From NCBI RefSeq assembly GCF_019972295.1, contig NZ_BLJA01000001.1, forward strand, positions 776,049 through 840,048: DNA of 64,000 nt, given 5' to 3'. This DNA is from Geobacter sp. AOG2. Its GTDB lineage: Bacteria; Desulfobacterota; Desulfuromonadia; Geobacterales; Pseudopelobacteraceae. Position numbers and translations under genes: made by a program. The notes under the pieces were generated by a model that searched no databases, had not been told where the DNA came from, and saw only the letters and a program-made list of their open reading frames with translations. Shown in pieces: positions 1 to 64,000 of this stretch. Every line of letters begins with the position of its first letter. Position 1 is the first letter of the stretch.

Positions 1-1493
1 CCTCCCTGTACTATTTCAAGCAGGAACTCAAAAACACGATCTCCAGCCAGCAAATGACCTTGCTGACCGTTGTGGCCCAAGGCATCGATCAGAAGCTGAC
101 GGCTGCCCAGAAAACAATTATTGAAGCATCCCGCGATGTCACGCCCGGCATGGTTGCAGACCCGGATGCGGCGCAGCGTTTTCTCGACAGCCAGCACAGC
201 ATCAAGAGTCTCTTCGACAACGGGATCTACCTGTTCTCGAAAGATGGGCGGATCATCGCCGAAGCACCTTTTCTCCCCGGCCGGCGCGGTAAGGATGTCT
301 CTTTCCGGCAGTTTTATCAACAAACCATTGCCACGGGAAATGCGGTCATTTCGACCCCCTTCATTTCAACCCATTCCCCTGGGACGCCGGCGCTCAACAT
401 CACCGCCCCGGTACGGGACAAGAACGGGAGATTGATTGCTATCCTGGGCGGTGGCGTAAACCTGCTGCAAGATAATTTCCTGGGCGACCTGTCCCATATC
501 CGCATAGCAAAAAAGGGATATCTCCTCCTGGTGGCCGGCGACCGGACCGTCATCATGCACCCGGACAGATCGCGGATCATAGCGACCAAGATCGCACCGG
601 GTGCTAACAAGCTGCTGGACAGGGCGTTGGAAGGTACTGAAGGGGTTGGTGAATATACCAACTTCCGTGGTGTGCGCGTCCTGTCGTCCTTCAAGCGTCT
701 CCACTCCACCGACTGGGTCGTCGGCGCCGATTATCCGCTGGACGAAGCCTACCAATCGGTCCACCGCCTGGAAAGATATTTTTTCGCGGCGGTGGTTGTC
801 AGCGTCTGCCTGATCATCCTGATCGTCAGACTGATCATGGGGAACTACACCAGCACTCTGGTGCGCTTCGCCGAACACGTCGGGCAGATCTCTTCCAAGA
901 ACGGTGCCGACCGCCTGTTCAGGATCGAGAGCGAGGATGAGGTGGGGCTCGTGGCGCAGACCTTCAACGCCATGATCCAGGACCAGGACAAGAAGAACGA
1001 AGAACTGTTCTACATCAGCACCCACGACGCCCTTTCGGGGCTTTACAACCGCGCCTATTTCGACGACCAGATGGACCGGCTCTCCGCCGGCCGTATCACC
1101 CCTATCTCCGTGGTGATGGCCGATATCGACGACCTCAAGGTTTTCAACGACAGTCACGGCCATTCGGCCGGCGACGTGCTGATCACCACCGTTGCCCTGA
1201 TCCTGCTGGAATCGTTCCGCGCCGAAGACGTGGTTGCCCGCATCGGCGGTGACGAATTCGCCATCCTGCTGCCGGGCGTGGATGCCGTCCAGGCGGACGT
1301 TGCCCTGAAACGGGTCAGGAGCGTGGCGGACAAGTATGCTGCCCAGGCCAGCGGGCTTACCCTGTCCATCTCCCTGGGGTGCGCCACGGTGCAGGACCCG
1401 ACCAAACTGGACGAAGCCCTACAGCATGCCGACCAGCAGATGTACCTGGATAAGGTGAGCCGCAAGCTGGTGGAAAAGGAATCGGAATTGTAG
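1..1493 (+). CDS. Membrane sensor diguanylate cyclase (dCache-HAMP-GGDEF), 5' end cut by window
   Basis: The reading frame is open to the window edge, so the N-terminus is missing. Counting from the first in-window Met (base 54), residues 1-235 resemble an extracellular Cache sensor domain. A membrane segment lies at about 241-263, a HAMP linker at 264-315 and a GGDEF domain at 325-475. The active-site GGDEF (398-402) and the RxxD inhibitory site (389-392) are intact. The guanine-contacting Asp after GHxxG is present, so c-di-GMP rather than cGAMP is the expected product. It should make c-di-GMP from GTP in response to a periplasmic ligand that cannot be inferred. No partner gene is adjacent. 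Confidence 0.9.
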   Translation, partial: SLYYFKQELKNTISSQQMTLLTVVAQGIDQKLTAAQKTIIEASRDVTPGMVADPDAAQRFLDSQHSIKSLFDNGIYLFSKDGRIIAEAPFLPGRRGKDVSFRQFYQQTIATGNAVISTPFISTHSPGTPALNITAPVRDKNGRLIAILGGGVNLLQDNFLGDLSHIRIAKKGYLLLVAGDRTVIMHPDRSRIIATKIAPGANKLLDRALEGTEGVGEYTNFRGVRVLSSFKRLHSTDWVVGADYPLDEAYQSVHRLERYFFAAVVVSVCLIILIVRLIMGNYTSTLVRFAEHVGQISSKNGADRLFRIESEDEVGLVAQTFNAMIQDQDKKNEELFYISTHDALSGLYNRAYFDDQMDRLSAGRITPISVVMADIDDLKVFNDSHGHSAGDVLITTVALILLESFRAEDVVARIGGDEFAILLPGVDAVQADVALKRVRSVADKYAAQASGLTLSISLGCATVQDPTKLDEALQHADQQMYLDKVSRKLVEKESEL

Positions 1494-1616
1494 GAGGTTG
1501 TTGAAAAACAGCCATCAGGCCTTCGTCCTCGAAAGCCCTTTTGTACGGCGTAGCGCTGCTAGGCCTCCCCAGGGCTTTTTGCGGGTGCGACGATCTGACT
1601 ATTTTTGAACAACCTC
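1494..1616. repeat. Palindromic intergenic repeat element (MITE-like)
   Basis: The ends are inverted copies: GAGGTTGTTGAAAAACAG on the left, and the right end reads GAGGTTGTTCAAAAATAG in reverse complement (16 of 18 match). A nested pair, AAAGCCCT/AGGGCTTT, lies inside. It starts directly after the stop codon of the cyclase. The first 21 bases recur on the other strand at 29548-29569, so this is a dispersed element. No coding capacity was seen. Confidence 0.6.
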
Positions 1617-1686
1617 AGTTTTCAACAGTCAGTTAGTAGCTTTCCGTTACATTATATACCCATCTTCGAGGAGGATTGAGGCACCA

Positions 1687-2919
1687 ATGGCAAAAATCAA
1701 CGACAACTACCTGAAACTGAAAGCAGGCTATCTGTTCCCGGAGATCGGCCGCCGCGTGCGCGCCTTTGCCGAGGCCAACCCGACCGCCAAGGTCATCCGC
1801 CTGGGCATCGGCGACGTCACCCGCCCCCTGGCCCCGGCCGTGATCAAGGCCTTCCACGACGCCGTGGACGATCTGGCGACTATCGACAAATTCGCCGGTT
1901 ACGGCCCGGAGCAGGGCTACGACTGGCTGATCGACGCCATCATCGAAAAATCCTACAAGCCGCTGGGGGTCAGTCTCAAAACGGACGAGATGTTCATCTC
2001 CGACGGCTCCAAGTGCGACTGCGCCAACATCCTGGACATCTTTGCCCTGGACAACGTGGTGGCCATCGGCGACCCGGTCTACCCGGTCTACAACGACACC
2101 AACGTCATGATCGGCCGCACCGGCGAGGCCGACGACAAGGGGTACTACAAGAACATCGTCTACCTGCCCTGTAACGAGGCCAACGGTTTTATCCCGGCCC
2201 TGCCAACCCAAAAGGTGGACATCATCTATCTCTGCTTCCCCAACAACCCGACCGGGGTGGTGGCATCCAAGGACGAACTGAAGAAATGGGTCGATTACGC
2301 CCTTGCCAACGACGCGGTGATCTTTTTCGACGCCGCCTACGAAGCCTTCATCACCGATCCCGCCATTCCCCACTCCATCTACGAGATCGAAGGGGCCAAG
2401 CGGTGCGCCATCGAGTTCCGCTCCTTCTCCAAGACCGCCGGTTTCACCGGCGTGCGTTGCGGTCTGGTGGTCGTGCCGGAGGAGGTTATGGGCACCACCT
2501 CAACCGGTGAGAAGTACAGCTTCAACAAGCTCTGGCTGCGCCGCACCACCACCAAGTTCAACGGCGCCTCCTACCCGGTGCAGCGGGCCGCCGCCGCGGT
2601 CTACAGCGACGAGGGGTGGAAACAGACCAGGGAGATCATCGATTACTACATGGAGAACGCCCGCATCATTCGCGAAGGTCTGGCGGAAGCGGGGCTGACG
2701 GTCTACGGCGGGGTCAACGCCCCCTACATCTGGCTCAAGACGCCTGCCGGCATGACCAGTTGGGACTTCTTCGACAAACTCCTGAACGAGGCCAACGTGG
2801 TGGGAACACCCGGTTCCGGTTTCGGCCCCAGCGGGGAAGGGTTTTTCCGGCTGTCGGCCTTCGGGAATCGTGACAATGTCATTGAGGCGGTGGATAGGAT
2901 CAAAAAGAACCTGAAATAG
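1687..2919 (+). CDS. dapL: LL-diaminopimelate aminotransferase
   Basis: A 410-residue class I/II PLP aminotransferase. It converts tetrahydrodipicolinate and glutamate directly to LL-diaminopimelate, bypassing the succinylase or acetylase steps of lysine and peptidoglycan precursor synthesis. The Schiff-base lysine is K249 in SFSKTAGF, and the substrate/PLP motif FPNNPTG is at about 184-190. The length matches the family. The start is supported by GAGGAGG 10 bases upstream. It stands alone, preceded by a palindromic repeat and followed by a strong hairpin. DapL is typical of chlamydiae, plants, cyanobacteria and Desulfuromonadia, which supports the taxonomic placement. Confidence 0.95.
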
Positions 2920-2932
2920 ATTGTAGTCGACA

Positions 2933-2955
2933 AGGCGGCCAATTATTGGCCGCCT
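2933..2955 (+). terminator. GGCGGCC-type hairpin after dapL
   Basis: A perfect 11-bp inverted repeat, AGGCGGCCAAT/ATTGGCCGCCT, with a 1-base centre. The following T tract is poor. It is one of six closely similar hairpins in this window. Confidence 0.6.
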
Positions 2956-3018
2956 GTATTCACCAAACATTGACAAAAATACCGCAGCCGTGCCATAAAA
3001 TAGCCCGCACAAGGGAAA

Positions 3019-3055
3019 GCCGCTTCTGCCTGATGAAGCGGTTTTTGTTTTTCCC
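3019..3055 (+). terminator. Intrinsic terminator-like hairpin upstream of the DUF445 gene
   Basis: CCGCTTC pairs with GAAGCGG, followed by TTTTTGTTTTT. It lies 40-75 bases before the GTG start of the next gene. It may be a second terminator for dapL or a leader hairpin. Confidence 0.55.
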
Positions 3056-3093
3056 GGGGGATGTTCCTGCAAAAATATTTTCGGAGATAGTGT

Positions 3094-4356
3094 GTGGACA
3101 ACAGAAAACGACTACTGATCAGAAACAAGACAATAGCCACGGGATTGATGATCGGCGCGGCTCTGCTGTTTGTGGTGGCCCGCCTGCACAAGGGGCAGGG
3201 GCACTGGGAGTGGGTTGCCGCTTTTGCGGAGGCGGCCATGGTCGGCGCCCTGGCGGACTGGTTCGCCGTGGTGGCGCTGTTCCGCCACCCTTTGGGAGTA
3301 CCCATACCCCATACGGCCATCATCAAGAACAAAAAGGACGTCATTGCCGGGAACCTGGCGGGCTTTATCCGCGACAAATTCCTGGCCAGCGATACCCTGA
3401 TCGCCAAGCTGCGGGAGTACAACCCGGCCGAACATCTTGCCGCGTATCTGATGTCGAAGGATAATGCCGCCGGTCTGGCCAAAGGGGCGACCCGTGTGCT
3501 TGCCGATTCCCTGGATTTCATCCATGACGAGCGGGTGCAGCGGTTGTTGCGGGCCGCCCTGGGCAGCCGGATCGAAAACTTCGATCTATCCACTGCCACC
3601 GGTACGATGCTCGATGCGCTCAGAAAGGACAATCGTCACCAAATCGTCCTCGATGACCTGTTGCGCCGTTGTGCCGCGTGGCTGGCGACCGATGAGGCGC
3701 AGGCCAGGCTGGCCAACGCCATTGATACCATGTGCAAGAAGGAATACCCGATCCTGGCGGCTTTCATCCCCAACCGCGAACAGTTTGCCAAAGGGGTGGG
3801 GGAAAAGGTGGTACACCGGATCAACGTATTTATCCAGGAGGTCAACGCCGATCCTTGTCATGAGGTCCGGTACCGGTTCGATACCACCGTGACGGAGTTT
3901 ATTGCCCGGTTGAAGTCCGACCCGGCGTTGCGGGACAAGATCGAGACGATCAAGGGTGAGGTCGTCCATAACCAGGCAATAGCCGATTACGCCCGGAGCA
4001 TCGGCAACGATTTGAAGGGTTGGCTGAGCGACGACCTGCATCAGCCCGAGTCACAGGTGCAGGAGAAGATTGCGGCGGCGGTTGCCGGTCTCGGCGCGGC
4101 CTTGTCCCGCAACCGGGGGTTGCAGGAGTCGCTGAATGCTTATCTGGAAACCCTGATACTACATTACGGGGATGGGCTGCGGACTGCGGTTGCCGGGCAT
4201 ATTTCCGGCACCATGCAACGGTGGGAAAGCGACGACTATACCAGCGAGATCGAGCTGAGCATCGGTTCCGACCTGCAATTTATCAGGATGAACGGCACCC
4301 TGGTGGGCGGCGTGATCGGCCTGCTCCTGCATGCCGTCTCTCTGCTGCTCGGGTAG
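3094..4356 (+). CDS. DUF445 family membrane-anchored protein
   Basis: A 420-residue protein of the DUF445 (YjiN-like) family. An N-terminal hydrophobic segment (about 15-28) is followed by the family's typical glycine/alanine-rich stretch with ALADWFAVVALFRHPLG. The long middle is predicted helical, and a C-terminal hydrophobic segment (about 400-419) follows GTLVGGVIGLL. The family is thought to be membrane-attached, but its biochemical role is unknown. The start is GTG with CGGAG upstream. It is probably transcribed alone or with the following acetyltransferase, 33 bases downstream. Confidence 0.85.
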   Translation: MDNRKRLLIRNKTIATGLMIGAALLFVVARLHKGQGHWEWVAAFAEAAMVGALADWFAVVALFRHPLGVPIPHTAIIKNKKDVIAGNLAGFIRDKFLASDTLIAKLREYNPAEHLAAYLMSKDNAAGLAKGATRVLADSLDFIHDERVQRLLRAALGSRIENFDLSTATGTMLDALRKDNRHQIVLDDLLRRCAAWLATDEAQARLANAIDTMCKKEYPILAAFIPNREQFAKGVGEKVVHRINVFIQEVNADPCHEVRYRFDTTVTEFIARLKSDPALRDKIETIKGEVVHNQAIADYARSIGNDLKGWLSDDLHQPESQVQEKIAAAVAGLGAALSRNRGLQESLNAYLETLILHYGDGLRTAVAGHISGTMQRWESDDYTSEIELSIGSDLQFIRMNGTLVGGVIGLLLHAVSLLLG

Positions 4357-4389
4357 CCACTCTATTTCAGTAATCACCACGGGGCCTCT

Positions 4390-4911
4390 ATGAAGATTCA
4401 AACGGTGACAATGGAAAACCGCGTCAAGGTCTATGCCCTGTTGCAACGCGCCTTTCCCCGTAGCGCTTATGAAGCCGCGCTGGTGCAAAAACTCCACGAG
4501 AACTGCCGGGCCGTGCACGAGTGGGTCTGTATCCACACCAACAAGGTCATTGCGTACATCGCCTTTTCCCCAGCCTATCACGGCAAGGAGGTCTGCGGCC
4601 TGCACCTGGCGCCCATGGCCGTGGCGCCCGATTTTCAAAGGCAGGGGGTGGGCGCGGAACTGCTTCGGTTTGCCCTGCGGCAGGAGGCGATCAAAAGCCA
4701 AACCCTGTTCGTCCTGGGCGAACCGGCCTATTACACCAGGTTCGGCTTTGAGCCATGCAGTATGCCGGTCTGCCCGTTCGATACCAACAACGCGCATTTC
4801 CTGAGCATGCGCAACACCGTTGCCACCAGTTTTGTTGTTGGCTACGAACCCGAGTTCAAAACCGCCGCGCCGCCGCCCCGCGCGCAGGGTAAAAAACACC
4901 GGACCCGGTGA
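4390..4911 (+). CDS. GNAT family N-acetyltransferase (YhbS-like)
   Basis: A 173-residue GCN5-related acetyltransferase. The acetyl-CoA pyrophosphate loop is visible as QRQGVGAELL after the beta-4 strand LAPMAVAPDF. The late-domain motif LGEPAYYTRFGFEP is typical of the YhbS/COG3153 group. The substrate cannot be inferred. The C-terminus ends in a basic Pro/Ala-rich tail. It follows the DUF445 gene closely on the same strand and may be co-transcribed. Confidence 0.8.
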   Translation: MKIQTVTMENRVKVYALLQRAFPRSAYEAALVQKLHENCRAVHEWVCIHTNKVIAYIAFSPAYHGKEVCGLHLAPMAVAPDFQRQGVGAELLRFALRQEAIKSQTLFVLGEPAYYTRFGFEPCSMPVCPFDTNNAHFLSMRNTVATSFVVGYEPEFKTAAPPPRAQGKKHRTR

Positions 4912-4986
4912 GCACCAGAAGATTCGGGTGGTCGCGCACGTCATATAAAAAGGTGACCAATTCTGCTGCCTTCGTTGCCTCCCCTG

Positions 4987-5355
4987 CTAGGGTTTCTTAC
5001 CGGCCGGATTCATCTGCCACAGGGCCAGTGTCGCCCCGGTCGGGTCGGTGATGACGCTGAACCAGCCGATGCCGGGGATCTCGGTAACCTCCTTGCAGAT
5101 CGTCGCCCCGAGAGCTCGGGCCTTGTCGGTGGCGACGACCGCGTCGTCCACCAGCACGTAGGCCATCCAGCAGGAGGGCGAATCGGGCTGGACGGTTCTC
5201 ATGATGCCGCCGCCGGTCCCTTCGCCCACCTTGATCAGGGTATAGTCCATTCCCGGTATCTCTTCCAACTCCCAATCAAACAGCCCGGTATAAAACGCCT
5301 TGGCCTTGGCCACGTCGGTGGTCGCCAACTCCACATGCACGAACGGATTTGCCAT
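4987..5355 (-). CDS. VOC (glyoxalase/bleomycin resistance) superfamily protein
   Basis: A 122-residue single-module protein with the paired beta-alpha-beta-beta-beta pattern of the vicinal oxygen chelate fold: FVHVELATTDVAKAKAFY at the start and a second module after about residue 65 ending in GATLALWQ. Such proteins bind a divalent metal and act as lyases, dioxygenases or binding proteins, and the substrate is unknown here. The ATG at 5355 is preferred over an upstream TTG because AGAAAGGAAG lies just before it. It converges with the acetyltransferase. Confidence 0.8.
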   Translation of the reverse strand: MANPFVHVELATTDVAKAKAFYTGLFDWELEEIPGMDYTLIKVGEGTGGGIMRTVQPDSPSCWMAYVLVDDAVVATDKARALGATICKEVTEIPGIGWFSVITDPTGATLALWQMNPAGKKP

Positions 5356-5572
5356 GACACGCTTCCTTTCTGTCGGCAATAGTATGCTCTTCCTTCATTA
5401 TACGCCGTCCTGGGCAAAACGGTCGCTATGGAATCCCGGAACAATTTTGGGATACACAACCCACTACATGGCGATTGGTGGTGGATGTTCTTTGCACGAT
5501 AGTGCATACTGGTTTCGCCGGAAGGCGCCGTTGACGCAAGAAGCGCCCATTAACCCTGATGGAGAATAACCT

Positions 5573-5788
5573 ATGGAAGTAGATCTGGCCTTGCTGAGAA
5601 ACCTGCTGAGCAAACGGGGCGATGAGATTGAAAAGATCGTTGCCGGGACCGGCTATCTGGCAAAAACCGTTGTGGGAGTCGGCACCTTTTTACTCGATAA
5701 CGAAGGGGACATAGGTCTCTTGACCTCGAAACAAAAGGCCGTCTTTGACAAGTTCCTCCAGCCGCTGCTGGAGGAAGCCCGCAGATAG
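5573..5788 (+). CDS. Small conserved protein, function unknown
   Basis: A 71-residue predicted helical protein starting MEVDLALLRNLLSKRG. It has no signal peptide, no cysteines and no recognised domain. A GGAG ribosome-binding site lies upstream, and a strong GGCGGCC-type terminator follows 37 bases after the stop, so it looks like a complete monocistronic gene. The middle has an alternating basic/hydrophobic pattern and the C-terminus is amphipathic. I do not recognise the family. Confidence 0.65.
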   Translation: MEVDLALLRNLLSKRGDEIEKIVAGTGYLAKTVVGVGTFLLDNEGDIGLLTSKQKAVFDKFLQPLLEEARR

Positions 5789-5824
5789 CCGATAACGCAC
5801 TTCATACAGGGAAAGCCTGATGAC

Positions 5825-5855
5825 GAAGGCGGCCAATCGGCCGCCTTCCGTTTCT
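5825..5855 (+). terminator. Intrinsic terminator (GGCGGCC type)
   Basis: GAAGGCGGCC/GGCCGCCTTC hairpin with an AAT loop, followed by a short T-rich run. It ends the 71-residue gene. Confidence 0.75.
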
Positions 5856-6019
5856 TGCGCGGACATCGTCTGCGCAAGCGGAGTCATGGGCGGTGGCGTA
5901 ATGGAACAGACGCCGTGAGGTGGGTCTGGGCAGGGCTGAAAAGGGTGGGACAATGCCAAACAAGCTGGAAGAAAACAGGATAATGATTCCGGCACAAAAA
6001 AACGATTGAAGGTGGAACT

Positions 6020-6199
6020 ATGAGTTTATTCAATATATGGAACCCTGTGAAGGTTTGTCGTACCCGCATGATCAGTAAGGACTTTTTCGAGTGCAAGGTG
6101 AAAAAGCCCGATCCTGAATTCTGCGAGTATTCCCTCCGTATGGGGGGTAGCTACATCTGCAACCATCCTGACCGCCTCGGATTTTCGAACAAAAAATAG
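6020..6199 (+). CDS. Small four-cysteine protein, function unknown
   Basis: A 59-residue protein with a good ribosome-binding site (AAGGTGG, 5 bases before ATG). It starts MSLFNIWNPVKVCRTRM and holds four Cys, at about positions 13, 25, 35 and 45, spaced regularly and each in a charged context (VCRT, ECKV, FCEY, ICNH). This could be a small metal-binding fold, but that is inference. A structured-looking region follows it directly, before the pseudouridine synthase gene. Confidence 0.55.
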   Translation: MSLFNIWNPVKVCRTRMISKDFFECKVKKPDPEFCEYSLRMGGSYICNHPDRLGFSNKK

Positions 6200-6355
6200 C
6201 TCGTGGCACTTGGGGTAATCGTGAGACTACGAGCACGAACAAACCGCACGGGACGCAAAGGACTCTCACGACTCCCTGCAAGGGGCCCCGCTTCCGTGGC
6301 CGCTTAGCCTGGGTGGTCTACAGGCGCCATGCGACATAGTGTTGATCAAGGACAC
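6200..6355 (+). ncRNA. Possible structured leader RNA with a GEMM-like core
   Basis: The 160-base gap before the pseudouridine synthase gene contains AAACC, four bases, then GGGACGCAAAG, which matches the conserved core of c-di-GMP-I (GEMM) aptamers. GTGAGA and TCTCAC flank the core and can pair, and CCCT-GCA-AGGG follows. The closing stem and the 3' half of a true GEMM aptamer are not convincing, so this is only a candidate. Confidence 0.25.
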
Positions 6356-6360
6356 GTTAC

Positions 6361-7242
6361 ATGGGTATCTCTAAATATCCTTCCGTCGTTACCATGCCGA
6401 AAGTCGGGATGCCGTACCCTTCCATCCTCGACTTCCTGAGCGATAGATTCCCCGCCATTCCCGGCGAAACCTGGAAGGAACGTATCTCAGGGGGAAAGGT
6501 CCTTGGCGAAGATGGACAGCGTATCACCCTGGATACGGGCTACGTTCCCTTGAAGCGTCTCTTCTATTTCCGCGAGGTAGCTGCCGAACCGTCCATCCCT
6601 TTTGCCGAAAAGATATTGCATCTGGACGACCATATCCTGGTCGCCTGCAAACCCCATTTTCTCCCCGTCACCCCTGGAGGGCGGTATGTTGACGAATGTC
6701 TGTTGAACCGCCTGCGCGCCAGCACCGGGATAGATGAACTGGTCCCGTTGCACCGCATAGATCGCGAAACAGCCGGCTTGGTGCTCTTTTCCGTCAACAA
6801 GGAGAGCAGGGGGCTTTACGGCAGCCTTTTCCTGGAAGGTCTCGTGGAGAAGGCCTACCAGGCGCTTTCGGCGTGCCAACCTTCTCAGGAGCCTGCATCG
6901 TGGGATGTGGCGAACAGGATCGAGCAAGGTGAACCGTGGTTCCGCATGAAGACGGTACCCGGCGTTGCCAATGCGCGATCCGCCATCCACCTGGTGGAGA
7001 CCAGGGGAGCCATGGCCCGATTTGTCCTGCATCCGTACACCGGCAAGACCCATCAGTTGCGGCTCCACATGAGCGGTCTCGGCTTCGGGATACTGAATGA
7101 CCGCTACTATCCCGAATTGCAGGTTGAGAGCAAGGATGATTTTGAGGCCCCGCTCCAACTCGTCGCCCAAAGGCTGCGCTTCAAGGATCCAGTGAACGGC
7201 GGCTACCGGGAATTTGTCTCCGAGCGTCCGCTTTTATGGTAG
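6361..7242 (+). CDS. RluA-family RNA pseudouridine synthase
   Basis: A 293-residue enzyme that isomerises uridine to pseudouridine in RNA. The catalytic motif HRIDRETAGLVLF (about 131-143) carries the essential Asp. The domain continues to the C-terminal RTHQLR-like GKTHQLRLHMSGLG. No N-terminal S4 RNA-binding domain is evident. Instead the first 80 residues form a short lead-in, as in the RluA/TruC-like group that acts on 23S rRNA or tRNA. The target cannot be assigned from sequence. It is monocistronic. Confidence 0.88.
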   Translation: MGISKYPSVVTMPKVGMPYPSILDFLSDRFPAIPGETWKERISGGKVLGEDGQRITLDTGYVPLKRLFYFREVAAEPSIPFAEKILHLDDHILVACKPHFLPVTPGGRYVDECLLNRLRASTGIDELVPLHRIDRETAGLVLFSVNKESRGLYGSLFLEGLVEKAYQALSACQPSQEPASWDVANRIEQGEPWFRMKTVPGVANARSAIHLVETRGAMARFVLHPYTGKTHQLRLHMSGLGFGILNDRYYPELQVESKDDFEAPLQLVAQRLRFKDPVNGGYREFVSERPLLW

Positions 7243-7431
7243 CACGGCGGGCAGGGCCACGAATCCTGAAAAAGCATTTGCAAAAGAGCCGCAGGGACAG
7301 GGAGGGGATAATATCGGAAGGGTGCATCGTTAGGGCGATTATTGACAATACTCCGCCTCGGTGGATGGTTTTAGGTGATTTTCTTCATGTCTTTGTGGTT
7401 CTGTGGCCTGATGGCAGTTTTTAAGCATAAT

Positions 7432-7460
7432 TTGCTCAGGGAGCCGTACCATGGTATAGT
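7432..7460 (+). promoter_or_regulatory. Predicted sigma-70 promoter of dbpA
   Basis: TTGCTC, a 17-base spacer, then TATAGT. Transcription would begin near 7466, only about 8 bases before an intrinsic terminator and 70 bases before the dbpA start codon. Confidence 0.5.
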
Positions 7461-7473
7461 TGAATCGCGCCTG

Positions 7474-7508
7474 AACCACAGGGACAAACCGCCTCCTGTG
7501 GTTTTTTT
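7474..7508 (+). terminator. Leader terminator (attenuator candidate) upstream of dbpA
   Basis: AACCACAGG pairs with CCTGTGGTT (9 bp), followed by seven T. It sits between the predicted promoter and the dbpA start, so full-length dbpA mRNA needs read-through or antitermination. A similar arrangement precedes the second DEAD-box helicase gene at 56.06 kb. Confidence 0.7.
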
Positions 7509-7535
7509 GCGGGCGCAGAATGAGAGTGTATTTCC

Positions 7536-8918
7536 ATGAACCCGACCGCATTTTCCTCGCTCCGGCTGAAGGCCCCCCTGCTCAAGAACCTGGTTTCCCT
7601 CGGTTATGCCGAGATGACGCCGGTTCAGGCCCATTCCCTGCCCCTCATCCTGGCCGGCAAGGACGTGATCGCCAAGGCCAAGACCGGCAGCGGCAAAACG
7701 GCGGCCTTCGGCATCGGCCTGTTGACCCATCTGGATGCAGCATCCTTCCGGGTGCAGGCGCTGGTGCTCTGCCCGACCCGCGAACTGGCCGATCAGGTCG
7801 GTAAGGAGTTGCGCCGCATTGCCCGGTTCACCGACAACATCAAGATCCTGACGATATGCGGCGGCGTCCCCTTCGGCCCCCAGCTCACCTCCCTGGAGCA
7901 TGGCGCCCACGTGGTGGTCGGCACCCCCGGTCGCTTACTGGACCATCTGCGTCGCGGCAGCCTCGACCTGTCCGCTTTACGCACCCTGGTGCTGGACGAG
8001 GCGGACCGAATGCTCGATATGGGCTTTCAGGAGGATATCAGCGCACTGATCGCCGCCGCCCCTCCCAAGAGGCAGACCCTGCTGTTTTCCGCCACCTACC
8101 CGGAGTCCATTGCCGCCATGAGCGAGGCGATCCAGCATGAGCCGGTGGAGGTCAGCGTGGACGAGACCCATGACGAGGGTTCCATTGAACAGGTTTTCTA
8201 CGAGGTGGGCCACGAGCAGCGAACCGAGGCGGTAGCGCGCATTCTTGGGCATTATCGCCCGGAATCAACCCTGGTCTTTTGCAACACCAAGCTGGAATGC
8301 CAGGATCTGGCCGATGCCCTGGTCAACCGGGGTTTTGCCGCCCTGGCCATCCACGGCGACCTGGAACAGCGGGAACGGGATCAAGTGCTGGTCCGGTTTG
8401 CCAACCGGAGCGCCACGGTGCTGGTGGCTACCGATGTGGCTGCTCGCGGGTTGGACATCAAGGAGTTGCCGGCGGTGATCAATTATGAACTGTCCCGCAA
8501 TCCGGAGATTCACACCCACCGCATCGGCCGTACCGGTCGTGCCGGGGGACAGGGGCTGGCCGTCAGCCTGACGACCCCCCGGGAGAGCCGGTTGATCGCT
8601 GCCCTTGAGGATGCATTGGGGAACACCATTACCCGCGGGGACCTTGCAGCTTTGGCGCCGGCGACGGGCAGGCCAGCGGCGCCCCCTATGGTGACCCTCA
8701 GCATCGACGGTGGCCGCAAGAACAAGTTGCGCCCCGGGGATATCCTGGGCGCCCTGACCGGCGAGGGAGGAATTGCGGGGAGCGAGGTAGGCAGGATCGA
8801 TGTTTTCGACTTCCTTACCTATGTGGCGATCTTGAGGAACAGTAGCGATCAGGCCCTGGCCTGCCTGGGGAAAAACAGGATTAAGGGGCGCTTTTTCAAG
8901 GTGCGGAAAATAGAGTGA
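7536..8918 (+). CDS. dbpA: ATP-dependent RNA helicase DbpA
   Basis: A 460-residue DEAD-box helicase. Visible motifs are I AKTGSGKT (48-55), Ia PTRELA, II DEAD (154-157), III SAT (185-187) and VI HRIGRTGRAG. The last 75 residues form the DbpA RNA-binding domain, which in E. coli docks the enzyme on hairpin 92 of 23S rRNA for late 50S ribosome assembly. Length and architecture match DbpA. The leader contains a terminator between a predicted promoter and the start, suggesting expression is controlled by attenuation. It is monocistronic. Confidence 0.92.
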   Translation: MNPTAFSSLRLKAPLLKNLVSLGYAEMTPVQAHSLPLILAGKDVIAKAKTGSGKTAAFGIGLLTHLDAASFRVQALVLCPTRELADQVGKELRRIARFTDNIKILTICGGVPFGPQLTSLEHGAHVVVGTPGRLLDHLRRGSLDLSALRTLVLDEADRMLDMGFQEDISALIAAAPPKRQTLLFSATYPESIAAMSEAIQHEPVEVSVDETHDEGSIEQVFYEVGHEQRTEAVARILGHYRPESTLVFCNTKLECQDLADALVNRGFAALAIHGDLEQRERDQVLVRFANRSATVLVATDVAARGLDIKELPAVINYELSRNPEIHTHRIGRTGRAGGQGLAVSLTTPRESRLIAALEDALGNTITRGDLAALAPATGRPAAPPMVTLSIDGGRKNKLRPGDILGALTGEGGIAGSEVGRIDVFDFLTYVAILRNSSDQALACLGKNRIKGRFFKVRKIE

Positions 8919-9073
8919 CGGTTCTAATTGTACGGCGTGGAGCATGAAAAACGCCCGCACTGACGCACGCACGAGAATAAAATCCGCCACCGGTTCCGGT
9001 AAGTGGTATGGTATGATGACTCTTGAAGATGTCGACACGCACCAATGACCGCACGTGAAAAGGAGAAAGACTC

Positions 9074-9181
9074 ATGAGCAAAGGCGTGGACGCTAAAAAA
9101 GAAGCCAAGAAAGAACCGGCAAAGACCCCGAAGGAAAAGAAGGCCGAGAAGAAAATCAAAAAGGCTGAAAAGAAAAAGTAA
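9074..9181 (+). CDS. Small lysine-rich protein
   Basis: A 35-residue protein starting MSKGVDAKKEAKKE and made almost only of Lys, Ala, Glu and Pro. AAAGGAGAAAG lies 5 bases before the ATG, a strong ribosome-binding site, and a good hairpin terminator follows, so it looks like a real gene despite its length. The composition resembles the tails of histone H1-like proteins, and nucleic-acid binding is possible. I do not recognise a defined family. Confidence 0.55.
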   Translation: MSKGVDAKKEAKKEPAKTPKEKKAEKKIKKAEKKK

Positions 9182-9205
9182 GTTAAAGAATCACAATAGT
9201 CCGCA

Positions 9206-9256
9206 GGCGGGCTCAGGGGTGCCTGTGACAACGGGTAGAGAGCCCGCCGTTCGTTT
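9206..9256. terminator. Hairpin between convergent genes
   Basis: GGCGGGCTC (9206-9214) pairs with GAGCCCGCC (9240-9248), with a 25-base loop and a T-rich 3' flank. It can serve the lysine-rich gene and the converging RIO kinase gene. Confidence 0.55.
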
Positions 9257-10090
9257 TCAATGATTGCTGTTGAGTTCGTGCCAGCGCCGGGCCGAGTCGA
9301 TATCCCGCATGACGCCGCGCACGTCGGCAGGGTTGGCACTCTGCTCAAAGCGTCCGGTCAGCACGCTCTCCGGGGTGAGTTCTCCCCTGGAGTACAGCTT
9401 CCAGATCTCCCTGCCGTAGTCGGTGGTCAGAAGTTCGGGGGCGAACCGGCCGAAATAGGCGGTCATGTTGGCGACATCCCGCCGGAGCATGTCGGCGGCG
9501 TTGTTGTTTCCTGCGGCGTCGATGGCTTGCGGCAGGTCGATGATGACCAGCCCCCTGTTACCGGCCAGTACGTTATATTCGGACAGGTCGCCATGGACGA
9601 GCCCGGCACAGAGCATGAGGACGATCTGGGCGATCATGGTACGGTGGTGGTCGCGGGCCTGCTCCGGCGTCAGTCTCACATCATTGAGACGCGGTGCGGT
9701 GTTGCCGTTATCGTCGGCCACCAGTTCCATCAGCAGGATCCCCCCGCTGTAGCTGAATATTTTGGGCACGTGCACCCCGGCCTCGGCCAAACGTTGCAGG
9801 GCATTCACCTCGGCGTTTTGCCAAGCCCCTTCCTGCTCTTTACGGCCAAACCTGGAATTCTTGCCCATGGCGCGCGCCTGGCGGCTGTTCTTGACCTTAC
9901 GCCCTTCCTGGTAGCGGGCCTGGGAGCTGAAGCTCCGATGGCCGGCGTCCTTATACACCTTGGCGCAACGCAACTCCCCCATGGAGCGGACCACATAGAC
10001 CTCGGCCTCCTTGCCGCTCATGAGTTGTGAGACTACCTCGTCGACGAGGCCGTTTTCAACGAGCATCTCAAATTTTTTCGGTGTTTTCAT
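9257..10090 (-). CDS. RIO-type serine/threonine protein kinase
   Basis: A 277-residue atypical kinase of the RIO1 group. The nucleotide loop GKEAEVY is at 26-32, the catalytic loop HGDLSEYN at 166-173, and the metal-binding IIDLPQ has its Asp at 185. A basic stretch (RKVKNSRQARAMGKNSR) lies between the N-lobe strands. Archaeal and eukaryotic RIO kinases act in small-subunit ribosome maturation. The bacterial members are poorly studied, so the substrate is unknown. It is transcribed alone toward the lysine-rich gene. Confidence 0.9.
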   Translation of the reverse strand: MKTPKKFEMLVENGLVDEVVSQLMSGKEAEVYVVRSMGELRCAKVYKDAGHRSFSSQARYQEGRKVKNSRQARAMGKNSRFGRKEQEGAWQNAEVNALQRLAEAGVHVPKIFSYSGGILLMELVADDNGNTAPRLNDVRLTPEQARDHHRTMIAQIVLMLCAGLVHGDLSEYNVLAGNRGLVIIDLPQAIDAAGNNNAADMLRRDVANMTAYFGRFAPELLTTDYGREIWKLYSRGELTPESVLTGRFEQSANPADVRGVMRDIDSARRWHELNSNH

Positions 10091-10374
10091 ACGTTTTCTT
10101 ATCCTGTTCTGGACGCAAGGGGCATTTGGGACATTCCCTTGTTCGCATGGTCGCTCGTCATGGGTTGTGCGGACTTGTTCCCGAGGGGTACGGAGAGGCG
10201 GGGTTCGGTTCGAAGGGGAGAGAAGATATTTTCAGGAAGTACATTACTATTTAAGTATACTATAAGTGATGGATAAAGGATAGTGCCTTTCCTGTGATCA
10301 TCTTTTGGGGCGGACCGGACTTTCCGGAATGCCTTCCGGGCGGGGAAAGGTGGTCTTCCCGAATGGCCTGATCA

Positions 10375-10414
10375 TTTCCCGGCAAAGGCGGTTCGTGGCG
10401 TCTTTGCCGGGAAA
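10375..10414. repeat. Inverted repeat downstream of the parvulin gene
   Basis: TTTCCCGGCAAAG and CTTTGCCGGGAAA form a perfect 13-bp stem with a 14-base loop. There is no T tract in either direction. It probably protects or ends the leftward parvulin transcript. The rest of the 10091-10445 gap shows nothing else I can name. Confidence 0.5.
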
Positions 10415-10445
10415 CGGGCAATGAAGCGGTGCAAACAGCGCCTGC

Positions 10446-10727
10446 CTATTCGGTACGGCTGGTGACCTCCAGCAGATGGTAGCCGAACTGGGTCTGAACC
10501 GGGCCGAGAACCTTGCCCACCTCACCGCTGAAAACGGCTTGGTCGAACTCTTTCACCATCTGGCCCGGGCCGAATTCTCCCAAGGCGCCGCCCTGCTTGC
10601 CCGAAGGGCAGAGGGAATGTTCCCGTGCAACGACCGCAAAATCGGCACCAGCTTCAATCTGTTTCTTGAGGTCTTCGCAGACCTCCTTGCTTGCCACCAG
10701 GATGTGGCGTGCAGTGGCTCTTGCCAT
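10446..10727 (-). CDS. Parvulin-type peptidyl-prolyl cis-trans isomerase (PpiC family)
   Basis: A 93-residue single-domain parvulin, the usual size of cytoplasmic PpiC. The opening ARATARHILV, the middle GGALGEFGPGQMVKEFDQAVF and the closing QTQFGYHLLEV are the canonical rotamase signatures. It catalyses isomerisation of Xaa-Pro bonds during folding. The ATG at 10727 follows AAGGAG by 7 bases. No signal peptide is present, so it is cytosolic. It faces away from the PBP gene. Confidence 0.9.
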   Translation of the reverse strand: MARATARHILVASKEVCEDLKKQIEAGADFAVVAREHSLCPSGKQGGALGEFGPGQMVKEFDQAVFSGEVGKVLGPVQTQFGYHLLEVTSRTE

Positions 10728-11031
10728 GGTGTACTCCTTGTTGTGTTGGTTTTTCCCGGAAGGGTATGCAAGCATATCACAGTCCGTGGAAGGGGGACAG
10801 CGACTTTTATCGTGCCGGTTTCCTCCTCGTGACAGGGTAATTTCCTTTTGTCGCCCGGCCAGGACCCTGCCTGCCCATAATCAACCTGTCCCGTTGTTCC
10901 AGCTCTTGTCGCCAAATAGGGCGACAAGGCGGGCATTGTAAAGAAACGGCAGTTTGTCCGGCAGCATAGCCCGCACCCAAGGGGTTAATTTTTTCCCTTG
11001 ACGGGCACAAAAACGTGTAAAATAAATACAC

Positions 11032-13143
11032 GTGGTGCTCCTGAAAATCGGGAGAAAACAAAAAGCGGCAGATATCGCCGACATCTCGTCTGTTTTAGGA
11101 TTATGTGTCTTGAGTTCCCTTTTTTTTGCCCGCGGTACAAAAGTGCTTTATCCCGCCCTCCTTGCGCTTGCCTTCGTCCTGAATCTGGCCGCTTCGGCGC
11201 CTGCCCAGGAAAATTTCGCCACCTATCCCCTCCTGGCGTCCGGCTATACCTCCATCAAGGTTTTTGACAACCAGGGGCGGTTCGTTGGCCGGCTTCTGCC
11301 GGAAAAACGGTACTGGGTCCCCATCGACCGCATCCCCGCATTCCTGCAAAGGGCGGTGGTGGCCGTTGAGGACGCCCGCTTCTACGAACATGGGGGCATC
11401 GATCTCCGCGGGATCGCCCGGGCCTTGGTGAAGGACGTGGTCAAGGGGAAAATGGTTGAGGGCGGTTCGACCATCACCCAACAACTGATCAAAAACAAAT
11501 ACCTGTCCGGCGAAAAGACCATCGAACGGAAGCTCGACGAAGCCCGCATGGCCATGGAGTTTGAGAAGAAATACACCAAGAAGCAGATCCTTGAGATGTA
11601 TTTCAACGAGATCTACTACGGGAACGGGGCATGGGGCATTGCCCAGGCGGCCCGCATCTATTTTGACAAAAATCCGGAGGATTTGACCGACGCCGAGTGC
11701 GCCCTGCTGGCCGGTGTGCCAAAAAATCCGGGCCGCTACAACCCGTTGGGAAAAGCAGCCAACGTCACGAGGCGGAGGGATGTGGTCCTCAAGCGAATGG
11801 CGGACCTGAATATGATCACGCCCCGGCAGAGACAGAACCTGAGAACCCAGCGCGTCACCTTTGTGCAGGCCGGTCAGGCTCCCCAGTATCTGGCCCATAT
11901 CCGGGCCAAGCTGATCGAGCGGTACGGTGCGGATGTCATCGAACAGGGCGGACTGGAAGTGACCGCGGCCCTGGATCTGAACCTGCAAAAACAGGCCGAG
12001 AAGGCGTTGGCCGAAGGGGTCAAACGGATTTCTCCCCAGTTGCAGGGGGCGTTGGTTTGCCTGGACCTCGCCACGGGTGATGTCCTGGCGGCCGTTGGGG
12101 GAGTCGATGCCGGTAAGGGGGCCTATAATCGCGCCTTTTCCGCCAAGCGTCAACCAGGCTCGGCCATCAAGCCGCTGATCTACGCGGCAGCCCTGGAAAG
12201 AGGGATTACTGCCGGCAGTATTTGGAACGATACCCCGGTAGCCTATAACCGGGGGAACAACGAAGTTTGGAGGCCTCTGAATTATGGCAGGGAACGGTTC
12301 GGGGATATCTCCCTGAGGAAGGCTTTGGCCTATTCCAACAACGTTGTCACGGTAAAAGTGCTTGAGACCATCGGGGTCCCGTATTTTATCGATTTTGCCG
12401 GCAAGATGGGGCTGCCGTTGCGCGCGCAGAATGGTCTCTCCCTGGCCCTGGGAACGGATGAGGTTACCCTCAGCGACCTGGTTCAGGCGTACACCCCCCT
12501 GGCGGCCGGAGGCATGCGCTCCGAAGCGCGGACCATCATCCGGGTGTATGATCGTCGGCGTAATGCCTGGACGGAAAATCCTCCGGCGGTTACCCCGGTC
12601 CTTGCGCCTGCCACTGCCTTCATCACTACCCAGATGATGAAGGACGTCATGACCTACGGTACCGCCAAGACGCTCAGGAAGTTCAGCCAGGAATACCCGT
12701 CCGCCGGAAAAACCGGCACCACCAACGATTACCGGGATGCCTGGTTCATCGGCTATACCCCCCAGGTGATAACCGGCGTCTGGGTAGGGTATGACAAACC
12801 CCGGCCAGGGGGGAAGGGCTTCACCGGCGGCGCTGTCGCGGCCCCCATCTGGGAGCGGTTCATGCGTCGGGCCGTGGCTGCGAAACCGGTTGTCGACTTC
12901 ACCAAACCGGATACGGTTGTTTCCGTTGCCATCGATCCTGCCACAGGTCTTCTGGCGGCGCCGGAGTGCCCGAAGAAACGCGATGAATTTTATATCCCCG
13001 GGACCGAGCCGACCGAATATTGCCCCGCACATGGGGGGGGCGAGACCAAGCCCGCACCGGTACCGCCATCGTCATCGCCACCGCCTTTGCCACAGCCACA
13101 GCCGTCGCCACGGTCGCCAGTGATGGAGGATGGCGCCCCATAA
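11032..13143 (+). CDS. Class A penicillin-binding protein (PBP1A-like)
   Basis: A 703-residue bifunctional peptidoglycan synthase. An N-terminal hydrophobic anchor (about 38-56) precedes the GT51 glycosyltransferase with its catalytic Glu in EDARFYEH (113-120) and GGSTITQQ (144-151). The transpeptidase has SxxK at S377-K380, SNN at 435-437 and KTGTT at 560-564. The tail is Pro/Ser-rich. It polymerises and cross-links murein at the outer face of the inner membrane. The start taken is a GTG; a slightly later start is possible. The 256-base upstream gap shows only a hairpin at 10905-10928 without a T tract. Confidence 0.93.
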   Translation: MVLLKIGRKQKAADIADISSVLGLCVLSSLFFARGTKVLYPALLALAFVLNLAASAPAQENFATYPLLASGYTSIKVFDNQGRFVGRLLPEKRYWVPIDRIPAFLQRAVVAVEDARFYEHGGIDLRGIARALVKDVVKGKMVEGGSTITQQLIKNKYLSGEKTIERKLDEARMAMEFEKKYTKKQILEMYFNEIYYGNGAWGIAQAARIYFDKNPEDLTDAECALLAGVPKNPGRYNPLGKAANVTRRRDVVLKRMADLNMITPRQRQNLRTQRVTFVQAGQAPQYLAHIRAKLIERYGADVIEQGGLEVTAALDLNLQKQAEKALAEGVKRISPQLQGALVCLDLATGDVLAAVGGVDAGKGAYNRAFSAKRQPGSAIKPLIYAAALERGITAGSIWNDTPVAYNRGNNEVWRPLNYGRERFGDISLRKALAYSNNVVTVKVLETIGVPYFIDFAGKMGLPLRAQNGLSLALGTDEVTLSDLVQAYTPLAAGGMRSEARTIIRVYDRRRNAWTENPPAVTPVLAPATAFITTQMMKDVMTYGTAKTLRKFSQEYPSAGKTGTTNDYRDAWFIGYTPQVITGVWVGYDKPRPGGKGFTGGAVAAPIWERFMRRAVAAKPVVDFTKPDTVVSVAIDPATGLLAAPECPKKRDEFYIPGTEPTEYCPAHGGGETKPAPVPPSSSPPPLPQPQPSPRSPVMEDGAP

Positions 13144-13280
13144 CCCCTGGCCCTTGCAAGCGGTGCGCGGCCTGGAGGGAACGCCGCGCCCCTTGTGAGG
13201 GCCGCCTGTCAAAGAACCCGGGGTCTTGCCGCAGGGCACGCGCCCTAAGCATCTATCACCGCTTTACAAGGAGAAAGAAT

Positions 13281-14144
13281 ATGATTCAGTACGGTTTTCT
13301 CGGTCTCGGTATCATGGGCAATGCCATGGCGGCCAATCTGGTGCGGGCTGGTCTTCAGGTTATGGTCTGGAACCGCGATCCGGCCAAATGCGCCCCCCTG
13401 GTGGCCCTGGGCGCACGCCAGGGAGGAAGTCCCCGTGACGTGGCCGCCGCCTGCGACATCACTTTTGCCATGCTCGCCGACCCCGCCGCAGCCAGGGAGG
13501 TCTGCTTCGGTCCGGCGGGGGTGTTGGAGGGGATCGCCGCCGGACGCGGCTATATCGACATGTCCACCGTGGACGACGTGACCGCCTCTGCCATCGCCGG
13601 GGCGGTGGCAGAGCGCGGGGGGCGTTTCCTTGAAGCCCCGGTTTCCGGTACCAAGAAGCCGGCCGAGGATGGGACCCTGGTCATACTTGCCGCAGGGGAT
13701 CGGGGACTTTACGACGAGGCAGCCCCGGCACTGGACAAGATGGGGAAGAAGCGTTTTTATCTGGGCTCAGTCGGCCAGGGGGCGCGCATGAAGCTCGTTA
13801 TAAACGCGATCATGGGGGGGATGATGACTGCCCTCTGCGAGGGGGTGGCTCTCGGTCGTAAAGGGGGGCTCGATGGTGCTGACATTCTGGAAGCGCTTGA
13901 TGCCGGGGCGCTTGCCAACCCGCTCTTCAGAGGCAAGGGACCCATGCTGTTGCAGGGGGAATTTCCCACCAGTTTCCCGCTGAAACACATGCAGAAGGAC
14001 CTGCGTCTCGCCGTGGCCCTTGGGGACGAACTGGGCCAGCCGCTCCACAGCATCGCCGCGGTCAACGAGATATTCAAGCAGGCACGCGCCGCCGGGCACG
14101 GCGATGCAGATGTGGCTGCGGTCTTTCAGGTCATCAAGCAGTAA
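13281..14144 (+). CDS. NAD(P)-dependent beta-hydroxyacid dehydrogenase (glyoxylate/succinic semialdehyde reductase type)
   Basis: A 287-residue enzyme with the Rossmann motif GLGIMG (8-13), the substrate-binding segment APVSGTKKPAEDGTL (about 119-133) and the catalytic Lys171 in GARMKLVINAIM. Length and motifs match the Geobacter enzyme characterised as a glyoxylate/succinic semialdehyde reductase, which turns reactive aldehydes into hydroxyacids using NADPH. The open frame extends far upstream, but AAGGAG before 13281 and the family N-terminus set the start. It is probably an independent unit after the PBP gene. Confidence 0.87.
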   Translation: MIQYGFLGLGIMGNAMAANLVRAGLQVMVWNRDPAKCAPLVALGARQGGSPRDVAAACDITFAMLADPAAAREVCFGPAGVLEGIAAGRGYIDMSTVDDVTASAIAGAVAERGGRFLEAPVSGTKKPAEDGTLVILAAGDRGLYDEAAPALDKMGKKRFYLGSVGQGARMKLVINAIMGGMMTALCEGVALGRKGGLDGADILEALDAGALANPLFRGKGPMLLQGEFPTSFPLKHMQKDLRLAVALGDELGQPLHSIAAVNEIFKQARAAGHGDADVAAVFQVIKQ

Positions 14145-14254
14145 GGCGATTGAGAGCGGGAACGCGGTATGAGAGAGGAACGTGTCATTAAAACGAGGTC
14201 GCGCGTCACATGGGAGGCGTTAGCGACGCCTCTGTGCCTCCATGGGGACATGAG

Positions 14255-14749
14255 ATGAAATTCACCCTCCTGACCCATTTCAAGGAGTTCGAAAAACCGT
14301 CCAATACCGGCCGATTGGTGCTGGACGTCTTGGGAGATGCGGCCGTGCAGGTCCGTTGGGACCGGCTGAACCCGCCCGCCGGATTTGTGGAGGAGATTGA
14401 GGCGGGTGGCGTGGCGCTGGTCTATCCCGGCGCACCTGATGAGAGTGACGACGATCTGACCGGCATCAACCATTTCGTCATTATTGACGGCACCTGGCAC
14501 GAGGCCCGCAAGATCCACCAGAGAAGCCCCTATCTCCTGAAGCTCCGCAGGGTCTGCCTCAAGCCTGCCGGGAAGTCCCTCTACAACCTCAGGAAAAATC
14601 AGAAGGAGGCCTGCCTCTGTACCGCGGAGTGCGTGATAGAAATTTTGCGCGCTACGGGGAGAATCGGGGATGCGGAGCGGTTGATGGAGCGTTTTCTTGC
14701 ATTCATCAGGCCGCCCGGCATCATGCGGGGAGCGGTTCCGGGGCATTGA
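14255..14749 (+). CDS. DTW-domain protein (tRNA-uridine aminocarboxypropyltransferase-like)
   Basis: A 164-residue protein with the DxTW signature seen as DGTWHEARK. It is followed by the arginine/leucine-rich segment LLKLRRVCLKP and a C-terminal helix ending in RFLAFIRPPG. DTW proteins transfer an aminocarboxypropyl group from SAM to uridine in tRNA (TapT/DTWD). The target position is not deducible. The start is chosen at MKFTLL, where the family usually begins, because the preceding 15 codons look non-conserved. GGGG lies 7 bases upstream. Confidence 0.75.
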   Translation: MKFTLLTHFKEFEKPSNTGRLVLDVLGDAAVQVRWDRLNPPAGFVEEIEAGGVALVYPGAPDESDDDLTGINHFVIIDGTWHEARKIHQRSPYLLKLRRVCLKPAGKSLYNLRKNQKEACLCTAECVIEILRATGRIGDAERLMERFLAFIRPPGIMRGAVPGH

Positions 14750-14770
14750 GGCAGCCATTCGTGGAGCCGT

Positions 14771-15349
14771 TCAGGCAAACAGCCATCGCCGGACGAGTTT
14801 CGTATATCGCGGCATGACAACATAGATCATGAGAAATACGACCGTTCCGGTGACCGCAAGTGTGGTGAGCGCATGGTTATCCGGAACTCCGAGCAACCGA
14901 AGTGCCGGCGTAACAATTAGCGGTACGCCAAGCACTAACGGGTAGATAGCGGACCACGTCACCAAATATTGCCTCCAGCGTGCGGGCACCCTTGCTTTGG
15001 CTCCCTCAGGAACAAACCAGAAATCCAATCCGCTACGAATGAAAAAGTCGTCGCCGCTAACAAGTAACGGCTTGACCTTTTCAATCAGACGGCTACGAAT
15101 TGGCGACTCCATCCACGACTGGAGGTTCGCTTTTGTGTCGAATCGGATAATAACCGTATTGGTCGAGGTAAGACCAGGGATCGGGCGGATGATATGCCAA
15201 TCCAGGTTTCCCTTCGAGGACCTGCACAGTGGCCCGATTTCGTCCAGCCAGCTTTCGTAATCCAGATGCTTGCCTTCACGCACTCTGTGGGTGATAACAA
15301 CTGTTGCCCCGATATCACTGGAGTTCATGGGTGTAGTGTTCTCGTCCAT
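14771..15349 (-). CDS. Antibiotic-biosynthesis-monooxygenase-like protein with C-terminal membrane segments
   Basis: A 192-residue protein. Residues 15-110 resemble a dimeric alpha-beta barrel (ABM) domain, with VVITHRVREGKHLDYESWL and a central WHIIRPI strand. After it come two or three hydrophobic segments (about 128-150 and 160-182) and a short basic tail, so the barrel is tethered to the membrane. Such fusions are known as conserved hypotheticals, and the substrate is unknown. It converges with the DTW gene and stands alone. Confidence 0.65.
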   Translation of the reverse strand: MDENTTPMNSSDIGATVVITHRVREGKHLDYESWLDEIGPLCRSSKGNLDWHIIRPIPGLTSTNTVIIRFDTKANLQSWMESPIRSRLIEKVKPLLVSGDDFFIRSGLDFWFVPEGAKARVPARWRQYLVTWSAIYPLVLGVPLIVTPALRLLGVPDNHALTTLAVTGTVVFLMIYVVMPRYTKLVRRWLFA

Positions 15350-15638
15350 AGTATCTTCAACCTCATTTTTGCGCCATCAAAGCGAGAGATGACATGATGT
15401 TGCCACATTATACCCCAAAAGAGTGAATATATTTGTAAGTCATAGCCCGGCGAATTTGTTTTCCGCCCTCTCAAGCATGCCGGTTTCTTCCGGCGCCGTC
15501 TCTCTCGTGTGCGGCAACGGACGAGCGCATGATGATGGTTGTAATTTCGGGGCTCATAATCCATACTCTCTTTGTCGAATACCGCCCAAGCCCCTTGCCG
15601 GGAGACGATCCCGCCGCAGAATGAGGATATTACCCGCC

Positions 15639-16181
15639 ATGGCGCTGCCGTCCAAGGTTTATAAAGCATTCATCCAGCTTTCCGATATCGGCCGCGGCGT
15701 TTATGAAACCTTGCAGGCAACGGTCGCCCAACATCCATCGGAAACCGAGGAGCGCCTTGTGGCCCGTTTGCTGGCCTACGCGATCTTCCATGAACCGGAG
15801 TTGGCGTTCACCAAGGGTCTTAGCGCTACGGACGAACCGGACCTGTGGGTGAAACGGGCCGATGATCGGGTTCGGCTCTGGGTTGAGGTCGGTCTGCCGG
15901 AACCGGACCGTATCATCAAAGCGGGTCGCCATTCGGAACGGGTCGCCCTCTTGGCCTGCGGCAGGCAACTTGCCGCGTGGGACCAGCAGCAGTTGCCCAA
16001 GCTGGAGAAACTTACCAATCTCACCGTTATCAGCATCGATCCCGCTATCATTGCCAAACTGGCAGCGCAGTTGGAGCGGACCATCGCCTGGTCGGTCACC
16101 ATCACCGAAGGTACCATTTATCTAACAGTCGGCGAGGAAACGCTAGAGAGCGCCATCCAGATGAAGGCCGGCAGTCCCTGA
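15639..16181 (+). CDS. YaeQ family protein
   Basis: A 180-residue protein whose N-terminus (MALPSKVYKAFIQLSD) and signature block HPSETEERLVARLLAYAIF followed by GLSATDEPDLW match YaeQ. The YaeQ fold is a PD-(D/E)xK nuclease-like variant; a role in suppressing loss of RfaH was proposed in E. coli but is unproven. The frame extends 216 bases upstream with no family similarity, so the start is set by homology to YaeQ. The preceding 290-base gap (15350-15638) holds nothing recognisable. Confidence 0.82.
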   Translation: MALPSKVYKAFIQLSDIGRGVYETLQATVAQHPSETEERLVARLLAYAIFHEPELAFTKGLSATDEPDLWVKRADDRVRLWVEVGLPEPDRIIKAGRHSERVALLACGRQLAAWDQQQLPKLEKLTNLTVISIDPAIIAKLAAQLERTIAWSVTITEGTIYLTVGEETLESAIQMKAGSP

Positions 16182-16250
16182 GTCCTGGAGGGCGGCGTAC
16201 CAACCGAATTCTGTAACCTTGTCCATCAGGAGTCGTCACGAAAGGATACC

Positions 16251-16721
16251 ATGACTAATAACGATCTCCTCCGCAGCCTCCGCTATGCCTTGAAGTTGGA
16301 TGGCGAAACCATCGCCGAGTTGTGCGCGTTGGGCGGGCATGAAATTAAACCGATAGACGTGTTGAAACTCCTGAAAAAGGAAGAGGAAACCGGCTTTGCG
16401 GTTTGTGCCGACACGGTGATGGGGGCCTTTCTTGACGGCCTGATCGTTTCCCGGCGCGGTGCGCAGGAGCCGAAACCCGGGGTAGTCAAGGCACCGGAGG
16501 CGGCGTTGAACAATAATCTCATTCTGCGGAAGCTCAGGATCGCGTTGGAGTTGAACGAGGAGGGGATGCTCGCGGTCCTGGCAAAGGCCGGGGTCCAACT
16601 TTCAAAATCCGAATTGTCCGCCATGTTTCGGGCAAAGGGGCACAGGAACTACAAGCCCTGCGGCGACCAATTTCTCCGCAATTTCATCCGTGGCTTGACG
16701 CTTGGCGGGGGGAAAACGTAG
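16251..16721 (+). CDS. DUF1456 (YehS-like) protein
   Basis: A 156-residue protein built of two tandem DUF1456 repeats. The first opens with NNDLLRSLRYALKLDG and the second with NNNLILRKLRIALELNE. Each repeat ends with a short motif in which a Cys precedes Asp or Gly (about residues 51 and 136). The family's function is unknown, though it occurs widely in proteobacteria. It lies 69 bases after yaeQ on the same strand, and a hairpin with a T tract follows. Confidence 0.85.
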   Translation: MTNNDLLRSLRYALKLDGETIAELCALGGHEIKPIDVLKLLKKEEETGFAVCADTVMGAFLDGLIVSRRGAQEPKPGVVKAPEAALNNNLILRKLRIALELNEEGMLAVLAKAGVQLSKSELSAMFRAKGHRNYKPCGDQFLRNFIRGLTLGGGKT

Positions 16722-16749
16722 CCGGAAGCGGCGCTTGCCCGGAATTTCA

Positions 16750-16790
16750 GGGGACGGTCCGCTTTATGGAATGCGGTCCGCCCCTTTTTT
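16750..16790 (+). terminator. Intrinsic terminator after the DUF1456 gene
   Basis: GGGG-A-CGGTCCGC pairs with GCGGTCCGCCCC apart from one bulged A and a T-T mismatch. Six T follow. Confidence 0.6.
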
Positions 16791-16830
16791 CATACCTGTT
16801 GTACCGAAACCTCAGGAGAGTTCTGCCACC

Positions 16831-17313
16831 ATGACGAAGGAACAGATAATTCGAGAGATAATCGCACCGCTTTCCAACGATCTCGCGGTACTCTCCATTG
16901 CGGCTCGGACGGCCCACGAGGCCGCCACCCACGAGGAGTGTCTCCCCGACAACAAGTACGATACCACCGCCCTTGAGGCCTCTTATATCGCACAGGGACA
17001 GGCCAATCGCGCCCAGGAGATCAGGATCGCCCTGGAGGGCTACCGTACCCTGACGCTGCTTGGCTTTGACGACGACACACCGATCCGGTTGACGGCCCTG
17101 GTTACCCTTGAAAGCCCGCAGGGTGAGGTTCGGAGGCTTTTCCTCGGTCCCCAGGCCGGGGGTATGAAGATTGCCGATCATGACGGGGAGGTTGTGGTCA
17201 TTACCCCCCGTTCCCCCCTGGGGCGCTCCTTGTTGGGGCTGAAAACCGGTGATGAGGTGCAGGTGGGCGAGGCTGCCGCAGCCCTGTCCTACACCGTGGC
17301 CGGAGTTAGTTGA
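16831..17313 (+). CDS. GreA/GreB-family elongation-factor-like protein
   Basis: A 160-residue protein. An N-terminal helical part (1-75, ILREII... to IALEGYRTL) is followed by a C-terminal FKBP-like GreA/B domain ending in SPLGRSLLGLKTGDEVQV. Gre factors stimulate RNA-polymerase transcript cleavage. This one lacks the clear acidic DxxE coiled-coil tip of GreA, so it may be a Gre-like RNAP secondary-channel factor of a different kind (compare Rnk or Gfh). CAGGAGAG precedes the ATG. It is monocistronic. Confidence 0.75.
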   Translation: MTKEQIIREIIAPLSNDLAVLSIAARTAHEAATHEECLPDNKYDTTALEASYIAQGQANRAQEIRIALEGYRTLTLLGFDDDTPIRLTALVTLESPQGEVRRLFLGPQAGGMKIADHDGEVVVITPRSPLGRSLLGLKTGDEVQVGEAAAALSYTVAGVS

Positions 17314-17362
17314 TGTGGGCTGACACGGGATATGTTCGCCGCCGGGGGGCTCCGCCCGAACG

Positions 17363-17707
17363 CTACAAATGCTCCCTGGCCCAAGCGCACATCTGATCGA
17401 GGATGGGAATAATGGTCGTGCCTTTTGCGGTGAGGGAGTACTCCACTTTGGGGGGCACCTGGGGGTATACCTCCCGGTGCACGAGGTGGTCGGTCTCCAA
17501 CTCCCGCAACTGCTGGGTGAGCATCTTTCTCGTGGTACCGGAGAATTGCCGCTGCAAATCGGAAAAGCGCATGGTCCGTTGCGACAGGTGCCAGAGTATG
17601 GAGGCCTTCCATTTGCCGCCGACCACGGCCAGGGTGGCATCTATACCGCATTTGTATGACTTGTCCCGGTACACCGTCAGATTCTCTTTCTCCTGATTAT
17701 TTTCCAT
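17363..17707 (-). CDS. HxlR-family transcriptional regulator
   Basis: A 114-residue winged-helix protein with the HxlR signature: CGIDATLAVVGGKWKASIL at about 20-38, then MRFSDLQRQFSGTTRKMLTQQLREL and a wing ending VEYSLTAKG. The only clear redox-sensor candidate is the Cys at about position 20, a site often used by HypR/QorR-type relatives to sense electrophiles. It is transcribed divergently from an iron-sulfur flavoprotein gene and probably controls it through the palindrome at 17742-17756. Confidence 0.88.
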   Translation of the reverse strand: MENNQEKENLTVYRDKSYKCGIDATLAVVGGKWKASILWHLSQRTMRFSDLQRQFSGTTRKMLTQQLRELETDHLVHREVYPQVPPKVEYSLTAKGTTIIPILDQMCAWAREHL

Positions 17708-17741
17708 GGAAACTCCGCGAAATTCTTTATGTTACAAAAAA

Positions 17742-17756
17742 GGTACTACGTACCTA
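17742..17756. promoter_or_regulatory. Palindrome in the divergent region, candidate HxlR operator
   Basis: AGGTAC-TAC-GTACCT is a perfect 6+6 dyad. It lies 35 bases before the regulator start and just upstream of the predicted promoter of the divergent flavoprotein gene, a normal place for an HxlR site. A further TACCT half-site occurs within that promoter spacer. Confidence 0.5.
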
Positions 17757-17768
17757 AATAGTCCGTTA

Positions 17769-17797
17769 TTGACGAATAGATACCTATGGTGGATTAT
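17769..17797 (+). promoter_or_regulatory. Predicted promoter of the iron-sulfur flavoprotein gene
   Basis: TTGACG, a 17-base spacer, then GATTAT. It lies about 65 bases before the start codon and 12 bases beyond the candidate operator. Confidence 0.45.
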
Positions 17798-17862
17798 AGC
17801 GCCTATATTTGAAAAATTGAAGCTCGAATATGAATCTAACGCGAAAACAGGGGGACGAATCG

Positions 17863-18498
17863 ATGAAAGTGGTCGCCATTAACGGCAGTCCAAAAAAGGA
17901 AGGCAACACCTATCATGCCATCAGTTTGGTCGCCGCCGAGCTTGAAAAAGAGGGCATAGAAACCGAAATCATCCACATTGGCAACAAGGTGATTCAAGGC
18001 TGCATCGCCTGTGGGCAGTGTGCCAAAAACAGGAACGAGCGGTGCGTCCTGCCTGGCGACGAGCTCAACGACACCCTCCAGAAGATGAAACTTGCGGATG
18101 GGATCATCCTGGGGACACCCGTCCATTACGCCGCCATCGGAGGCACCATGAAATCGTTCCTGGACCGGGCCTTTTACGTTGCCGGCTCCAGCGGCGGGAT
18201 GCTGCGGCACAAGGTCGGCGCGGCGGTGGTTGCAGTGCGCCGTTCCGGCGGTTTGCCCACATTCGATCAACTGAACAATTTTCTGCACTATGCCGAAATG
18301 CTGGTACCGAGTTCCAACTACTGGAACGTTATCCACGGCGCCCGGCCGGGAGAGGCGGCACGGGATGAAGAGGGGCAGCAGATCATGCGCATGCTGGGTA
18401 AAAATATGGCATGGCTGATGAAATTGGTCGAACACGGCAAAGGAGTGGTTCCGGAGCCAGAGGGAGAACCCAAAACCTTCATGAATTTTATCAGGTAA
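17863..18498 (+). CDS. Iron-sulfur flavoprotein / NAD(P)H-dependent FMN reductase family
   Basis: A 211-residue flavodoxin-fold protein. The phosphate loop NGSPKKEGNT (5-14) binds FMN, and the compact cysteine cluster CIACGQC (about 47-53), with another Cys further on, matches the 4Fe-4S site of archaeal/anaerobe iron-sulfur flavoproteins. TPVHYAAIGGTMKSFLDR is the flavin-contacting loop. It probably reduces quinones, O2 or peroxide. The ATG at 17863 is preferred for its GGGGG upstream. The divergent HxlR gene is the likely regulator. Confidence 0.85.
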   Translation: MKVVAINGSPKKEGNTYHAISLVAAELEKEGIETEIIHIGNKVIQGCIACGQCAKNRNERCVLPGDELNDTLQKMKLADGIILGTPVHYAAIGGTMKSFLDRAFYVAGSSGGMLRHKVGAAVVAVRRSGGLPTFDQLNNFLHYAEMLVPSSNYWNVIHGARPGEAARDEEGQQIMRMLGKNMAWLMKLVEHGKGVVPEPEGEPKTFMNFIR

Positions 18499-18558
18499 AT
18501 GTTGTAAAGAATGCGAGGATGCTTCCCGTTATTCCAAAACGAAATGAGAGGGTTACTT

Positions 18559-18852
18559 ATGTCGAGATTAACCGTTGTTGCCAGGCTGCTGGCTAGGAAA
18601 GAGTCGGCTGACGCCGTCAAGGCCGAGCTCCTTAAGCTGGTTGCTCCGACCAGAAGCGAAGACGGGTGCATCGAGTATCGGTTGCATCAGGATAATGACG
18701 ATCCGGCGCTGTTTTTCTTTTACGAAAATTGGGAGAACGGGGCCTGTCTGGGAGAACATAAGAAGACGGATCATTACAGGAGCTGTTTCAGCGCCCTGGA
18801 GGGCATGATCCTGGATAAGTCCGTAAATCTGTTGACCATGATTGAACCGTGA
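18559..18852 (+). CDS. Putative quinol monooxygenase (ABM domain, YgiN-like)
   Basis: A 97-residue single ABM domain. It starts MSRLTVVARLLARKE and has the family hallmarks RSEDGCIEYRLHQD and FFFYENWENGACLGEHKKTDHY. Small ABM proteins such as YgiN act on quinols or naphthols without cofactors. It sits 60 bases after the flavoprotein gene on the same strand, which fits a shared role in quinone redox handling under the HxlR regulator. GAGAGGG with 6-base spacing decides the start. Confidence 0.82.
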   Translation: MSRLTVVARLLARKESADAVKAELLKLVAPTRSEDGCIEYRLHQDNDDPALFFFYENWENGACLGEHKKTDHYRSCFSALEGMILDKSVNLLTMIEP

Positions 18853-18979
18853 CAATGCAATGGCGGCGGGAGCCCGTCTTTTGTTCCGCTGTTTGCGAGG
18901 GATCTGGCGTGATGGCAGGATGCGAGGCTGTGTTGGCGGCTAAAGGGCTGTACCGGCCCACATCCTGCTGTGCCCGATT

Positions 18980-19132
18980 TCAGGGGGTTTCTTCCTCGCC
19001 TGGTGCCTCTTCGCCATTTTCGTCGGTTGGGGCGCTGCTCCTGGCCAGCTTGCGCTGCTGCTTCTCTTCGTTCTTTTTCTTTCGCTCCAGCTCCTTCTGC
19101 TTTTTTTGAAACTGAAAGTTGGGTTTGGCCAT
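18980..19132 (-). CDS. Small charged coiled-coil-like protein next to cspA
   Basis: A 50-residue protein starting MAKPNFQFQKKQKELERKK, very rich in Lys, Glu and Gln and with an acidic C-terminus. AGGGAG lies upstream of the ATG. Similar small proteins with an MAKPNxxFxKRxxE start occur widely in proteobacteria, but their function is unknown. It is the next gene after cspA on the same strand, although a terminator lies between them. A role with RNA or the ribosome is only a guess. Confidence 0.65.
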   Translation of the reverse strand: MAKPNFQFQKKQKELERKKKNEEKQQRKLARSSAPTDENGEEAPGEEETP

Positions 19133-19163
19133 CGCGTCGCTCCCTAAATAAATGATTTTCAAT

Positions 19164-19194
19164 AAAAAAAGCCCCGAGTGTCCCCGGGGCTTTT
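19164..19194 (-). terminator. Intrinsic terminator of cspA
   Basis: Read leftward: AGCCCCG pairs with CGGGGCT, followed by seven T. It lies 20 bases after the cspA stop. Confidence 0.8.
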
Positions 19195-19214
19195 GCGGCC
19201 AATTACGGCGTTGG

Positions 19215-19415
19215 TTAGGCTCTCTGTACGTTCGCGGCCTGAAGCCCTTTCGGACCCTTGGTGATTTCAAACGTTACGCTATCGCCTTCAGCAAGGGATT
19301 TGAAACCGTTGCCTTCGATTGCGGAAAAATGACAAAAAACATCTTCTCCATTTTCCTGCTCAATAAAACCAAACCCCTTGCTGTCATTAAACCATTTTAC
19401 AGTTCCGTTTACCAT
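19215..19415 (-). CDS. cspA: Cold-shock protein, CspA family
   Basis: A 66-residue OB-fold RNA/ssDNA-binding protein. RNP1 KGFGFI and RNP2 VFCHF (variant of VFVHF, with Cys in place of Val) are both present, in the usual [18 protein letters not shown] context. CspA proteins melt RNA secondary structure and can act as transcription antiterminators. AGGAGA sets the start at 19415. The 5' leader is about 60 bases, from an extended -10 promoter at 19477-19506. Two other genes in the window carry the same promoter type plus a leader terminator, making CspA a possible trans-acting partner. Confidence 0.95.
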
Positions 19416-19476
19416 TTTCTTACTTTCTCCTGATGCAACTTTTAAATTTCGTCTCAAATATTTTGGACGTATTTCG

Positions 19477-19506
19477 ACCCTAGCAGCTTTGCGTGATACA
19501 AGTCAA
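19477..19506 (-). promoter_or_regulatory. Predicted extended -10 promoter of cspA
   Basis: Read leftward: TTGACT, an 18-base spacer ending in TGC, then TAGGGT. The same design recurs at 35369-35398 and 56170-56199. Confidence 0.55.
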
Positions 19507-19509
19507 GCA

Positions 19510-19815
19510 AAAAAACAGAATATATCAAATGACCATATAATATAAAGGCAATAATTGGTATATTAATAATATAAATACAGTTATTCAGGTGTGTTGAAGT
19601 TATTGCGCCTGAATACCTGCAAATATGTTTTTTAGACTTGATTGATGCTTTGTGTATTAGGCTACAATCTGGATAGATATTGCAAATAATCCTTGCTAAT
19701 ATAGAGATTGTAACGTAATTTATAAGATAATAATGATATTTAATTTGACGAAAAAGGTACTAAAGAAGGTCAAATCGTACTGGTTGCCTATTTCTAATAA
19801 GAAAGCGATATGACA
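19510..19815. other. AT-rich intergenic region between cspA and the DUF3553 gene
   Basis: About 300 bases, strongly AT-rich compared with the surrounding high-GC genes. No gene or clear hairpin was seen. It may hold promoters or nucleoid-protein sites for the two divergent genes. Confidence 0.5.
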
Positions 19816-19817
19816 CT

Positions 19818-20081
19818 ATGGTAATCAAGGTCGGCAACATTGTAAGCCACACAGGCGCGCTTGAGTGGGGTGCAGGCAAAGTTATGGAAATAACGGCCTC
19901 CTCGGCGATGATTCAGTTCAGCGATGGTAAAAACAGAAAAATTGCCGTGTCCCACTTCACCACTCTGCAACCGGCCGCTCCGGACTCTTTTTTACCTCCA
20001 CCCGAAGGACCTGTTGTGATGAAGGCCGCCCGAGTCGCTAGGGCTCCCAAGGCGGCCAAAAAGAAAACGGTAAGCAGTTAG
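19818..20081 (+). CDS. DUF3553-like small protein
   Basis: An 87-residue protein. Residues 4-45 match the DUF3553 pattern: VGNIVSHTGALEWGAGKV, then a strand ending in FSDGKNRKI. This is an SH3-like barrel also found at the ends of helicases and other nucleic-acid proteins. The rest is a Pro/Ala/Lys-rich basic tail. It is divergent from cspA across an AT-rich gap and ends at a GGCGGCC-type terminator. A role in RNA or DNA binding is inference. The C-terminus of the protein at 34760-35197 has a similar barrel. Confidence 0.7.
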   Translation: MVIKVGNIVSHTGALEWGAGKVMEITASSAMIQFSDGKNRKIAVSHFTTLQPAAPDSFLPPPEGPVVMKAARVARAPKAAKKKTVSS

Positions 20082-20106
20082 GTCTGGTGAATTTATCAAG
20101 CAGTCA

Positions 20107-20136
20107 GAGGCGGCCAATCGGCCGCCTTTTCCGTTT
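20107..20136 (+). terminator. Intrinsic terminator (GGCGGCC type)
   Basis: AGGCGGCC-AATC-GGCCGCCT followed by TTT and a T-rich flank. It ends the DUF3553-like gene. Confidence 0.75.
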
Positions 20137-20241
20137 TTCCTCACAGAGCGGTAAATAACGCGGTATAATTGAAAAAAGTCAGATGATGTGCGCCCAAACC
20201 ACCTACGCTATGCGCTGGTGCGAAGGTATAATGGGGGAACC

Positions 20242-21324
20242 ATGTCAGACACAACCATTCAGGACCGCGGGGCCGGAGCCATCATGGGCGCCTTTATCGG
20301 TGACGCCTTGGGACTCGGGCCGCACTGGTATTACGACCTTGATGAATTGCGCCGCGATTATGGTGAATGGATCCGCAGCTATACCGACCCTCGGCCCGGC
20401 CGTTACCACGAGGGACACAAGGCGGGCCAACTCTCTCAGGCGGGCTTCATTCTCAGGCTGCTGGTTACGTCACTGGTGGAGCGGGGAGGGTACGACGAGG
20501 CCGACTTTTGCCGCCGTATGGACGAGGAGTTGCTGCCGCTCCTGGATGGCACCCCCATCAGCGGGCCGGGCGGCTATACCAGCCAATCGATCCGCGAGCT
20601 ATGGCGGCGGCGCGTGGAACAGAAGCTGCCTTGGGGGCAGACCGGCGGTCATGCCGACACAACGGAGGCCATCGAACGTACCCTGGCCCTGGCGGTTAGA
20701 TATGCCTTGGACCCTGCCCGGCTGGCTGGCGCTATTACCGGCAATGCCGTCCTGACCCAGGCAGACGATACAGTGGTGTCCATGACCGTGGCTTATGGTG
20801 CGGTGCTGGGGCAGTTGGTGCAGGGGCATGCCCTGGATGCCCGTCTGTCGGGCAGGTTGATGAAGTTGGTACATAGTGGGGCGCTCCCCTTCCACGCCGT
20901 TACCGGAGACAATCTGCAACCTCCCCGCCCCGGCGACCCGGACCCGCCCCGGATCGGGAGGTTCGCTTCTCCCGATGCCCTGCTGACCCCGTCTTATATG
21001 GCCGCCGCTGCTGTAGACCCTGATATCCGCATCGAACCGGCTTGGAAGGTGTCCATCGTCTACGGGATGCCCTGCGCGATCTACCACCAGTTACCGGCGG
21101 CTTATTACCTGGCAGCCCGTTTCCGCGACGATTTCGAATCCGCCCTGCTGCATGCCGTCAACGGGGGCGGGCAGAACCAGGCGCGGGCGATCCTGACCGG
21201 CGCCTTGGTAGGCGCCCTGGTTGGCCTTTCCCGAATACCGCAACGTTTCCTGGACGGCCTGGAGGGCTCCGCCGCCCTGTGTCGCCTGGCGGCGGAACTG
21301 GCGGCGAGCATCGATAAAACATAA
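20242..21324 (+). CDS. ADP-ribosylglycohydrolase family protein
   Basis: A 360-residue all-helical protein. GAGAIMGAFIGDALGLGPHWYY (about residues 9-30) is the family opening, which carries the first metal-binding site region. The C-terminal GGGQNQARAILTGALVGALVG supplies the second. Members hydrolyse ADP-ribose from proteins or act on related nucleotides (DraG, ARH, J1-crystallin). The specific substrate is unclear. GGGGGAA precedes the start at 20242. It may be co-transcribed with the hydrolase-OsmC gene 29 bases downstream. Confidence 0.85.
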   Translation: MSDTTIQDRGAGAIMGAFIGDALGLGPHWYYDLDELRRDYGEWIRSYTDPRPGRYHEGHKAGQLSQAGFILRLLVTSLVERGGYDEADFCRRMDEELLPLLDGTPISGPGGYTSQSIRELWRRRVEQKLPWGQTGGHADTTEAIERTLALAVRYALDPARLAGAITGNAVLTQADDTVVSMTVAYGAVLGQLVQGHALDARLSGRLMKLVHSGALPFHAVTGDNLQPPRPGDPDPPRIGRFASPDALLTPSYMAAAAVDPDIRIEPAWKVSIVYGMPCAIYHQLPAAYYLAARFRDDFESALLHAVNGGGQNQARAILTGALVGALVGLSRIPQRFLDGLEGSAALCRLAAELAASIDKT

Positions 21325-21353
21325 CACTACGGAGAAAAAACGAGGTGACATCC

Positions 21354-22586
21354 ATGAACACCAAGCGGATCACCTTCCCCAATAGCCGGGGGGAACGACT
21401 CGCCGCCCGGCTGGAACTCCCCGAAGACGAACCTCCCCTGGCCTACGCCCTGTTTGCCCACTGTTTCACCTGCTCCAAGGACCTCACAGCCGCGGTGTAC
21501 ATCGCCCGCGCCCTGAGTAGCTGGCGCATCGCCGTGTTGCGCTTCGACTTCACCGGTCTGGGTGAGAGCGAGGGGGAGTTTGCCGCAACGACCTTCTCAT
21601 CCGAAGTGAGTGACCTGGTGGCGGCGGCCCGTTTTCTGGAACGTGAGTACGAGGCCCCACGGCTGCTTGTCGGCCACTCCCTGGGGGGAACGGCCGTGCT
21701 GGCGGCGGCCGCGGAGATCCCGTCGGCAAAAGCCGTGGTCACCATTGCCGCCCCGTTCCGGCCTGGCCATGTGCGGGACCTGCTGGAGGACTCGGCAGAG
21801 CGGATCGAGCAGACCGGCCAGGCCGCCGTCACCATTGCGGGCCGCGAGTTCACCATTCGCAAGAGCCTGCTGGATGACCTGGAGGCCCAGCGGCCCGAAG
21901 AAACGCTGCGTCGGCTTGATGCGGCGCTGCTGGTGATGCACTCACCCCGCGACCAGGTGGTCGGGATCGACAACGCTACCGACATCTACCGGCTTGCTTC
22001 CCACCCCAAGAGCTTCATCTCTCTCGACCCGGCCGATCATCTGCTGTCCGATAGCCGGGACTCACGCTATGCCGGCGGTATCATCGCCGCTTGGGCCGGC
22101 CGCTATCTGGCGTTGCCCGAGACGCCGGCCCCCTCCCGCATCCCGCCGGAGGTAATCGACAGCCGGGTGACGGCCCACACCGGGGCGGAGGGCTTTCGCA
22201 CCGACCTGTTCGCCAACGGTTTTCCGCTGGTGGCCGACGAACCGGTGGCGGACGGCGGCGGCAACGAAGGGCCTTCGCCATACGACTATCTGCTGGCCGC
22301 CCTCGGCGCCTGCACCGGCATGACGCTCCAGGTGTACGCCCGGAGCAAGGGTTGGCCGCTGGAAGATGTGGTGGTGCGGCTCTCCCATCACAAGGACCAT
22401 GCCGAAGACTGCCGCGACTGCGATGAACATGACCGCAGGATGGATGTCTTCGAACGGGAAGTGGAACTGAGCGGGGAGTTGGACGAGGTGCAGCGGCAGC
22501 GCCTCCTGGAGGTCGCCGGGCGGTGCCCGGTGCACCGTACCTTGACGGCAGGAGTCAGGGTTGTGACCACCCTGAAGTCGGAGTGA
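21354..22586 (+). CDS. Alpha/beta hydrolase-OsmC fusion protein
   Basis: A 410-residue two-domain protein. Residues 1-255 are an alpha/beta hydrolase with the nucleophile elbow GHSLGG (about 104-109) and a late His in DPADHLL. Residues 270-410 are an OsmC/Ohr-like peroxidase domain, with the first redox Cys in ALGACTGMTLQVYA and the second in GRCPVHRTL. OsmC domains reduce organic hydroperoxides with thiols. The fusion is a known arrangement. GAGGTGA with 6-base spacing sets the ATG at 21354. It is followed within 10 bases by the SOUL gene. Confidence 0.88.
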   Translation: MNTKRITFPNSRGERLAARLELPEDEPPLAYALFAHCFTCSKDLTAAVYIARALSSWRIAVLRFDFTGLGESEGEFAATTFSSEVSDLVAAARFLEREYEAPRLLVGHSLGGTAVLAAAAEIPSAKAVVTIAAPFRPGHVRDLLEDSAERIEQTGQAAVTIAGREFTIRKSLLDDLEAQRPEETLRRLDAALLVMHSPRDQVVGIDNATDIYRLASHPKSFISLDPADHLLSDSRDSRYAGGIIAAWAGRYLALPETPAPSRIPPEVIDSRVTAHTGAEGFRTDLFANGFPLVADEPVADGGGNEGPSPYDYLLAALGACTGMTLQVYARSKGWPLEDVVVRLSHHKDHAEDCRDCDEHDRRMDVFEREVELSGELDEVQRQRLLEVAGRCPVHRTLTAGVRVVTTLKSE

Positions 22587-22595
22587 GGAGGGTTT

Positions 22596-23234
22596 GTGAT
22601 CACTATCGTTGCCGGCATAATGATGATCATTCTTTTGATCTGGATAATCGGCGGGTATGTGCCGACCATGAATATTCATACACCGGCCCATACGGTCAGG
22701 GAAAAGAGGGCAGGGTACGAAATCAGGGAGTACGAACCCTACGTCATTGCTGAGACGTTGCAGAAGCGGAGCGGGGACGAAGCGTCGCCCGGCGGTTTCA
22801 ACGAACTGTTCCGCTATATTTCCGGCAACAATGTAACCCGGTCCCGGCTTGACATGTCCGCCCCCGTGCTTCGGTCGGCTGACCGGAGCGGCCGGAAGAT
22901 TCCCATGTCGGCCCCGGTCCTGAAAGACGGGGCGGGTGGGACCGGCACGATTGCGTTTGTCATGCCTCCCGGCAAAAGGCCCGATGAGCTTCCCCTGCCA
23001 AAGAGCGCGGCGGTGCACCTGAGGGAAATTCCTGCCAGAACGGTAGCCGCGGTTTCATTTACAGGGTATGCCACGGATGCCGTTCTCGGGAAATATACCG
23101 CTGAACTGCTGGCGGCCCTGAAGCGTGACGGCATAGTGACGAGGTCCGCTCCGCTGATCGCGCTGTACAATCCTCCCTGGACTCCGCCCTTTATGAGGAG
23201 AAATGAGGTGCTGGTCGAGATTGTCTTGCCGTGA
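22596..23234 (+). CDS. SOUL heme-binding family protein, membrane-anchored
   Basis: A 212-residue protein with an N-terminal membrane helix (residues 2-20). A SOUL/HBP domain follows, recognised by EIREYEPYVIAET, the FNELFRYISGNN segment, the paired MSAPVL motifs and the closing LIALYNPPWTPPFMRRNEV. SOUL proteins bind heme or porphyrin. The role in bacteria is uncertain. GTG start with GAGGAGG upstream, 10 bases after the OsmC fusion, so the two are probably co-translated. A strong bidirectional terminator follows. Confidence 0.85.
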   Translation: MITIVAGIMMIILLIWIIGGYVPTMNIHTPAHTVREKRAGYEIREYEPYVIAETLQKRSGDEASPGGFNELFRYISGNNVTRSRLDMSAPVLRSADRSGRKIPMSAPVLKDGAGGTGTIAFVMPPGKRPDELPLPKSAAVHLREIPARTVAAVSFTGYATDAVLGKYTAELLAALKRDGIVTRSAPLIALYNPPWTPPFMRRNEVLVEIVLP

Positions 23235-23288
23235 TGCAGAGTTTTTTCCCGTGGTACCCGCACCAGGGTGAATGTGTAGCTGCATAAG

Positions 23289-23330
23289 AAAAGGGCCAGA
23301 CGGTCGTTTCCTTTACCGTCTGGCCCTTTT
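23289..23330. terminator. Bidirectional intrinsic terminator
   Basis: AAAAGGGCCAGACGGT and ACCGTCTGGCCCTTTT form a perfect 16-bp stem with a 10-base loop between two convergent genes. T-rich ends serve both directions. Confidence 0.85.
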
Positions 23331-23336
23331 GGTCCG

Positions 23337-23624
23337 CTAATCCCTGTGATGTTTGTCTTTGCCGTGTTTCTTGTGGTGCCCTTTGTAGTGCCCTTTGTGT
23401 TTCCCGTAGTCGTGCCGTTCCCCTCTCTCGCGGGTGACGACGCGCTCCCTTTCCACTATGACCGTGCGGGGTGGTGGAGGGGGCGCCGGTGCACCGACCT
23501 GTACCCGCACATTGGGCGTATTGACATCGACGCCGACTGCGACATTGGACGCGCCAGCGATGCCCGTCATGCTCAGGACACCCGCTAAAGCTCCCGTAAC
23601 TGCTTTCAATTGATAGCTTTTCAT
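23337..23624 (-). CDS. Small exported His/Lys-rich protein under a cGAMP-type riboswitch
   Basis: A 95-residue protein with a clear signal peptide (hydrophobic core about 9-23, cut near AGAS). A mature region VAVGVDVNTPNVRVQVGAPAP is followed by a proline run, an Arg/Glu-rich segment and a C-terminal tail with 8 His and many Lys in 25 residues. It should be exported, and the tail could bind metal or polyanions. AAAGGAG precedes the ATG. The 5' leader holds a GEMM-Ib aptamer and terminator, so expression should rise with cGAMP. I do not recognise the family. Confidence 0.75.
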   Translation of the reverse strand: MKSYQLKAVTGALAGVLSMTGIAGASNVAVGVDVNTPNVRVQVGAPAPPPPPRTVIVERERVVTRERGERHDYGKHKGHYKGHHKKHGKDKHHRD

Positions 23625-23682
23625 GTTTGTTCTCTTCTCCTTTCCCTATTAGGGCTGGTACGTATTTCCGGTGCCCAGGCGC

Positions 23683-23729
23683 AAAAAAAGCCGGGATGTC
23701 GAATTTGGTGATAGTTCGGCATCCCGGCT
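23683..23729 (-). terminator. Riboswitch expression platform: intrinsic terminator
   Basis: Read leftward: GCCGGGATGCCGAA pairs with TTCGACATCCCGGC, followed by seven T. The 5' arm of this stem is also the 3' part of the aptamer, so ligand binding and termination exclude each other. This predicts an ON switch. Confidence 0.8.
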
Positions 23730-23787
23730 GTCTCGGTGAGACCCTGTGGGCTTTCCGCCCCACCCTCGCGGGTGGTTTAGTCTTATC
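23710..23787 (-). ncRNA. GEMM-Ib (3',3'-cGAMP-type) riboswitch aptamer
   Basis: Read leftward, the element has closing stem GATA/TATC, then ACTAAACC, a hairpin CACCCGCGAGGGTG, then GGGCGGAAAGCCC, then a second hairpin region around GGGTCTCACCGAGAC and the 3' block CAGCCGGGATGCCGAA. This closely follows, from memory, the Geobacter aptamer shown to bind 3',3'-cGAMP. The position equivalent to G20 of the c-di-GMP class reads A, the change linked with cGAMP preference. It controls the downstream small exported protein through an overlapping terminator. Confidence 0.85.
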
Positions 23788-23934
23788 GTGTATCTGAGCT
23801 GTTTGTGAAACGGTTGCCACTATAGAGAACAATTCCGGTCGTGTCAATCATCGGGGCGCATGGGATGCAGTTATCGGCACGATGACGGGACCTGGTCGGG
23901 GCAACCCTGAGGGCTGCCCGAGCGGAGGCTGTTG

Positions 23935-24474
23935 TCAGAGGGTTTCACCCCGGCCGGATACCTGGGCTATGGCAGGGATGATGCGGTAGTCGCGCTGGAA
24001 AACCAGGTTGTGCAGGTCGGCCGAGGCGATCGCCCGCAGTGTGGGTAACTCGGCTTCGGCGTCGGCGTCGCTGAAGACGTTGAGCGGCCAGACTCCCACT
24101 GTCCCGCCCCGCAGGTGAGGGTGGTGAAAGTCACGCCCGTAGAAGGCCTGCAGCGTGACGGGCTGGGCGTTCGCCTGTTCCTGCTCGGGCCACGCAAGGG
24201 TCCACGTTGCCATGAGGTCGCCGTTGGGTGACCTGACCAGGTTGCTGGCGGTGACGGACCCTGTACCCAACAGCAGGGCGGCGTTGATTTCGTCGAGAGT
24301 CTGCCGGGCGTAGGAGTCAAGATAGGCAACGGCGGCGGCGAAAAGCTGCTCCTTGTCGGCGCGGGTGACGGCACCGTTGCCGTGGGTGCCATCGCGCAGG
24401 TCTGCGAAGTGCCGCAACAGCCCCTGCAGGTGGACCGGAACCTGGTCGATGCCGTGATGGTTGGTGACGGTCAT
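23935..24474 (-). CDS. Conserved hypothetical protein
   Basis: A 179-residue soluble protein starting MTVTNHHGIDQVPVHL with no signal peptide, membrane helix or cysteine. The N-terminal third is helical and the middle holds the strand-rich segment LMATWTLAWPEQEQANAQPVT. The C-terminus is mixed. GGAG lies 9 bases before the ATG, and codon use fits the neighbours. I do not recognise the family. It is transcribed leftward after the thioesterase and YchJ genes but is separated from them by 80 bases. Confidence 0.55.
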   Translation of the reverse strand: MTVTNHHGIDQVPVHLQGLLRHFADLRDGTHGNGAVTRADKEQLFAAAVAYLDSYARQTLDEINAALLLGTGSVTASNLVRSPNGDLMATWTLAWPEQEQANAQPVTLQAFYGRDFHHPHLRGGTVGVWPLNVFSDADAEAELPTLRAIASADLHNLVFQRDYRIIPAIAQVSGRGETL

Positions 24475-24556
24475 AATGTGAGTCTCCGACTGCTACCCAG
24501 GCTATCCCGGAGCACCTGTTCACCCGGTGGCAAGGCTGGGCGATTGGGTAGCGGGA

Positions 24557-25045
24557 TTATTTTTTCACGATGGTGATGCAGAGGCATTCCCCTTCGGCAT
24601 AGACTGTTTCTCCGCTACAGATGCGGCCATGCACCTTGACCTTGCGACCTTCGGCGGAGATGACCCTGCTCTCGACCGTGACAACCTGTTGCAATGGCAA
24701 CAGGCTGCGAAAACTGACGTTCAGGTTGCCCACCACGATCGAATATCCCGCAGCCCAGGCGGCCAAGCCCAGCACCTCGTCGAACACCGCGGCCATGGAG
24801 CCGCCGTGGGCATGCCCCGGGGGGCCCTCAGTCTCGGGACCGAACCAGATACGCGCCTTCAATTGCTGTTCCTGGTCGCGGTAATAGCTGACCCTGAAGC
24901 GGTTGCCGTCCGGTTCGCCGGAAACGAAACGCAGCGATTCCCCGACCAGTGAAGGGGCGTCAAAAGGGGTCCAGCCGGCTTCGCCACCCAGGTCGACCGG
25001 TGGACAGAGGGCCACGCATACTTTCTTGGCAGTTGCTTTTGTCAC
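24557..25045 (-). CDS. PaaI-like hotdog thioesterase
   Basis: A 162-residue single hotdog-fold protein. GPPGHAHGGSMAAVFDEVLGLAAW (about 75-98) is the PaaI/COG2050 signature: the HGG segment and following Asp/Glu hold the catalytic residues for acyl-CoA hydrolysis. The strands VVGNLNVSFRSLLPL and VTVESRVISAEGRKVKV complete the sheet. The specific acyl-CoA is unknown. The GTG at 25045 is chosen because GGAGG lies 9 bases upstream. It lies downstream of ychJ on the same strand. Confidence 0.8.
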   Translation of the reverse strand: MTKATAKKVCVALCPPVDLGGEAGWTPFDAPSLVGESLRFVSGEPDGNRFRVSYYRDQEQQLKARIWFGPETEGPPGHAHGGSMAAVFDEVLGLAAWAAGYSIVVGNLNVSFRSLLPLQQVVTVESRVISAEGRKVKVHGRICSGETVYAEGECLCITIVKK

Positions 25046-25100
25046 AGATATTTTCCTCCGGGAATAGCGTCGCCACATACGGTGACGGCTCTGAACTGGG

Positions 25101-25583
25101 TCATTTGCCGCAACATTTTTTGTACTTGAGGCCGCTGCCGCAGGTGCAGGGTTCGTTGCGGCCGATTTTGGTGACGGTGAGCGGTTTCGGCTTCACCATG
25201 GTTCCTTCGGTAAAGTACCACGTTCCGCTTTTGCGTTTGAACTGGCCGCACTCGTGATGTTCGCGGACAACGCCCTTCTCTTTGAAGCGGGCCACGAACT
25301 CCACCTCGCCGACACTGTCTTCCCGGCCACCCTTGTCGGTGGCGACGATCTCAAGCCCCAACCATTCGGAACTCTTTGCCCATTCCTCGGTTCCGGCATG
25401 GTCGTAGCCCTGGCGATAATCGGGATGGGTACTCTCAAAGACGAAATCCATCTGCACCCCGACATAGGCCGAATACCGCGCTCTCATAAGTTGTTCCGCC
25501 GTTTCGGCGGGTCTCGCTCTGGTGATGACCGGTTCGCAACAATCGGAATAGGCAACGCCGCTTCCGCAGGGACAGATGTTCAT
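25101..25583 (-). CDS. YchJ family SEC-C motif protein
   Basis: A 160-residue protein with a SEC-C zinc motif at each end: [13 protein letters not shown] (4-16) and [13 protein letters not shown] near the C-terminus. Between them is the YchJ core, including [10 protein letters not shown] and the strand-rich NTF2-like fold. SEC-C motifs bind zinc and, in SecA, contact SecB and the ribosome. The YchJ function is unknown. Length and layout match the UPF0225 family. It is the first gene of a leftward pair with the thioesterase. Confidence 0.9.
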
Positions 25584-25745
25584 GTGTGCTTCTCCTTGAT
25601 AAGGTTGGTTCGTTACCTAATTCGGTGCCACACAATTGGCATATTTGTCAAATGGTAACTGCATCTGCCATTTATTGTGTACGAAAAAGGGGTGGGCCTG
25701 TTGAATGGGCCTACCCCCGTCACATTCGTCCTGTCGGTGCGCCCC

Positions 25746-26201
25746 CTATCCGACCGCCCTGAGCATCCGCCGATTGCCGTAATTTTCCTTCTGTTGCTCA
25801 AGCCAGGAACACATCTCGCGAAATATGTTGATGTCGGTAATAGTCGCCAGGTTCCTCAGATCAATCAGGATGCCGGTTGCGTTCTGGCTGAGGAGTTCCA
25901 TGTCCCACTCCTCACAGTATTCGATTTCGCCCGTGCGGTAATTCATCTTACACGGCGTGTAATCAAGACTGTTCTCCGTAAAATAGGTCATTTTGGCGAC
26001 GCAGAGATCGTAAAAACTGAAAACCAGTTCAAGGGTGCTGCAACGCCTGATCGCCCGATGTGTGGCATAGGGGTGGTCGGGCCGATTGCTGAATTCCCGC
26101 ACCCAGTAGAGTTTGTTACCAATTTTCTTGGGTACCAACCGGTATTTCCCGATCAGCCTGATTTTGTCGTGCGGCAGGTCAGTCAAGGGGTGTTTGTCCA
26201 A
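25746..26201 (-). CDS. Hypothetical protein
   Basis: A 151-residue soluble protein with a TTG start, supported by GAGGCGAG just upstream. It begins MDKHPLTDLPHDKIRLIGKY and contains a strand-rich centre with several aromatic residues and three Cys in the middle. The C-terminal part is helical (NIFREMCSWLEQQKENYG). No signal peptide or membrane segment was seen. I do not recognise it; a ligand- or DNA-binding role is possible but unsupported. It is a single gene, divergent from the ABC transporter operon. Confidence 0.5.
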   Translation of the reverse strand: MDKHPLTDLPHDKIRLIGKYRLVPKKIGNKLYWVREFSNRPDHPYATHRAIRRCSTLELVFSFYDLCVAKMTYFTENSLDYTPCKMNYRTGEIEYCEEWDMELLSQNATGILIDLRNLATITDINIFREMCSWLEQQKENYGNRRMLRAVG

Positions 26202-26216
26202 TGTCTCGCCTCATAA

Positions 26217-26547
26217 ATAGGTCATTATCCAGGCTCGCTGGCGATGGAAAAGTCTTTTTGTATTGATATTTGCGATACTATAACGGCTATATAGATGTAT
26301 TCTATCGTATTTAGCAATAAACATGCCGGTGATGGGGGGGGAGGAAGTGCTTGATATTCAGTTCTGATGTGGGGTCGTGCACTATATTGTGAAAGGGAGG
26401 CTACGCAATTATGACCAGGTTGGCGCCAATTTTAAACACCCGGCATCGGCCGGACCGGAAGATGTATTTCACGACTGCCGACGAACCTCGTGGACCTGGA
26501 GTCGGGCATAATCTGACAAAAAAGAGCCCAAAAATAACAGTATCACA
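26217..26547. other. Intergenic region upstream of the ABC transporter operon
   Basis: About 330 bases before the predicted promoter. The left part (26260-26320) is AT-rich with TA steps. A run of eight G occurs near 26334. No supported gene or hairpin was found. Confidence 0.5.
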
Positions 26548-26577
26548 TTGACGACTGCTCTCGCGGAATGATATTCT
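26548..26577 (+). promoter_or_regulatory. Predicted promoter of the ABC transporter operon
   Basis: TTGACG, an 18-base spacer, then TATTCT, about 80 bases before the GTG start of the binding protein. Confidence 0.45.
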
Positions 26578-26655
26578 CCACACCCGCAATTGTGAATTTC
26601 TGTTGCATCCCATGGCAACAGGTTGAGGGTTGACTATCAAATCAGGAGGTATTCG

Positions 26656-27651
26656 GTGAAAAAGAAAATGAGTTCGCTGCTGGTGTTCCTTACGGTTTCT
26701 CTCGTACTGGTTTCCTCGGTCTTTGCTGCAAACCCGCCGAAAAAGGTTCTCATCGGGATATCCAAGATCGTGGCGCACCCTGCCCTGGATGCGGTTGAGA
26801 AAGGTATCCAGGATGAACTGGCCGCTTCGAAGATCGTCGCGCAGTACGACCTGCAGAACGCAAATGGCGATATCGGCACTGCATCATCCATTTCCAACAA
26901 GTTCAAGTCGGAAAAGGTGACCCTGGCGGTCGGAATCGCTACGCCCACGGCCCAATCACTTGTGAATACCTTGAAAGATACCCCGGTCGTCTTTGCGGCG
27001 GTAACCGATCCGGTGAAGGCCGGCCTGGTAAGATCCCTGAAGAAAGGCGAAAAGATGGTCACCGGTGTGTCGGATATGACACCGGTGAAGCAGCAGATCC
27101 AACTGTTGCTCAAGATCAAAAAGGTGAAGCGACTTGGTCATATCTACACCAGCTCCGAAGAGAACGCCGTGGTGCTGGCCGGTGTCGTAAAGCAGGCCTG
27201 CAAGGAGTTGGGGATCGAATACGTGGAGACAACGGTATCCAAGTCGTCCGAGGTAAAAGAGGCCACCCAGTCGATCATCCGCCGGGTGGATGCGCTCTAT
27301 ATCAGTACCGACAATACCGTCGTGTCGGCCATGAGCGCCGTCGCCGACGTTGCCATGAAGAACAGGGTGCCGATCATGTCGGCCGATCCGAGTTCGGCTG
27401 AAAGCCACCCCATTCTGGCTGCCTGGGGATTCGATTACTACAAGATGGGGCGCGTTACCGGCAAGATGATCGTGGAGATCCTCAAGGGCAAGAAGCCGGA
27501 GCAGATGCCGACCCGCTTCATGACCAAAACTTCGGATATCGACCTGCTGGTCAATCTGGATGTGGCCAAAAAGCTCGGCCTGACCATCCCGAAAGATATC
27601 GTCAAGAACGCCAACAAGATCGTTGAAAACGGCAAGCTGATTAAAAAGTAA
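26656..27651 (+). CDS. ABC transporter substrate-binding protein (COG2984, TrpX-like)
   Basis: A 331-residue exported protein. The signal peptide (KKKMSSLLVFLTVSLVLVSSVFA) is cleaved near residue 24. The mature part is a two-lobed periplasmic binding protein with IGISKIVAHPALDAVEKGI, VFAAVTDPVKAGLV and GVSDMTPVKQQIQLL, the hallmarks of the COG2984 group. Some members carry tryptophan or tyrosine, but the ligand here is unproven. GTG start with AGGAGG. It is followed by two hairpins and then the permease and ATPase genes. Confidence 0.9.
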   Translation: MKKKMSSLLVFLTVSLVLVSSVFAANPPKKVLIGISKIVAHPALDAVEKGIQDELAASKIVAQYDLQNANGDIGTASSISNKFKSEKVTLAVGIATPTAQSLVNTLKDTPVVFAAVTDPVKAGLVRSLKKGEKMVTGVSDMTPVKQQIQLLLKIKKVKRLGHIYTSSEENAVVLAGVVKQACKELGIEYVETTVSKSSEVKEATQSIIRRVDALYISTDNTVVSAMSAVADVAMKNRVPIMSADPSSAESHPILAAWGFDYYKMGRVTGKMIVEILKGKKPEQMPTRFMTKTSDIDLLVNLDVAKKLGLTIPKDIVKNANKIVENGKLIKK

Positions 27652-27662
27652 GGATGTTCCCA

Positions 27663-27684
27663 CCGGGCGGCCGAGGCCGCCCGG
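27663..27684 (+). terminator. GC-rich hairpin after the binding-protein gene
   Basis: CCGGGCGGCC and GGCCGCCCGG form a perfect 10-bp stem. There is no T tract. It is likely an mRNA-stability or partial-termination element. Confidence 0.5.
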
Positions 27685-27688
27685 CTTT

Positions 27689-27734
27689 AGAACTTATCGG
27701 CAAATAGCGTTGCTCTTATTTGCCGATAAGTTCT
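27689..27734 (+). repeat. Second, 18-bp perfect inverted repeat between binding-protein and permease genes
   Basis: The arms 27689-27706 and 27717-27734 are perfectly complementary (AGAACTTATCGG...), with a 10-base loop. It sits 32 bases before the permease start. Such a hairpin can keep the binding protein in excess over membrane components by stabilising its mRNA or partly ending transcription. Confidence 0.65.
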
Positions 27735-27765
27735 TATTATTTCACGAAGGGCACACGGCATTGCT

Positions 27766-28674
27766 ATGATCGAAGGTATCCTGGTAGAAGGTCTGATTTA
27801 CGGAATTATGGTCCTGGGGGTATTTATTACCTTCAGGGTATTGGATTTTCCCGACTTGACGGTGGACGGTTCCTTTCCTCTGGGGGCCGCCCTGATGGCG
27901 CAGTGCATCCTGCTCGACGTGAACCTTTGGCTGGCGCTCTTGATTGCGTTTGTCGGCGGGGTGATCGCGGGCATGGTTACAGCGTTGATCCACAACCATC
28001 TCAAGGTGCCCAATCTTTTGGCCGGCATCCTGACCATGACCATGCTCTACTCCATCAATATCCGCATCCTGGGCAATCGGGCCAATGTGCCGATCCTCCA
28101 GCATGAAACCATTCTGACCAAAGTTTCCGAACGGTTTGCGGACATTATCCCGGATGAGTATATCCTGCTCCTGTTCTTCATCGTGGTGGCCATCGTCATA
28201 AAGGTCCTGATCGACATGTTCTTCCGCACCGACTTGGGCATGACCATGGGGGCCATGGGCAACAACGAGCAGATGGTTATCTCCCAGGGGGTTAACCCCA
28301 AAACCCTGAAAACCATCGGCGTGGGCCTCTCCAACGGCCTGGTGGCCGTATCCGGCGCCTTTGCGGCACAGTATCTCGGCTTTGCCGATGTGGGGTTGGG
28401 CCAGGGGGTCATCATCTCCGGCCTGGCTTCCGTCATGATCGGCGAGTTCCTGATCATGAAGAGCAACCGCATCGGCGTATTAACCCTCTGCGCCATCCTT
28501 GGCTCCATTCTTTTCCATGCGGTGATGTATCTGGGGCGGTATTACGGATACACCGTCAAGATGACGCCCAATGACCTGAACCTGATCAAGGGCATCCTGA
28601 TCATTATACTACTGGTTCTGACCCAGACAAAGAAACTGAAAAAGGTTGCCGTCAAGGCAATGGTGGAAAAATGA
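27766..28674 (+). CDS. ABC transporter permease (COG4120)
   Basis: A 302-residue inner-membrane protein with about eight to nine hydrophobic segments, of the LivH-like branched-chain permease fold. ILVEGLIYGIMVLGVFITFRVL opens the protein, and GMTMGAMGNNEQMVISQG marks the cytoplasmic coupling region. It pairs with the binding protein upstream and overlaps the ATPase gene by 4 bases (ATGA), indicating translational coupling. The transported ligand is unknown. Confidence 0.9.
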   Translation: MIEGILVEGLIYGIMVLGVFITFRVLDFPDLTVDGSFPLGAALMAQCILLDVNLWLALLIAFVGGVIAGMVTALIHNHLKVPNLLAGILTMTMLYSINIRILGNRANVPILQHETILTKVSERFADIIPDEYILLLFFIVVAIVIKVLIDMFFRTDLGMTMGAMGNNEQMVISQGVNPKTLKTIGVGLSNGLVAVSGAFAAQYLGFADVGLGQGVIISGLASVMIGEFLIMKSNRIGVLTLCAILGSILFHAVMYLGRYYGYTVKMTPNDLNLIKGILIIILLVLTQTKKLKKVAVKAMVEK

Positions 28675-29468
28675 TCGAGCTAAAAAATATATCCATGCTC
28701 TTTAACCCCGGTACCGTAAACGAGAACCTGGCCATCAGCGATATCAGCCTGAAGGTCAAGGAGGGTGATTTCATTACCGTTATCGGCAGCAACGGCGCCG
28801 GAAAGTCCACACTCTTCAACCTTATCGCCGGCACGGTCATTCCGAGCCGGGGTTCCATCCATGCCGGCGGCAGGGAGATCACGCGGGAGCCGGAGTATCG
28901 GCGGGCCAGGTACATTGGCAGGATATTCCAGAATCCGCTTCTTGGCACAGCCTCCAACATGAGCCTGGAAGACAACATGATGATCACCTACCGGAAGGGG
29001 TTCAAGTGGCTGAAGCGGAGTCTGAACAACAAGATGAGGGATTACTTCAGGTCGGAACTGGTTCAGTTGAAGATGGGACTGGAGGACCGGATGAAGGAAA
29101 ACCTCGCCATGTTTTCCGGCGGGCAACGCCAAGCCCTCACTCTGCTGATGATGGTCCTCTCCAAGCCTGAGCTTATCCTGCTGGATGAACACACGGCAGC
29201 GCTCGACCCCAAGAACGCCCAGATCGTTCTGGAACTCACCAACAAGTTTATCAAGGAATACAAGCTTACTTCAATGATGATCACCCACAACATGAGCCAC
29301 GCCATCGAATTCGGCAACCGTCTGCTGATGATGGACAAAGGTGAGATCATTTTCGATGTGGAGGGTGATGCAAAACGGGAGCTGACGGTGGAAAAGCTGA
29401 TCGAAAAATTCCACGAAATCCGTCATACATCCTTTGAAGACGACAAGACGCTTCTTTCCAACGGATAA
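28671..29468 (+). CDS. ABC transporter ATP-binding protein (COG1101)
   Basis: A 265-residue ABC ATPase with Walker A GSNGAGKST (39-47), signature FSGGQRQAL, Walker B LILLDEH and the switch His in MITHNMSHA. It powers the transporter formed with the preceding permease. The 4-base overlap with the permease gene and the terminator just after it show that the operon ends here. The COG1101 group accompanies COG2984/COG4120 in many bacteria. Confidence 0.93.
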   Translation: MIELKNISMLFNPGTVNENLAISDISLKVKEGDFITVIGSNGAGKSTLFNLIAGTVIPSRGSIHAGGREITREPEYRRARYIGRIFQNPLLGTASNMSLEDNMMITYRKGFKWLKRSLNNKMRDYFRSELVQLKMGLEDRMKENLAMFSGGQRQALTLLMMVLSKPELILLDEHTAALDPKNAQIVLELTNKFIKEYKLTSMMITHNMSHAIEFGNRLLMMDKGEIIFDVEGDAKRELTVEKLIEKFHEIRHTSFEDDKTLLSNG

Positions 29469-29495
29469 AGCCGCCTCGTGAAGCTCTCAAGTGCG

Positions 29496-29533
29496 AAAGG
29501 CCGCTACCCCATCTTCGCGGGGTAGCGGCCTTT
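29496..29533 (+). terminator. Intrinsic terminator of the ABC operon
   Basis: AAAGGCCGCTACCCC pairs with GGGGTAGCGGCCTTT (15 bp), with an 8-base loop. Confidence 0.8.
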
Positions 29534-29547
29534 CTTGCGTTTGCCCC

Positions 29548-29569
29548 GATGGCTGTTTTTTCAACAACC
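29548..29569 (-). repeat. Partial second copy of the 1494-1616 repeat
   Basis: Read leftward it is GGTTGTTGAAAAAACAGCCATC, which matches 1496-1516 with one extra A. Only this terminal part is present, wedged between the ABC terminator and the end of the SDR gene. Confidence 0.55.
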
Positions 29570-29571
29570 CC

Positions 29572-30360
29572 TTAGAAACATGCTCGCACCACGCCGCCGT
29601 CAACCCGCAGAGCCGCACCATTAGTGGCGGATGAGAGGGGGCTGCACACATAGACGGCCAGATTCGCAACCTCTTCCGGGGTGGCAAATCTTTTGAGAAG
29701 AGAGGCTGGGCGGACCGTCCGGAAAAACTCCTTTTCAAAGTCGGCAAAGGACGCTCCGCCACTGAGTTTTTCAACAAATCCGTCTACACCCGCCGTGTGG
29801 GTTGGGCCCGGCAGGATCGCATTGACCGTTACCCCCGTACCGGCGCATGTCTCGGCAATTCCCCGTGAAACCGCCAGCTGTGCTGTTTTGGTCATGCCGT
29901 AGTGGATCATCTCGGCCGGGATTTGAATACCGCTCTCACTGCTGATGAAGATGATCCTTCCCCAGTTTTGCTCCTTCATGCCGGGAAGATACTGCCGTGC
30001 CAGGCGGACGCCGCTCAACACGTTGACCTCGAAAAAGCGTCGCCACTCTTCGTCGGGAATCTCCTCGAAAGGCTTCGGCTCGTAGATTCCCAGATTGTTT
30101 ACCAGAACATCGAGGGCCGGCAATACCCGGCGCAGTCTGTCGACGTCCGCGGCTTGGGAAAGGTCGCCATGAAAACCTTCCACCTCTGCGTTCGGCACGG
30201 CACTCCTGATCTGTCCCAGCGCGGCCGTCAGGGCATCGTCGCTCCGCCCGTTGATGACGACATGTGCCCCTTCCCGTGCCAGGGCAATAGCTATGGCAAG
30301 GCCGATCCCCTTGGTTGAGCCTGAGACGAGGGCCTTTTTACCGTTAAGTTGCAAGTCCAC
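29572..30360 (-). CDS. Short-chain dehydrogenase/reductase (SDR)
   Basis: A 262-residue classical SDR. The cofactor loop is SGSTKGIG (about 14-21, normally TGxxxGIG). NNLG is the stabilising motif, and the catalytic Ser and YxxxK are in IFISSESG and HYGMTK. The C-terminal GAALRVDGGVVRACF is usual for FabG-like enzymes. It probably oxidises or reduces a hydroxy/keto group using NAD(P)H. The substrate is unknown. It is transcribed alone, converging with the ABC operon. Confidence 0.9.
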   Translation of the reverse strand: MDLQLNGKKALVSGSTKGIGLAIAIALAREGAHVVINGRSDDALTAALGQIRSAVPNAEVEGFHGDLSQAADVDRLRRVLPALDVLVNNLGIYEPKPFEEIPDEEWRRFFEVNVLSGVRLARQYLPGMKEQNWGRIIFISSESGIQIPAEMIHYGMTKTAQLAVSRGIAETCAGTGVTVNAILPGPTHTAGVDGFVEKLSGGASFADFEKEFFRTVRPASLLKRFATPEEVANLAVYVCSPLSSATNGAALRVDGGVVRACF

Positions 30361-30557
30361 ACGTACCTCCTTTTGCCGATGTGATTGAAACGTAAGAGGC
30401 CAGAGGGCCTTGATGATAAGTGTATCACGATGATGGGAAAATCAAGCGGTTGCCGGAAAGGTGCAGGTACCGGGTACAGGGGGGGCGGACACGTGGAGAT
30501 AGGAGTTGTATCCCCGGAGATTTCCTTGTAGGCTTGAGGTGCAGCCAGAACGGAATC

Positions 30558-30797
30558 ATGAAAGAGGACACCGTGGTTAAGGCCGATAAGACCATATTGC
30601 TGGCACCATTGAAGCCGGAAGAGGCCCGCTGGGCGGCGGAACTTGCCGACAAACTCCCTGACGATGTGGACCTGACGTTTGAGGAGGTCAAGATACTGAC
30701 CAGGCTCCCGATCGACAAATGGCCAAAGAGGCTTCTTGCCAAGGTCAGGGACGTGGTCTCCTTTGAGGATTTTTTGAATGACGATCATGATGGGTAG
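30558..30797 (+). CDS. Small hypothetical protein
   Basis: A 79-residue acidic, mostly helical protein starting MKEDTVVKADKTILLAPLK, with repeated Glu/Asp and an ending FLNDDHDG. The middle holds LPDDVDLTFEEVKILTRLPIDKWPKRLL. No signal peptide, Cys or recognised domain. The ATG has a weak ribosome-binding site. A GTG 15 bases later sits 5 bases after GAGG and could be the true start. It is monocistronic and ends near a strong hairpin. Confidence 0.5.
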   Translation: MKEDTVVKADKTILLAPLKPEEARWAAELADKLPDDVDLTFEEVKILTRLPIDKWPKRLLAKVRDVVSFEDFLNDDHDG

Positions 30798-30841
30798 GAA
30801 CCTTCATGGTCGTCCCCAGGGAGCGATAGCGGAAAAAACTG

Positions 30842-30881
30842 CGGGTGCGGGCTGCGCATGGAACAAGGCAGCCCGCACCCG
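30842..30881. terminator. Bidirectional hairpin terminator
   Basis: CGGGTGCGGGCTGC pairs with GCAGCCCGCACCCG (14 bp). The leftward side has a run of six T, so it mainly ends the FKBP transcript. Confidence 0.75.
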
Positions 30882-30922
30882 TTTCCGCTCATGGGTGTTT
30901 CGGAGTGTGACGGCGGTGCGGT

Positions 30923-31591
30923 TTATTTTTCTTTCGTCACGTTGAGCAGTTCAATCTCGAATACCAGCGTCGCGTTGGCCGGAATGGGACCGGCGCCCTT
31001 TTCGCCGTAGGCGGTTGCCGCCGGACAAACCAGCTTGGCTTTGCCGCCCGGTTTCATCATCTGCACGCCTTCGGTCCAGCAGGGAATCACACGGTTCAAG
31101 GGAAACTCGGCCGGCTCGCCGCGTTTATAGGAACTGTCGAACTCCGTGCCGTCGATCAGCGTGCCGCGGTACTGCACCTTAACCTTGTCGCTGGCAGCCG
31201 GAGATGCTCCATTACCCTCTTTCAACGGCAGATAGACTAAGCCCGACTTGGTTGTGATGGCCCCTTTTTCCTTGGCTGCCTTGGCAATGAAGTCCTTTGC
31301 CGCAATTGCCAGTTTTTCTCCTTGGGCATTACGGCGGGCGGTGGCCAGTTCCTGAACTTTCTTTTGATAGGCCTCCACATTCACCAGAGGCTTTGTCCCT
31401 GTTATGCCGTCCGACAATCCCTGCTTGACCATATCGAGTTCGGCGGGGGAGAGGCTGAATACGGAAAGTTGGCGGGCCATGATAAGGCCGATGGCATACA
31501 GGGTCTTTTGCTCTTCGGTTTGCGGTGCCTCCGCAGCAAAAGCCGGGATGGCGATCAGGGTGATAAGAACGGCTAAAAGTAGTCTGCGCAT
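30923..31591 (-). CDS. FKBP-type peptidyl-prolyl isomerase, exported (FkpA/Mip-like)
   Basis: A 222-residue protein. The signal peptide MRRLLLAVLITLIAIPAFA is cleaved after about residue 20. A helical dimerisation region (about 25-115) contains YAIGLIMARQL and a basic helix. The C-terminal FKBP domain has VKVQYRGTLIDGTEFDSSYKRG and AYGEKGAGPIPANATLVFEIELL. It isomerises prolyl bonds and acts as a chaperone in the periplasm. AAAGGAAC sets the start. It is a single gene. Confidence 0.9.
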   Translation of the reverse strand: MRRLLLAVLITLIAIPAFAAEAPQTEEQKTLYAIGLIMARQLSVFSLSPAELDMVKQGLSDGITGTKPLVNVEAYQKKVQELATARRNAQGEKLAIAAKDFIAKAAKEKGAITTKSGLVYLPLKEGNGASPAASDKVKVQYRGTLIDGTEFDSSYKRGEPAEFPLNRVIPCWTEGVQMMKPGGKAKLVCPAATAYGEKGAGPIPANATLVFEIELLNVTKEK

Positions 31592-31887
31592 GTTGTTCCT
31601 TTCAGTGCTCATGTTTTTGGAGAAGATACCATAGTATCAGAATTGACGCGTGAGGCAACAAAAGATGGAGGGGATCTTTGGTGAGATGGTCATGTCCCGG
31701 GGACCGATGGCCGGTTTGGGCTTCACCTTTCTTGCTTTTTTCACGTATCGCCTATATTATCCCGTCAAAAGCGCATAGTCACGTTCTAACTGTCGGCATG
31801 CGGAGCCTGCGTGGTTCGAGGTAGTTGGGACAAAAACGCGCGATATAGCAAGGGTCGGCCCTGTGCCGCCTTTTCAAGGATTTACGA

Positions 31888-32733
31888 ATGCCCATCTCGC
31901 TGACGATCCGGCGACTTCTGTCGATACAGCCTATCGATCTGCCGGTTTTCCATCCCATAGCCCTGAAGCTGGTCCACCTGCTTTCCGATCAGAATTTTAC
32001 CATAGATGAATTGGCGAGCACCGCCAACGACGACCAAGCCCTGGCCGGACAGATCCTGAACATGGCCAATTCGTCCAGTTACATTGGGCGGGTCAAGGTA
32101 GAAACCATCAAGGACGCGCTTATCCGCCTGGGAGCGCATCATGTCTCCAACCTGGCCATGGCGGCTTCTCAGGCTGCACTGCATTCCTCCCACAATAGCA
32201 CGGTCAATGCCATAATGCGGGAGTTGTGGCTCCATTCCCACGGCTGTGCCGTCGGCTGCCGATGGGTTGCCATGAATACCGGGCATCGCGCGCTGGCGGA
32301 ACAGGCCTACCTGGCGGGATTGCTCCACGATGTGGGCAAATTGTACCTGGTCAAGGCTCTGGAACGGATAACCAACGCCGGGGTCGCCCAGGCTGCGCTG
32401 GAGAGGGACCTGTTACTGGAAATATTCGCTGAACTGCATGTGGAGCAGGGGACTCGCCTGATGGAGCATTGGAGCATGCCATCCGTCTATCGTGCCGCCG
32501 TCGACAAGCATTCCTGCGAGCGCTTCGATCCCGACGACATGGTCCTTGTCATTGTCCGGCTCGTGAATATGGCTACTCGCATGTGTGGTTTAAGCCTCGT
32601 CGCCGGGTCGGACCAACCGTTTATGGAACTCCCCGAGGTAGCCCTGCTCGGCCTGAGCGAGCAACAGCTCGCCGAGCTTGTGCAGGTTTTGGAAGAGTCC
32701 CGCCACACCTCCTTCCTGTCCCCCCCTCCCTGA
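31888..32733 (+). CDS. HDOD domain protein
   Basis: A 281-residue protein consisting of one HDOD domain (about 20-215): LPVFHPIALKLVHLL, the segment DQALAGQILNMANSSSY, and GLLHDVGKLYL, a degenerate HD motif that keeps HD in HDVGK. HDOD proteins are non-canonical HD domains, found in c-di-GMP and chemotaxis-type signalling networks. No extra output domain is present. It is followed by the lytic transglycosylase gene 52 bases later on the same strand. Confidence 0.85.
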   Translation: MPISLTIRRLLSIQPIDLPVFHPIALKLVHLLSDQNFTIDELASTANDDQALAGQILNMANSSSYIGRVKVETIKDALIRLGAHHVSNLAMAASQAALHSSHNSTVNAIMRELWLHSHGCAVGCRWVAMNTGHRALAEQAYLAGLLHDVGKLYLVKALERITNAGVAQAALERDLLLEIFAELHVEQGTRLMEHWSMPSVYRAAVDKHSCERFDPDDMVLVIVRLVNMATRMCGLSLVAGSDQPFMELPEVALLGLSEQQLAELVQVLEESRHTSFLSPPP

Positions 32734-32785
32734 CGCGCCGGGTGATGCGTCGTCTCTTTTGACCGATCTTTGGAGTTTAGTTGTC

Positions 32786-33463
32786 ATGGATATGAAACAT
32801 CTGGCGATGGCGTGCCTTTGGGCCATGATTGCTGTTGGTGTTGCCTGGCGGGATGCCTACCCGTTCTGTTTCGAGGAGGCCGGGGAGATGTACGGCATAA
32901 ACCCGCTGGTCTTGAGGTCGATCGCCAGGGTTGAGTCGAATTTCGACCCTGACGCTATCAACAAGAATAACAATGGAACCTTCGATATCGGCTTGATGCA
33001 GATCAATACCATCTGGAAACCGGTACTCGGCGAACAGCGGTGGAAGAACCTGGGGGACGCCTGTTACAATACGAAAACCGGCGCCTGGATACTGGCCACC
33101 TGCATCGCCAAATACGGTTACAACTGGAAGGCCATCGGTTGCTACAACAGCCAGACGCCGGAAAAGAGTGAGGCCTATGCCAGGAAGGTATTCGGCCACC
33201 TGAAGCAACTGGAACATCATAAAGAGCCCCAGCCGGTGGACAGTAACATCAAAGCGGTCATGCTGGGCCAGATAGACGACCTCGTCCAATCTGCACAACA
33301 GGGCAGGGGAGCGAAAAGGGTCGTCAAGTTTGTCCCCTATGTGCGTGTTTCCCGACAGACCCTGCGCAGACCGCCGCCCCTCCCTGCCGGGAAGACCGTT
33401 GTGCCGCCGGAGGTTTCCGGGAGCGACTCGGCAAGGGTTTCCCCGGCTCCAACTCCCCCATAA
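32786..33463 (+). CDS. Lytic transglycosylase (SLT domain, IagB/VirB1-like)
   Basis: A 225-residue exported enzyme. A hydrophobic N-terminal segment is followed by the lytic transglycosylase domain, with the catalytic Glu in RSIARVESNFDPDAIN (about 49-64), the GLMQINTIW motif and YGYNWKAIGCYN. It cleaves the MurNAc-GlcNAc bond with formation of anhydro-MurNAc. The IagB/VirB1 type usually serves a secretion or pilus apparatus, but no such genes are adjacent. The C-terminal tail is Pro/Arg-rich. The ATG at 32786 is followed by a plausible leader. Confidence 0.87.
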   Translation: MDMKHLAMACLWAMIAVGVAWRDAYPFCFEEAGEMYGINPLVLRSIARVESNFDPDAINKNNNGTFDIGLMQINTIWKPVLGEQRWKNLGDACYNTKTGAWILATCIAKYGYNWKAIGCYNSQTPEKSEAYARKVFGHLKQLEHHKEPQPVDSNIKAVMLGQIDDLVQSAQQGRGAKRVVKFVPYVRVSRQTLRRPPPLPAGKTVVPPEVSGSDSARVSPAPTPP

Positions 33464-33682
33464 CCTAACCGTAACATCAGCGCTTGTGAGCCGCTGAAAA
33501 CGTTTGTAGCTTATCCCTGCGGCATGTTGGTGGTTTTTCGCCGGTCCCGAGGATTCGTTGCTCCACAGCTTGAGGCGGACGAAACATGTCTCATGCTTCC
33601 GCTTGGTTGCATCCTTGTTTCGTGGTATGGTGATTACCGACTTCTTCCTGCAACCCGAAACGCCTTGGAGAACCGCAACCCC

Positions 33683-34669
33683 ATGTCAGATAGCCCGCAC
33701 CCTTTCCAACGTCTTACCCCCGCCCTCATCATGGATGCCGTTGAAAGTCAGGGGTTTCGCTGCGATTGCCGCACCCTTGCCCTGAATAGTTACGAGAACC
33801 GCGTTTACCAGGTCGGCATCGAGGACGGGCAACCGCTGATCGCCAAGTTCTACCGCCCCGGCCGCTGGAGTGACGAACAGATCGTCGAAGAGCACCGCTT
33901 CTCTTTCGACCTGGCCGAACATGAGCTGTCGGTGGTCGCTCCCTGGGCCAATGCCGCAGGTGGGAGCCTGTTCCACCACGACGGGTTCCGTTTCGCCCTC
34001 TACCCCCGTCAGGGGGGGCATGCCCCGGAATTCGACAATCTTGACAACCTGCTGATACTGGGCCGTATGCTCGGTCGAATTCATCGTATAGGTGCCGTAC
34101 AGCCGTTTATCAGCCGGCCGGCCCTCGACAGCCGGAGCTTCGGCCATGCCAGCGTCCAATTGATCCGTGAACGTTTTATCCCGGAGGAGTACCGGGCAAG
34201 CTACACCGCCGTGACCGACCAACTGCTCACGGCCGTGGATACTCTTGTGGCCGAGGCCGGACCGATCCGTTCCATTCGTACCCACGGCGACTGCCATGGC
34301 GGCAATATCCTGTGGCGGGACGATGCCCCCCATTTTGTGGATTTCGACGATGCGCGCATGGCCCCGGCGGTGCAGGACCTCTGGATGATGCTTTCCGGCG
34401 ACCGTCAACGCCGGATCGCCCAATTGGAAGTACTGATCGAGGGGTACAACGAGTTTTTTGAATTCAATCCGCTGGAATTGCGGCTGGTCGAAGCCTTGCG
34501 CGCCCTGCGCATGCTTCATTACAGCGCCTGGCTGGCCAGCCGATGGGAAGACCCGATCTTTCCCGCCACGTTTCCCTGGTTCAATACCGTTCGCTACTGG
34601 GGGGAACACATCCTTGACCTGCGAGAGCAACTGGCGGCTCTCGATGAACCGCCGCTGGAGCTGGGATAG
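33683..34669 (+). CDS. srkA: SrkA/YihE-like serine/threonine protein kinase
   Basis: A 328-residue aminoglycoside-phosphotransferase-fold kinase. LNSYENRVYQVG is the nucleotide loop, with AKFYRPGRW carrying the Lys. The catalytic loop is THGDCHGGNILW and the metal-binding segment is FVDFDDARMAPAVQDLW. E. coli SrkA counters stress-linked cell death. Length and motif spacing match. The ATG at 33683 is favoured by family length, though its GGAG is about 12 bases upstream. The 219 bases before it show nothing else. Confidence 0.9.
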   Translation: MSDSPHPFQRLTPALIMDAVESQGFRCDCRTLALNSYENRVYQVGIEDGQPLIAKFYRPGRWSDEQIVEEHRFSFDLAEHELSVVAPWANAAGGSLFHHDGFRFALYPRQGGHAPEFDNLDNLLILGRMLGRIHRIGAVQPFISRPALDSRSFGHASVQLIRERFIPEEYRASYTAVTDQLLTAVDTLVAEAGPIRSIRTHGDCHGGNILWRDDAPHFVDFDDARMAPAVQDLWMMLSGDRQRRIAQLEVLIEGYNEFFEFNPLELRLVEALRALRMLHYSAWLASRWEDPIFPATFPWFNTVRYWGEHILDLREQLAALDEPPLELG

Positions 34670-34759
34670 GCCGGACTGCCGTGATGGCGCTGCCCTGATT
34701 GAGGCAAGAGGTTGCTTATGCCGGGGATTTGAAAAGGGGCTTCTGCGGCCTTCCGGGAA

Positions 34760-35197
34760 CTACCCGCAACGAAGCAGTTTCTTTCCGTCCTGAAACAGGA
34801 CCTGGATCTTGTTCGGAGGGATGACAAGCTTCACGACGCCGAGGCCGAAAACAGGGTGGGCTACCAGGCTGTTCACGCGGTATTTGCCATTCATGTCGTA
34901 CGGGAGCGCTCGTCCCGGTTCCATGGCGGGGCTGAGGGCTTCCCATTCCTCCCGGTCTGCGGCCCCCGGATCTTTTCTCGCTTTGCGGGGGGCGGAAGCT
35001 GTTGTGCGGGCAGGGCCGGCCCCCGGTGCCTTGGCTGCCTTCTCCCCGTGATAATTATGCATCCCTCGGCAGGTATTGCATTCAACCCTGATGATCTTTT
35101 CTCCCACCATGGCGACGATCGTATGGTTCAATAGTGCCCGACAACGCGTGCAGTGCGCTTCGATGCAGTCCCCTGCCGCTAGTTTCCTGATTGCCAT
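34760..35197 (-). CDS. Zinc-ribbon protein with C-terminal SH3-like domain
   Basis: A 145-residue protein. Residues 10-45 hold two CxxC pairs (CTRC and CNTC), a zinc ribbon. A Pro/Ala/Arg-rich linker follows, and the C-terminal 40 residues (VAHPVFGLGVVKLVIPPNKI, then QVLFQDGKKLL) resemble the DUF3553 barrel of the gene at 19818. A nucleic-acid or ribosome role is likely, but I do not recognise the family. Its leader has a cspA-like promoter at 35369-35398 and a terminator at 35279-35305, so expression may be attenuated. Confidence 0.7.
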   Translation of the reverse strand: MAIRKLAAGDCIEAHCTRCRALLNHTIVAMVGEKIIRVECNTCRGMHNYHGEKAAKAPGAGPARTTASAPRKARKDPGAADREEWEALSPAMEPGRALPYDMNGKYRVNSLVAHPVFGLGVVKLVIPPNKIQVLFQDGKKLLRCG

Positions 35198-35278
35198 GCT
35201 GCTCTCCCGTATTCCCGTTGATTAAGAACTCGTCCGTAAATGAACTGTGCGGATGAATTCCGGCTACCATCCATTACA

Positions 35279-35305
35279 ATAAAAAAACTCCGGACTGCTC
35301 CGGAG
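35279..35305 (-). terminator. Leader terminator (attenuator or sRNA end) upstream of the zinc-ribbon gene
   Basis: Read leftward: CTCCGGA pairs with TCCGGAG (7 bp, loop of 4), followed by seven T. It lies between the predicted promoter and the zinc-ribbon start codon, 82 bases before it. Confidence 0.65.
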
Positions 35306-35362
35306 CATTATGTGGCGACGCATGTAACATTATCTGCACCGTGATGCTATCGACCACGGATG
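35306..35362 (-). ncRNA. Candidate structured leader or small RNA
   Basis: The RNA between promoter and terminator would be about 85 bases including the terminator. Its 5' half can fold as GCA-T-CCGTG with CACGG-TGC, one bulge. It may be an attenuated leader or a free small RNA. It shows no coding capacity. Confidence 0.35.
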
Positions 35363-35368
35363 CTTTCA

Positions 35369-35398
35369 ACCCTAGCAGTTTTTCAGGGGTACTGTCAA
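35369..35398 (-). promoter_or_regulatory. Predicted extended -10 promoter, cspA-like
   Basis: Read leftward: TTGACA, an 18-base spacer ending in TGC, then TAGGGT, identical in design to the cspA promoter. Confidence 0.55.
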
Positions 35399-35579
35399 AC
35401 AAAACAGGCTTGCCGGGCTGTCTCCTCCATGCTTCGACAGGAAGCGGCAAGAGTATCCGCTTGAAATCCGGGCGGAAAGCCCGCCTGGCGATGAATACCG
35501 GCTGGTCATTTGTATAAACTTCAGGTATATATCAAAAGAATAGCAATAAATTTCAACATATTGGTTATGGCGCACGCCT

Positions 35580-36311
35580 ATGACACCCGGTCTGGAAGCA
35601 CAACTGATGGATGCGTGCCGCATCCTGTTCCCCACGGCGGAGATCAACAGGGAATTCCTCTGTTACATTCAGCCGGACGGCCTCAAAAACGCATATCGGA
35701 ATCGCGCCTGGGAATGTCATCCCGATGCGGTCGGCGGGGAGAGTGACCGAGTCAGGCGCACGGAGCTGTTTCGTCGTTCGGTCGAAGCTTACAAGCTGTT
35801 GAGCGACTACCTCAAAAAACGGAAGCCCACGATCCACCTGCGCCCAGCGAACAGCCCGAGACCGGCCTTTCCGCAGGTCAAAACCATTGGGCGCGTCGAG
35901 GGCGAACAGTACTACGAGGGGTCGTTGCCTTCCATTGAATTGAAAATAGGCCTCTATCTCTACTATAGCGGCGTCGTCTCCTACCAGGCGGTGGTTCGAG
36001 CGCTCATGTGGCAGAGAGACCTGCGCCCACCGCTGGGCGATTTTGCCTGCAAATGGGGGTGGCTCAGGGAAGATGACGTTGCGGCGATCCTGCGCGCGAC
36101 CCATATCGTTGGCTCATTCGGCGAACGGGCGATAGCGATGGGGCTTCTTTCCCAGTCCCAGCTCAATATTATCCTGCTTCACCAGCGGTCGATGCAACAA
36201 CCTATCGGGCGTTATTTCGTCCTGAACTCCCTGGTCTCCGAACCGGGCCTGCGCCATCATTTGCGCGAGCTCACCCGCCACAATCGCCTGGTGCGCGAAT
36301 CCCGGCTCTGA
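35580..36311 (+). CDS. J-domain-like protein
   Basis: A 243-residue soluble protein. The N-terminal 75 residues contain CHPDAVGG with the HPD motif (47-49) between two helices (LKNAYRNRAWE and RRSVEAYKLLSDYL), as in DnaJ domains that stimulate Hsp70 ATPase. The remainder is two helical repeats with LGDFACKWGWLREDDVAAIL and LLSQSQLNIILLHQR, similar to domains found in Geobacter J-like proteins. The exact role is unknown. The ribosome-binding site is weak. Confidence 0.65.
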   Translation: MTPGLEAQLMDACRILFPTAEINREFLCYIQPDGLKNAYRNRAWECHPDAVGGESDRVRRTELFRRSVEAYKLLSDYLKKRKPTIHLRPANSPRPAFPQVKTIGRVEGEQYYEGSLPSIELKIGLYLYYSGVVSYQAVVRALMWQRDLRPPLGDFACKWGWLREDDVAAILRATHIVGSFGERAIAMGLLSQSQLNIILLHQRSMQQPIGRYFVLNSLVSEPGLRHHLRELTRHNRLVRESRL

Positions 36312-36430
36312 TCCGCACCGCAAAAAGATCTCCGCGTATAATCGGAGATTGCATTCAGGTGTGTTTTTTGTAATCCTGTGGTGCGTATGCCGTGAGCAGT
36401 TCATGCGCTGTCGGACACAAGGGTATTCTC

Positions 36431-38419
36431 ATGGAATTTGGCAGCATCAGATCAAAGTTTATTGTCGTCATCGTGCTCGTGTATCTGGTAATCGGCTCGG
36501 TGACGATGTTTGCCTTTTATACCGGCAGCAACCGCATCATTGATGTTTTTGCCCAGCGTTTTGCCACGAAAGAAGCCTTGCTGGAGAAAAACAAGATCCT
36601 TTCCATCATCGACCGCGAGGTGGTACTGGCTCGGAAGATGGCGGACGACCCGGTTCTAAAGAGATGGGCCGTGGCGGAAAACAACCCCCAGGCGAAGCGA
36701 GAGGCCCTGGAGCAGTTGGAGAGTTACCGGCGATCCTTTCGGGATCATAGCTGCAACATTACCCTCAACTCTTCCCGCACCTACTATATGTTCACCGGCG
36801 AGGGGGTGCCCGGCAGGCCGGCAACCACGGTCCTGCATGCCGACAACCCGGCGGACAAGTGGTACTTCGCCACCATGCGCAACGTTGACGACTTTGCCCT
36901 CAATCTCGACTACGACCGGCTGATCAAGAAAAGCAAGGTCTGGATCAACGCCATCGTGAGAGGGGCGGGTGGCGAAAAGCTCGGAATCGCCAGCAGCGGT
37001 ATCGATATCACCGATTTTCTCAACAAGATCGTCTATTCCAAGGAACAAGGGCTTTCGACCATACTGATCGATGGTTCGGGTATCGTCCAGGCCCACGAAG
37101 ACCGGAAGATCGTTGAACACAACGCCAATGAGCGGGATGAAGGGAAGAAGGTTACCATCTATCGCTTGATGGACGATCCCCGGAAACAGGAACAGATGCG
37201 AACGGCCATTGCCACGCTTTCTTCCCAGAAAAGCGAGGTGGTGGCGTTTCCTGCCCGTTTCGGCGGAAAAAAGTATCTGGCCGCCGTTTCCTTCATGCCG
37301 GGGGTCGGCTGGTTCAATGTAGTCCTGGTGGATGTCTCCCGCGTCATCAGCATGCGTGAGTTTCTCCCCATTGTCGTCGTCATGTTCGTATCGCTTCTGC
37401 TGGTGATAGTAACCATCGCCCTTCTCATGAACCGCATGGTGCTGGCGCCCCTTACCAGTCTGTCCGCCGCCACCCGTCAGGTCGCCGGCGGGCGGTACGA
37501 CATCACGCTTCCGGTCACGAGGAACGATGAGATCGGTGAACTGACGGCCACCTTCAATACCATGACCGAGACGGTCTCCGACTACACCAATAATCTGGAG
37601 ACAAAGGTCAGGGAACGGACCGACGAGCTTTCCGCCGCCAACCGGATGGTGGAGGAGTCCCGGAACAGGATCATGGAGAGCATCAGCTATGCGCGCATAA
37701 TCCAGGCCTCCATCCTGCCCGAACCGGACCTCATGTCGCGTTGTCTCGGTGAGCACGCCGTGCTGTACCGGCCCAAGGAGATCGTGGGGGGGGACTTCTA
37801 CTACCTGCGGGAGTTGCCCGGCCGCTCCTTGCTGGCATGCATCGACTGCACCGGACATGGCGTCCCCGGTGCGTTCATGACCATGACCGTCAACTCGGTC
37901 ATGAACCACGTGGTCGATGTTGTCTGTTCCGACGATCCGGCCCGCATCCTGGGCGAACTGAACCGCGTCATGCAGCAGACGCTGCATCTGCGCGACGTGG
38001 ATGCGGGATTCGATATCGCCCTCTGCATGCTTGACCGGTACGCCGGGCGGCTGTTGTTCGCCGGTGCCGGGCTCTCGCTCTACATTGCAACGGCAGAAGG
38101 GGTGCATGAAATCAAGGGAGACCATCAACGGGTAGGCTACAAGGGTTCCCGGCTTGATTTTGTCTATACCAACCATGAGGTCGCTCTCACTTCGGGAGAC
38201 ACCTGCTATCTCACCACCGATGGGCTTTTGGACGAACCGGGTGGCGACTTGCGCTACGGCTTCGGTTCGGAGCGCTTCAAAGCGATGCTGGCCGGGTATG
38301 GCCGCCTTGCCCTGCCGGCGCAGGCCGATGCCTTCGAACGTATCCTGTCGGACTACCGGGGTACTAACCCGCAACGTGACGACGTTACCTTGGTGGGCTT
38401 CCGTCCCAAGCCCTGGTAA
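36431..38419 (+). CDS. siaA: SiaA-like membrane sensor PP2C phosphatase
   Basis: A 662-residue sensor. One membrane helix at the N-terminus, an extracellular Cache-like region (about 35-305), a second helix (about 315-335), HAMP (about 336-390), a short coiled linker and a SpoIIE/PP2C phosphatase domain (about 430-660). The phosphatase domain has metal-binding acids in VGGDFYY, CTGHGVPGAF, TTDGLLDEPG and RDDVTLVG. By homology to P. aeruginosa SiaA it dephosphorylates SiaC, thereby raising c-di-GMP by freeing SiaC to activate SiaD. AAGGG before 36431 marks the start. It is the first gene of a four-gene operon. Confidence 0.9.
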   Translation: MEFGSIRSKFIVVIVLVYLVIGSVTMFAFYTGSNRIIDVFAQRFATKEALLEKNKILSIIDREVVLARKMADDPVLKRWAVAENNPQAKREALEQLESYRRSFRDHSCNITLNSSRTYYMFTGEGVPGRPATTVLHADNPADKWYFATMRNVDDFALNLDYDRLIKKSKVWINAIVRGAGGEKLGIASSGIDITDFLNKIVYSKEQGLSTILIDGSGIVQAHEDRKIVEHNANERDEGKKVTIYRLMDDPRKQEQMRTAIATLSSQKSEVVAFPARFGGKKYLAAVSFMPGVGWFNVVLVDVSRVISMREFLPIVVVMFVSLLLVIVTIALLMNRMVLAPLTSLSAATRQVAGGRYDITLPVTRNDEIGELTATFNTMTETVSDYTNNLETKVRERTDELSAANRMVEESRNRIMESISYARIIQASILPEPDLMSRCLGEHAVLYRPKEIVGGDFYYLRELPGRSLLACIDCTGHGVPGAFMTMTVNSVMNHVVDVVCSDDPARILGELNRVMQQTLHLRDVDAGFDIALCMLDRYAGRLLFAGAGLSLYIATAEGVHEIKGDHQRVGYKGSRLDFVYTNHEVALTSGDTCYLTTDGLLDEPGGDLRYGFGSERFKAMLAGYGRLALPAQADAFERILSDYRGTNPQRDDVTLVGFRPKPW

Positions 38420-38462
38420 CCTATCAAAACGGCCGATACTCATTTCGCGCAAGGAGGTAACG

Positions 38463-38993
38463 ATGGACCTCTTTAAACTCAGAGAGGAATTTTCCCAGGA
38501 AGGCATCATGATGTGTTTCAACGGGCCCTTTTCCCACAGCATCATCGAGGAGATCGGTACCGCAATCAGAAACCATCTGGCAGCGGAGAACATCGCCCGA
38601 ATGGCGGTGCAGGACGTGTTCGCCGTCTACATCGAGATGACCCAGAACGCCCGGAATTACCTTGTGTCGCGGGATATTCATACCGGGGATTCCGGCTCGG
38701 CCACCATCATCATAGCCAAGCAGGGGGAGTCGTACGCCGTCACCTCCGGCAACCTGATCCGGACGGAAGACATCGCCGATCTCAGCGCGCGGATCGATCG
38801 CATTAATGACCTTGACCGCGACGGTCTGAAGAAAGAGATCCGGCAGCAGTTGCGCAGTGAGGTGCCGCAGGGAGCCCTGGGGGCGGGAATAGGACTGATG
38901 GAGATTGCCAAGCGGGCTGTCGCCAAGCTGGAATATTCCATTCGGAACATTGACGGACAATATGCCTTTTTTACGCTGACCGTCTTGGTGTAG
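38463..38993 (+). CDS. siaB: SiaB-family protein kinase
   Basis: A 176-residue protein of the SiaB (DUF6272) family, a GHKL-like ATP-binding kinase. The N-box EMTQNARNY and the G2-box GAGIGLMEIAKRA are clear. In P. aeruginosa, SiaB phosphorylates SiaC, opposing SiaA. AAGGAGG 6 bases before the ATG. The gene begins 43 bases after siaA and ends 11 bases before siaC, consistent with one transcript. Confidence 0.88.
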   Translation: MDLFKLREEFSQEGIMMCFNGPFSHSIIEEIGTAIRNHLAAENIARMAVQDVFAVYIEMTQNARNYLVSRDIHTGDSGSATIIIAKQGESYAVTSGNLIRTEDIADLSARIDRINDLDRDGLKKEIRQQLRSEVPQGALGAGIGLMEIAKRAVAKLEYSIRNIDGQYAFFTLTVLV

Positions 38994-39004
38994 GAGGAGA
39001 GAGA

Positions 39005-39382
39005 ATGAATACGCTTGATATACCGCAGTCATCGTCAACGCCGCTGATCAGGTTCGACGCCGTTGAGCGGAAGATACATATGTCGGGGGAGTCCTACCCT
39101 GAGAATTCCTTCGGATTTTATGCTCCCGTCATCGCCTGGACGAAGGAATATCTATCCGGTTTGAACGAGCTTCATCTCGATATCGACATCAGCTACATGA
39201 ACAGCAGCAGCACCAAGTGCATGCTTGACCTGCTCGACCTCCTGGAGGATGCCCATACCAAGGGCGCCAGGGTCGCCATTATCTGGCGCTATGACCGGCA
39301 AAATCCCCGTTCCCTCGATCTGGCGGAAGAGTTTCAGGAAGAGGTTTCCCTGCCGTTTTCCATTGTTGCCACCGACGAATAG
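39005..39382 (+). CDS. siaC: SiaC-family regulatory phosphoprotein (DUF1987)
   Basis: A 125-residue protein. MSGESYPENSFGFY and YMNSSSTKCMLDLLDLLEDA are the DUF1987 signatures. In P. aeruginosa, unphosphorylated SiaC binds the SiaD stalk and activates it, and phosphorylation of a Thr (T68) in the matching LNTSS segment blocks this. Here the equivalent residue reads Ser67 in NSSST, so the site remains phosphorylatable. It lies between the kinase and cyclase genes, with 7 bases to siaD. Confidence 0.9.
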   Translation: MNTLDIPQSSSTPLIRFDAVERKIHMSGESYPENSFGFYAPVIAWTKEYLSGLNELHLDIDISYMNSSSTKCMLDLLDLLEDAHTKGARVAIIWRYDRQNPRSLDLAEEFQEEVSLPFSIVATDE

Positions 39383-39389
39383 GAACGCC

Positions 39390-40556
39390 ATGACGCGCAA
39401 GAGATCGAACATTCCTGAGAACGATGCCGCTTTGGAGCGGGCTGAGCGGACACTTTCCAAACTCTCCTCCCCCTCGGTGGATCTTGCCGCCGAATATGGC
39501 GCCCTTGCCGACAGCTACCGGGGCTTGCTGCGGAAACTGAACAAGACGCTCGTCATCAGCGATACTTACCAGATGCAACTCCGGGAGTTGATGAAACAGA
39601 TCGAGGATACCACCTACAAGTATCGTCAACTCAAGGATGTTGCCTTGCCGCTCTGCGTCTATTGTAAAAACATCCGTACCGACAATGATTATTGGCAGCG
39701 TCTTGAAACCTATTTCGGCACCCATGCGGACATCATGTTCAGTCACGGAATCTGCCCCGAATGCATCAAGGCCACCACCCGCCAACTGGGTACCTGGCAG
39801 CAAAGAGAGACCTTCCCGGACATCCCGGTGACCTTGGAATCGCCCGTTGTCCCGAATGCTCCGAAACCGGCTGAAGATGAAGTCCTCAAGGAGCTGCACA
39901 GCCTGCTTCAGCGGAGTGCCGCAGACGGCAATCCGCTCACGCCCCAGTTGGAGCGGGTTGTGGGCAAGCATGCCAAGCTCCTGCGGCGTTTCAACAAGAT
40001 ATTCACCATCAGTGACGGGTACCAGTCACAGCTCATGGACCTGAAGGCGCGGTTGGAATTCTCGGCCCGGACCGATCTCCTCACCGGCATTGCCAATCGA
40101 TGGGAGATCATGGCCCGGCTGGAGTCGGAGAAGAGCCGATCCGAGAGATACAAAAAGAACTTTTCCATCCTGATCGGCGATCTTGATCATTTCAAGGAGA
40201 TCAACGACAATCACGGACATATGGCCGGGGACCGTGTCCTCAAGGCGGTTGCCGAGATTTTGCGCGGGCAGATCCGCACAGAAGACTTCTGCGGCCGGTG
40301 GGGGGGCGAGGAGTTTCTGGTCATCCTCCCGGAAACCGATCTGCCAAAGGCTTGTTCGGTGGCCGCAAAACTCCTTGCCAAGGTGCGGAAAACGGCCGTG
40401 CCGTGGGAGGGGAGGAGGATATCGACGACCATGAGCATGGGGATCGGCGTATTCAGGCCGGGCATGAGCATCGACGGGTGTCTGAAACAGGTTGACGACG
40501 CCCTTTTCATCGCCAAGTCCGGAGGCCGCGACCGATTTAGCATGGTTGCTGAGTGA
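39390..40556 (+). CDS. siaD: SiaD-like diguanylate cyclase with duplicated stalk and CxxC-CxxC module
   Basis: A 388-residue cytoplasmic protein, longer than P. aeruginosa SiaD (about 256). The stalk segment LLRKLNKTLVISDTYQMQL (about 46-64) is repeated at 197-215 (LLRRFNKIFTISDGYQSQL). Between them lies a module with C89xxC92 and C122xxC125 (SHGICPEC), known in Geobacter signalling proteins. The GGDEF domain has GGEEF at 305-309, an intact RxxD inhibitory site (296-299) and the GHxxGD Asp expected of a c-di-GMP synthase. SiaC should bind the stalk. Confidence 0.9.
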   Translation: MTRKRSNIPENDAALERAERTLSKLSSPSVDLAAEYGALADSYRGLLRKLNKTLVISDTYQMQLRELMKQIEDTTYKYRQLKDVALPLCVYCKNIRTDNDYWQRLETYFGTHADIMFSHGICPECIKATTRQLGTWQQRETFPDIPVTLESPVVPNAPKPAEDEVLKELHSLLQRSAADGNPLTPQLERVVGKHAKLLRRFNKIFTISDGYQSQLMDLKARLEFSARTDLLTGIANRWEIMARLESEKSRSERYKKNFSILIGDLDHFKEINDNHGHMAGDRVLKAVAEILRGQIRTEDFCGRWGGEEFLVILPETDLPKACSVAAKLLAKVRKTAVPWEGRRISTTMSMGIGVFRPGMSIDGCLKQVDDALFIAKSGGRDRFSMVAE

Positions 40557-40599
40557 GATCCGGCGGACTCATCCGGGGAACGATCTGCATGTCTCGCCG

Positions 40600-40626
40600 A
40601 AAGGCGGCCTTTCGGCCGCCTTTTTT
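40600..40626 (+). terminator. Intrinsic terminator of the sia operon (GGCGGCC type)
   Basis: AAAGGCGGCC-TTTC-GGCCGCCTTT followed by more T. Confidence 0.85.
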
Positions 40627-40787
40627 CGTGGCCCCGATACGGATGCCGGTCGATTTTCAGCCATGGCCTGCGTAAATACGCACCCCTCGGTTGCGGCCCC
40701 CATCAATTTGTGATACTACTTTTAAGCGCCTTGGCTCCCGGTGAGGCAGGGGGATAGCGACAATTCTGAAGCGAGGTTTGTATAACC

Positions 40788-41660
40788 ATGGAACTGCTGG
40801 ACGGTAAGAAGTGCGCTGAGAGCCTGGTGGCCGATATTTCCAAAAAGGTCGCCGGTTATCTCGATTCCGGTCTGCGCAAGCCGCATATGACCATCATCCT
40901 GGTCGGCACGCACGCCCCCAGCGAATCCTATGTCAAATCCAAGATAGCCTCCTGCGGGAGGGCCGGTTTCGAGGGGGAACTGATCCGCCTGCCGGAAACG
41001 GTCACGGAACAGGAACTGCTGGCGAAGATCGGCGCCATCAACAGCGACCCGAGCACCGACGGCGTGATCGTCCAACTGCCGCTCCCGTCCCATATCAACG
41101 AGCAGAACGTCATCAACGCCATCGCCCCGGAAAAGGACATCGACGGTTTTCATCCCACCAATTTCGGCCGCATGGCCCTCGGCCAGAAAGCCTTTCGCCC
41201 GGCTACCGCCTATGGCATCTGCAAGTTGTTGCAATTTTACAACATACCGGTCAGGGGTAAACATTGCGTCGTCATCGGCCGCTCGAATATCGTCGGCAAG
41301 CCGATCTCCATCATGTTGGCCAACGATTTCGACATCGGCAACGCCACCGTTACCCTGACCCATATCGAGACGCCCCGACCGCTTTTGCTGGATGAAACGC
41401 GCCGGGCCGATATCGTGATCGTGGCGGTGGGCATTCCCGGCTTTGTCAGCGAGGATATGGTCAAGGAGGGGGTGGTGCTGATCGATGTGGGCATCAACCG
41501 GCTGGAGGATGGCAAACTCGTGGGTGATGTGGATTTTGCCGCCGTTGCCCCCAAGTGCTCCTGGATCACCCCCGTGCCGGGCGGCGTCGGCCGCATGACG
41601 GTGGCGGCCCTGATGATCAACACCCTGATGGCTTACGAAAACAACTTCAACCTGGTCTGA
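40788..41660 (+). CDS. folD: Methylenetetrahydrofolate dehydrogenase/cyclohydrolase
   Basis: A 290-residue bifunctional enzyme converting 5,10-methylene-THF to 10-formyl-THF. The cyclohydrolase catalytic segment [15 protein letters not shown] (with the Lys), the second signature [10 protein letters not shown] and the C-terminal [18 protein letters not shown] are canonical. The NADP-binding segment is [12 protein letters not shown]. Length is normal. It stands alone between the sia operon and the oxidase cluster. Confidence 0.95.
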
Positions 41661-41728
41661 GGCCAGCGTCCTCTTCAAAACGGAGGGCGGCTGCAACGGC
41701 AAATGGACAGGACAGCGGGTACAACGCC

Positions 41729-42601
41729 ATGGTAAGGTTAAACGGCACAACGACTCGGGTGATGCGGTGCGTAGCAACGATACTGCTCACTACGCTCATG
41801 CTCTTCCCCTTCCATGCCGGCGCCCACAGTGAGGACGCCTCTCAAAAACTCCGGGCCGGTGACCCCTTCCCTCAGGATGAGGGGCCGGCAGCCGGGGTTG
41901 ACGAACACCTGGGTGCAAAGATTCCCCTCGACACAACCTTTCGAGACGAAACGGGGAAAACGGTCCGCCTGGGGGATCTGATTACCGGGCCGACCATCAT
42001 CCTCCCCGTGTACTACAGTTGCACCAATGTTTGCAATTATCTGCAGGGAGGCCTGGCGCGGGTGCTGCCGGCCATAAAATACCGGCCCGGCACCGAGTAT
42101 CGGGTCATCTCGCTCAGCTTTGACGAGAGCGAGACCCCGCAGCTTGCCGCCCGCTACAAGCGCATGTACCTGACCTCCATGAATGTCCCCTTTCCCGAGG
42201 ACGGCTGGCGCTTTCTGACCGGCGATGCTGCGAACATCCAGCGCGTGACCGCCGCAGCAGGATATCGTTTTCAGCGCAGGGGTCGTGACTTCATTCATCC
42301 GGTGGCGAGTCTGGTGGTCGCCGGGGACGGGACCATTGTCCGTTACCTGTACGGCACGACCTTTCTGCCCAAGGATGTGACCCTGGCCCTACTGGAGGCG
42401 CGGGGGGGCAAGGCCGGTGCCTCCATCCGCAAGGTCATGGAGTTTTGCTTCAGTTTCGATCCCGCCGGCAAGACCTATGTCTTCAACCTGCTGCGGGTCA
42501 GCGCCACGGTGGTCATCCTTTGCGCCGGAGGGTTCCTGGCCTTTTTGTTGGCAGGCGGGAGGAAGCGGAAAAGACCAGGCAACGGAGATGAACGGGGCTA
42601 A
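41729..42601 (+). CDS. SCO1/SenC-family copper chaperone
   Basis: A 290-residue protein with a signal peptide or anchor (about 12-31), a thioredoxin-like domain (about 60-230) with the copper-binding CxxxC (SCTNVC) and the matching His in DFIHPVASLVV, and a C-terminal membrane helix (about 262-282). SCO proteins deliver copper to the CuA site of oxidase subunit II. It is the first gene of the caa3-type cluster. Two starts, 41729 and 41762, are possible. Confidence 0.88.
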   Translation: MVRLNGTTTRVMRCVATILLTTLMLFPFHAGAHSEDASQKLRAGDPFPQDEGPAAGVDEHLGAKIPLDTTFRDETGKTVRLGDLITGPTIILPVYYSCTNVCNYLQGGLARVLPAIKYRPGTEYRVISLSFDESETPQLAARYKRMYLTSMNVPFPEDGWRFLTGDAANIQRVTAAAGYRFQRRGRDFIHPVASLVVAGDGTIVRYLYGTTFLPKDVTLALLEARGGKAGASIRKVMEFCFSFDPAGKTYVFNLLRVSATVVILCAGGFLAFLLAGGRKRKRPGNGDERG

Positions 42602-42723
42602 CGGGGATACCGGCCGCTATCTTCCTGTTGCTGCCTTTATTCCTTGTACCTCGCCCCTGAAAAAATTCGAGATAATTCCGCAATTCTCCGTATGCAACCT
42701 TCTTCACCTTTCCGGGAGGTTTG

Positions 42724-44343
42724 ATGACCACTGATCAACTGACGACACCCTCAAGTTTCTGGAACGATACCGGCAAGACCGGCATTGCCTCCTGGATTTT
42801 TTCTACCGACCACAAGCGGATCGGGCTGCTCTATTTCTATTCCACGTTCGGTTTCTTCCTCGTCGGCGTGCTGCTGGGACTCTTGCTTCGCCTGGAACTG
42901 ATCGCCCCGGGGCGCACCATCATGGGGCCCGAGACCTACAATGCCACGTTCACCGTGCACGGGGTGGTGATGATCTTCCTGTTCATCATCCCCGGCATGC
43001 CGGGTGCGTTCGGCAATCTGATCATGCCGATCCAGATCGGTGCCCGGGATGTGGCCTTCCCGCGTCTGAACCTGTTCTCCTGGTGGCTCTATGTCATCGG
43101 TGCGGTGATCGTGCTCACCTCGCTTTTCACCGGCGGTGGGCCGCCCGATACCGGCTGGACCTTCTATGTGCCCTTCAGTGCCCGTACCGGCACCAATGTT
43201 TCCCTGGCCGTCCTGGGAGTCTTCACCGTCGGTTTTTCGTCGATCCTGACCGGTCTCAACTTCGTGACGACCATCCACCGCCTGCGAGCCGAAGGGATGA
43301 CCTGGGGCAGGCTGCCGCTCTTCGTCTGGTCGATCTACGCCACCGCCTGGGTCCAGATCCTGGCAACGCCGATCCTGGGCATCACCCTGGTGCTGATCAT
43401 GGCGGAGCGCATCCTGGGCGCCGGTCTGTTCGACCCCGGCCGCGGGGGAGACCCGATCATGTACCAGCACCTGTTCTGGATCTATTCCCATCCGGCGGTG
43501 TACATCATGATCCTGCCCGCCATGGGGGTGATCTCGGACGTTATCCCGGTCTTTGCCCGCAAGCCGGTTTTCGGTTACAAGATGATCGCCTTTTCCAGTA
43601 TCGCCATCGCCGCGGCCGGCTCACTGGTCTGGGGGCACCACATGTTTACCAGCGGCATGAGCGATACGGCCATATTGGTGTTCTCCTTCCTGACCTTCAT
43701 AGTCGCCATCCCATCAGCCATCAAGGTCTTCAACTGGGTCTCGACCCTGTACAAGGGGTCCATCTCCCTGGAGGCCCCTATGCTCTTCGCGCTCAGCTTT
43801 ATCCTGCTTTTTTCCATCGGCGGACTGACCGGACTGATCCTGGGCGCAGCCGCCACCAACATCCATGTGCATGACACCGATTTCGTGGTGGGGCATTTTC
43901 ATTACGTGATGTTCGGCGGTACCGGCTTTGCTTTCTTCTCCGCCATGCATTACTGGTTGCCCAAATTCTACGGACGCAAATACGCCGAAAAACCGGCTAT
44001 CGTTGCCTGGGCGCTCATGTTCACGGGGTTCAATATCCTCTATTTCTCCATGATGGTGCTCGGCCTCAAGGGGATGCCCCGGCGTTACTACGACTATCTT
44101 CCCGAATTCGCGCCCCTCAATCTGGTAGCGACCATCGGCAGTTGGATCCTGGCCGCCGGACTGATCGTCATGCTGGTAAACCTGTTCCGCGGCCTGTTCT
44201 GGGGTGAACCGGTGGGGAGCAATCCCTGGGGGGGAGCGACCCTGGAGTGGAGCATCCCCACGCCGCCGCCCACCGAAAACTTCGAAGAAGAGCCGGTGGT
44301 TACCCACGGACCCTACGATTACACCAAGGCAGGCGTGCCATGA
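42724..44343 (+). CDS. ctaD: Cytochrome c oxidase subunit I
   Basis: A 539-residue heme-copper oxidase subunit with twelve-helix architecture. The low-spin heme His is in FTVHGVVMIF, the CuB His and cross-linked Tyr are in SHPAVYIMILP, the HH pair is in GHHMFTSG, and the heme a3 His and second low-spin heme His are in GHFHYVMFGG. It reduces O2 to water and pumps protons. GGGAGG sets the ATG, and a TTG three bases earlier is an alternative. It overlaps subunit III by 4 bases. Confidence 0.95.
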   Translation: MTTDQLTTPSSFWNDTGKTGIASWIFSTDHKRIGLLYFYSTFGFFLVGVLLGLLLRLELIAPGRTIMGPETYNATFTVHGVVMIFLFIIPGMPGAFGNLIMPIQIGARDVAFPRLNLFSWWLYVIGAVIVLTSLFTGGGPPDTGWTFYVPFSARTGTNVSLAVLGVFTVGFSSILTGLNFVTTIHRLRAEGMTWGRLPLFVWSIYATAWVQILATPILGITLVLIMAERILGAGLFDPGRGGDPIMYQHLFWIYSHPAVYIMILPAMGVISDVIPVFARKPVFGYKMIAFSSIAIAAAGSLVWGHHMFTSGMSDTAILVFSFLTFIVAIPSAIKVFNWVSTLYKGSISLEAPMLFALSFILLFSIGGLTGLILGAAATNIHVHDTDFVVGHFHYVMFGGTGFAFFSAMHYWLPKFYGRKYAEKPAIVAWALMFTGFNILYFSMMVLGLKGMPRRYYDYLPEFAPLNLVATIGSWILAAGLIVMLVNLFRGLFWGEPVGSNPWGGATLEWSIPTPPPTENFEEEPVVTHGPYDYTKAGVP

Positions 44344-44942
44344 ACCACGTGGCGCACAAGGACTACGCCGGGGCAAAGCTCGGTATGTGGCTGTTTCTGT
44401 TCACGGAACTGCTCCTGTTCGGTGGCCTGTTTCTGCTCTATTCGGCCTATCTCTCCCGCTATCCCCATGAGTTCGCGGCTGCGGGTCGGGACATGCATGT
44501 GGGTTTCGGGACGCTCAACACGGTGATCCTCATCACCAGCAGCCTGCTGGCGGCCATGGCGGTCACCGCCATTCAACGGAACGAACGCCGGAATGTGCTT
44601 TTTTTCCTGGGTGGAACGCTCCTCTGCGCGATAACCTTTCTTTTCAACAAATACCTGGAATGGAGTGCCGAAATCGGCAACGGCATCTATCCGGGCTCTC
44701 CCCGCCTGATCAAAGGTCCGCCGGGAGAGTCGGTGTTCTACAGCCTCTATTATCTCACCGTCGGTCTCCATGGTCTGCATGTCCTGATCGGCGGAACACT
44801 TCTGGCGGTGGTGGCGGTACGGGTCAAACGAGGGACCGTCCACGCCGGCGATTTCGTGCTGCTGGAAAACGGTGCCCTGTACTGGCATCTGGTGGATCTG
44901 GTCTGGATATTCATCTTTCCGCTGTACTACCTGATTCTCTAG
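44340..44942 (+). CDS. ctaE: Cytochrome c oxidase subunit III
   Basis: A 200-residue membrane protein with about five helices. The typical YYLTVGLHGLHVLIGG and the terminal YWHLVDLVWIFIFPLYYL identify the family. It stabilises the oxidase core. Its ATG overlaps the ctaD stop (ATGA), indicating translational coupling. Confidence 0.93.
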   Translation: MNHVAHKDYAGAKLGMWLFLFTELLLFGGLFLLYSAYLSRYPHEFAAAGRDMHVGFGTLNTVILITSSLLAAMAVTAIQRNERRNVLFFLGGTLLCAITFLFNKYLEWSAEIGNGIYPGSPRLIKGPPGESVFYSLYYLTVGLHGLHVLIGGTLLAVVAVRVKRGTVHAGDFVLLENGALYWHLVDLVWIFIFPLYYLIL

Positions 44943-44951
44943 GAGGCCGAC

Positions 44952-45242
44952 ATGACGCAGGATAACACGGCCCATCACATTATAAGCTACGGCAAGCTCG
45001 TAACGGTCTGGCTGGCGCTTCTGGCCCTGACCGGCCTGACCGTGTGGGTGGCCCATCACAACGTCGGGATCGGCCATGTCTGGGGCTCGCTGGCCATCGC
45101 CTGCCTCAAGTCCGGCCTGGTGGTCGCCTTTTTCATGCACATGAAATACGAGGGGCGTCTGTTGCGATGGCTCCTGTTTATCGCCTTGGTAACCCTGGCC
45201 ATTTTCATCGGATTTACCTTCTTCGATGTGCTCTACCGCTGA
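44952..45242 (+). CDS. Cytochrome c oxidase subunit IV (CtaF/CyoD-like)
   Basis: A 96-residue protein with three membrane helices. WLALLALTGLTVWVAHHN, ACLKSGLVVAFFMHMKYEG and WLLFIALVTLAIFIGFTFFD are typical of prokaryotic cytochrome c oxidase subunit IV. It aids assembly and stability. It begins 9 bases after ctaE and ends 9 bases before the CoxB gene. Confidence 0.88.
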   Translation: MTQDNTAHHIISYGKLVTVWLALLALTGLTVWVAHHNVGIGHVWGSLAIACLKSGLVVAFFMHMKYEGRLLRWLLFIALVTLAIFIGFTFFDVLYR

Positions 45243-45251
45243 GGAGACGCC

Positions 45252-46463
45252 GTGGACACTACTCATCTGATAACGACAACCGAGGCAATCGACCCGGTAT
45301 TCATGTTCATCTTCGGTGCCTGCCTGGTCCTGTTGCTCGGCATCACCGCGGCCATGGTGCTCTTTGTGGTCCGCTACCGCCGTTCCCGCTCCCCGGAGCC
45401 CACATCGCAGGCCTCGGGAAACCTCTGGCTGGAGGTCGTCTGGATTGTGCTCCCGACCCTGTTGGTACTGGTCATGTTCTTTTATGGCTGGTCCGGCTAC
45501 CTGGCGTTGCGCAACGTGCCCAAGGGTGCCATGGAAGTGACCGCCACGGCCCGCATGTGGTCGTGGAGCTTTACCTACCCCAACGGAAGGACCAGCGCCA
45601 AGCTGTACGTGCCGGTGAACAAGCCGGTCAAGGTTGAGCTTGTTTCCCGCGACGTGATCCACGGTTTCTACCTGCCTGCCTTCCGGGTCAAGCGGGACGT
45701 GGTGCCGGGGATGAAGAACTATGCCTGGTTCGTTGCCACCAAACCAGGTTCCTATGACCTGTTCTGCTCCCAGTATTGCGGCACCGGCCATTCCGCCATG
45801 ATCACCACCGTGGAAGCGCTACCCGAGGCGGAGTTTGGGGCTTGGCTGGAACAGCGAACCGGCAAAGAGGAACATGCCGGTCATGAGCTTCTCGAAAAAC
45901 ATGGCTGCCTGGGCTGCCACACCCTGGACGGCAAACCGGGGGTCGGGCCCACGTTCAAGGGACTCTGGGGGCGGAGCGAAACAGTTCTGAATAATGGTTC
46001 GGAACGGCATATTACCGTTGACGAGGCCTACCTGCGACGTTCCCTGCTGGAGCCGAATGCCGATGTGGTAAAGGGGTTCCAGCCGATCATGCCTCCCTTT
46101 GCCGGTGTGCTCAAGGAGGAGGAGATCAAGGCGATCATCGACTATCTCCGTACCGGTGGGGCCGTGCCGGCCAAGCGAGACGGAAGGAAGCTGGCCCAGG
46201 AAAAGGGGTGCCTGGTCTGTCACTCCCTGGATGGCAGCCGCGGCGTCGGCCCCACCTTCAAGGGGCTGTTCGGCGCCCGGGTTACGGTACAGAGAGGAAA
46301 GGCAAAGGTCACTGTTTCGGCCGACGAAGGATATCTGCGGGAGTCGATCCGCCAACCGGCCGCCGATGTGGTGGAAGGGTTCCAGCCGCTCATGCCCACC
46401 AATCCCGACCTGTCCGATGAGGATGTGACGGCCCTGGTGGAATTCATCGAGGGGCTCAAGTGA
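45252..46463 (+). CDS. coxB: Cytochrome c oxidase subunit II with two fused cytochrome c domains
   Basis: A 403-residue protein. Two N-terminal membrane helices, then the CuA domain with ligands H137, C172, C176, H180 and M183 (CSQYCGTGHSAM). Two cytochrome c domains follow, with CxxCH at 219-223 and 320-324 and matching distal Met in FQPIMPP and FQPLMPT. This caa3-type arrangement usually has one fused cytochrome, so the second repeat is notable. It passes electrons from a donor cytochrome to subunit I. Its stop overlaps the ctaB start. Confidence 0.93.
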   Translation: MDTTHLITTTEAIDPVFMFIFGACLVLLLGITAAMVLFVVRYRRSRSPEPTSQASGNLWLEVVWIVLPTLLVLVMFFYGWSGYLALRNVPKGAMEVTATARMWSWSFTYPNGRTSAKLYVPVNKPVKVELVSRDVIHGFYLPAFRVKRDVVPGMKNYAWFVATKPGSYDLFCSQYCGTGHSAMITTVEALPEAEFGAWLEQRTGKEEHAGHELLEKHGCLGCHTLDGKPGVGPTFKGLWGRSETVLNNGSERHITVDEAYLRRSLLEPNADVVKGFQPIMPPFAGVLKEEEIKAIIDYLRTGGAVPAKRDGRKLAQEKGCLVCHSLDGSRGVGPTFKGLFGARVTVQRGKAKVTVSADEGYLRESIRQPAADVVEGFQPLMPTNPDLSDEDVTALVEFIEGLK

Positions 46464-47275
46464 TTGCCCCCCTGCTCAGGCTGTTCCGGCCGCGCCTGGC
46501 GCTTTTGAACGGCGTTGCCGCACTGGGTGGCTACCTTCTGCACCCGGCCGCGGTGAATTTCGTTTCGGTTGTGGCCCTGGTGGGCGGGGTGGCGCTCCTG
46601 GCCGCGGGAGGTTCCGCCATCAATCAGGTGCTGGAGCGGGACCTGGACAGCCTGATGGTACGTACCAGCCGTCGGCCCCTCCCGCGGGGGGAACTGACGC
46701 CGCTTTCCGGGACGGTCATCGGCCTGGGCACCATTATGGTTGGCCTGATAGTGCTGGCCCTTGTGGGTGGCCCATTGCCCCCGCTACTTGGCGTAGCGTC
46801 CCTGACGTGGTATCTGGCAGTCTATACCCCCCTTAAACGCCGCACCTCCCTCGCTTTGGCTCTGGGAGCCGCGTGTGGTGCCGTGCCGCCGCTGATAGGC
46901 TGGTGCCTGGCCGGGGGCGGTGTTTGGGATTATCGGATCATGCTTCTGGCCGGGCTTTTGTACCTGTGGCAGATACCCCATTTCTGGCTTTTTCAGCGCC
47001 GACATGCCGCTGATTACCGTTTCGCCGGTATTCCGCTCTTCTGTTCCCCGGTCAGGGGGGGCGGCCTGTTCTGGCTCTGGATGTTTGCCGTGCTTGCCGC
47101 TGCCATGCTGTTGCCCGCCTTCGGCATTATCGGGCAGCATGTCGCCCTCTGGTATGTCGTCTTCCCCCTGCCGCTGGTGGTGATCGCCCTGATGCGTTCC
47201 GAAAGGTTTCTTTTTTCGTATCTCAACCTCTTTCCGCTTCTGGTGACCGCGACGCTCTCTCTCGGCCATTGTTGA
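46460..47275 (+). CDS. ctaB: Heme o synthase (protoheme IX farnesyltransferase)
   Basis: A 271-residue UbiA-fold prenyltransferase. The Mg-diphosphate motif NQVLERDLDSLM and the second LWQIPHFWLF are canonical. About eight membrane helices. It adds a farnesyl group to heme b for the oxidase. GTG start overlapping the coxB stop (GTGA). No heme a synthase (ctaA) is seen in this cluster. Confidence 0.9.
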   Translation: MIAPLLRLFRPRLALLNGVAALGGYLLHPAAVNFVSVVALVGGVALLAAGGSAINQVLERDLDSLMVRTSRRPLPRGELTPLSGTVIGLGTIMVGLIVLALVGGPLPPLLGVASLTWYLAVYTPLKRRTSLALALGAACGAVPPLIGWCLAGGGVWDYRIMLLAGLLYLWQIPHFWLFQRRHAADYRFAGIPLFCSPVRGGGLFWLWMFAVLAAAMLLPAFGIIGQHVALWYVVFPLPLVVIALMRSERFLFSYLNLFPLLVTATLSLGHC

Positions 47276-47325
47276 TTGAACTGCAAGCGGGTTGTTCCGT
47301 ACCTCGTTCGAATCGGGAGGCTCTC

Positions 47326-47694
47326 ATGTTCAGATCGACGGTTCAGGTTTGTACGGTTATGATGGTTGCGGTGTTTCTGCTGGGCGGATGCAGGAATGAA
47401 TCTCCCCAGGATGGGGAACGCCTTCCGGCGGCGCCTCCTCAGCAGCAGTTGAGCAAGGGGGAAGATCTGTTCAAGCAGTACTGCGCCGCCTGCCACCCCG
47501 ACGGCGGTAATGTCAGCGACCCGGAGCGGACCTTGCGGGGTTCGGTCCTGCGTTCCCATCATATCGTCAGGCCCGAGGATATCGTACGGATCATGCGTAC
47601 CCCCATTTCGCGAATGATCCGTTTCGATGCGTCAACCCTCTCCGACAGAGACGCCAGGGCAATTGCAGAGTACGTGCTGTACGCCTTCAGATAG
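47326..47694 (+). CDS. Lipoprotein cytochrome c
   Basis: A 122-residue exported mono-heme cytochrome c. A lipobox LLGGC (Cys at about 24) ends the signal peptide, and the heme site is CAACH (about 53-57) with a distal Met in IVRIMRTPISRMIRF. It is anchored to a membrane facing the periplasm and may bring electrons to CoxB or serve as its substrate. GGGAGG precedes the ATG. It is the last gene of the oxidase cluster. Confidence 0.87.
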   Translation: MFRSTVQVCTVMMVAVFLLGGCRNESPQDGERLPAAPPQQQLSKGEDLFKQYCAACHPDGGNVSDPERTLRGSVLRSHHIVRPEDIVRIMRTPISRMIRFDASTLSDRDARAIAEYVLYAFR

Positions 47695-47848
47695 AGCGGC
47701 TGTCACTACAGGCAAGAGGTACGGGTTTTCTCGTTTGGAGAACCGTGGGCGCCCGTTGCATTTTTTTGCCGGCATGATACTATCAGCCACACATTTTTTC
47801 CCCTTGAGCCGTTTTCAACCGGCTTCGAGGGCACAAGGCAGGTGCGTC

Positions 47849-48469
47849 ATGACTCTATTCCGGGTGTTTGGTGTTGCAGCGGGTCTCTATGTGGCTGCTT
47901 CAATAGCGGGTCTTCCCTCTTCAGGCGTATGGGCCGCGGAGGGGGCGGGTGGAGTCGGCGATTCCGCCGTCCCGGCGGCGTCGGACCAGGTTTCTCCGGT
48001 TCCCCAAAAGAGCGTCGGCGCGGTTGTCCCCAAAAAACGTAAAAAGAAAAAATCGTTGGCCAAAAGCAAGAACGTGCGCAAGATCTCCCCGGCGATAGCC
48101 GAGACAGTCCCCGGCAAAAGGCTCTCCCTCGAAGAGGTCCTGGCACTTGTGAAAGCGAACAGGGACCTGTCGGGTAAAAACCTGAGCGGCATGAGTCTGG
48201 TGGGAGTTAATCTCAGCAAGTGCAACCTGAAAGGCGCCGATCTGAGCAATGCCAATCTGGAGAGGGCGGACCTGGGGGAAGCTGACCTGGAACGGGCCAA
48301 CCTTGCCGGAGCGAACCTGAAGATGGTCAGTCTGAAGTTAAGCGGTCTGGCCGGTGCGAATCTGGAAAATGCCACTCTGGACGGGGCCATCTGGCAGGAC
48401 GGCAGAATCTGCGGGAAGGGGTCGCTCGGCATGTGCCGGGAGTCTGTGCCCCTCTATTCCGCAAAATGA
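47849..48469 (+). CDS. Exported pentapeptide-repeat protein
   Basis: A 206-residue protein. A signal peptide (about 1-30) is followed by a low-complexity region with the highly basic PKKRKKKKSLAKSK. Pentapeptide repeats of the A(D/N)Lxx type run from about 115 to 180 (NLKGADLSNANLERADLGEA...), folding as a right-handed beta-helix. A short tail with two Cys ends the protein. The function is unknown. A GGCGGCC-type terminator follows. It is likely separate from the oxidase operon. Confidence 0.8.
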   Translation: MTLFRVFGVAAGLYVAASIAGLPSSGVWAAEGAGGVGDSAVPAASDQVSPVPQKSVGAVVPKKRKKKKSLAKSKNVRKISPAIAETVPGKRLSLEEVLALVKANRDLSGKNLSGMSLVGVNLSKCNLKGADLSNANLERADLGEADLERANLAGANLKMVSLKLSGLAGANLENATLDGAIWQDGRICGKGSLGMCRESVPLYSAK

Positions 48470-48519
48470 TCTTATTCCCCTACCCATTCCAACTGCTCTC
48501 TTCGGAAGGGGAGGCTGAA

Positions 48520-48556
48520 ACGAGAAAAGGCGGCCTTTGGCCGCCTTTTCTCGTTT
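48520..48556. terminator. Bidirectional terminator (GGCGGCC type)
   Basis: ACGAGAAAAGGCGGCC and GGCCGCCTTTTCTCGT form a perfect 16-bp stem around a short TTT loop between two convergent genes. Confidence 0.85.
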
Positions 48557-48576
48557 GAACCGTACATCGCCGTCGG

Positions 48577-48792
48577 TTATGCCGCCAGATGAAGGTCGTC
48601 GTTTTCCATGTGTTTGGAGAGCGCTTTGAGAAAAGACGTCTCCTTGCCGTTCTTAATGGCCTCCGTCAGCGTACTATCCGTCGTCCGGGTCGTTCCGCAG
48701 AACAGACAGGTCACCACGTTCTCGGCCGCCCCGTCTGCGCCAGAATCGATCCCGAAATAATGTTCATTGGTGTTGCATACTGGGCACGTCAT
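48577..48792 (-). CDS. Small zinc-ribbon protein
   Basis: A 71-residue protein with two CxxC pairs (CPVC at 3-6 and CLFC near 29-32) forming a probable zinc ribbon, and a helical charged C-terminus ending in ENDDLHLAA. AAGGAG precedes the ATG at 48792. The function is unknown. An AT-rich region lies upstream. Confidence 0.7.
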   Translation of the reverse strand: MTCPVCNTNEHYFGIDSGADGAAENVVTCLFCGTTRTTDSTLTEAIKNGKETSFLKALSKHMENDDLHLAA

Positions 48793-48799
48793 TCTTCTT

Positions 48800-49300
48800 C
48801 TCCTTATGATCCATATCGTAAATTTAGTTATACTATAATTGATACAGCTTGGGAATGCAAGTGGTAATACCAATATTATTCTTATAAAACAAAATGTTAC
48901 ACGATTGTTGTATTGCTGACTAGATATGTTTTTTATTTTTAGTCGATAATATAGTTTAGTATTACTTTAACATGCTGGAATTATATAACAAAAATAAAAC
49001 AAACGTTATTTTGTAATCGGTCGATACCCGGCCACCCCAATCTTGCCCTTAAAACAGGTGTCTGCCACGGGCTCGCGCTTCTCGTGACGTTGGCGTTGCG
49101 ATTGGCAGAGGATTGTCCCGGTAAAAAAGCATGCTTCAAGGTATCCATGATCGGCAAGCGCCATCTTGGGGTTGGATATCGGGACTTGGGTGGCAATTTC
49201 GTCTGTGGCGGCGTTTTTTTGATTGACCCGTCCACCGCTTCATAGTTCAGACTTGTTTCCATCATGGCCGTGATACAATTCCAAACATGAAGGAGCAATA
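48800..49300. other. Intergenic region, AT-rich at its left half
   Basis: The part 48820-49015 is markedly AT-rich and contains several TATAAT-like hexamers. The part 49020-49300 is GC-balanced and shows no supported gene, hairpin or known element. Confidence 0.5.
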
Positions 49301-49302
49301 CC

Positions 49303-49485
49303 ATGGGAAAGAAGATCGGAGTTGAAGAATGGGTGGGGCGTTTCCGGGCAATCGGGCTGGACGATGCCGCCATGAAGCGTTGGCATGAGTTGTTCGAACA
49401 GGAAAACCCCGAGGGGCACCAGAGTTTCCTGGAGTGGCTGGGGGTGCCGCAGGAACAGGCGGACCGGATACGCGGCGGAAAATGA
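49303..49485 (+). CDS. Stand-alone copy of the MerR-regulator C-terminal domain
   Basis: A 60-residue protein starting MGKKIGVEEWVGRF. It aligns without gaps to residues about 120-170 of the MerR regulator encoded next: WV, the GxDxAxMxRWH block, PEGHxxFL and LGV are shared, giving roughly 23 identical residues in 50. So it is a free form of the regulator's effector domain. It could compete for ligand or form heterodimers, but this is inference. AAGGAG sits upstream of the ATG. The stop is 56 bases before the merR start. Confidence 0.75.
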   Translation: MGKKIGVEEWVGRFRAIGLDDAAMKRWHELFEQENPEGHQSFLEWLGVPQEQADRIRGGK

Positions 49486-49541
49486 CAAAACGCGGTCCCG
49501 CAAGGACGGGGCCGCATACCTTTTCTCGAACAGGATCTCCA

Positions 49542-50072
49542 ATGTACACGATCTCCAAACTTGCCCGGAACTTCGGGCTGTCGCGCAGCACCCTTTTGTA
49601 CTACGACCGGATCGGGCTCCTGTCTCCCGCCGAGCGGTCCCGATCCGGCTACCGCCTCTATTCGCCCGCAGAGCGCGGGCGGTTGGAGACCATCTGCTCC
49701 TTTCGTCGGGCAGGCCTGGGCATCGAGGATATCCGGTTGATCCTGGCAACAGCGGAAGAGGGGCCGGATGCCGTGCTAAGACGCCGCCTGCTGGAAGTCG
49801 GCGATGCGATACGGGATTTGCAGGCTCAGCAGCGCCTGCTGGCAGGCATGCTGAAGATCAAGCTGGAGGGCGGCCCGAACGCCGCAGTGGACAAGGCCAC
49901 CTGGGTGGAGATGCTGCGGCAGGCGGGTATGGATGAGGCGGGCATGCGGCGCTGGCATGGGGAGTTCGAACGCCGTTCCCCGGAAGGTCACCATAACTTT
50001 TTGCTCTCACTCGGCGTGAGCGAGCAGGAAACCGTGCAGATCAGGACCTGGTCGAGAGCCGAACGGACGTAA
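49542..50072 (+). CDS. MerR-family transcriptional regulator
   Basis: A 176-residue protein. The N-terminal winged helix MYTISKLARNFGLSRSTLLYYDRIGLL (1-27) and the RSGYRLYSPAERGRL wing are canonical MerR. A dimerisation helix (about 75-108) follows, then a C-terminal domain with MRRWHGEFERRSPEGHH that has no cysteine metal site, so an organic ligand or stress signal is more likely than a metal. Its C-terminal domain is duplicated as the separate gene just upstream. Confidence 0.88.
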   Translation: MYTISKLARNFGLSRSTLLYYDRIGLLSPAERSRSGYRLYSPAERGRLETICSFRRAGLGIEDIRLILATAEEGPDAVLRRRLLEVGDAIRDLQAQQRLLAGMLKIKLEGGPNAAVDKATWVEMLRQAGMDEAGMRRWHGEFERRSPEGHHNFLLSLGVSEQETVQIRTWSRAERT

Positions 50073-50076
50073 CAAC

Positions 50077-50118
50077 GGGGCACGCACCTGTCCCAAGGGT
50101 GCATGCCCCCCTTTTTTT
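50077..50118 (+). terminator. Intrinsic terminator after merR
   Basis: GGGGCACGCACC pairs with GGTGCATGCCCC with one mismatch, followed by seven T. Confidence 0.75.
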
Positions 50119-50153
50119 AGCTCATCATAACGGTGCTGCCGACTCTCGGCGGG

Positions 50154-51074
50154 TCAGGCGTCCCGTATTCTTTTCCCGCCGGTGAGGAGCACACCCATGG
50201 CGCCGGCCAGTAGCAGCGCGCCGAAGATACCCCACGAGCCGAGTTGTTCGCCAAAGATCAGCCACGCCAGGAGTGTGGAGGTAAGCGGCTCCAGGAGCGT
50301 GCAGATGCTCGCCGTGGTGGCGGTCACGGAGCGCATGCCGGCGATGAACAGCACATAGGCCAGGGCGGTGGGGACTATCCCCAGGTAGATGAGCAGGCCC
50401 CATCCCGGGGCCGGATAGTGCACAACGAGCCCCTGGGGCAGATTACAGAGGAACAACAGCAGCGCTCCGGCGCTGAAGCTTATGGCGATGGGCTGGAAGG
50501 GGTGATAGCGGCCGGCCAGCATCCCGGTTGCCAGGGCTACGACGGCATAGCCGAATGCCGAACCGAGCGCCAGAAGGTGCCCGGTCACGCCGTTTTGGTG
50601 CCCTGGACCACCCTGCCCGATGCCGACCAGCATGGCCGTGCCGGCCAAGGCCAGGACCAGCGCCAGGAACAGACGGCCCGTCAGCTGTTCTGCGGTGAAG
50701 AGTACCGATAGCAGGGCCACCATGACCGGGGCGGTGCAGAGGGTGATCAGGGTGGCCACGGCAACGCCGATCCGGGCAATGGCGGCGAAATAGCAGGCTT
50801 GGTAGAGGGCCGTCATGGCCCCGATCAGCATCATCAGGGCGAAATCGCGGCGGGTAACCCGCAGCATCCCCGTCCCGAGCTTGAGCCAACAGGCCAGGAA
50901 CAGGGCCGGCACCGCAAGGGCCAGGCGAAAGAATCCGATGGAAAGCGGAGTGGTTGCCGTCATGGTGTAGAGCGTCTTGGTGCTGATACCGACGGTGCCC
51001 CACAGGACCGCCGCCAGCATGACCGAAACCAGACCGCTCCGCGCCTCGGTGCGGCGTGTGATGGAGTTGTACAT
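50154..51074 (-). CDS. EamA/DMT-family transporter
   Basis: A 306-residue inner-membrane protein with ten predicted helices in two EamA repeats: the first opens with LAAVLWGTVGISTK, the second after about 150 with LALGSAFGYAVVAL. Family members export amino acids or metabolites. GGGAG precedes the ATG at 51074. The substrate cannot be inferred. It is transcribed alone, and the 250 bases upstream show no clear motif. Confidence 0.88.
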   Translation of the reverse strand: MYNSITRRTEARSGLVSVMLAAVLWGTVGISTKTLYTMTATTPLSIGFFRLALAVPALFLACWLKLGTGMLRVTRRDFALMMLIGAMTALYQACYFAAIARIGVAVATLITLCTAPVMVALLSVLFTAEQLTGRLFLALVLALAGTAMLVGIGQGGPGHQNGVTGHLLALGSAFGYAVVALATGMLAGRYHPFQPIAISFSAGALLLFLCNLPQGLVVHYPAPGWGLLIYLGIVPTALAYVLFIAGMRSVTATTASICTLLEPLTSTLLAWLIFGEQLGSWGIFGALLLAGAMGVLLTGGKRIRDA

Positions 51075-51325
51075 AATGTCTCCCTATCCGTTTTTGAGTG
51101 ATAAAGGCGTGCTTACGGACAGGCGGGCGCAACTCCGGCGTTGACGTTCAATGACGTGGGGGTGGAGGAAAAGCGGGTGCCAACCTGTCCTGTCAGGCAG
51201 GGATAGGTGGCGGCGGTGGCAATATGCTCAGATGGGGATAAAACATGCACATGCCTATAGCATTGTTTTGGGAGGAAGTCACGAACTAACCTGAAGGATA
51301 CGTATCGTTTGCCAGACACGGGACG

Positions 51326-51553
51326 CTAGCGCAACGGATCGAAGAGGTATTCCAGGCCGTTGACCTTGATCTCGTGGATCGTCCGCAATTGGTCGCCCAG
51401 CTTGCCTTTGGGGAAACCCTGCTGGGCGAACCAGACCACGTAGGGCTCGGGCAGGTCGATCAACAGCCGCCCCTGATATTTGCCGAAGGGCATGCGGGCC
51501 TCGGCCAAGTCGATCAAGTGTTGCGGGTCCGCGAGAGGTGGTGATGTGTCCAT
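51326..51553 (-). CDS. DUF3820 family protein
   Basis: A 75-residue protein with the DUF3820 signature MPFGKYQGRLLIDLPEPYVVWF and a tail ending EIKVNGLEYLFDPLR. The fold resembles the quorum-regulated virulence-factor family, whose function is unknown. It begins 3 bases after the Dus stop on the same strand, so it is the last gene of a three-gene unit. Confidence 0.8.
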   Translation of the reverse strand: MDTSPPLADPQHLIDLAEARMPFGKYQGRLLIDLPEPYVVWFAQQGFPKGKLGDQLRTIHEIKVNGLEYLFDPLR

Positions 51554-51556
51554 GGC

Positions 51557-52582
51557 TTACTCCAGTTCTGCGAGACGGGCGCTGAACGCCGCCATGGTCC
51601 TGGCTTTGCGGAGTTGGCGGATGTCATGCTCGAAGTCGGCATCGTCAAAGGTCGCCAGCACCCCCTTGACCTTGCTCAGAACCTGGGTCTCCCCGCAGAA
51701 CAGTTCTCCGTAACGGGCCAGAAGTTCCCCGAGATACCGTTGCAACATGGCGGCCCGCTCGCTCCTGGTCGGTTCGGCGGGAGCACTTCCGCGCAACCGT
51801 TGGAAGAGCAGCGGGTCGGCAATGGCGCCCCTACCCAGCATGAGCCCGGCGGCGCCGCTTTCCTCCAGCAGGCGGGCTCCGTCTGCGGCGGTGCGGATGT
51901 CGCCGTTGGCGATGACCGGCAGGCGGGTTTGCCGCACTACCTGGGCGGTAATGGCATGGTCCGCCAGCCCTTGGTATTCCTGGACCACCGTGCGGGGATG
52001 GAGTACGAGGAAATCCACGCCGGCGGCTTCGAAGAGGGGCAGCAATCCGAAGATCTGATTCGGGTCATCATAGCCGGCGCGCAGCTTGACGGAAAAACTG
52101 CCCGAAATGGTCCCGCGCAACGCGAAGAAGATCTCCTCCAGCAGTTCGGGGCGTTGCAACATGCCGCCCCCGGTCAGGCCGCTGGTCATTCTCCCGTAGG
52201 GACAGCCCAGGTTGAGATTGATGTGCACGGCTCCCGCGGCCTGGGCGGAGCGGGCGGCGGAGACCAGGGCTTCGCAGCCGTGACCGATCAGCTGTACCAC
52301 CAGAGGTACACCATCCTCCTGGGGGGCGATCTCGCGAAGGTCCGCCGCCGAGAGCCGACGTACCGGCGCGGCGGCGTTGACCCGCATGAATTCGGTGAAC
52401 ACCGTATCGGGGCGGGCCCAGTCGATGAACAAACGCCTCATGGCCCGGTTGGTCAACCCCTGCATGGGCGCCAGCATCAGGGGGGGCTGGCCCGCTTGCC
52501 ACGGGAGCGGGGGAACGGAGGTCATGGGTGGTGCCCCGCTAGTGATCTCTGCGGTGTCCCCATTGTCGGCCGGTGGTCTCAT
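51557..52582 (-). CDS. tRNA-dihydrouridine synthase
   Basis: A 341-residue FMN enzyme reducing uridine to dihydrouridine in tRNA. LAPMQGLTNRAMRR is the N-terminal Dus motif, NLNLGCPYGRMTSGLTGGGML the active-site region, and VKLRAGYDD with VLHPRTVVQEYQG the tRNA/FMN-binding parts. GDIRTAADGARLLEESGAAGLMLGRG closes the barrel. It fits the DusC-like group. The ATG at 52582 overlaps the upstream GGDEF stop (ATGA). A later Met (52525) is a possible alternative start. Confidence 0.87.
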   Translation of the reverse strand: MRPPADNGDTAEITSGAPPMTSVPPLPWQAGQPPLMLAPMQGLTNRAMRRLFIDWARPDTVFTEFMRVNAAAPVRRLSAADLREIAPQEDGVPLVVQLIGHGCEALVSAARSAQAAGAVHINLNLGCPYGRMTSGLTGGGMLQRPELLEEIFFALRGTISGSFSVKLRAGYDDPNQIFGLLPLFEAAGVDFLVLHPRTVVQEYQGLADHAITAQVVRQTRLPVIANGDIRTAADGARLLEESGAAGLMLGRGAIADPLLFQRLRGSAPAEPTRSERAAMLQRYLGELLARYGELFCGETQVLSKVKGVLATFDDADFEHDIRQLRKARTMAAFSARLAELE

Positions 52583-53811
52583 CGTGTCCCCGCAAGGCAA
52601 ACCTGGTTCCTGCCTCTGTTTTTTGCCTTGTAGAGCGCCTCGTCGGCCGCCTTGAGCACATCCCGGGGCGAGGTCTGCCGTGCTCCCGGTTCGGCCACGC
52701 CGATACTGACCGTAACCGATACCTCGCCGGACCGGTGTGAGCCGGAACGGCGGCTTTTGCCCCGCTCCTCATCCTTGGGCCGGTCTTCCCCGCGTAGCGT
52801 CATGCGGTAATCGGCAATGGCCTGGCGAAGCCGTTCCAGGTGCGGGAGCGCCTCCTTGGAACTCTTGCCGGGAAACAGCACCGTGAACTCCTCGCCGCCA
52901 TAGCGGAAGGGGGAACCGCCCCCCGTCATATTCATCAGGCGTGCCCCTACCATCTTAAGCACCTGATCCCCCACATCGTGACCATAGGTGTCATTGAATC
53001 CCTTGAAATGGTCCACATCCACCATGGCAATGGCATAACGGCTCCCCAGACCCGGCAATTGCTCGTTGAGCACACGACGGGAGAGAAGGCCGGTGAGATC
53101 GTCGCGGAACGCCATGTTGTAGGAATCCTGAATGACGGCCATGATCTGAATGAGGGCGGATGCGGCGCAGAATGTCTCCGGCACATGGGGTGACCACATC
53201 CACCGGAACACGACGTAGAGGGTAACGCAGCAGGCGAACATGCTCCCCTCGATCGGTGAGCCGAGGGAGACGGCTCGCCGCAGGGCAACGCCCGCCGCCA
53301 GGAGGATGAGAAGCAGGCTCAACTGCGGCATGGCGAAGCGTTCGAGTGCCGGCCAGTGGACAATCGGCTGCGTGAGGGAGACCCACAGGGCATGATGGTC
53401 AAGGCGAACGGTCAACCACACGGCACCGGTCTGCACGGCAACGAATAACAGGCGCATGCGTCCCGCCGTACTCCAGAATCCCTTTTCACTCATTAAAGCA
53501 ATGAGCAGGATATTGAACGGCACGACAACCGTGAGGACGCGATAGATCAGCCATGCCTCCGGGGTATCGGTGCCGTGGGCGAGTTGGGTGCGAAAGAGGT
53601 AGTAGCATATCCCCACGGCCAACTGGGCGAGAAAGACCCGTCCCCGTCGGAAATGGCAGGCAAGGAGCATCCCTACGCCATACAGCAGGTAAGGGGCAAG
53701 AGGCACCAAGCTCTGCTGTTCCGGAGAAAGCCGAGGGATCTGGAAGACGATGACCCAGGCGGCAAAAAGAACGGCCGTCGGGACAAGAATTGAGGAGATC
53801 TTTCTGAGCAT
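52579..53811 (-). CDS. Membrane diguanylate cyclase without inhibitory site
   Basis: A 410-residue protein. About eight hydrophobic segments (5-245) form a membrane sensor module, followed by a GGDEF domain with the active-site GGEEF and a normal GHxxGD. The RxxD inhibitory site is not present at its usual place (SPFRY precedes GGEEF), so product feedback should be weak. Between strands lies a charged insertion (RPKDEERGKSRRSGSH). It is translationally coupled to dus. The start is uncertain; upstream Met codons exist at 53847 and beyond. Confidence 0.85.
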   Translation of the reverse strand: MLRKISSILVPTAVLFAAWVIVFQIPRLSPEQQSLVPLAPYLLYGVGMLLACHFRRGRVFLAQLAVGICYYLFRTQLAHGTDTPEAWLIYRVLTVVVPFNILLIALMSEKGFWSTAGRMRLLFVAVQTGAVWLTVRLDHHALWVSLTQPIVHWPALERFAMPQLSLLLILLAAGVALRRAVSLGSPIEGSMFACCVTLYVVFRWMWSPHVPETFCAASALIQIMAVIQDSYNMAFRDDLTGLLSRRVLNEQLPGLGSRYAIAMVDVDHFKGFNDTYGHDVGDQVLKMVGARLMNMTGGGSPFRYGGEEFTVLFPGKSSKEALPHLERLRQAIADYRMTLRGEDRPKDEERGKSRRSGSHRSGEVSVTVSIGVAEPGARQTSPRDVLKAADEALYKAKNRGRNQVCLAGTR

Positions 53812-53966
53812 GGGAATGGCAGAGAATAGCATAAAGCCAAGCGGCATCCAAGGTACAATTGTTTGGCTTTGTGCTGTTTTTTGTGAGCATTGCGGGCGCA
53901 ATTTGGTGTAAGATCGCAATAAAATGACCTGGAGCCCCGCAGTGAAGACGGGGGAAAGTGAATCTA

Positions 53967-54617
53967 ATGAGCGCTCTTGAGCAGAGGAACCTTTACGCCC
54001 GCGCCAACTTCCTGGCGGTGTTCACCATCGTGTACAATTTTATTGAAGGTGTCGTTTCCCTGTGGCTTGGTGCCGCCGATGAAACCCTGGCGCTCTTCGG
54101 ATTCGGGCTGGACTCGTTTATCGAGGTGGTTTCGGCGGTCGGCGTCTGGCACATGGTGAAAAGGATCAGGGCCAATAACGGGGAAACCAGGGATGAGTTC
54201 GAACAACGGGCGTTGCGCATAACCGGCGTTTCTTTCTATGTCCTGGCGTCGGGATTGCTCCTGAGCGCCGTAGTGAACATCGGCCGGCAGCATAAACCGC
54301 AGACGACGATGTGGGGGATTGTTGTCTCGGCGGTCTCAATATCCTTTATGTGGGCTCTGATTCACCATAAGGTGAAGGTGGGCAGGGCGCTCAATTCTGC
54401 GGCCATCCTGGCCGATGCGGCCTGTTCGCGGGCATGTGTGTATCTGTCGCTGGTTCTTCTGGTTGCCAGCTTGGGGTACGAATTGACCGGGATCGGCAGT
54501 CTTGATGCCGCGGGCGCCATGCTGATCGCCTGGCTGAGCTGGCGGGAAGGGAGTGAGGCGTTCCGGAAGGCCAAGGGGATTGCGTGCTGTTGTTGCGCCG
54601 GGGAATGCGGTGAGTGA
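53967..54617 (+). CDS. CDF-like cation transporter family protein
   Basis: A 216-residue membrane protein with about six hydrophobic segments. LFGFGLDSFIEVVSAVGVWHMV and LADAACSRACVYLSLVLL hold the paired acidic/His sites of the cation-diffusion transmembrane domain. The cytoplasmic metal-binding domain of full CDF proteins is missing. Instead it ends with the Cys-rich CCCCAGECGE. The substrate is unknown. GTG at 53958 is an alternative start. It is divergent from the GGDEF gene. Confidence 0.8.
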   Translation: MSALEQRNLYARANFLAVFTIVYNFIEGVVSLWLGAADETLALFGFGLDSFIEVVSAVGVWHMVKRIRANNGETRDEFEQRALRITGVSFYVLASGLLLSAVVNIGRQHKPQTTMWGIVVSAVSISFMWALIHHKVKVGRALNSAAILADAACSRACVYLSLVLLVASLGYELTGIGSLDAAGAMLIAWLSWREGSEAFRKAKGIACCCCAGECGE

Positions 54618-54682
54618 CGGCGGGGAGCCGCAGCCGCCCCTGTTGCGGCGGCTGCGATTTCGAAGTGTGCAATCGGATGTAA

Positions 54683-56062
54683 TCAGGGCCTGCTGCTGGG
54701 GCCTCGCCATTGGCGCTGCTTTCCGCTACGCGCGGCGTCGGGCTTGGCACCCGCTTTTGCCGCCGGTTGCTTCTGGGCGGCCTTTGTTTCTTCGCCGGCA
54801 ACCTCGCTCTTGGTTCGGAATGGCCCGGAACCCCGGACGGGGCCTTTGGTCTGCTGCCTGGCGTCGGCTTTTGCAGCCGGCCGGCGGTTGCCCTGCTCAT
54901 GGGGGTGCCGCTTGAACTCCTCATCCTTCTGGGGTGCCGGAACCGTGTAGTCAAAATCCGGCAGCGTCTTGCGGTCGATCTGTTTGCCCAGCAACTTTTC
55001 CAGCGTCTTGATGGCGCCGGTATCGTCCCTGGTGACGAACGTTATGGCCTCCCCGGTGCGCTCCGCCCTGCCGGTCCGCCCGATCCTGTGCACGTAGAAT
55101 TCGGCCGTCTCCGGCATGTCCAGGTTCAGGACCAATCCTATCAGTGATACGTCGATCCCCCGGGCGGCAATATCGGTGGCCACCAGAATCCGGTATGAAC
55201 CGTCCCTGAATCCGTCCATGGCTTCCTGGCGCCGGTTCTGGGAGAGGTTGCCCTGTAACGACGCGGCCTGGTAACCGGCTTTGACCAGAAGTTCGCCGAC
55301 CCGCTTGGCCCGGTGTTTTGTCCTGGTGAAGACCAGTACCGAACCCTCGGTATGCTTTTCCAGTATCTTCATCAACAAGGCTGTTTTCAGGTGCTGTTCG
55401 ACAGGGTAGAGGGTGTGCCGCACCGTGGTGGCGGGCTTGATCTTGTCGATCTGCACGGTCACGGGGGCCTTCAGCATCTCTTCGGCCAGTTTACGGATTT
55501 CGTCCGGCATGGTGGCCGAGAAGAGCAGGGTCTGTCTCTTGGCGGGAAGTTTCAGGAGGATCTTTTTGATTGTCGGCAGAAATCCCATGTCGAACATCTG
55601 ATCGGCCTCGTCAAGGACGAGGACCTCGATGTTGTCAAGCACGGCCACCCCTTGTTGCATGAGGTCCAGCAACCGTCCGGGGCAGGCTACGATGATCTCG
55701 GTGCCTTTTCTGAGGGCGGCTATCTGGGGCGTCTGGCCGACGCCGCCGTAAACCGTGGCGCTTTTCAGGCCGGTCTGGCCGGCGAACAACCGGAAGGATG
55801 CCTCGATCTGTTCTGCGAGTTCGCGCGTCGGGGCGATAACCAGTGCCCGGGTTACGTGGCGCGCGCCCTTGCTCAGCCGGTCGAGTATGGGCAGCGCGAA
55901 GGCAGCCGTCTTTCCTGTCCCGGTCTGGGCCAGGCCGAGCACATCGCGTCCTTCCATTATCTTGGGTATGGCTTCTTTCTGGATCGGTGTCGGGTGCGAG
56001 TAGCCTGCCTCGCGGATACCGGCCGACACTGCCGGGTGAAACTTGAAATGGGTGAATCCCAT
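54683..56062 (-). CDS. DEAD-box RNA helicase (RhlE-like)
   Basis: A 459-residue helicase. Q-motif HPTPIQ, Walker A AQTGTGKT (45-52), DEAD (151-154), SAT (182-184) and HRIGRTGRA are present. After about residue 380 comes a basic, Gln/Lys/Arg-rich disordered tail, typical of the RhlE group that acts in ribosome maturation and cold adaptation. Its leader carries a cspA-like promoter at 56170-56199 and an intrinsic terminator at 56099-56128, so expression is probably attenuated. Confidence 0.92.
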   Translation of the reverse strand: MGFTHFKFHPAVSAGIREAGYSHPTPIQKEAIPKIMEGRDVLGLAQTGTGKTAAFALPILDRLSKGARHVTRALVIAPTRELAEQIEASFRLFAGQTGLKSATVYGGVGQTPQIAALRKGTEIIVACPGRLLDLMQQGVAVLDNIEVLVLDEADQMFDMGFLPTIKKILLKLPAKRQTLLFSATMPDEIRKLAEEMLKAPVTVQIDKIKPATTVRHTLYPVEQHLKTALLMKILEKHTEGSVLVFTRTKHRAKRVGELLVKAGYQAASLQGNLSQNRRQEAMDGFRDGSYRILVATDIAARGIDVSLIGLVLNLDMPETAEFYVHRIGRTGRAERTGEAITFVTRDDTGAIKTLEKLLGKQIDRKTLPDFDYTVPAPQKDEEFKRHPHEQGNRRPAAKADARQQTKGPVRGSGPFRTKSEVAGEETKAAQKQPAAKAGAKPDAARSGKQRQWRGPSSRP

Positions 56063-56098
56063 AGTTTTGTTGCCTTTCTGTCCTGTTGTTGGTTTCGC

Positions 56099-56128
56099 AA
56101 AAAAAAGCCCCGGCATAATCCGGGGCTT
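56099..56128 (-). terminator. Leader terminator (attenuator candidate) of the RhlE-like gene
   Basis: Read leftward: AAGCCCCGG pairs with CCGGGGCTT (9 bp, 6-base loop), followed by eight T. It lies between the predicted promoter and the start codon, 37 bases before the ATG. Confidence 0.75.
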
Positions 56129-56169
56129 ACGATAAAGTGACGTGTTATCCGGTACTGCTAATTAATCTA

Positions 56170-56199
56170 AAGGTAGCAGCTTTTGACAGGTTCTGTCAA
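56170..56199 (-). promoter_or_regulatory. Predicted extended -10 promoter of the RhlE-like gene
   Basis: Read leftward: TTGACA, an 18-base spacer ending in TGC, then TACCTT. The design matches the promoters at 19477-19506 and 35369-35398. Confidence 0.55.
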
Positions 56200-56240
56200 G
56201 CGATCTATCGGGGTGGCGACGTGGGGGCGGTTTGCATCGG

Positions 56241-56272
56241 GAAAATGAAAGGCCCGCAAACTTCGCGGGCCT
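56241..56272 (-). terminator. Hairpin terminator of a possible leftward transcript
   Basis: Read leftward: AGGCCCGC pairs with GCGGGCCT, followed by TTCATTTT. No protein gene ends here, so it may close a small RNA arising near 56420. Confidence 0.5.
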
Positions 56273-56550
56273 CTGTTAGCTTATATCCTGTTGCCCTTTT
56301 CAAGGGCTATTCCGGCCGCACTACCTGCCGGATTCCTACTGCACCATAGTTTTCGGGTGAAACTTTCTCTATGTCTCCCCCTCCTTGCCGTGGCGGTCTG
56401 TTGCAAGTAGCGCTACTTGAGTACACTATAACCTTTCGGGACGCATAATAAAAGACTGTAAAATAATTTATTTCCGTGTACAATTTCCCTTTAAGCTTTG
56501 TGCCAGACACGCCTGGCCGGTGCCCGGCCACATATGTCATACCCATAACG
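56273..56550. other. Intergenic region with a perfect palindrome, possible small RNA
   Basis: CAAGTAGCGCTACTTG at 56404-56419 is a perfect 16-base palindrome just downstream of a leftward TATAGT (56425-56430). GCCCTT-GAAA-AGGGC lies nearer the terminator at 56241-56272. A leftward RNA of about 170 bases is possible. No supported reading frame was found. Confidence 0.3.
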
Positions 56551-56578
56551 AAAAAGGCGGCCCGAAGGCCGCCTTTTC
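56551..56578. terminator. Bidirectional terminator (GGCGGCC type)
   Basis: AAAAGGCGGC-CCGAA-GGCCGCCTTTT, with T-rich ends for leftward and rightward transcripts. It ends the SlyD-like gene. Confidence 0.8.
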
Positions 56579-56609
56579 ACATAATGCTGTAAGGCCCCGT
56601 CACGGCGCC

Positions 56610-57116
56610 CTACAGAATCTCCAGCAGTGATACCTCAAAGGTGAGGTTCTCGCCCGCCAGGGGATGGTTGGCGTCGAAGGTGACGCTGTCTGCGTTTGCC
56701 TCGATGACCGCTACACCCAACTCTTCGTCGTCCTCATTGGCGAGCACCAGTTCGTCGCCCACAACCGGCTCCATGTCGTCCGGGAGATCGCTGCGCGGCA
56801 CGGTGAAGACCCGCTCCTTGTCGTATTCGCCGAAGGCGTCCGCAGCCGGGATAACGACGGTCTTCTTGTCGCCCGGGGCCATACCGACCAACGCTTCATC
56901 GATCAGGGGGAACAGTTCCCCCGCTCCGATGGTAAGCACCATCGGCCCGCTTTCGCAGCCGCAACCGCAATCGTCATCGCCGCAGTCGCCATCTTCCTCG
57001 CAGCCGCACTCATCGGAATCGCACTCGCTCTCCAGAGTTGAATCAAAAACGGTACCATCTTCCAGCGTGCCGGTGTAGTCGATTTTTACCTTGTCGCCTT
57101 GTTTTGCCTGTGCCAT
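56610..57116 (-). CDS. SlyD-like FKBP isomerase with a Cys/Asp-rich insert
   Basis: A 168-residue cytosolic FKBP of the SlyD type. VKIDYTGTLEDGTVFDST opens the FKBP domain, IGAGELFPLIDEALVGMAPGDKKT continues it, and the IF chaperone domain contains VPRSDLPDD and DANHPLAGENLTFEV. Unusually, residues 30-56 after the first strand form an insert with seven Cys (32, 37, 39, 45, 50, 52, 54) among many Asp/Glu, a probable metal-binding loop. E. coli SlyD instead has a C-terminal His/Cys tail for nickel. The start is set at MAQAKQG. Confidence 0.87.
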   Translation of the reverse strand: MAQAKQGDKVKIDYTGTLEDGTVFDSTLESECDSDECGCEEDGDCGDDDCGCGCESGPMVLTIGAGELFPLIDEALVGMAPGDKKTVVIPAADAFGEYDKERVFTVPRSDLPDDMEPVVGDELVLANEDDEELGVAVIEANADSVTFDANHPLAGENLTFEVSLLEIL

Positions 57117-57265
57117 GTGTCTCATACCTTTCACCTGTAATGCGGCGGAACGCCGTTGTCTCTTTTTATAAGGTACGGGAGAATGCGGTCATTCGTCTAC
57201 AAAAATCGTGCGAGGCCTCGGAACAGCCGGGGTCGCGGGGCGGCAGCCATTGAAGATTCCCGCTG

Positions 57266-58672
57266 TCAGGCAAGAAATTCGGAAATGGCTGCCGCTGCCT
57301 GTTTGCCGTCTCCCATGGCCAGGATGACGGTCGCTCCACCCCGGACGATGTCCCCGCCGGCGAAAACCCCCTCCAGGTTGGTCAGGCCGCTCTCATCGGC
57401 AACGATGTTGCCCCACTTGTTCAGGTCAAGGTCGGGAGCCGTTGCCGTCAGGAGCGGGTTGGCCCCCGTACCGACGGCGTTGACGACCACGTCGGCCGGG
57501 ATGTCGTACTGGGCGCCTTCCACCGGCACCGGCTTGCGCCGGCCCGAAGCGTCCGGCTCGCCCAGTTCCATGCGCTGGCAGCGAAGGGAAGCAGCCCATC
57601 CGTCGCCTTCACTGAGAATCGCCACTGGAGCGGTCAGCATGAGAAACTCAACGCCCTCCTCCTTGGCGTGCTTGATCTCTTCCACGCGGGCGGGCATTTC
57701 GGCCTCGCTGCGGCGATAGATGATCATGGCCCGTTCCGCGCCCAGCCTCCGCGCGGTGCGCACACAGTCCATGGCCGTGTTGCCGCCGCCGATGACGGCC
57801 ACGTTGCGTCCCTTGATGATCGGCGTGCTGGCGTCGGCTTGGCGTCCCGCCCCCATCAGGTTGACCCTGGTCAGGTATTCGTTGGCCGAATAAACCCCTT
57901 TCAGGTTCTCCCCCGCTATGTTGAGCATGGTCGGCAGGCCGGCCCCGTTGGCGATGAACACCGCGTCGAATTCCTGGCGAAGTTGGGCAAGGGTGAGGGT
58001 CTTGCCGATGATCACGTTGCACTCTATCTCCACGCCGAGTGCGCGTAAGCGGTCAACCTCCACATCGATGATCGCCTTGGGGAGACGAAATTCGGGGATG
58101 CCATAGCGCAGTACCCCGCCGGTATCGTGCAGCGCCTCGAAGATCACCACGCCATGGCCGGCGCGGGCCAGTTCGCCGGCCGCCGTGAGTCCGGCCGGCC
58201 CGCACCCCACGACGGCTACCTTCTTGCCGGTAGCGGGGGGCAAGGGTTCGGTGCTGAGTTGGGCGGCGTTCTCCATGGCCCAGTCGGCCACGAAACGTTC
58301 CAGATAGCCGATGGCCACGGCCTCTCCCTTGATTCCCCGCACACACTTGGCCTCACACTGGGTTTCCTGGGGACAAACCCGACCGCAGACGGCGGGCAGC
58401 GCGTTGTCGTGCTGCAGAATGCGTGCGGCGCCGGGCAGATCGTTTTCCGCCAGCAGGCCTATGAATTCGGGGATCGAAACGCCCACCGGGCACCCCTCGA
58501 CGCACTGGCGGTTCTTGCACTGGATGCAGCGCTGCGCCTCGCGTATGGCATCGTCCGCCTCAAGCCCGCGGTTGACCTCTTCAAAGTTGGTACTACGTAT
58601 GGTTGCCGCCAATTCCGGCATCCTGACCCGGTCAATGGCGAGACGTTCTTTGGTTGTCATGGGTGTGGTCAT
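57266..58672 (-). CDS. nfnB: NADPH-dependent reduced ferredoxin:NAD+ oxidoreductase large subunit (NfnB; GltD-like)
   Basis: A 468-residue flavoprotein of the glutamate-synthase small-subunit family. The N-terminal part has the cysteine clusters CIQCKNRQCVEGCPVG and CGRVCPQETQCEAKC for two 4Fe-4S centres. Two dinucleotide folds follow: GCGPAGLTAAGEL (FAD) and IGGGNTAMDCVRTARRLGA (NADPH). With the adjacent small subunit it forms Nfn, an electron-bifurcating transhydrogenase linking ferredoxin, NADH and NADPH. Its ATG overlaps the nfnA stop (ATGA). Confidence 0.9.
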   Translation of the reverse strand: MTTPMTTKERLAIDRVRMPELAATIRSTNFEEVNRGLEADDAIREAQRCIQCKNRQCVEGCPVGVSIPEFIGLLAENDLPGAARILQHDNALPAVCGRVCPQETQCEAKCVRGIKGEAVAIGYLERFVADWAMENAAQLSTEPLPPATGKKVAVVGCGPAGLTAAGELARAGHGVVIFEALHDTGGVLRYGIPEFRLPKAIIDVEVDRLRALGVEIECNVIIGKTLTLAQLRQEFDAVFIANGAGLPTMLNIAGENLKGVYSANEYLTRVNLMGAGRQADASTPIIKGRNVAVIGGGNTAMDCVRTARRLGAERAMIIYRRSEAEMPARVEEIKHAKEEGVEFLMLTAPVAILSEGDGWAASLRCQRMELGEPDASGRRKPVPVEGAQYDIPADVVVNAVGTGANPLLTATAPDLDLNKWGNIVADESGLTNLEGVFAGGDIVRGGATVILAMGDGKQAAAAISEFLA

Positions 58673-59502
58673 GGCTGCACCTGCCTGTTCAGTTTGCAAT
58701 CGGCGGCCTCGTGGCTGCGATAGGTGGAAAGACGGTCAAAGAGGTTTTCGAAGTCCACCTGGTGGCCGTCGAATTCTGGGCCGTCCACGCAGGCGAATTT
58801 CGGCTGGCCTCCCACCAGCACGCGGCATCCGCCGCACATGCCGGTCCCGTCGATCATGATCGGGTTGAGACTGACGATCGTCGTGATGCCCAGAGGGCGG
58901 GTGAGTTCGGCCACAGCCCGCATCATCGGTACCGGGCCGATGGCGAATACCGCCCGGGGGCAGGTGTCCGGGTTGGCCATCAGGTCGGCCAATTCGGCGG
59001 TCACAAACCCTTTACGCCCCATGCTGCCGTCCTCGGTGGTGACCAGTACCTCCCTGGAAAAGGCCGATAACTCGTCTTTCAGAATGATGTAGGCATCGGC
59101 GCGGCCACCGATGATGGTGGTTACATCGTTGCCCGCTTCGGCAAGGGCCTTGGCCAGAGGGTAGAGGACCGCCGTCCCGACGCCGCCCCCTATGCAGGCC
59201 ACCCGTCCCCACTGTTCGATGTGGGTCGGCAGGCCGAGCGGCCCGGCCACGTCGCGCAGAAAGCCGCCGGCAGGTATGGCGACGATCATGCGCGTCGATG
59301 CGCCGATGGCCTGGATGAAAAGGGTGATGGTGCCGGCTGCGTTGTCGGCGTCACCGATGGTGAGGGGAATACGCTCTTCCCCCGCTGCTGAACGGACGAT
59401 GACGAACTGTCCCGGTTTCCGGGACGCCGCCACCCGCGGTGCCCTGACCACCATGCGGTGGAGAGAGGGTGCAAGGATGTCGTTGCTTACTACTTCAAAC
59501 AT
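58669..59502 (-). CDS. nfnA: NADPH-dependent reduced ferredoxin:NAD+ oxidoreductase small subunit (NfnA)
   Basis: A 277-residue ferredoxin-NADP reductase-like subunit. FAD-binding segments (RIPLTIGDAD) precede the nucleotide domain CIGGGVGTAVLYPLAKAL. The C-terminal GTGMCGGCRVLVGGQPKFACVDGPEFDGHQVDF binds a 2Fe-2S cluster with Cys pairs. In Nfn it binds NAD(H). It is the first gene of the pair, translationally coupled to nfnB. An open frame extends upstream, but MFEVVSND is the family start. Confidence 0.9.
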   Translation of the reverse strand: MFEVVSNDILAPSLHRMVVRAPRVAASRKPGQFVIVRSAAGEERIPLTIGDADNAAGTITLFIQAIGASTRMIVAIPAGGFLRDVAGPLGLPTHIEQWGRVACIGGGVGTAVLYPLAKALAEAGNDVTTIIGGRADAYIILKDELSAFSREVLVTTEDGSMGRKGFVTAELADLMANPDTCPRAVFAIGPVPMMRAVAELTRPLGITTIVSLNPIMIDGTGMCGGCRVLVGGQPKFACVDGPEFDGHQVDFENLFDRLSTYRSHEAADCKLNRQVQP

Positions 59503-59847
59503 GTCACTACCTGCCCAATTGAGATATGCGGCCCGAAGGCCGGCTTTATGGTAAGCGACAAAGTGAAATAAACACAAGATTGTATACGGTATACGATTTT
59601 TAGTTGATATATGTTGTAATATAAGTATGTTGCATTCAAAGTGTTAAATAATCCATGATCGGTACGTTGGCAGTCCGCTGCTTCCTTGCCGGTGTGCGTC
59701 GTGACGTGTCCCTCCTCCCGATGGAACGTGATGCCATGGGCGGTTGGCAACGGCGCGGCAGTCGTGGTAAACTTCCGTCGCACAAATCGGCTGCGCGGCA
59801 ACGGCAGGCGTAGGGAATGCCGGGACTGGCGGAAAGGGGCAGCGGTC

Positions 59848-60183
59848 ATGGGCAGATTCACTGACATCAACACCCAGGAGTGGAAGGCGGTGCGGCCGGA
59901 CGTTGCCCAGGGGGTTCTGGGTACGACCATTCTCGACGAAGGGGTCAGGATGACCGTTACGCGCGTCCTGCCGGGAAGCGGCTTTGCTGCGCACCACGAC
60001 GCCTACGGCCACCTGCTCTATTTCCTGTCCGGCTCGGGCGTCGTGGGGGTGAACGGCGAAGAAGCCGCCATACGACCGGGACTGGCGGTCCGCATCCAGG
60101 CCGGGGAAGAACATTATTACCGCAATACCGGGAACGATGAACTTACCCTGTTGTCGGTCAATATCCCCCAGGATGGACGTTGA
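59848..60183 (+). CDS. Cupin domain protein
   Basis: A 111-residue single-cupin protein with HHDAYGHLLYFLSGSGVVGVNGEE (first cupin motif) and PGLAVRIQAGEEHYYRNTG (second), giving the metal-binding His/Glu set. No enzyme type can be assigned. GAAAGGGG lies upstream of the ATG at 59848. It may be co-transcribed with the EamA gene, whose open frame overlaps its stop. The 345 bases before it include an AT-rich stretch at 59560-59650. Confidence 0.75.
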   Translation: MGRFTDINTQEWKAVRPDVAQGVLGTTILDEGVRMTVTRVLPGSGFAAHHDAYGHLLYFLSGSGVVGVNGEEAAIRPGLAVRIQAGEEHYYRNTGNDELTLLSVNIPQDGR

Positions 60184-60239
60184 CAGCCCGGAAGACACTT
60201 TTCGCCTATAATCGGGAAATACCATGGGGGCAAAACAGG

Positions 60240-61169
60240 GTGACGGGTGATACACTCCACGCCGGTAGAGCGCAGATATATTTCAAGCTGGTCCTGACGA
60301 CCTTCTTCTGGGGCGGCACTTTTGTGGCCGCCCGCTTTGCGGTGCACGAAGTGCCGCCGCTCTTTGCCGCCGCCTGCCGTTTCGGGATTGCAGCGGCCGT
60401 GCTGCTGGCGCTGGTGGCCCGGCAGGCGCAGCGCAGAGGCGAAACCTTCCCGGTTCCCCGCAACCTGCGTGAAGTTCTGGCCCTCTCCTCCCTTGGCCTG
60501 ACGGGGATATTCTGCTACAACGCCTTCTTTTTCAGCGGTCTCAAGCTGACCGGCGCCGCCAACGGCTCCTTGATAGTTGCCATCAACCCGCTTTTAACGG
60601 CGGTGCTGTCCGCTTGGTGGCTGCGGGAGCGGATCAGGCCGTTCCAGGCTGCCGGGCTGGTGGTTTCCCTGATGGGTGTTGGGGTCATCGTCACTCGCGG
60701 CGATGTGGGCGCGTTTCGCACCCTCTCCTTCAACCACGGCGATCTTCTGCTGCTCGGGGCACCCCTCAGTTGGGCGGTCTATTCGATCCTCGGCAAGCGG
60801 GCCATGAGCACCTTTTCACCCCTGGTGGCGACCGCCTATGCCGCCCTCTCCGGCTCGCTGCTCCTGATCCCGGCCGCCGCCCTGGAGGCGTTGGGCGGGG
60901 CGGGACCGCATCGCTTCAGCCTCCTTGGCTGGCTGGCCATCCTGCAACTGGCCCTGCTCGGCACGGTGATCGGTTTTGTCTGGTGGTACGAGGGGGTCAA
61001 GACCCTGGGGGCCAGCCGGGCCGCCCTGTTCGTCAACCTGGTGCCGGTCTTCGGTACCCTCCTGGCGTCCCTGCTGCTGGGGGAGCGGCTTGGGTTGCCC
61101 CTGTTGTGGGGTGGCACGCTGGTCATTGCCGGGGTCTTCGGCGGAACGGTCCGTTTGAAGGCAGGCTGA
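60240..61169 (+). CDS. EamA/DMT-family transporter
   Basis: A 309-residue inner-membrane protein with about ten helices in two EamA repeats, the first with LTTFFWGGTFVAARFAV and the second with LLLGAPLSWAVYSILGKRAM. It probably exports a metabolite. GTG at 60240 is chosen since GGGGG lies upstream. A TTG at 60180 that overlaps the cupin stop is an alternative. It is distinct from the other EamA gene at 50.2 kb. Confidence 0.87.
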   Translation: MTGDTLHAGRAQIYFKLVLTTFFWGGTFVAARFAVHEVPPLFAAACRFGIAAAVLLALVARQAQRRGETFPVPRNLREVLALSSLGLTGIFCYNAFFFSGLKLTGAANGSLIVAINPLLTAVLSAWWLRERIRPFQAAGLVVSLMGVGVIVTRGDVGAFRTLSFNHGDLLLLGAPLSWAVYSILGKRAMSTFSPLVATAYAALSGSLLLIPAAALEALGGAGPHRFSLLGWLAILQLALLGTVIGFVWWYEGVKTLGASRAALFVNLVPVFGTLLASLLLGERLGLPLLWGGTLVIAGVFGGTVRLKAG

Positions 61170-61235
61170 GATACGTTCGTCAGGTGTGATATACTTACAT
61201 TCGCAGAATAGTCTCCCCGAAAGGAGGAATATGCC

Positions 61236-63344
61236 ATGGACCTTGGGAATACCCGCACCACCATCCTCAACGAGGGCGACCCGGAGCAGAAACGGGCCGA
61301 AATCCTGGAGTACTTTCATAGGACGTTCGACATCGACGAGAAACTCTACGAGACGCTCCGGCATGACGAAACCTTTTACCTTCGGGCCGACCGGCTGCGG
61401 CACCCGCTGATCTTCTACTTCGGCCATACCGCCACCTTCTTCATCAACAAACTGACCATCGCCAAGGCAATCGAAAGCCGCATCAACCCCCGCTTCGAGT
61501 CCCTGTTCGCCGTGGGGGTTGATGAAATGTCCTGGGATGATCTGGATTCGGCCCATTACGACTGGCCGACCCGCCAGGAGGTCAAGGAGTACCGCGACAA
61601 GGTTCGCGAACTGGTGGACGGGCTGATCCGCCGCCTGCCGCTCAAGTTGCCCATTACGTGGGCAGATCCGCTCTGGGCCGTCATGATGGGCATCGAGCAC
61701 GAGCGCATCCACCTGGAAACCTCGTCGGTGCTGATCCGCCAGTTGCCCATCGACCAGGTGGTGCAACTGCCCTTCTGGTCGATTTGCAACGAGGCGGGCG
61801 AACCGCCCGAAAACCGGCTGCTTCAGGTTGCGGGAGGCCCGGTGGTTCTTGGCAAGTCCAAGGATCATCCTCTCTACGGCTGGGACAACGAGTATGGCCG
61901 CCATGAGGCCGAGGTGGCCGGGTTCAAGGCATCCCAATGTCTGGTATCCAACCGGGAGTTTCTGGCCTTTGTCCAGGCGGGCGGCTACGGGGAGCGGAAG
62001 TGGTGGACCGAGGAGGGATGGAACTGGCGGGAGTTCAGGCAGGCCGAGCACCCACTCTTCTGGATCAAAAGTGGCGGCGGCTGGAAGCTGCGCACCATGG
62101 CCTCGGAGATAGACCTGCCTTGGAACTGGCCGGTGGAGGTCAACTACCTTGAGGCCAAGGCCTTCTGTACCTGGAAGGCGTCCGCAACCGGCCTCCCCAT
62201 CCGCCTGCCGACCGAGGACGAATGGAACCGGTTGCGGGACGTGTGCGACATTCCGGACCAACCCTGCTGGGACAAGGCGCCGGGAAACATCAACCTGGAA
62301 TACTGGTCGTCATCCTGTCCGGTGGACCGCTTCCGTTCCGGCGATTTCTACGATGTGGTGGGCAACGTGTGGCAGTGGACCGAGACCCCCATCTACCCCT
62401 TCCGCGGGTTTCAGATCCACCCGTGGTACGATGATTTCTCCACCCCTACCTTCGATACCCGCCACAACCTGATAAAAGGCGGGTCATGGATATCCACCGG
62501 CAACGAGGCGACACGGGATTCGCGCTACGCTTTCCGCAGGCATTTTTTTCAGCATGCCGGTTTCCGTTACGTTGAGAGCGCCGCGCCGGTGGAGGTCCAT
62601 CATGATCAGTACGAGACCGATACCTTGACGGCCCAGTACTGCGATGCCCATTACGGGGCCGAGCACTTCGGCGTGGCCAACTTCCCGGCGACCTGCGCAA
62701 GGCTCTGTCTGGAAGTGATGGCAGGACGCTCCAGGGGGCGGGCTCTGGACCTGGGGTGCGCCTTGGGGCGGGCCTCTTTCGAGCTGGCGCGAGGTGGCTT
62801 CCGGCAGGTGACGGGACTGGATTTTTCCGCACGATTTTTCCGCTTGGCAGCCCGCATGCAGGACGAAGGGTACCTGCGTTACGCCTTCCCCGAGGAGGGC
62901 GAGATTCTCTCGTTCCACGAGATCGGTCTGGCCGACCTGGGGCTGGAAGGTGCGCGCGACCGCGTGGAATTCTTTCAGGCAGACGCCTGCAACCTGCCGG
63001 AGAAGTTCACCGGCTACGATCTGGTTCTGGCGGCCAACCTGATCGACCGACTCTACTCGCCCCGCCGTTTCCTTACAACCATCCACGAACGCATCAATCC
63101 GGGCGGAGTGCTGGTGATTACCTCTCCGTACACCTGGCTGGAAGAGTTCACCAAAAAAGAGGAATGGCTGGGGGGCTACAAGGATGCGGGTGAGAACGTT
63201 ACCTCGCTGGAAGGGCTCAGCAGTGCCCTTGCTCCCCGTTTCCGCATGCTGGGGGAACCGCGTGACGTCCCCTTTGTGATCCGCGAGACCCGGCGCAAGT
63301 TCCAGCACACCGTCGCCGAGATGACCGTATGGGAGTTGAAATGA
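61236..63344 (+). CDS. ovoA: 5-histidylcysteine sulfoxide synthase with methyltransferase domain (OvoA)
   Basis: A 702-residue three-part enzyme of ovothiol A synthesis. A DinB-like N-terminal domain carries H64 and the iron-binding HERIH-x-E (H155, H159). A formylglycine-generating-enzyme-like sulfoxide synthase domain follows (about 195-450) with PIRLPTEDEWNRL and GGSWISTGNEATRDSRYAFRRHFFQHAGFRYV. The C-terminal SAM methyltransferase (about 480-700) has LDLGCALGRASFEL (504-517). OvoA joins Cys to His using O2 and then methylates. AAGGAGG sets the start. Confidence 0.93.
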   Translation: MDLGNTRTTILNEGDPEQKRAEILEYFHRTFDIDEKLYETLRHDETFYLRADRLRHPLIFYFGHTATFFINKLTIAKAIESRINPRFESLFAVGVDEMSWDDLDSAHYDWPTRQEVKEYRDKVRELVDGLIRRLPLKLPITWADPLWAVMMGIEHERIHLETSSVLIRQLPIDQVVQLPFWSICNEAGEPPENRLLQVAGGPVVLGKSKDHPLYGWDNEYGRHEAEVAGFKASQCLVSNREFLAFVQAGGYGERKWWTEEGWNWREFRQAEHPLFWIKSGGGWKLRTMASEIDLPWNWPVEVNYLEAKAFCTWKASATGLPIRLPTEDEWNRLRDVCDIPDQPCWDKAPGNINLEYWSSSCPVDRFRSGDFYDVVGNVWQWTETPIYPFRGFQIHPWYDDFSTPTFDTRHNLIKGGSWISTGNEATRDSRYAFRRHFFQHAGFRYVESAAPVEVHHDQYETDTLTAQYCDAHYGAEHFGVANFPATCARLCLEVMAGRSRGRALDLGCALGRASFELARGGFRQVTGLDFSARFFRLAARMQDEGYLRYAFPEEGEILSFHEIGLADLGLEGARDRVEFFQADACNLPEKFTGYDLVLAANLIDRLYSPRRFLTTIHERINPGGVLVITSPYTWLEEFTKKEEWLGGYKDAGENVTSLEGLSSALAPRFRMLGEPRDVPFVIRETRRKFQHTVAEMTVWELK

Positions 63345-63358
63345 CCCTGGAGGAAACC

Positions 63359-63562
63359 ATGGAAGAACGAATTACCGAACTGGAGTTGCGTTTCATGCAG
63401 CAGGAACACACCATCCAGGAGTTGAACGACACCGTCTGCCGCCAGGAGATTACCATTGAGCGGCTTGTGCGGGATCAGAACCTGATCCGCGAACAGCTTC
63501 GCCTGTTGGCACCTTCCATCAATCGCAGTGCCGACGAGGAGGAGCCACCCCCCCATTACTGA
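63359..63562 (+). CDS. slyX: SlyX family protein
   Basis: A 67-residue coiled-coil protein (MEERITELELRFMQQEHTI to LRLLAPSI) ending in the SlyX hallmark EEPPPHY. Its function is unknown. GGAGG 6 bases before the Met at 63359 decides the start. An ATG at 63341 overlapping the ovoA stop is an alternative. It is probably co-transcribed with ovoA. Confidence 0.85.
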   Translation: MEERITELELRFMQQEHTIQELNDTVCRQEITIERLVRDQNLIREQLRLLAPSINRSADEEEPPPHY

Positions 63563-63626
63563 GAGGGAGAGGAGCAAAAATAATGAATACTTTACTTGAA
63601 TTGTGAAAAATATATACAGTTTGCAC

Positions 63627-63655
63627 TTGCTTATTTAATGGAGTAATTTTATAAA
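63627..63655 (+). promoter_or_regulatory. Predicted promoter of the riboswitch-cheW unit
   Basis: TTGCTT, a 17-base spacer, then TATAAA, in an AT-rich stretch. Transcription would start just before the aptamer. Confidence 0.5.
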
Positions 63656-63666
63656 AGTACCATAGT

Positions 63667-63750
63667 TCATCGAACCGGCAAAACCAGGGTAACCTGGCGA
63701 CGCAAAGCTACCTGTCCAACCCAGATTGGATAGAGGGGCCGCCGAAATGA
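63667..63750 (+). ncRNA. c-di-GMP-I (GEMM-Ia) riboswitch aptamer
   Basis: CCGGCAAAACC, hairpin CAGG-GTAA-CCTG, GCGACGCAAAGC, a second hairpin around CCAACCCAGATTGG, then GGGGCCGCCGAA. This is the canonical GEMM layout, with TCAT/ATGA as closing stem. The G at the position that decides ligand choice is retained (GGCAAA), so c-di-GMP is the expected ligand. It controls the downstream cheW-like gene. Confidence 0.9.
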
Positions 63751-63769
63751 CACAAAATCCATTTGTGAC

Positions 63770-63806
63770 AAGGCCCATCTTTGCGTAAAGGTGGGCCTTT
63801 TTTTGT
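63770..63806 (+). terminator. Terminator of the c-di-GMP riboswitch
   Basis: AAGGCCCATCTTT pairs with AAAGGTGGGCCTT (12 of 13 bases paired), then a run of T. The stem CACAAA/TTTGTG between aptamer and terminator may act as an intermediate switch. Confidence 0.8.
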
Positions 63807-63896
63807 CATGTGCCCGTAGCGTCGGGCTTAACGGCAATCCGGGACGAAATGGCCTCTATTTTATGGTTTGCGCATGAAGCGCGGGAAGGAGAACCA

Positions 63897-64000
63897 ATGT
63901 CGAACGCACTTGTACCGGTGAAGAACACGGGGACTCAAGGGGAATTGGCCCAACTGGTCAGTTTCAACATCTTCAATGAGGAATACGGGGTTGAGGTCCT
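63897..64000 (+). CDS. CheW-like chemotaxis coupling protein, 3' end cut by window
   Basis: Only the first 34 residues are inside the window. They start MSNALVPVKNTGTQGELAQL and continue with VSFNIFNEEYGVEV, which matches the opening strand of CheW domains (LVxFxLxxEEYGVDI). CheW couples receptors to CheA. AAGGAG precedes the ATG by 7 bases. A c-di-GMP riboswitch and terminator lie upstream, so c-di-GMP should control this chemotaxis-type gene. Confidence 0.75.
   Translation, partial: MSNALVPVKNTGTQGELAQLVSFNIFNEEYGVEV

Follow-up and report, generated by a model that had tools for sequence, protein, structure and literature searches.

A predicted cGAMP-type riboswitch before the gene of a small, probably exported His/Lys-rich protein in Geobacter sp. 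AOG2

Known cGAMP switches and the aptamer in the window

Riboswitches for cGAMP, and the regulon they serve in G. sulfurreducens, are already known (PMC6456294, PMC8835794). They form the GEMM-Ib type of the GEMM-I aptamers, and their mark is A at the position of G20 in the aptamer Vc2. For the crystal structure 4YAZ of a Geobacter cGAMP aptamer, whose numbering is used here, the contacts named are G8, A9, A11, A12, U13, C15, A41, A42, G74, C75 and C76 (PMC6274999, PMC7288161). NMR of the pilM cGAMP switch of Geobacter describes a lower U-G pair in P2 and pairing of C75 with the ligand, and binding is lost once the terminator takes up that C (PMC9262584). In G. sulfurreducens KN400, one GEMM riboswitch is reported before the hypothetical gene KN400_1038 and another before the gene of an FNIII protein (PMC13194489).

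The DNA studied here (the window) is a stretch of 64,000 nucleotides from Geobacter sp. AOG2. A sequence-only reading of it had placed an aptamer of this type, almost identical in layout to the Geobacter cGAMP aptamer, in the leader of a small gene on the minus strand. The Rfam covariance model for c-di-GMP-I (GEMM-I), RF01051, bears this out: it matches the leader over the whole model with 43.2 bits, above the gathering score of 35 (E = 4e-5 over 64 kb), and by this curated cut-off the aptamer is a member of GEMM-I. Its alignment also gives A at the specificity position, as had been said. The location of the aptamer was right but the outer edge of the unit, put at 23787, was not; the aptamer runs a little further and a promoter-like site lies beyond it (Table 1).

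Table 1. Features of the predicted riboswitch and its gene, in window coordinates
Feature	Position	Strand	Basis
Sigma-70-like promoter TTGACA-17-TATAGT	23819..23847	-	11/12 consensus matches
GEMM-I aptamer, A-type (predicted cGAMP-type, GEMM-Ib)	23715..23791	-	RF01051, 43.2 bits; RF03167, 43.5 bits, below its gathering score
Selectivity base A (Vc2 G20, crystal 4YAZ A14)	23781	-	RF01051 alignment; numbering of PMC6274999
Aptamer junction A	23754	-	
C expected to pair with the ligand (4YAZ C75)	23719	-	hand alignment to PMC9262584 and PMC6274999
Intrinsic terminator (predicted)	23689..23729; arms 23729-23715 and 23703-23689	-	minimum-energy fold; 5' arm overlaps the aptamer 3' strand
T run of the switch terminator	23683..23689	-	sequence
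Ribosome-binding-site-like AGGAGAAG	23634..23641	-	sequence
95-codon gene, probably exported His/Lys-rich protein (family A)	23337..23624	-	ORF
Terminator-like inverted repeat and T run after the gene	23289..23326	-	seen in sequence

Within the clan, the nominally top-scoring model is the sister family RF03167 (c-di-GMP-I-GGC). We rejected it as the better family because its 43.5 bits lie under its cut-off of 59; its consensus, moreover, has G at the conserved junction A of the window and G at the selectivity position. Chance or misfolding was likewise rejected on the RF01051 score and a fold z-score of -4.85. A covariance model built here gives the window aptamer 96 bits, a figure from a training set that contained the window sequence; its own aptamer (L007) was otherwise left out of the training.

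By hand alignment to 4YAZ, the window aptamer has G8, A9, A11, A12, A14, C15, A41, A42 and the G-C-C of positions 74-76. All named contacts are matched except U13, which is G here, so that the near identity claimed earlier holds for the layout and fails at this contact. With the Geobacter GEMM-Ib switches pilM/Gm0970 and pgcA/Gs1761 the aptamer shares the layout, the A at the selectivity position and the U-G at the base of P2, and by count its P2 is as long as that of the crystal; it differs in the G at position 13 and in a P3 that is, by count, one nucleotide longer. P2 stands on a C-G and a U.G pair in the window and in all 13 distinct orthologous leaders; across these leaders P2 is paired in all cells and shows two-sided change at 3 of its 6 pairs. 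Judged by its sequence, the leader is a GEMM-I aptamer of the predicted cGAMP type (GEMM-Ib), both real and conserved.

Ligand choice and a candidate cGAMP synthase

Position 13 presumably corresponds to G19 of the c-di-GMP aptamer Vc2, and it carries G as that position does. A G where the crystal has U, a listed ligand contact, counts against the cGAMP reading. The aptamer might instead answer mainly c-di-GMP, or both ligands, and the gene would then track the general c-di-GMP pool. RF01051 indeed spans both ligand types, one Geobacter GEMM-I switch answering both is on record (PMC6456294), and the G20 position is described as influencing selectivity, not as a strict filter (PMC9262584). Against this, the selectivity position is A in 15/15 switch-bearing leaders of homologues of the window protein (family A), and the second GEMM-I aptamer of the window has G there. 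The genome, too, has 15 GEMM-I sites over cut-off (and one not), compared with none over cut-off in 14 control genomes, and by aligned base these are 7 A-type, 7 G-type and 1 U-type; both main types are therefore kept side by side. The genome also encodes a predicted Hypr-type synthase (below). A response mainly to c-di-GMP, or to both ligands, seems to us quite improbable, and we keep to the cGAMP reading. G at position 13 is unique to the window's aptamer among the 7 A-type aptamers of the genome.

Apart from the aptamer of the leader, Rfam gives a single match over cut-off in the window, the second aptamer (RF01051 family, 63667-63746 (+), 57.4 bits). It is G-type, that is c-di-GMP-like, and is followed by a terminator-like stretch and then by a gene that is CheW-like by eye. 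The U-type site (G000:C1:1617838-1617914) is the upstream partner of a tandem pair, with an A-type aptamer following before the gene of an fn3/Ig-like protein.

Ser348 is the mark of Hypr GGDEF enzymes, a description that comes with the T4-lysozyme fusion T4Lys-Gmet_1914 of G. metallireducens GacA (PMC6456294). The genome gave 33 GGDEF matches, of which 30 were read; of the three without a locus, two lie in proteins already read and one is C1:1816440-1816730. One protein, at C1:1990461-1990928, has both Ser at position 348 (GHLVGS) and an intact GGDEF motif, and receiver domains are matched by its N-terminal part. The PDB entry that it matches best, with Ser aligned to Ser, is 6d9m, in which a receiver-type GGDEF protein is fused to lysozyme and which is probably the T4Lys-Gmet_1914 structure. 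The genome thus encodes a predicted GacA-like (Hypr) cGAMP synthase outside the window. With GacA (GSU1658/Gmet_1914) it shares the receiver-GGDEF build and the aligned Ser; the predicted homologue lies about 1.2 Mb from the window. The three GGDEF proteins within the window (~1020-1454, 40068-40535 and 52603-53112) read GHSAGD, GHMAGD and GHDVGD, each with the canonical Asp, and none is Hypr-type, which agrees with the earlier statement that none of them looks like a cGAMP synthase. A further GGDEF protein of the genome (G000:C1:3115939-3116409) has Thr at the Hypr position (GHLAGT) and a GGDEY motif.

Switching and conservation of the switch with its gene

By the positions of its parts, the unit consists, in this order, of a promoter-like site, the aptamer, the switch terminator, a single gene and a terminator-like repeat. 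A consensus scan of the region found 1 promoter-like site where 0.4 were expected. When the 120 nt ahead of the aptamer core are searched in the 15 leaders that carry the switch, the best promoter match has, in all 15, 9-11 of 12 consensus bases and a 17-nt spacer (a comparison made without shuffle control), and the site ends 31-40 nt before the core. The consensus terminator scan of the region, which admits loops of 3-8 only, lists two sites, both on the other strand, and neither the switch terminator nor the repeat after the gene; the former is absent because its loop exceeds the limit of 8. Upstream on the same strand lies the gene of a 179-residue protein without Pfam match (23935-24474), apparently a separate transcription unit.

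As in the described Geobacter GEMM-Ib switches, the terminator is formed from the aptamer's own 3' strand: the two structures are mutually exclusive by sequence, with 23729-23715 shared. Ligand binding should then prevent the terminator, which makes this a predicted ON switch, and on this point the earlier reading stands. The full leader folds in the terminator form (-44.4 kcal/mol, z = -4.85), and 0/200 shuffles fold as well. When a 113-nt piece of the leader is folded stepwise, 102 nt is the shortest of the lengths tried at which the terminator helix is seen; the full aptamer junction is absent from minimum-energy folds of the partial transcripts, which ignore ligand and tertiary contacts. 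Across the 13 distinct leaders 94.0% of the terminator cells are paired, a share that drops to 47.3% or less when the partner is slid. Shuffling the columns still leaves 93.0% of cells paired because most of the terminator pairs never vary, and two-sided change is confined to 1 of 14 pairs, a level reached by 42 of 500 shuffles. The complementarity of the arms is thus kept across the leaders and covariation adds little. Opposite the ligand-pairing C, the window's own terminator has A where most orthologues have G, so this C is itself unpaired in the window.

The switching step may be pictured from the sequence and by analogy with the published pilM switch. RNA polymerase would start from the promoter. 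With 3',3'-cGAMP bound to the emerging aptamer, the P3/P1 strand would stay in the aptamer, the terminator would be blocked and the gene transcribed; without ligand, the same strand would pair with the downstream arm and transcription would stop. We consider it probable that the locus is such a cGAMP-type (GEMM-Ib) riboswitch, an ON switch at the level of transcription that serves one gene. It should be said that in G. metallireducens several predicted cGAMP-activated genes are reported to have risen in a strain with less cGAMP (PMC12285248), which counts against this explanation.

Conservation was followed through 141 genomes of the order, in which a G. sulfurreducens pilin query has 88% as the best identity listed. 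The family-A protein query gives 76 matches in 65 of the 141 genomes (E <= 0.01), the weakest of them including members of a second family (family B, below). Leaders were examined at 73 of these loci; the other three are two at contig starts and one that is the second piece of the same gene. Among the best 30 loci, the window's own included, 15 have an A-type aptamer and a terminator directly before the gene. In one more (L034) an A-type aptamer precedes an operon in which a gene for a DUF4382 lipoprotein-like protein comes first and the family-A gene second; one locus is cut by a contig end and 13 are without the switch. The aptamers at these loci were scored under RF03167 with 36.7-49.6 bits, below the gathering score of 59; RF01051 scores at the same places are lower and so were left out of the clan listing. 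The home-built model, trained on 13 of these leaders, finds an aptamer at 21 of the 73 loci. The five beyond the 16 are a second family-A copy (L141) and four family-B loci (L169, L177, L178 and L182). The leader alignment has 13 rows, two leaders identical to a third having been left out.

On a protein tree of 29 rows, from which the locus cut by a contig end (L032) was left out, the presence of the switch needs 3 changes as compared with 10.0 in shuffles, and none of 500 shuffles is as low. Twelve of the 13 switch-free homologues form one subclade with moderate support (86/83), in a tree with few firm forks (6/26 starred). Every one of the 13 switch-free rows comes from a genome with one or more exact A-type, T13 cores at other places, and the occurrence of 13 switch-free loci among the best 30 in genomes that carry cGAMP-type aptamers is a further point against the preferred explanation. 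The prediction that orthologues would carry the aptamer in their leaders held for the closest homologues (15/30 with the aptamer directly before), while 13 of the 30 are without it.

The exact A-type, T13 core is present in 119/141 genomes and a looser core (<=2 mismatches, so that some G-type sites are let in as well) in 127/141; the reversed-pattern controls shown for the exact and looser cores gave 0 in both. The G13 core has 24 sites in 18/141 genomes, 11 of them before family A, and position 13 is G in 11 and T/U in 4 of the 15 family-A leaders. G13 on these counts marks the orthologous switch of family A, though not exclusively. Among named genomes, a search with the single protein matched the pattern in 177 stretches, of which 0 were confirmed, and a search with the family alignment gave 28 loci.

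The secreted-type products and the cGAMP programme

The switch has one small His/Lys-rich gene behind it, whose product begins like an exported protein; here, too, the sequence-only reading was right. The N-terminus is signal-peptide-like by eye, and the last 25 of the 95 residues contain 8 His and 7 Lys. With the cut placed by inspection after residue 25, the mature part has 70 residues, no Cys and a pI of 10.3. Signal peptidase would release a strongly basic peptide (pI ~10.3) of about 8 kDa outside the cytoplasm, rich in proline, His and Lys and probably flexible. Columns invariant in 13 homologues include V-D-V, P, V-G and D-x-G-x-H-K-G, and the best-kept motif is D-x-G-K-H-K-G-H, followed by Lys repeats.

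Pfam has no match to the window protein at E <= 1 and only weak ones to the 13 homologues (best E 0.0077, a proline-rich membrane-anchor family). NCBIfam has no match over cut-off, and one far below its cut-off, while a PDB profile search gave nothing better than E 0.046. Predicted structures are of low confidence (pLDDT 62 from the single sequence and 57 from 11 sequences), which is not proof of disorder. The window switch differs from the described Geobacter GEMM-Ib switches in controlling a small basic exported-type protein that has no family name.

For the job of the protein we can offer a guess, itself doubtful: a polycationic surface or periplasmic factor that binds an anionic polymer, a metal or a mineral in the cGAMP-driven surface lifestyle. 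A periplasmic peptide that handles metal or haem, with the His residues as ligands, is about as uncertain a candidate. The cluster of His in the tail speaks for it, as does the adjoining convergent gene (22596-23234 (+)), which encodes a SOUL haem-binding protein; yet Lys is nearly as frequent as His in the tail, and the best-kept motif runs on into Lys repeats.

A second family has a similar build. Family B (L184-L213, with the four loci named above) comprises small exported-type proteins with a signal-peptide-like start, the motifs GYxPAPPGV and GRPYYVE, RRVY and a K/H/G-rich tail. The query matches in 62/141 genomes at E <= 0.001, some of the matches being family-A genes; two members scanned have no Pfam match and 12 have no NCBIfam match. 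Of 30 family-B loci examined, 21 show a match to the aptamer over its full length, and the selectivity base is A in every one; the aptamer lies no more than 250 nt from the chosen start codon at 18 of the 30 loci and 467-1234 nt away at three. A profile comparison of the two families (probability 97.7, 44 columns, 16% identity) is a hint of kinship and only that, because both are of low complexity.

As a yardstick, 30 sites of the looser core were examined, one of them without ORF and with a simple ORF rule that surely picked some wrong frames; none lies before family A or B by eye. At four of the sites (L081, L085, L101 and L103) A-type aptamers precede genes for longer (193-199 residues) proline-rich proteins of exported type, two being near-copies. 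With the window protein they share a signal-peptide-like start, a VNVNVGVP-like strand, a proline stretch and a charged tail, and one of two scanned matches PF12779 (WXXGXW) with 18.2 bits for a cut-off of 18, whereas family A of the window has no Pfam match over cut-off.

We would tentatively suggest, as a possibility that is still more doubtful than not, that in Geobacterales a whole set of secreted peptides with His/Lys tails, not so far described, is driven by cGAMP signalling. Families A and B would belong to it, with a common architecture and perhaps ancestry, recurring behind A-type aptamers. They may form a polycationic coat or linker that holds minerals or matrix, and the switch of family A may be a G13 branch of its own.

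Of the six other A-type loci of the genome, one leads to an fn3-containing protein and one to an fn3/Ig-like protein, behind whose gene comes a lipoprotein-like one. A third leads to an OmpW/beta-barrel protein, and a fourth to an Ig-like protein that has two CxxCH motifs. The products at the last two, an exported-looking protein of 118 residues and a protein of 800 residues, have no Pfam match at E <= 0.001. Hence 4/6 loci lead to Ig/fn3-like or outer-membrane proteins; the fn3 targets resemble the FNIII-protein target of KN400 (PMC13194489). These targets point to surface remodelling more than to cytochromes as the predicted theme of the regulon in this genome. The switch might nonetheless belong to an electron-transfer programme, as the sequence-only reading had it, the protein helping cytochromes to contact minerals. 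GEMM-Ib genes of G. sulfurreducens include OmcAHG, PgcA and OmcST and fall on loss of gacA (PMC6456294), and Oryzomonas is described from iron-reducing isolates (PMC7285026). In this genome, by contrast, none of 7 neighbourhood proteins scanned, the family-A protein included, matches a cytochrome family, only one of the six other first genes has CxxCH, with two motifs, and four of the six targets are the Ig/fn3-like or outer-membrane proteins just named. We therefore hold a part in electron transfer to be rather unlikely.

The kind of switch is known; its family-A output and the conserved link between the two seem undescribed. Neither family A nor its link to the switch was found in the open literature searched, a scope that does not extend to the target lists and supplements of the founding papers, where the gene may be listed as hypothetical.

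In closing, cGAMP riboswitches show which genes a bacterium uses for its cGAMP-driven surface lifestyle, and the known cGAMP pathway gains here a conserved output that is seemingly undescribed. A conserved, unannotated family of secreted-type peptides under such a switch is a testable lead to what this lifestyle involves besides the making of cytochromes. Position 13 is G in 11 and U in 4 of the orthologous switches, which also provide a natural series for measuring ligand choice.
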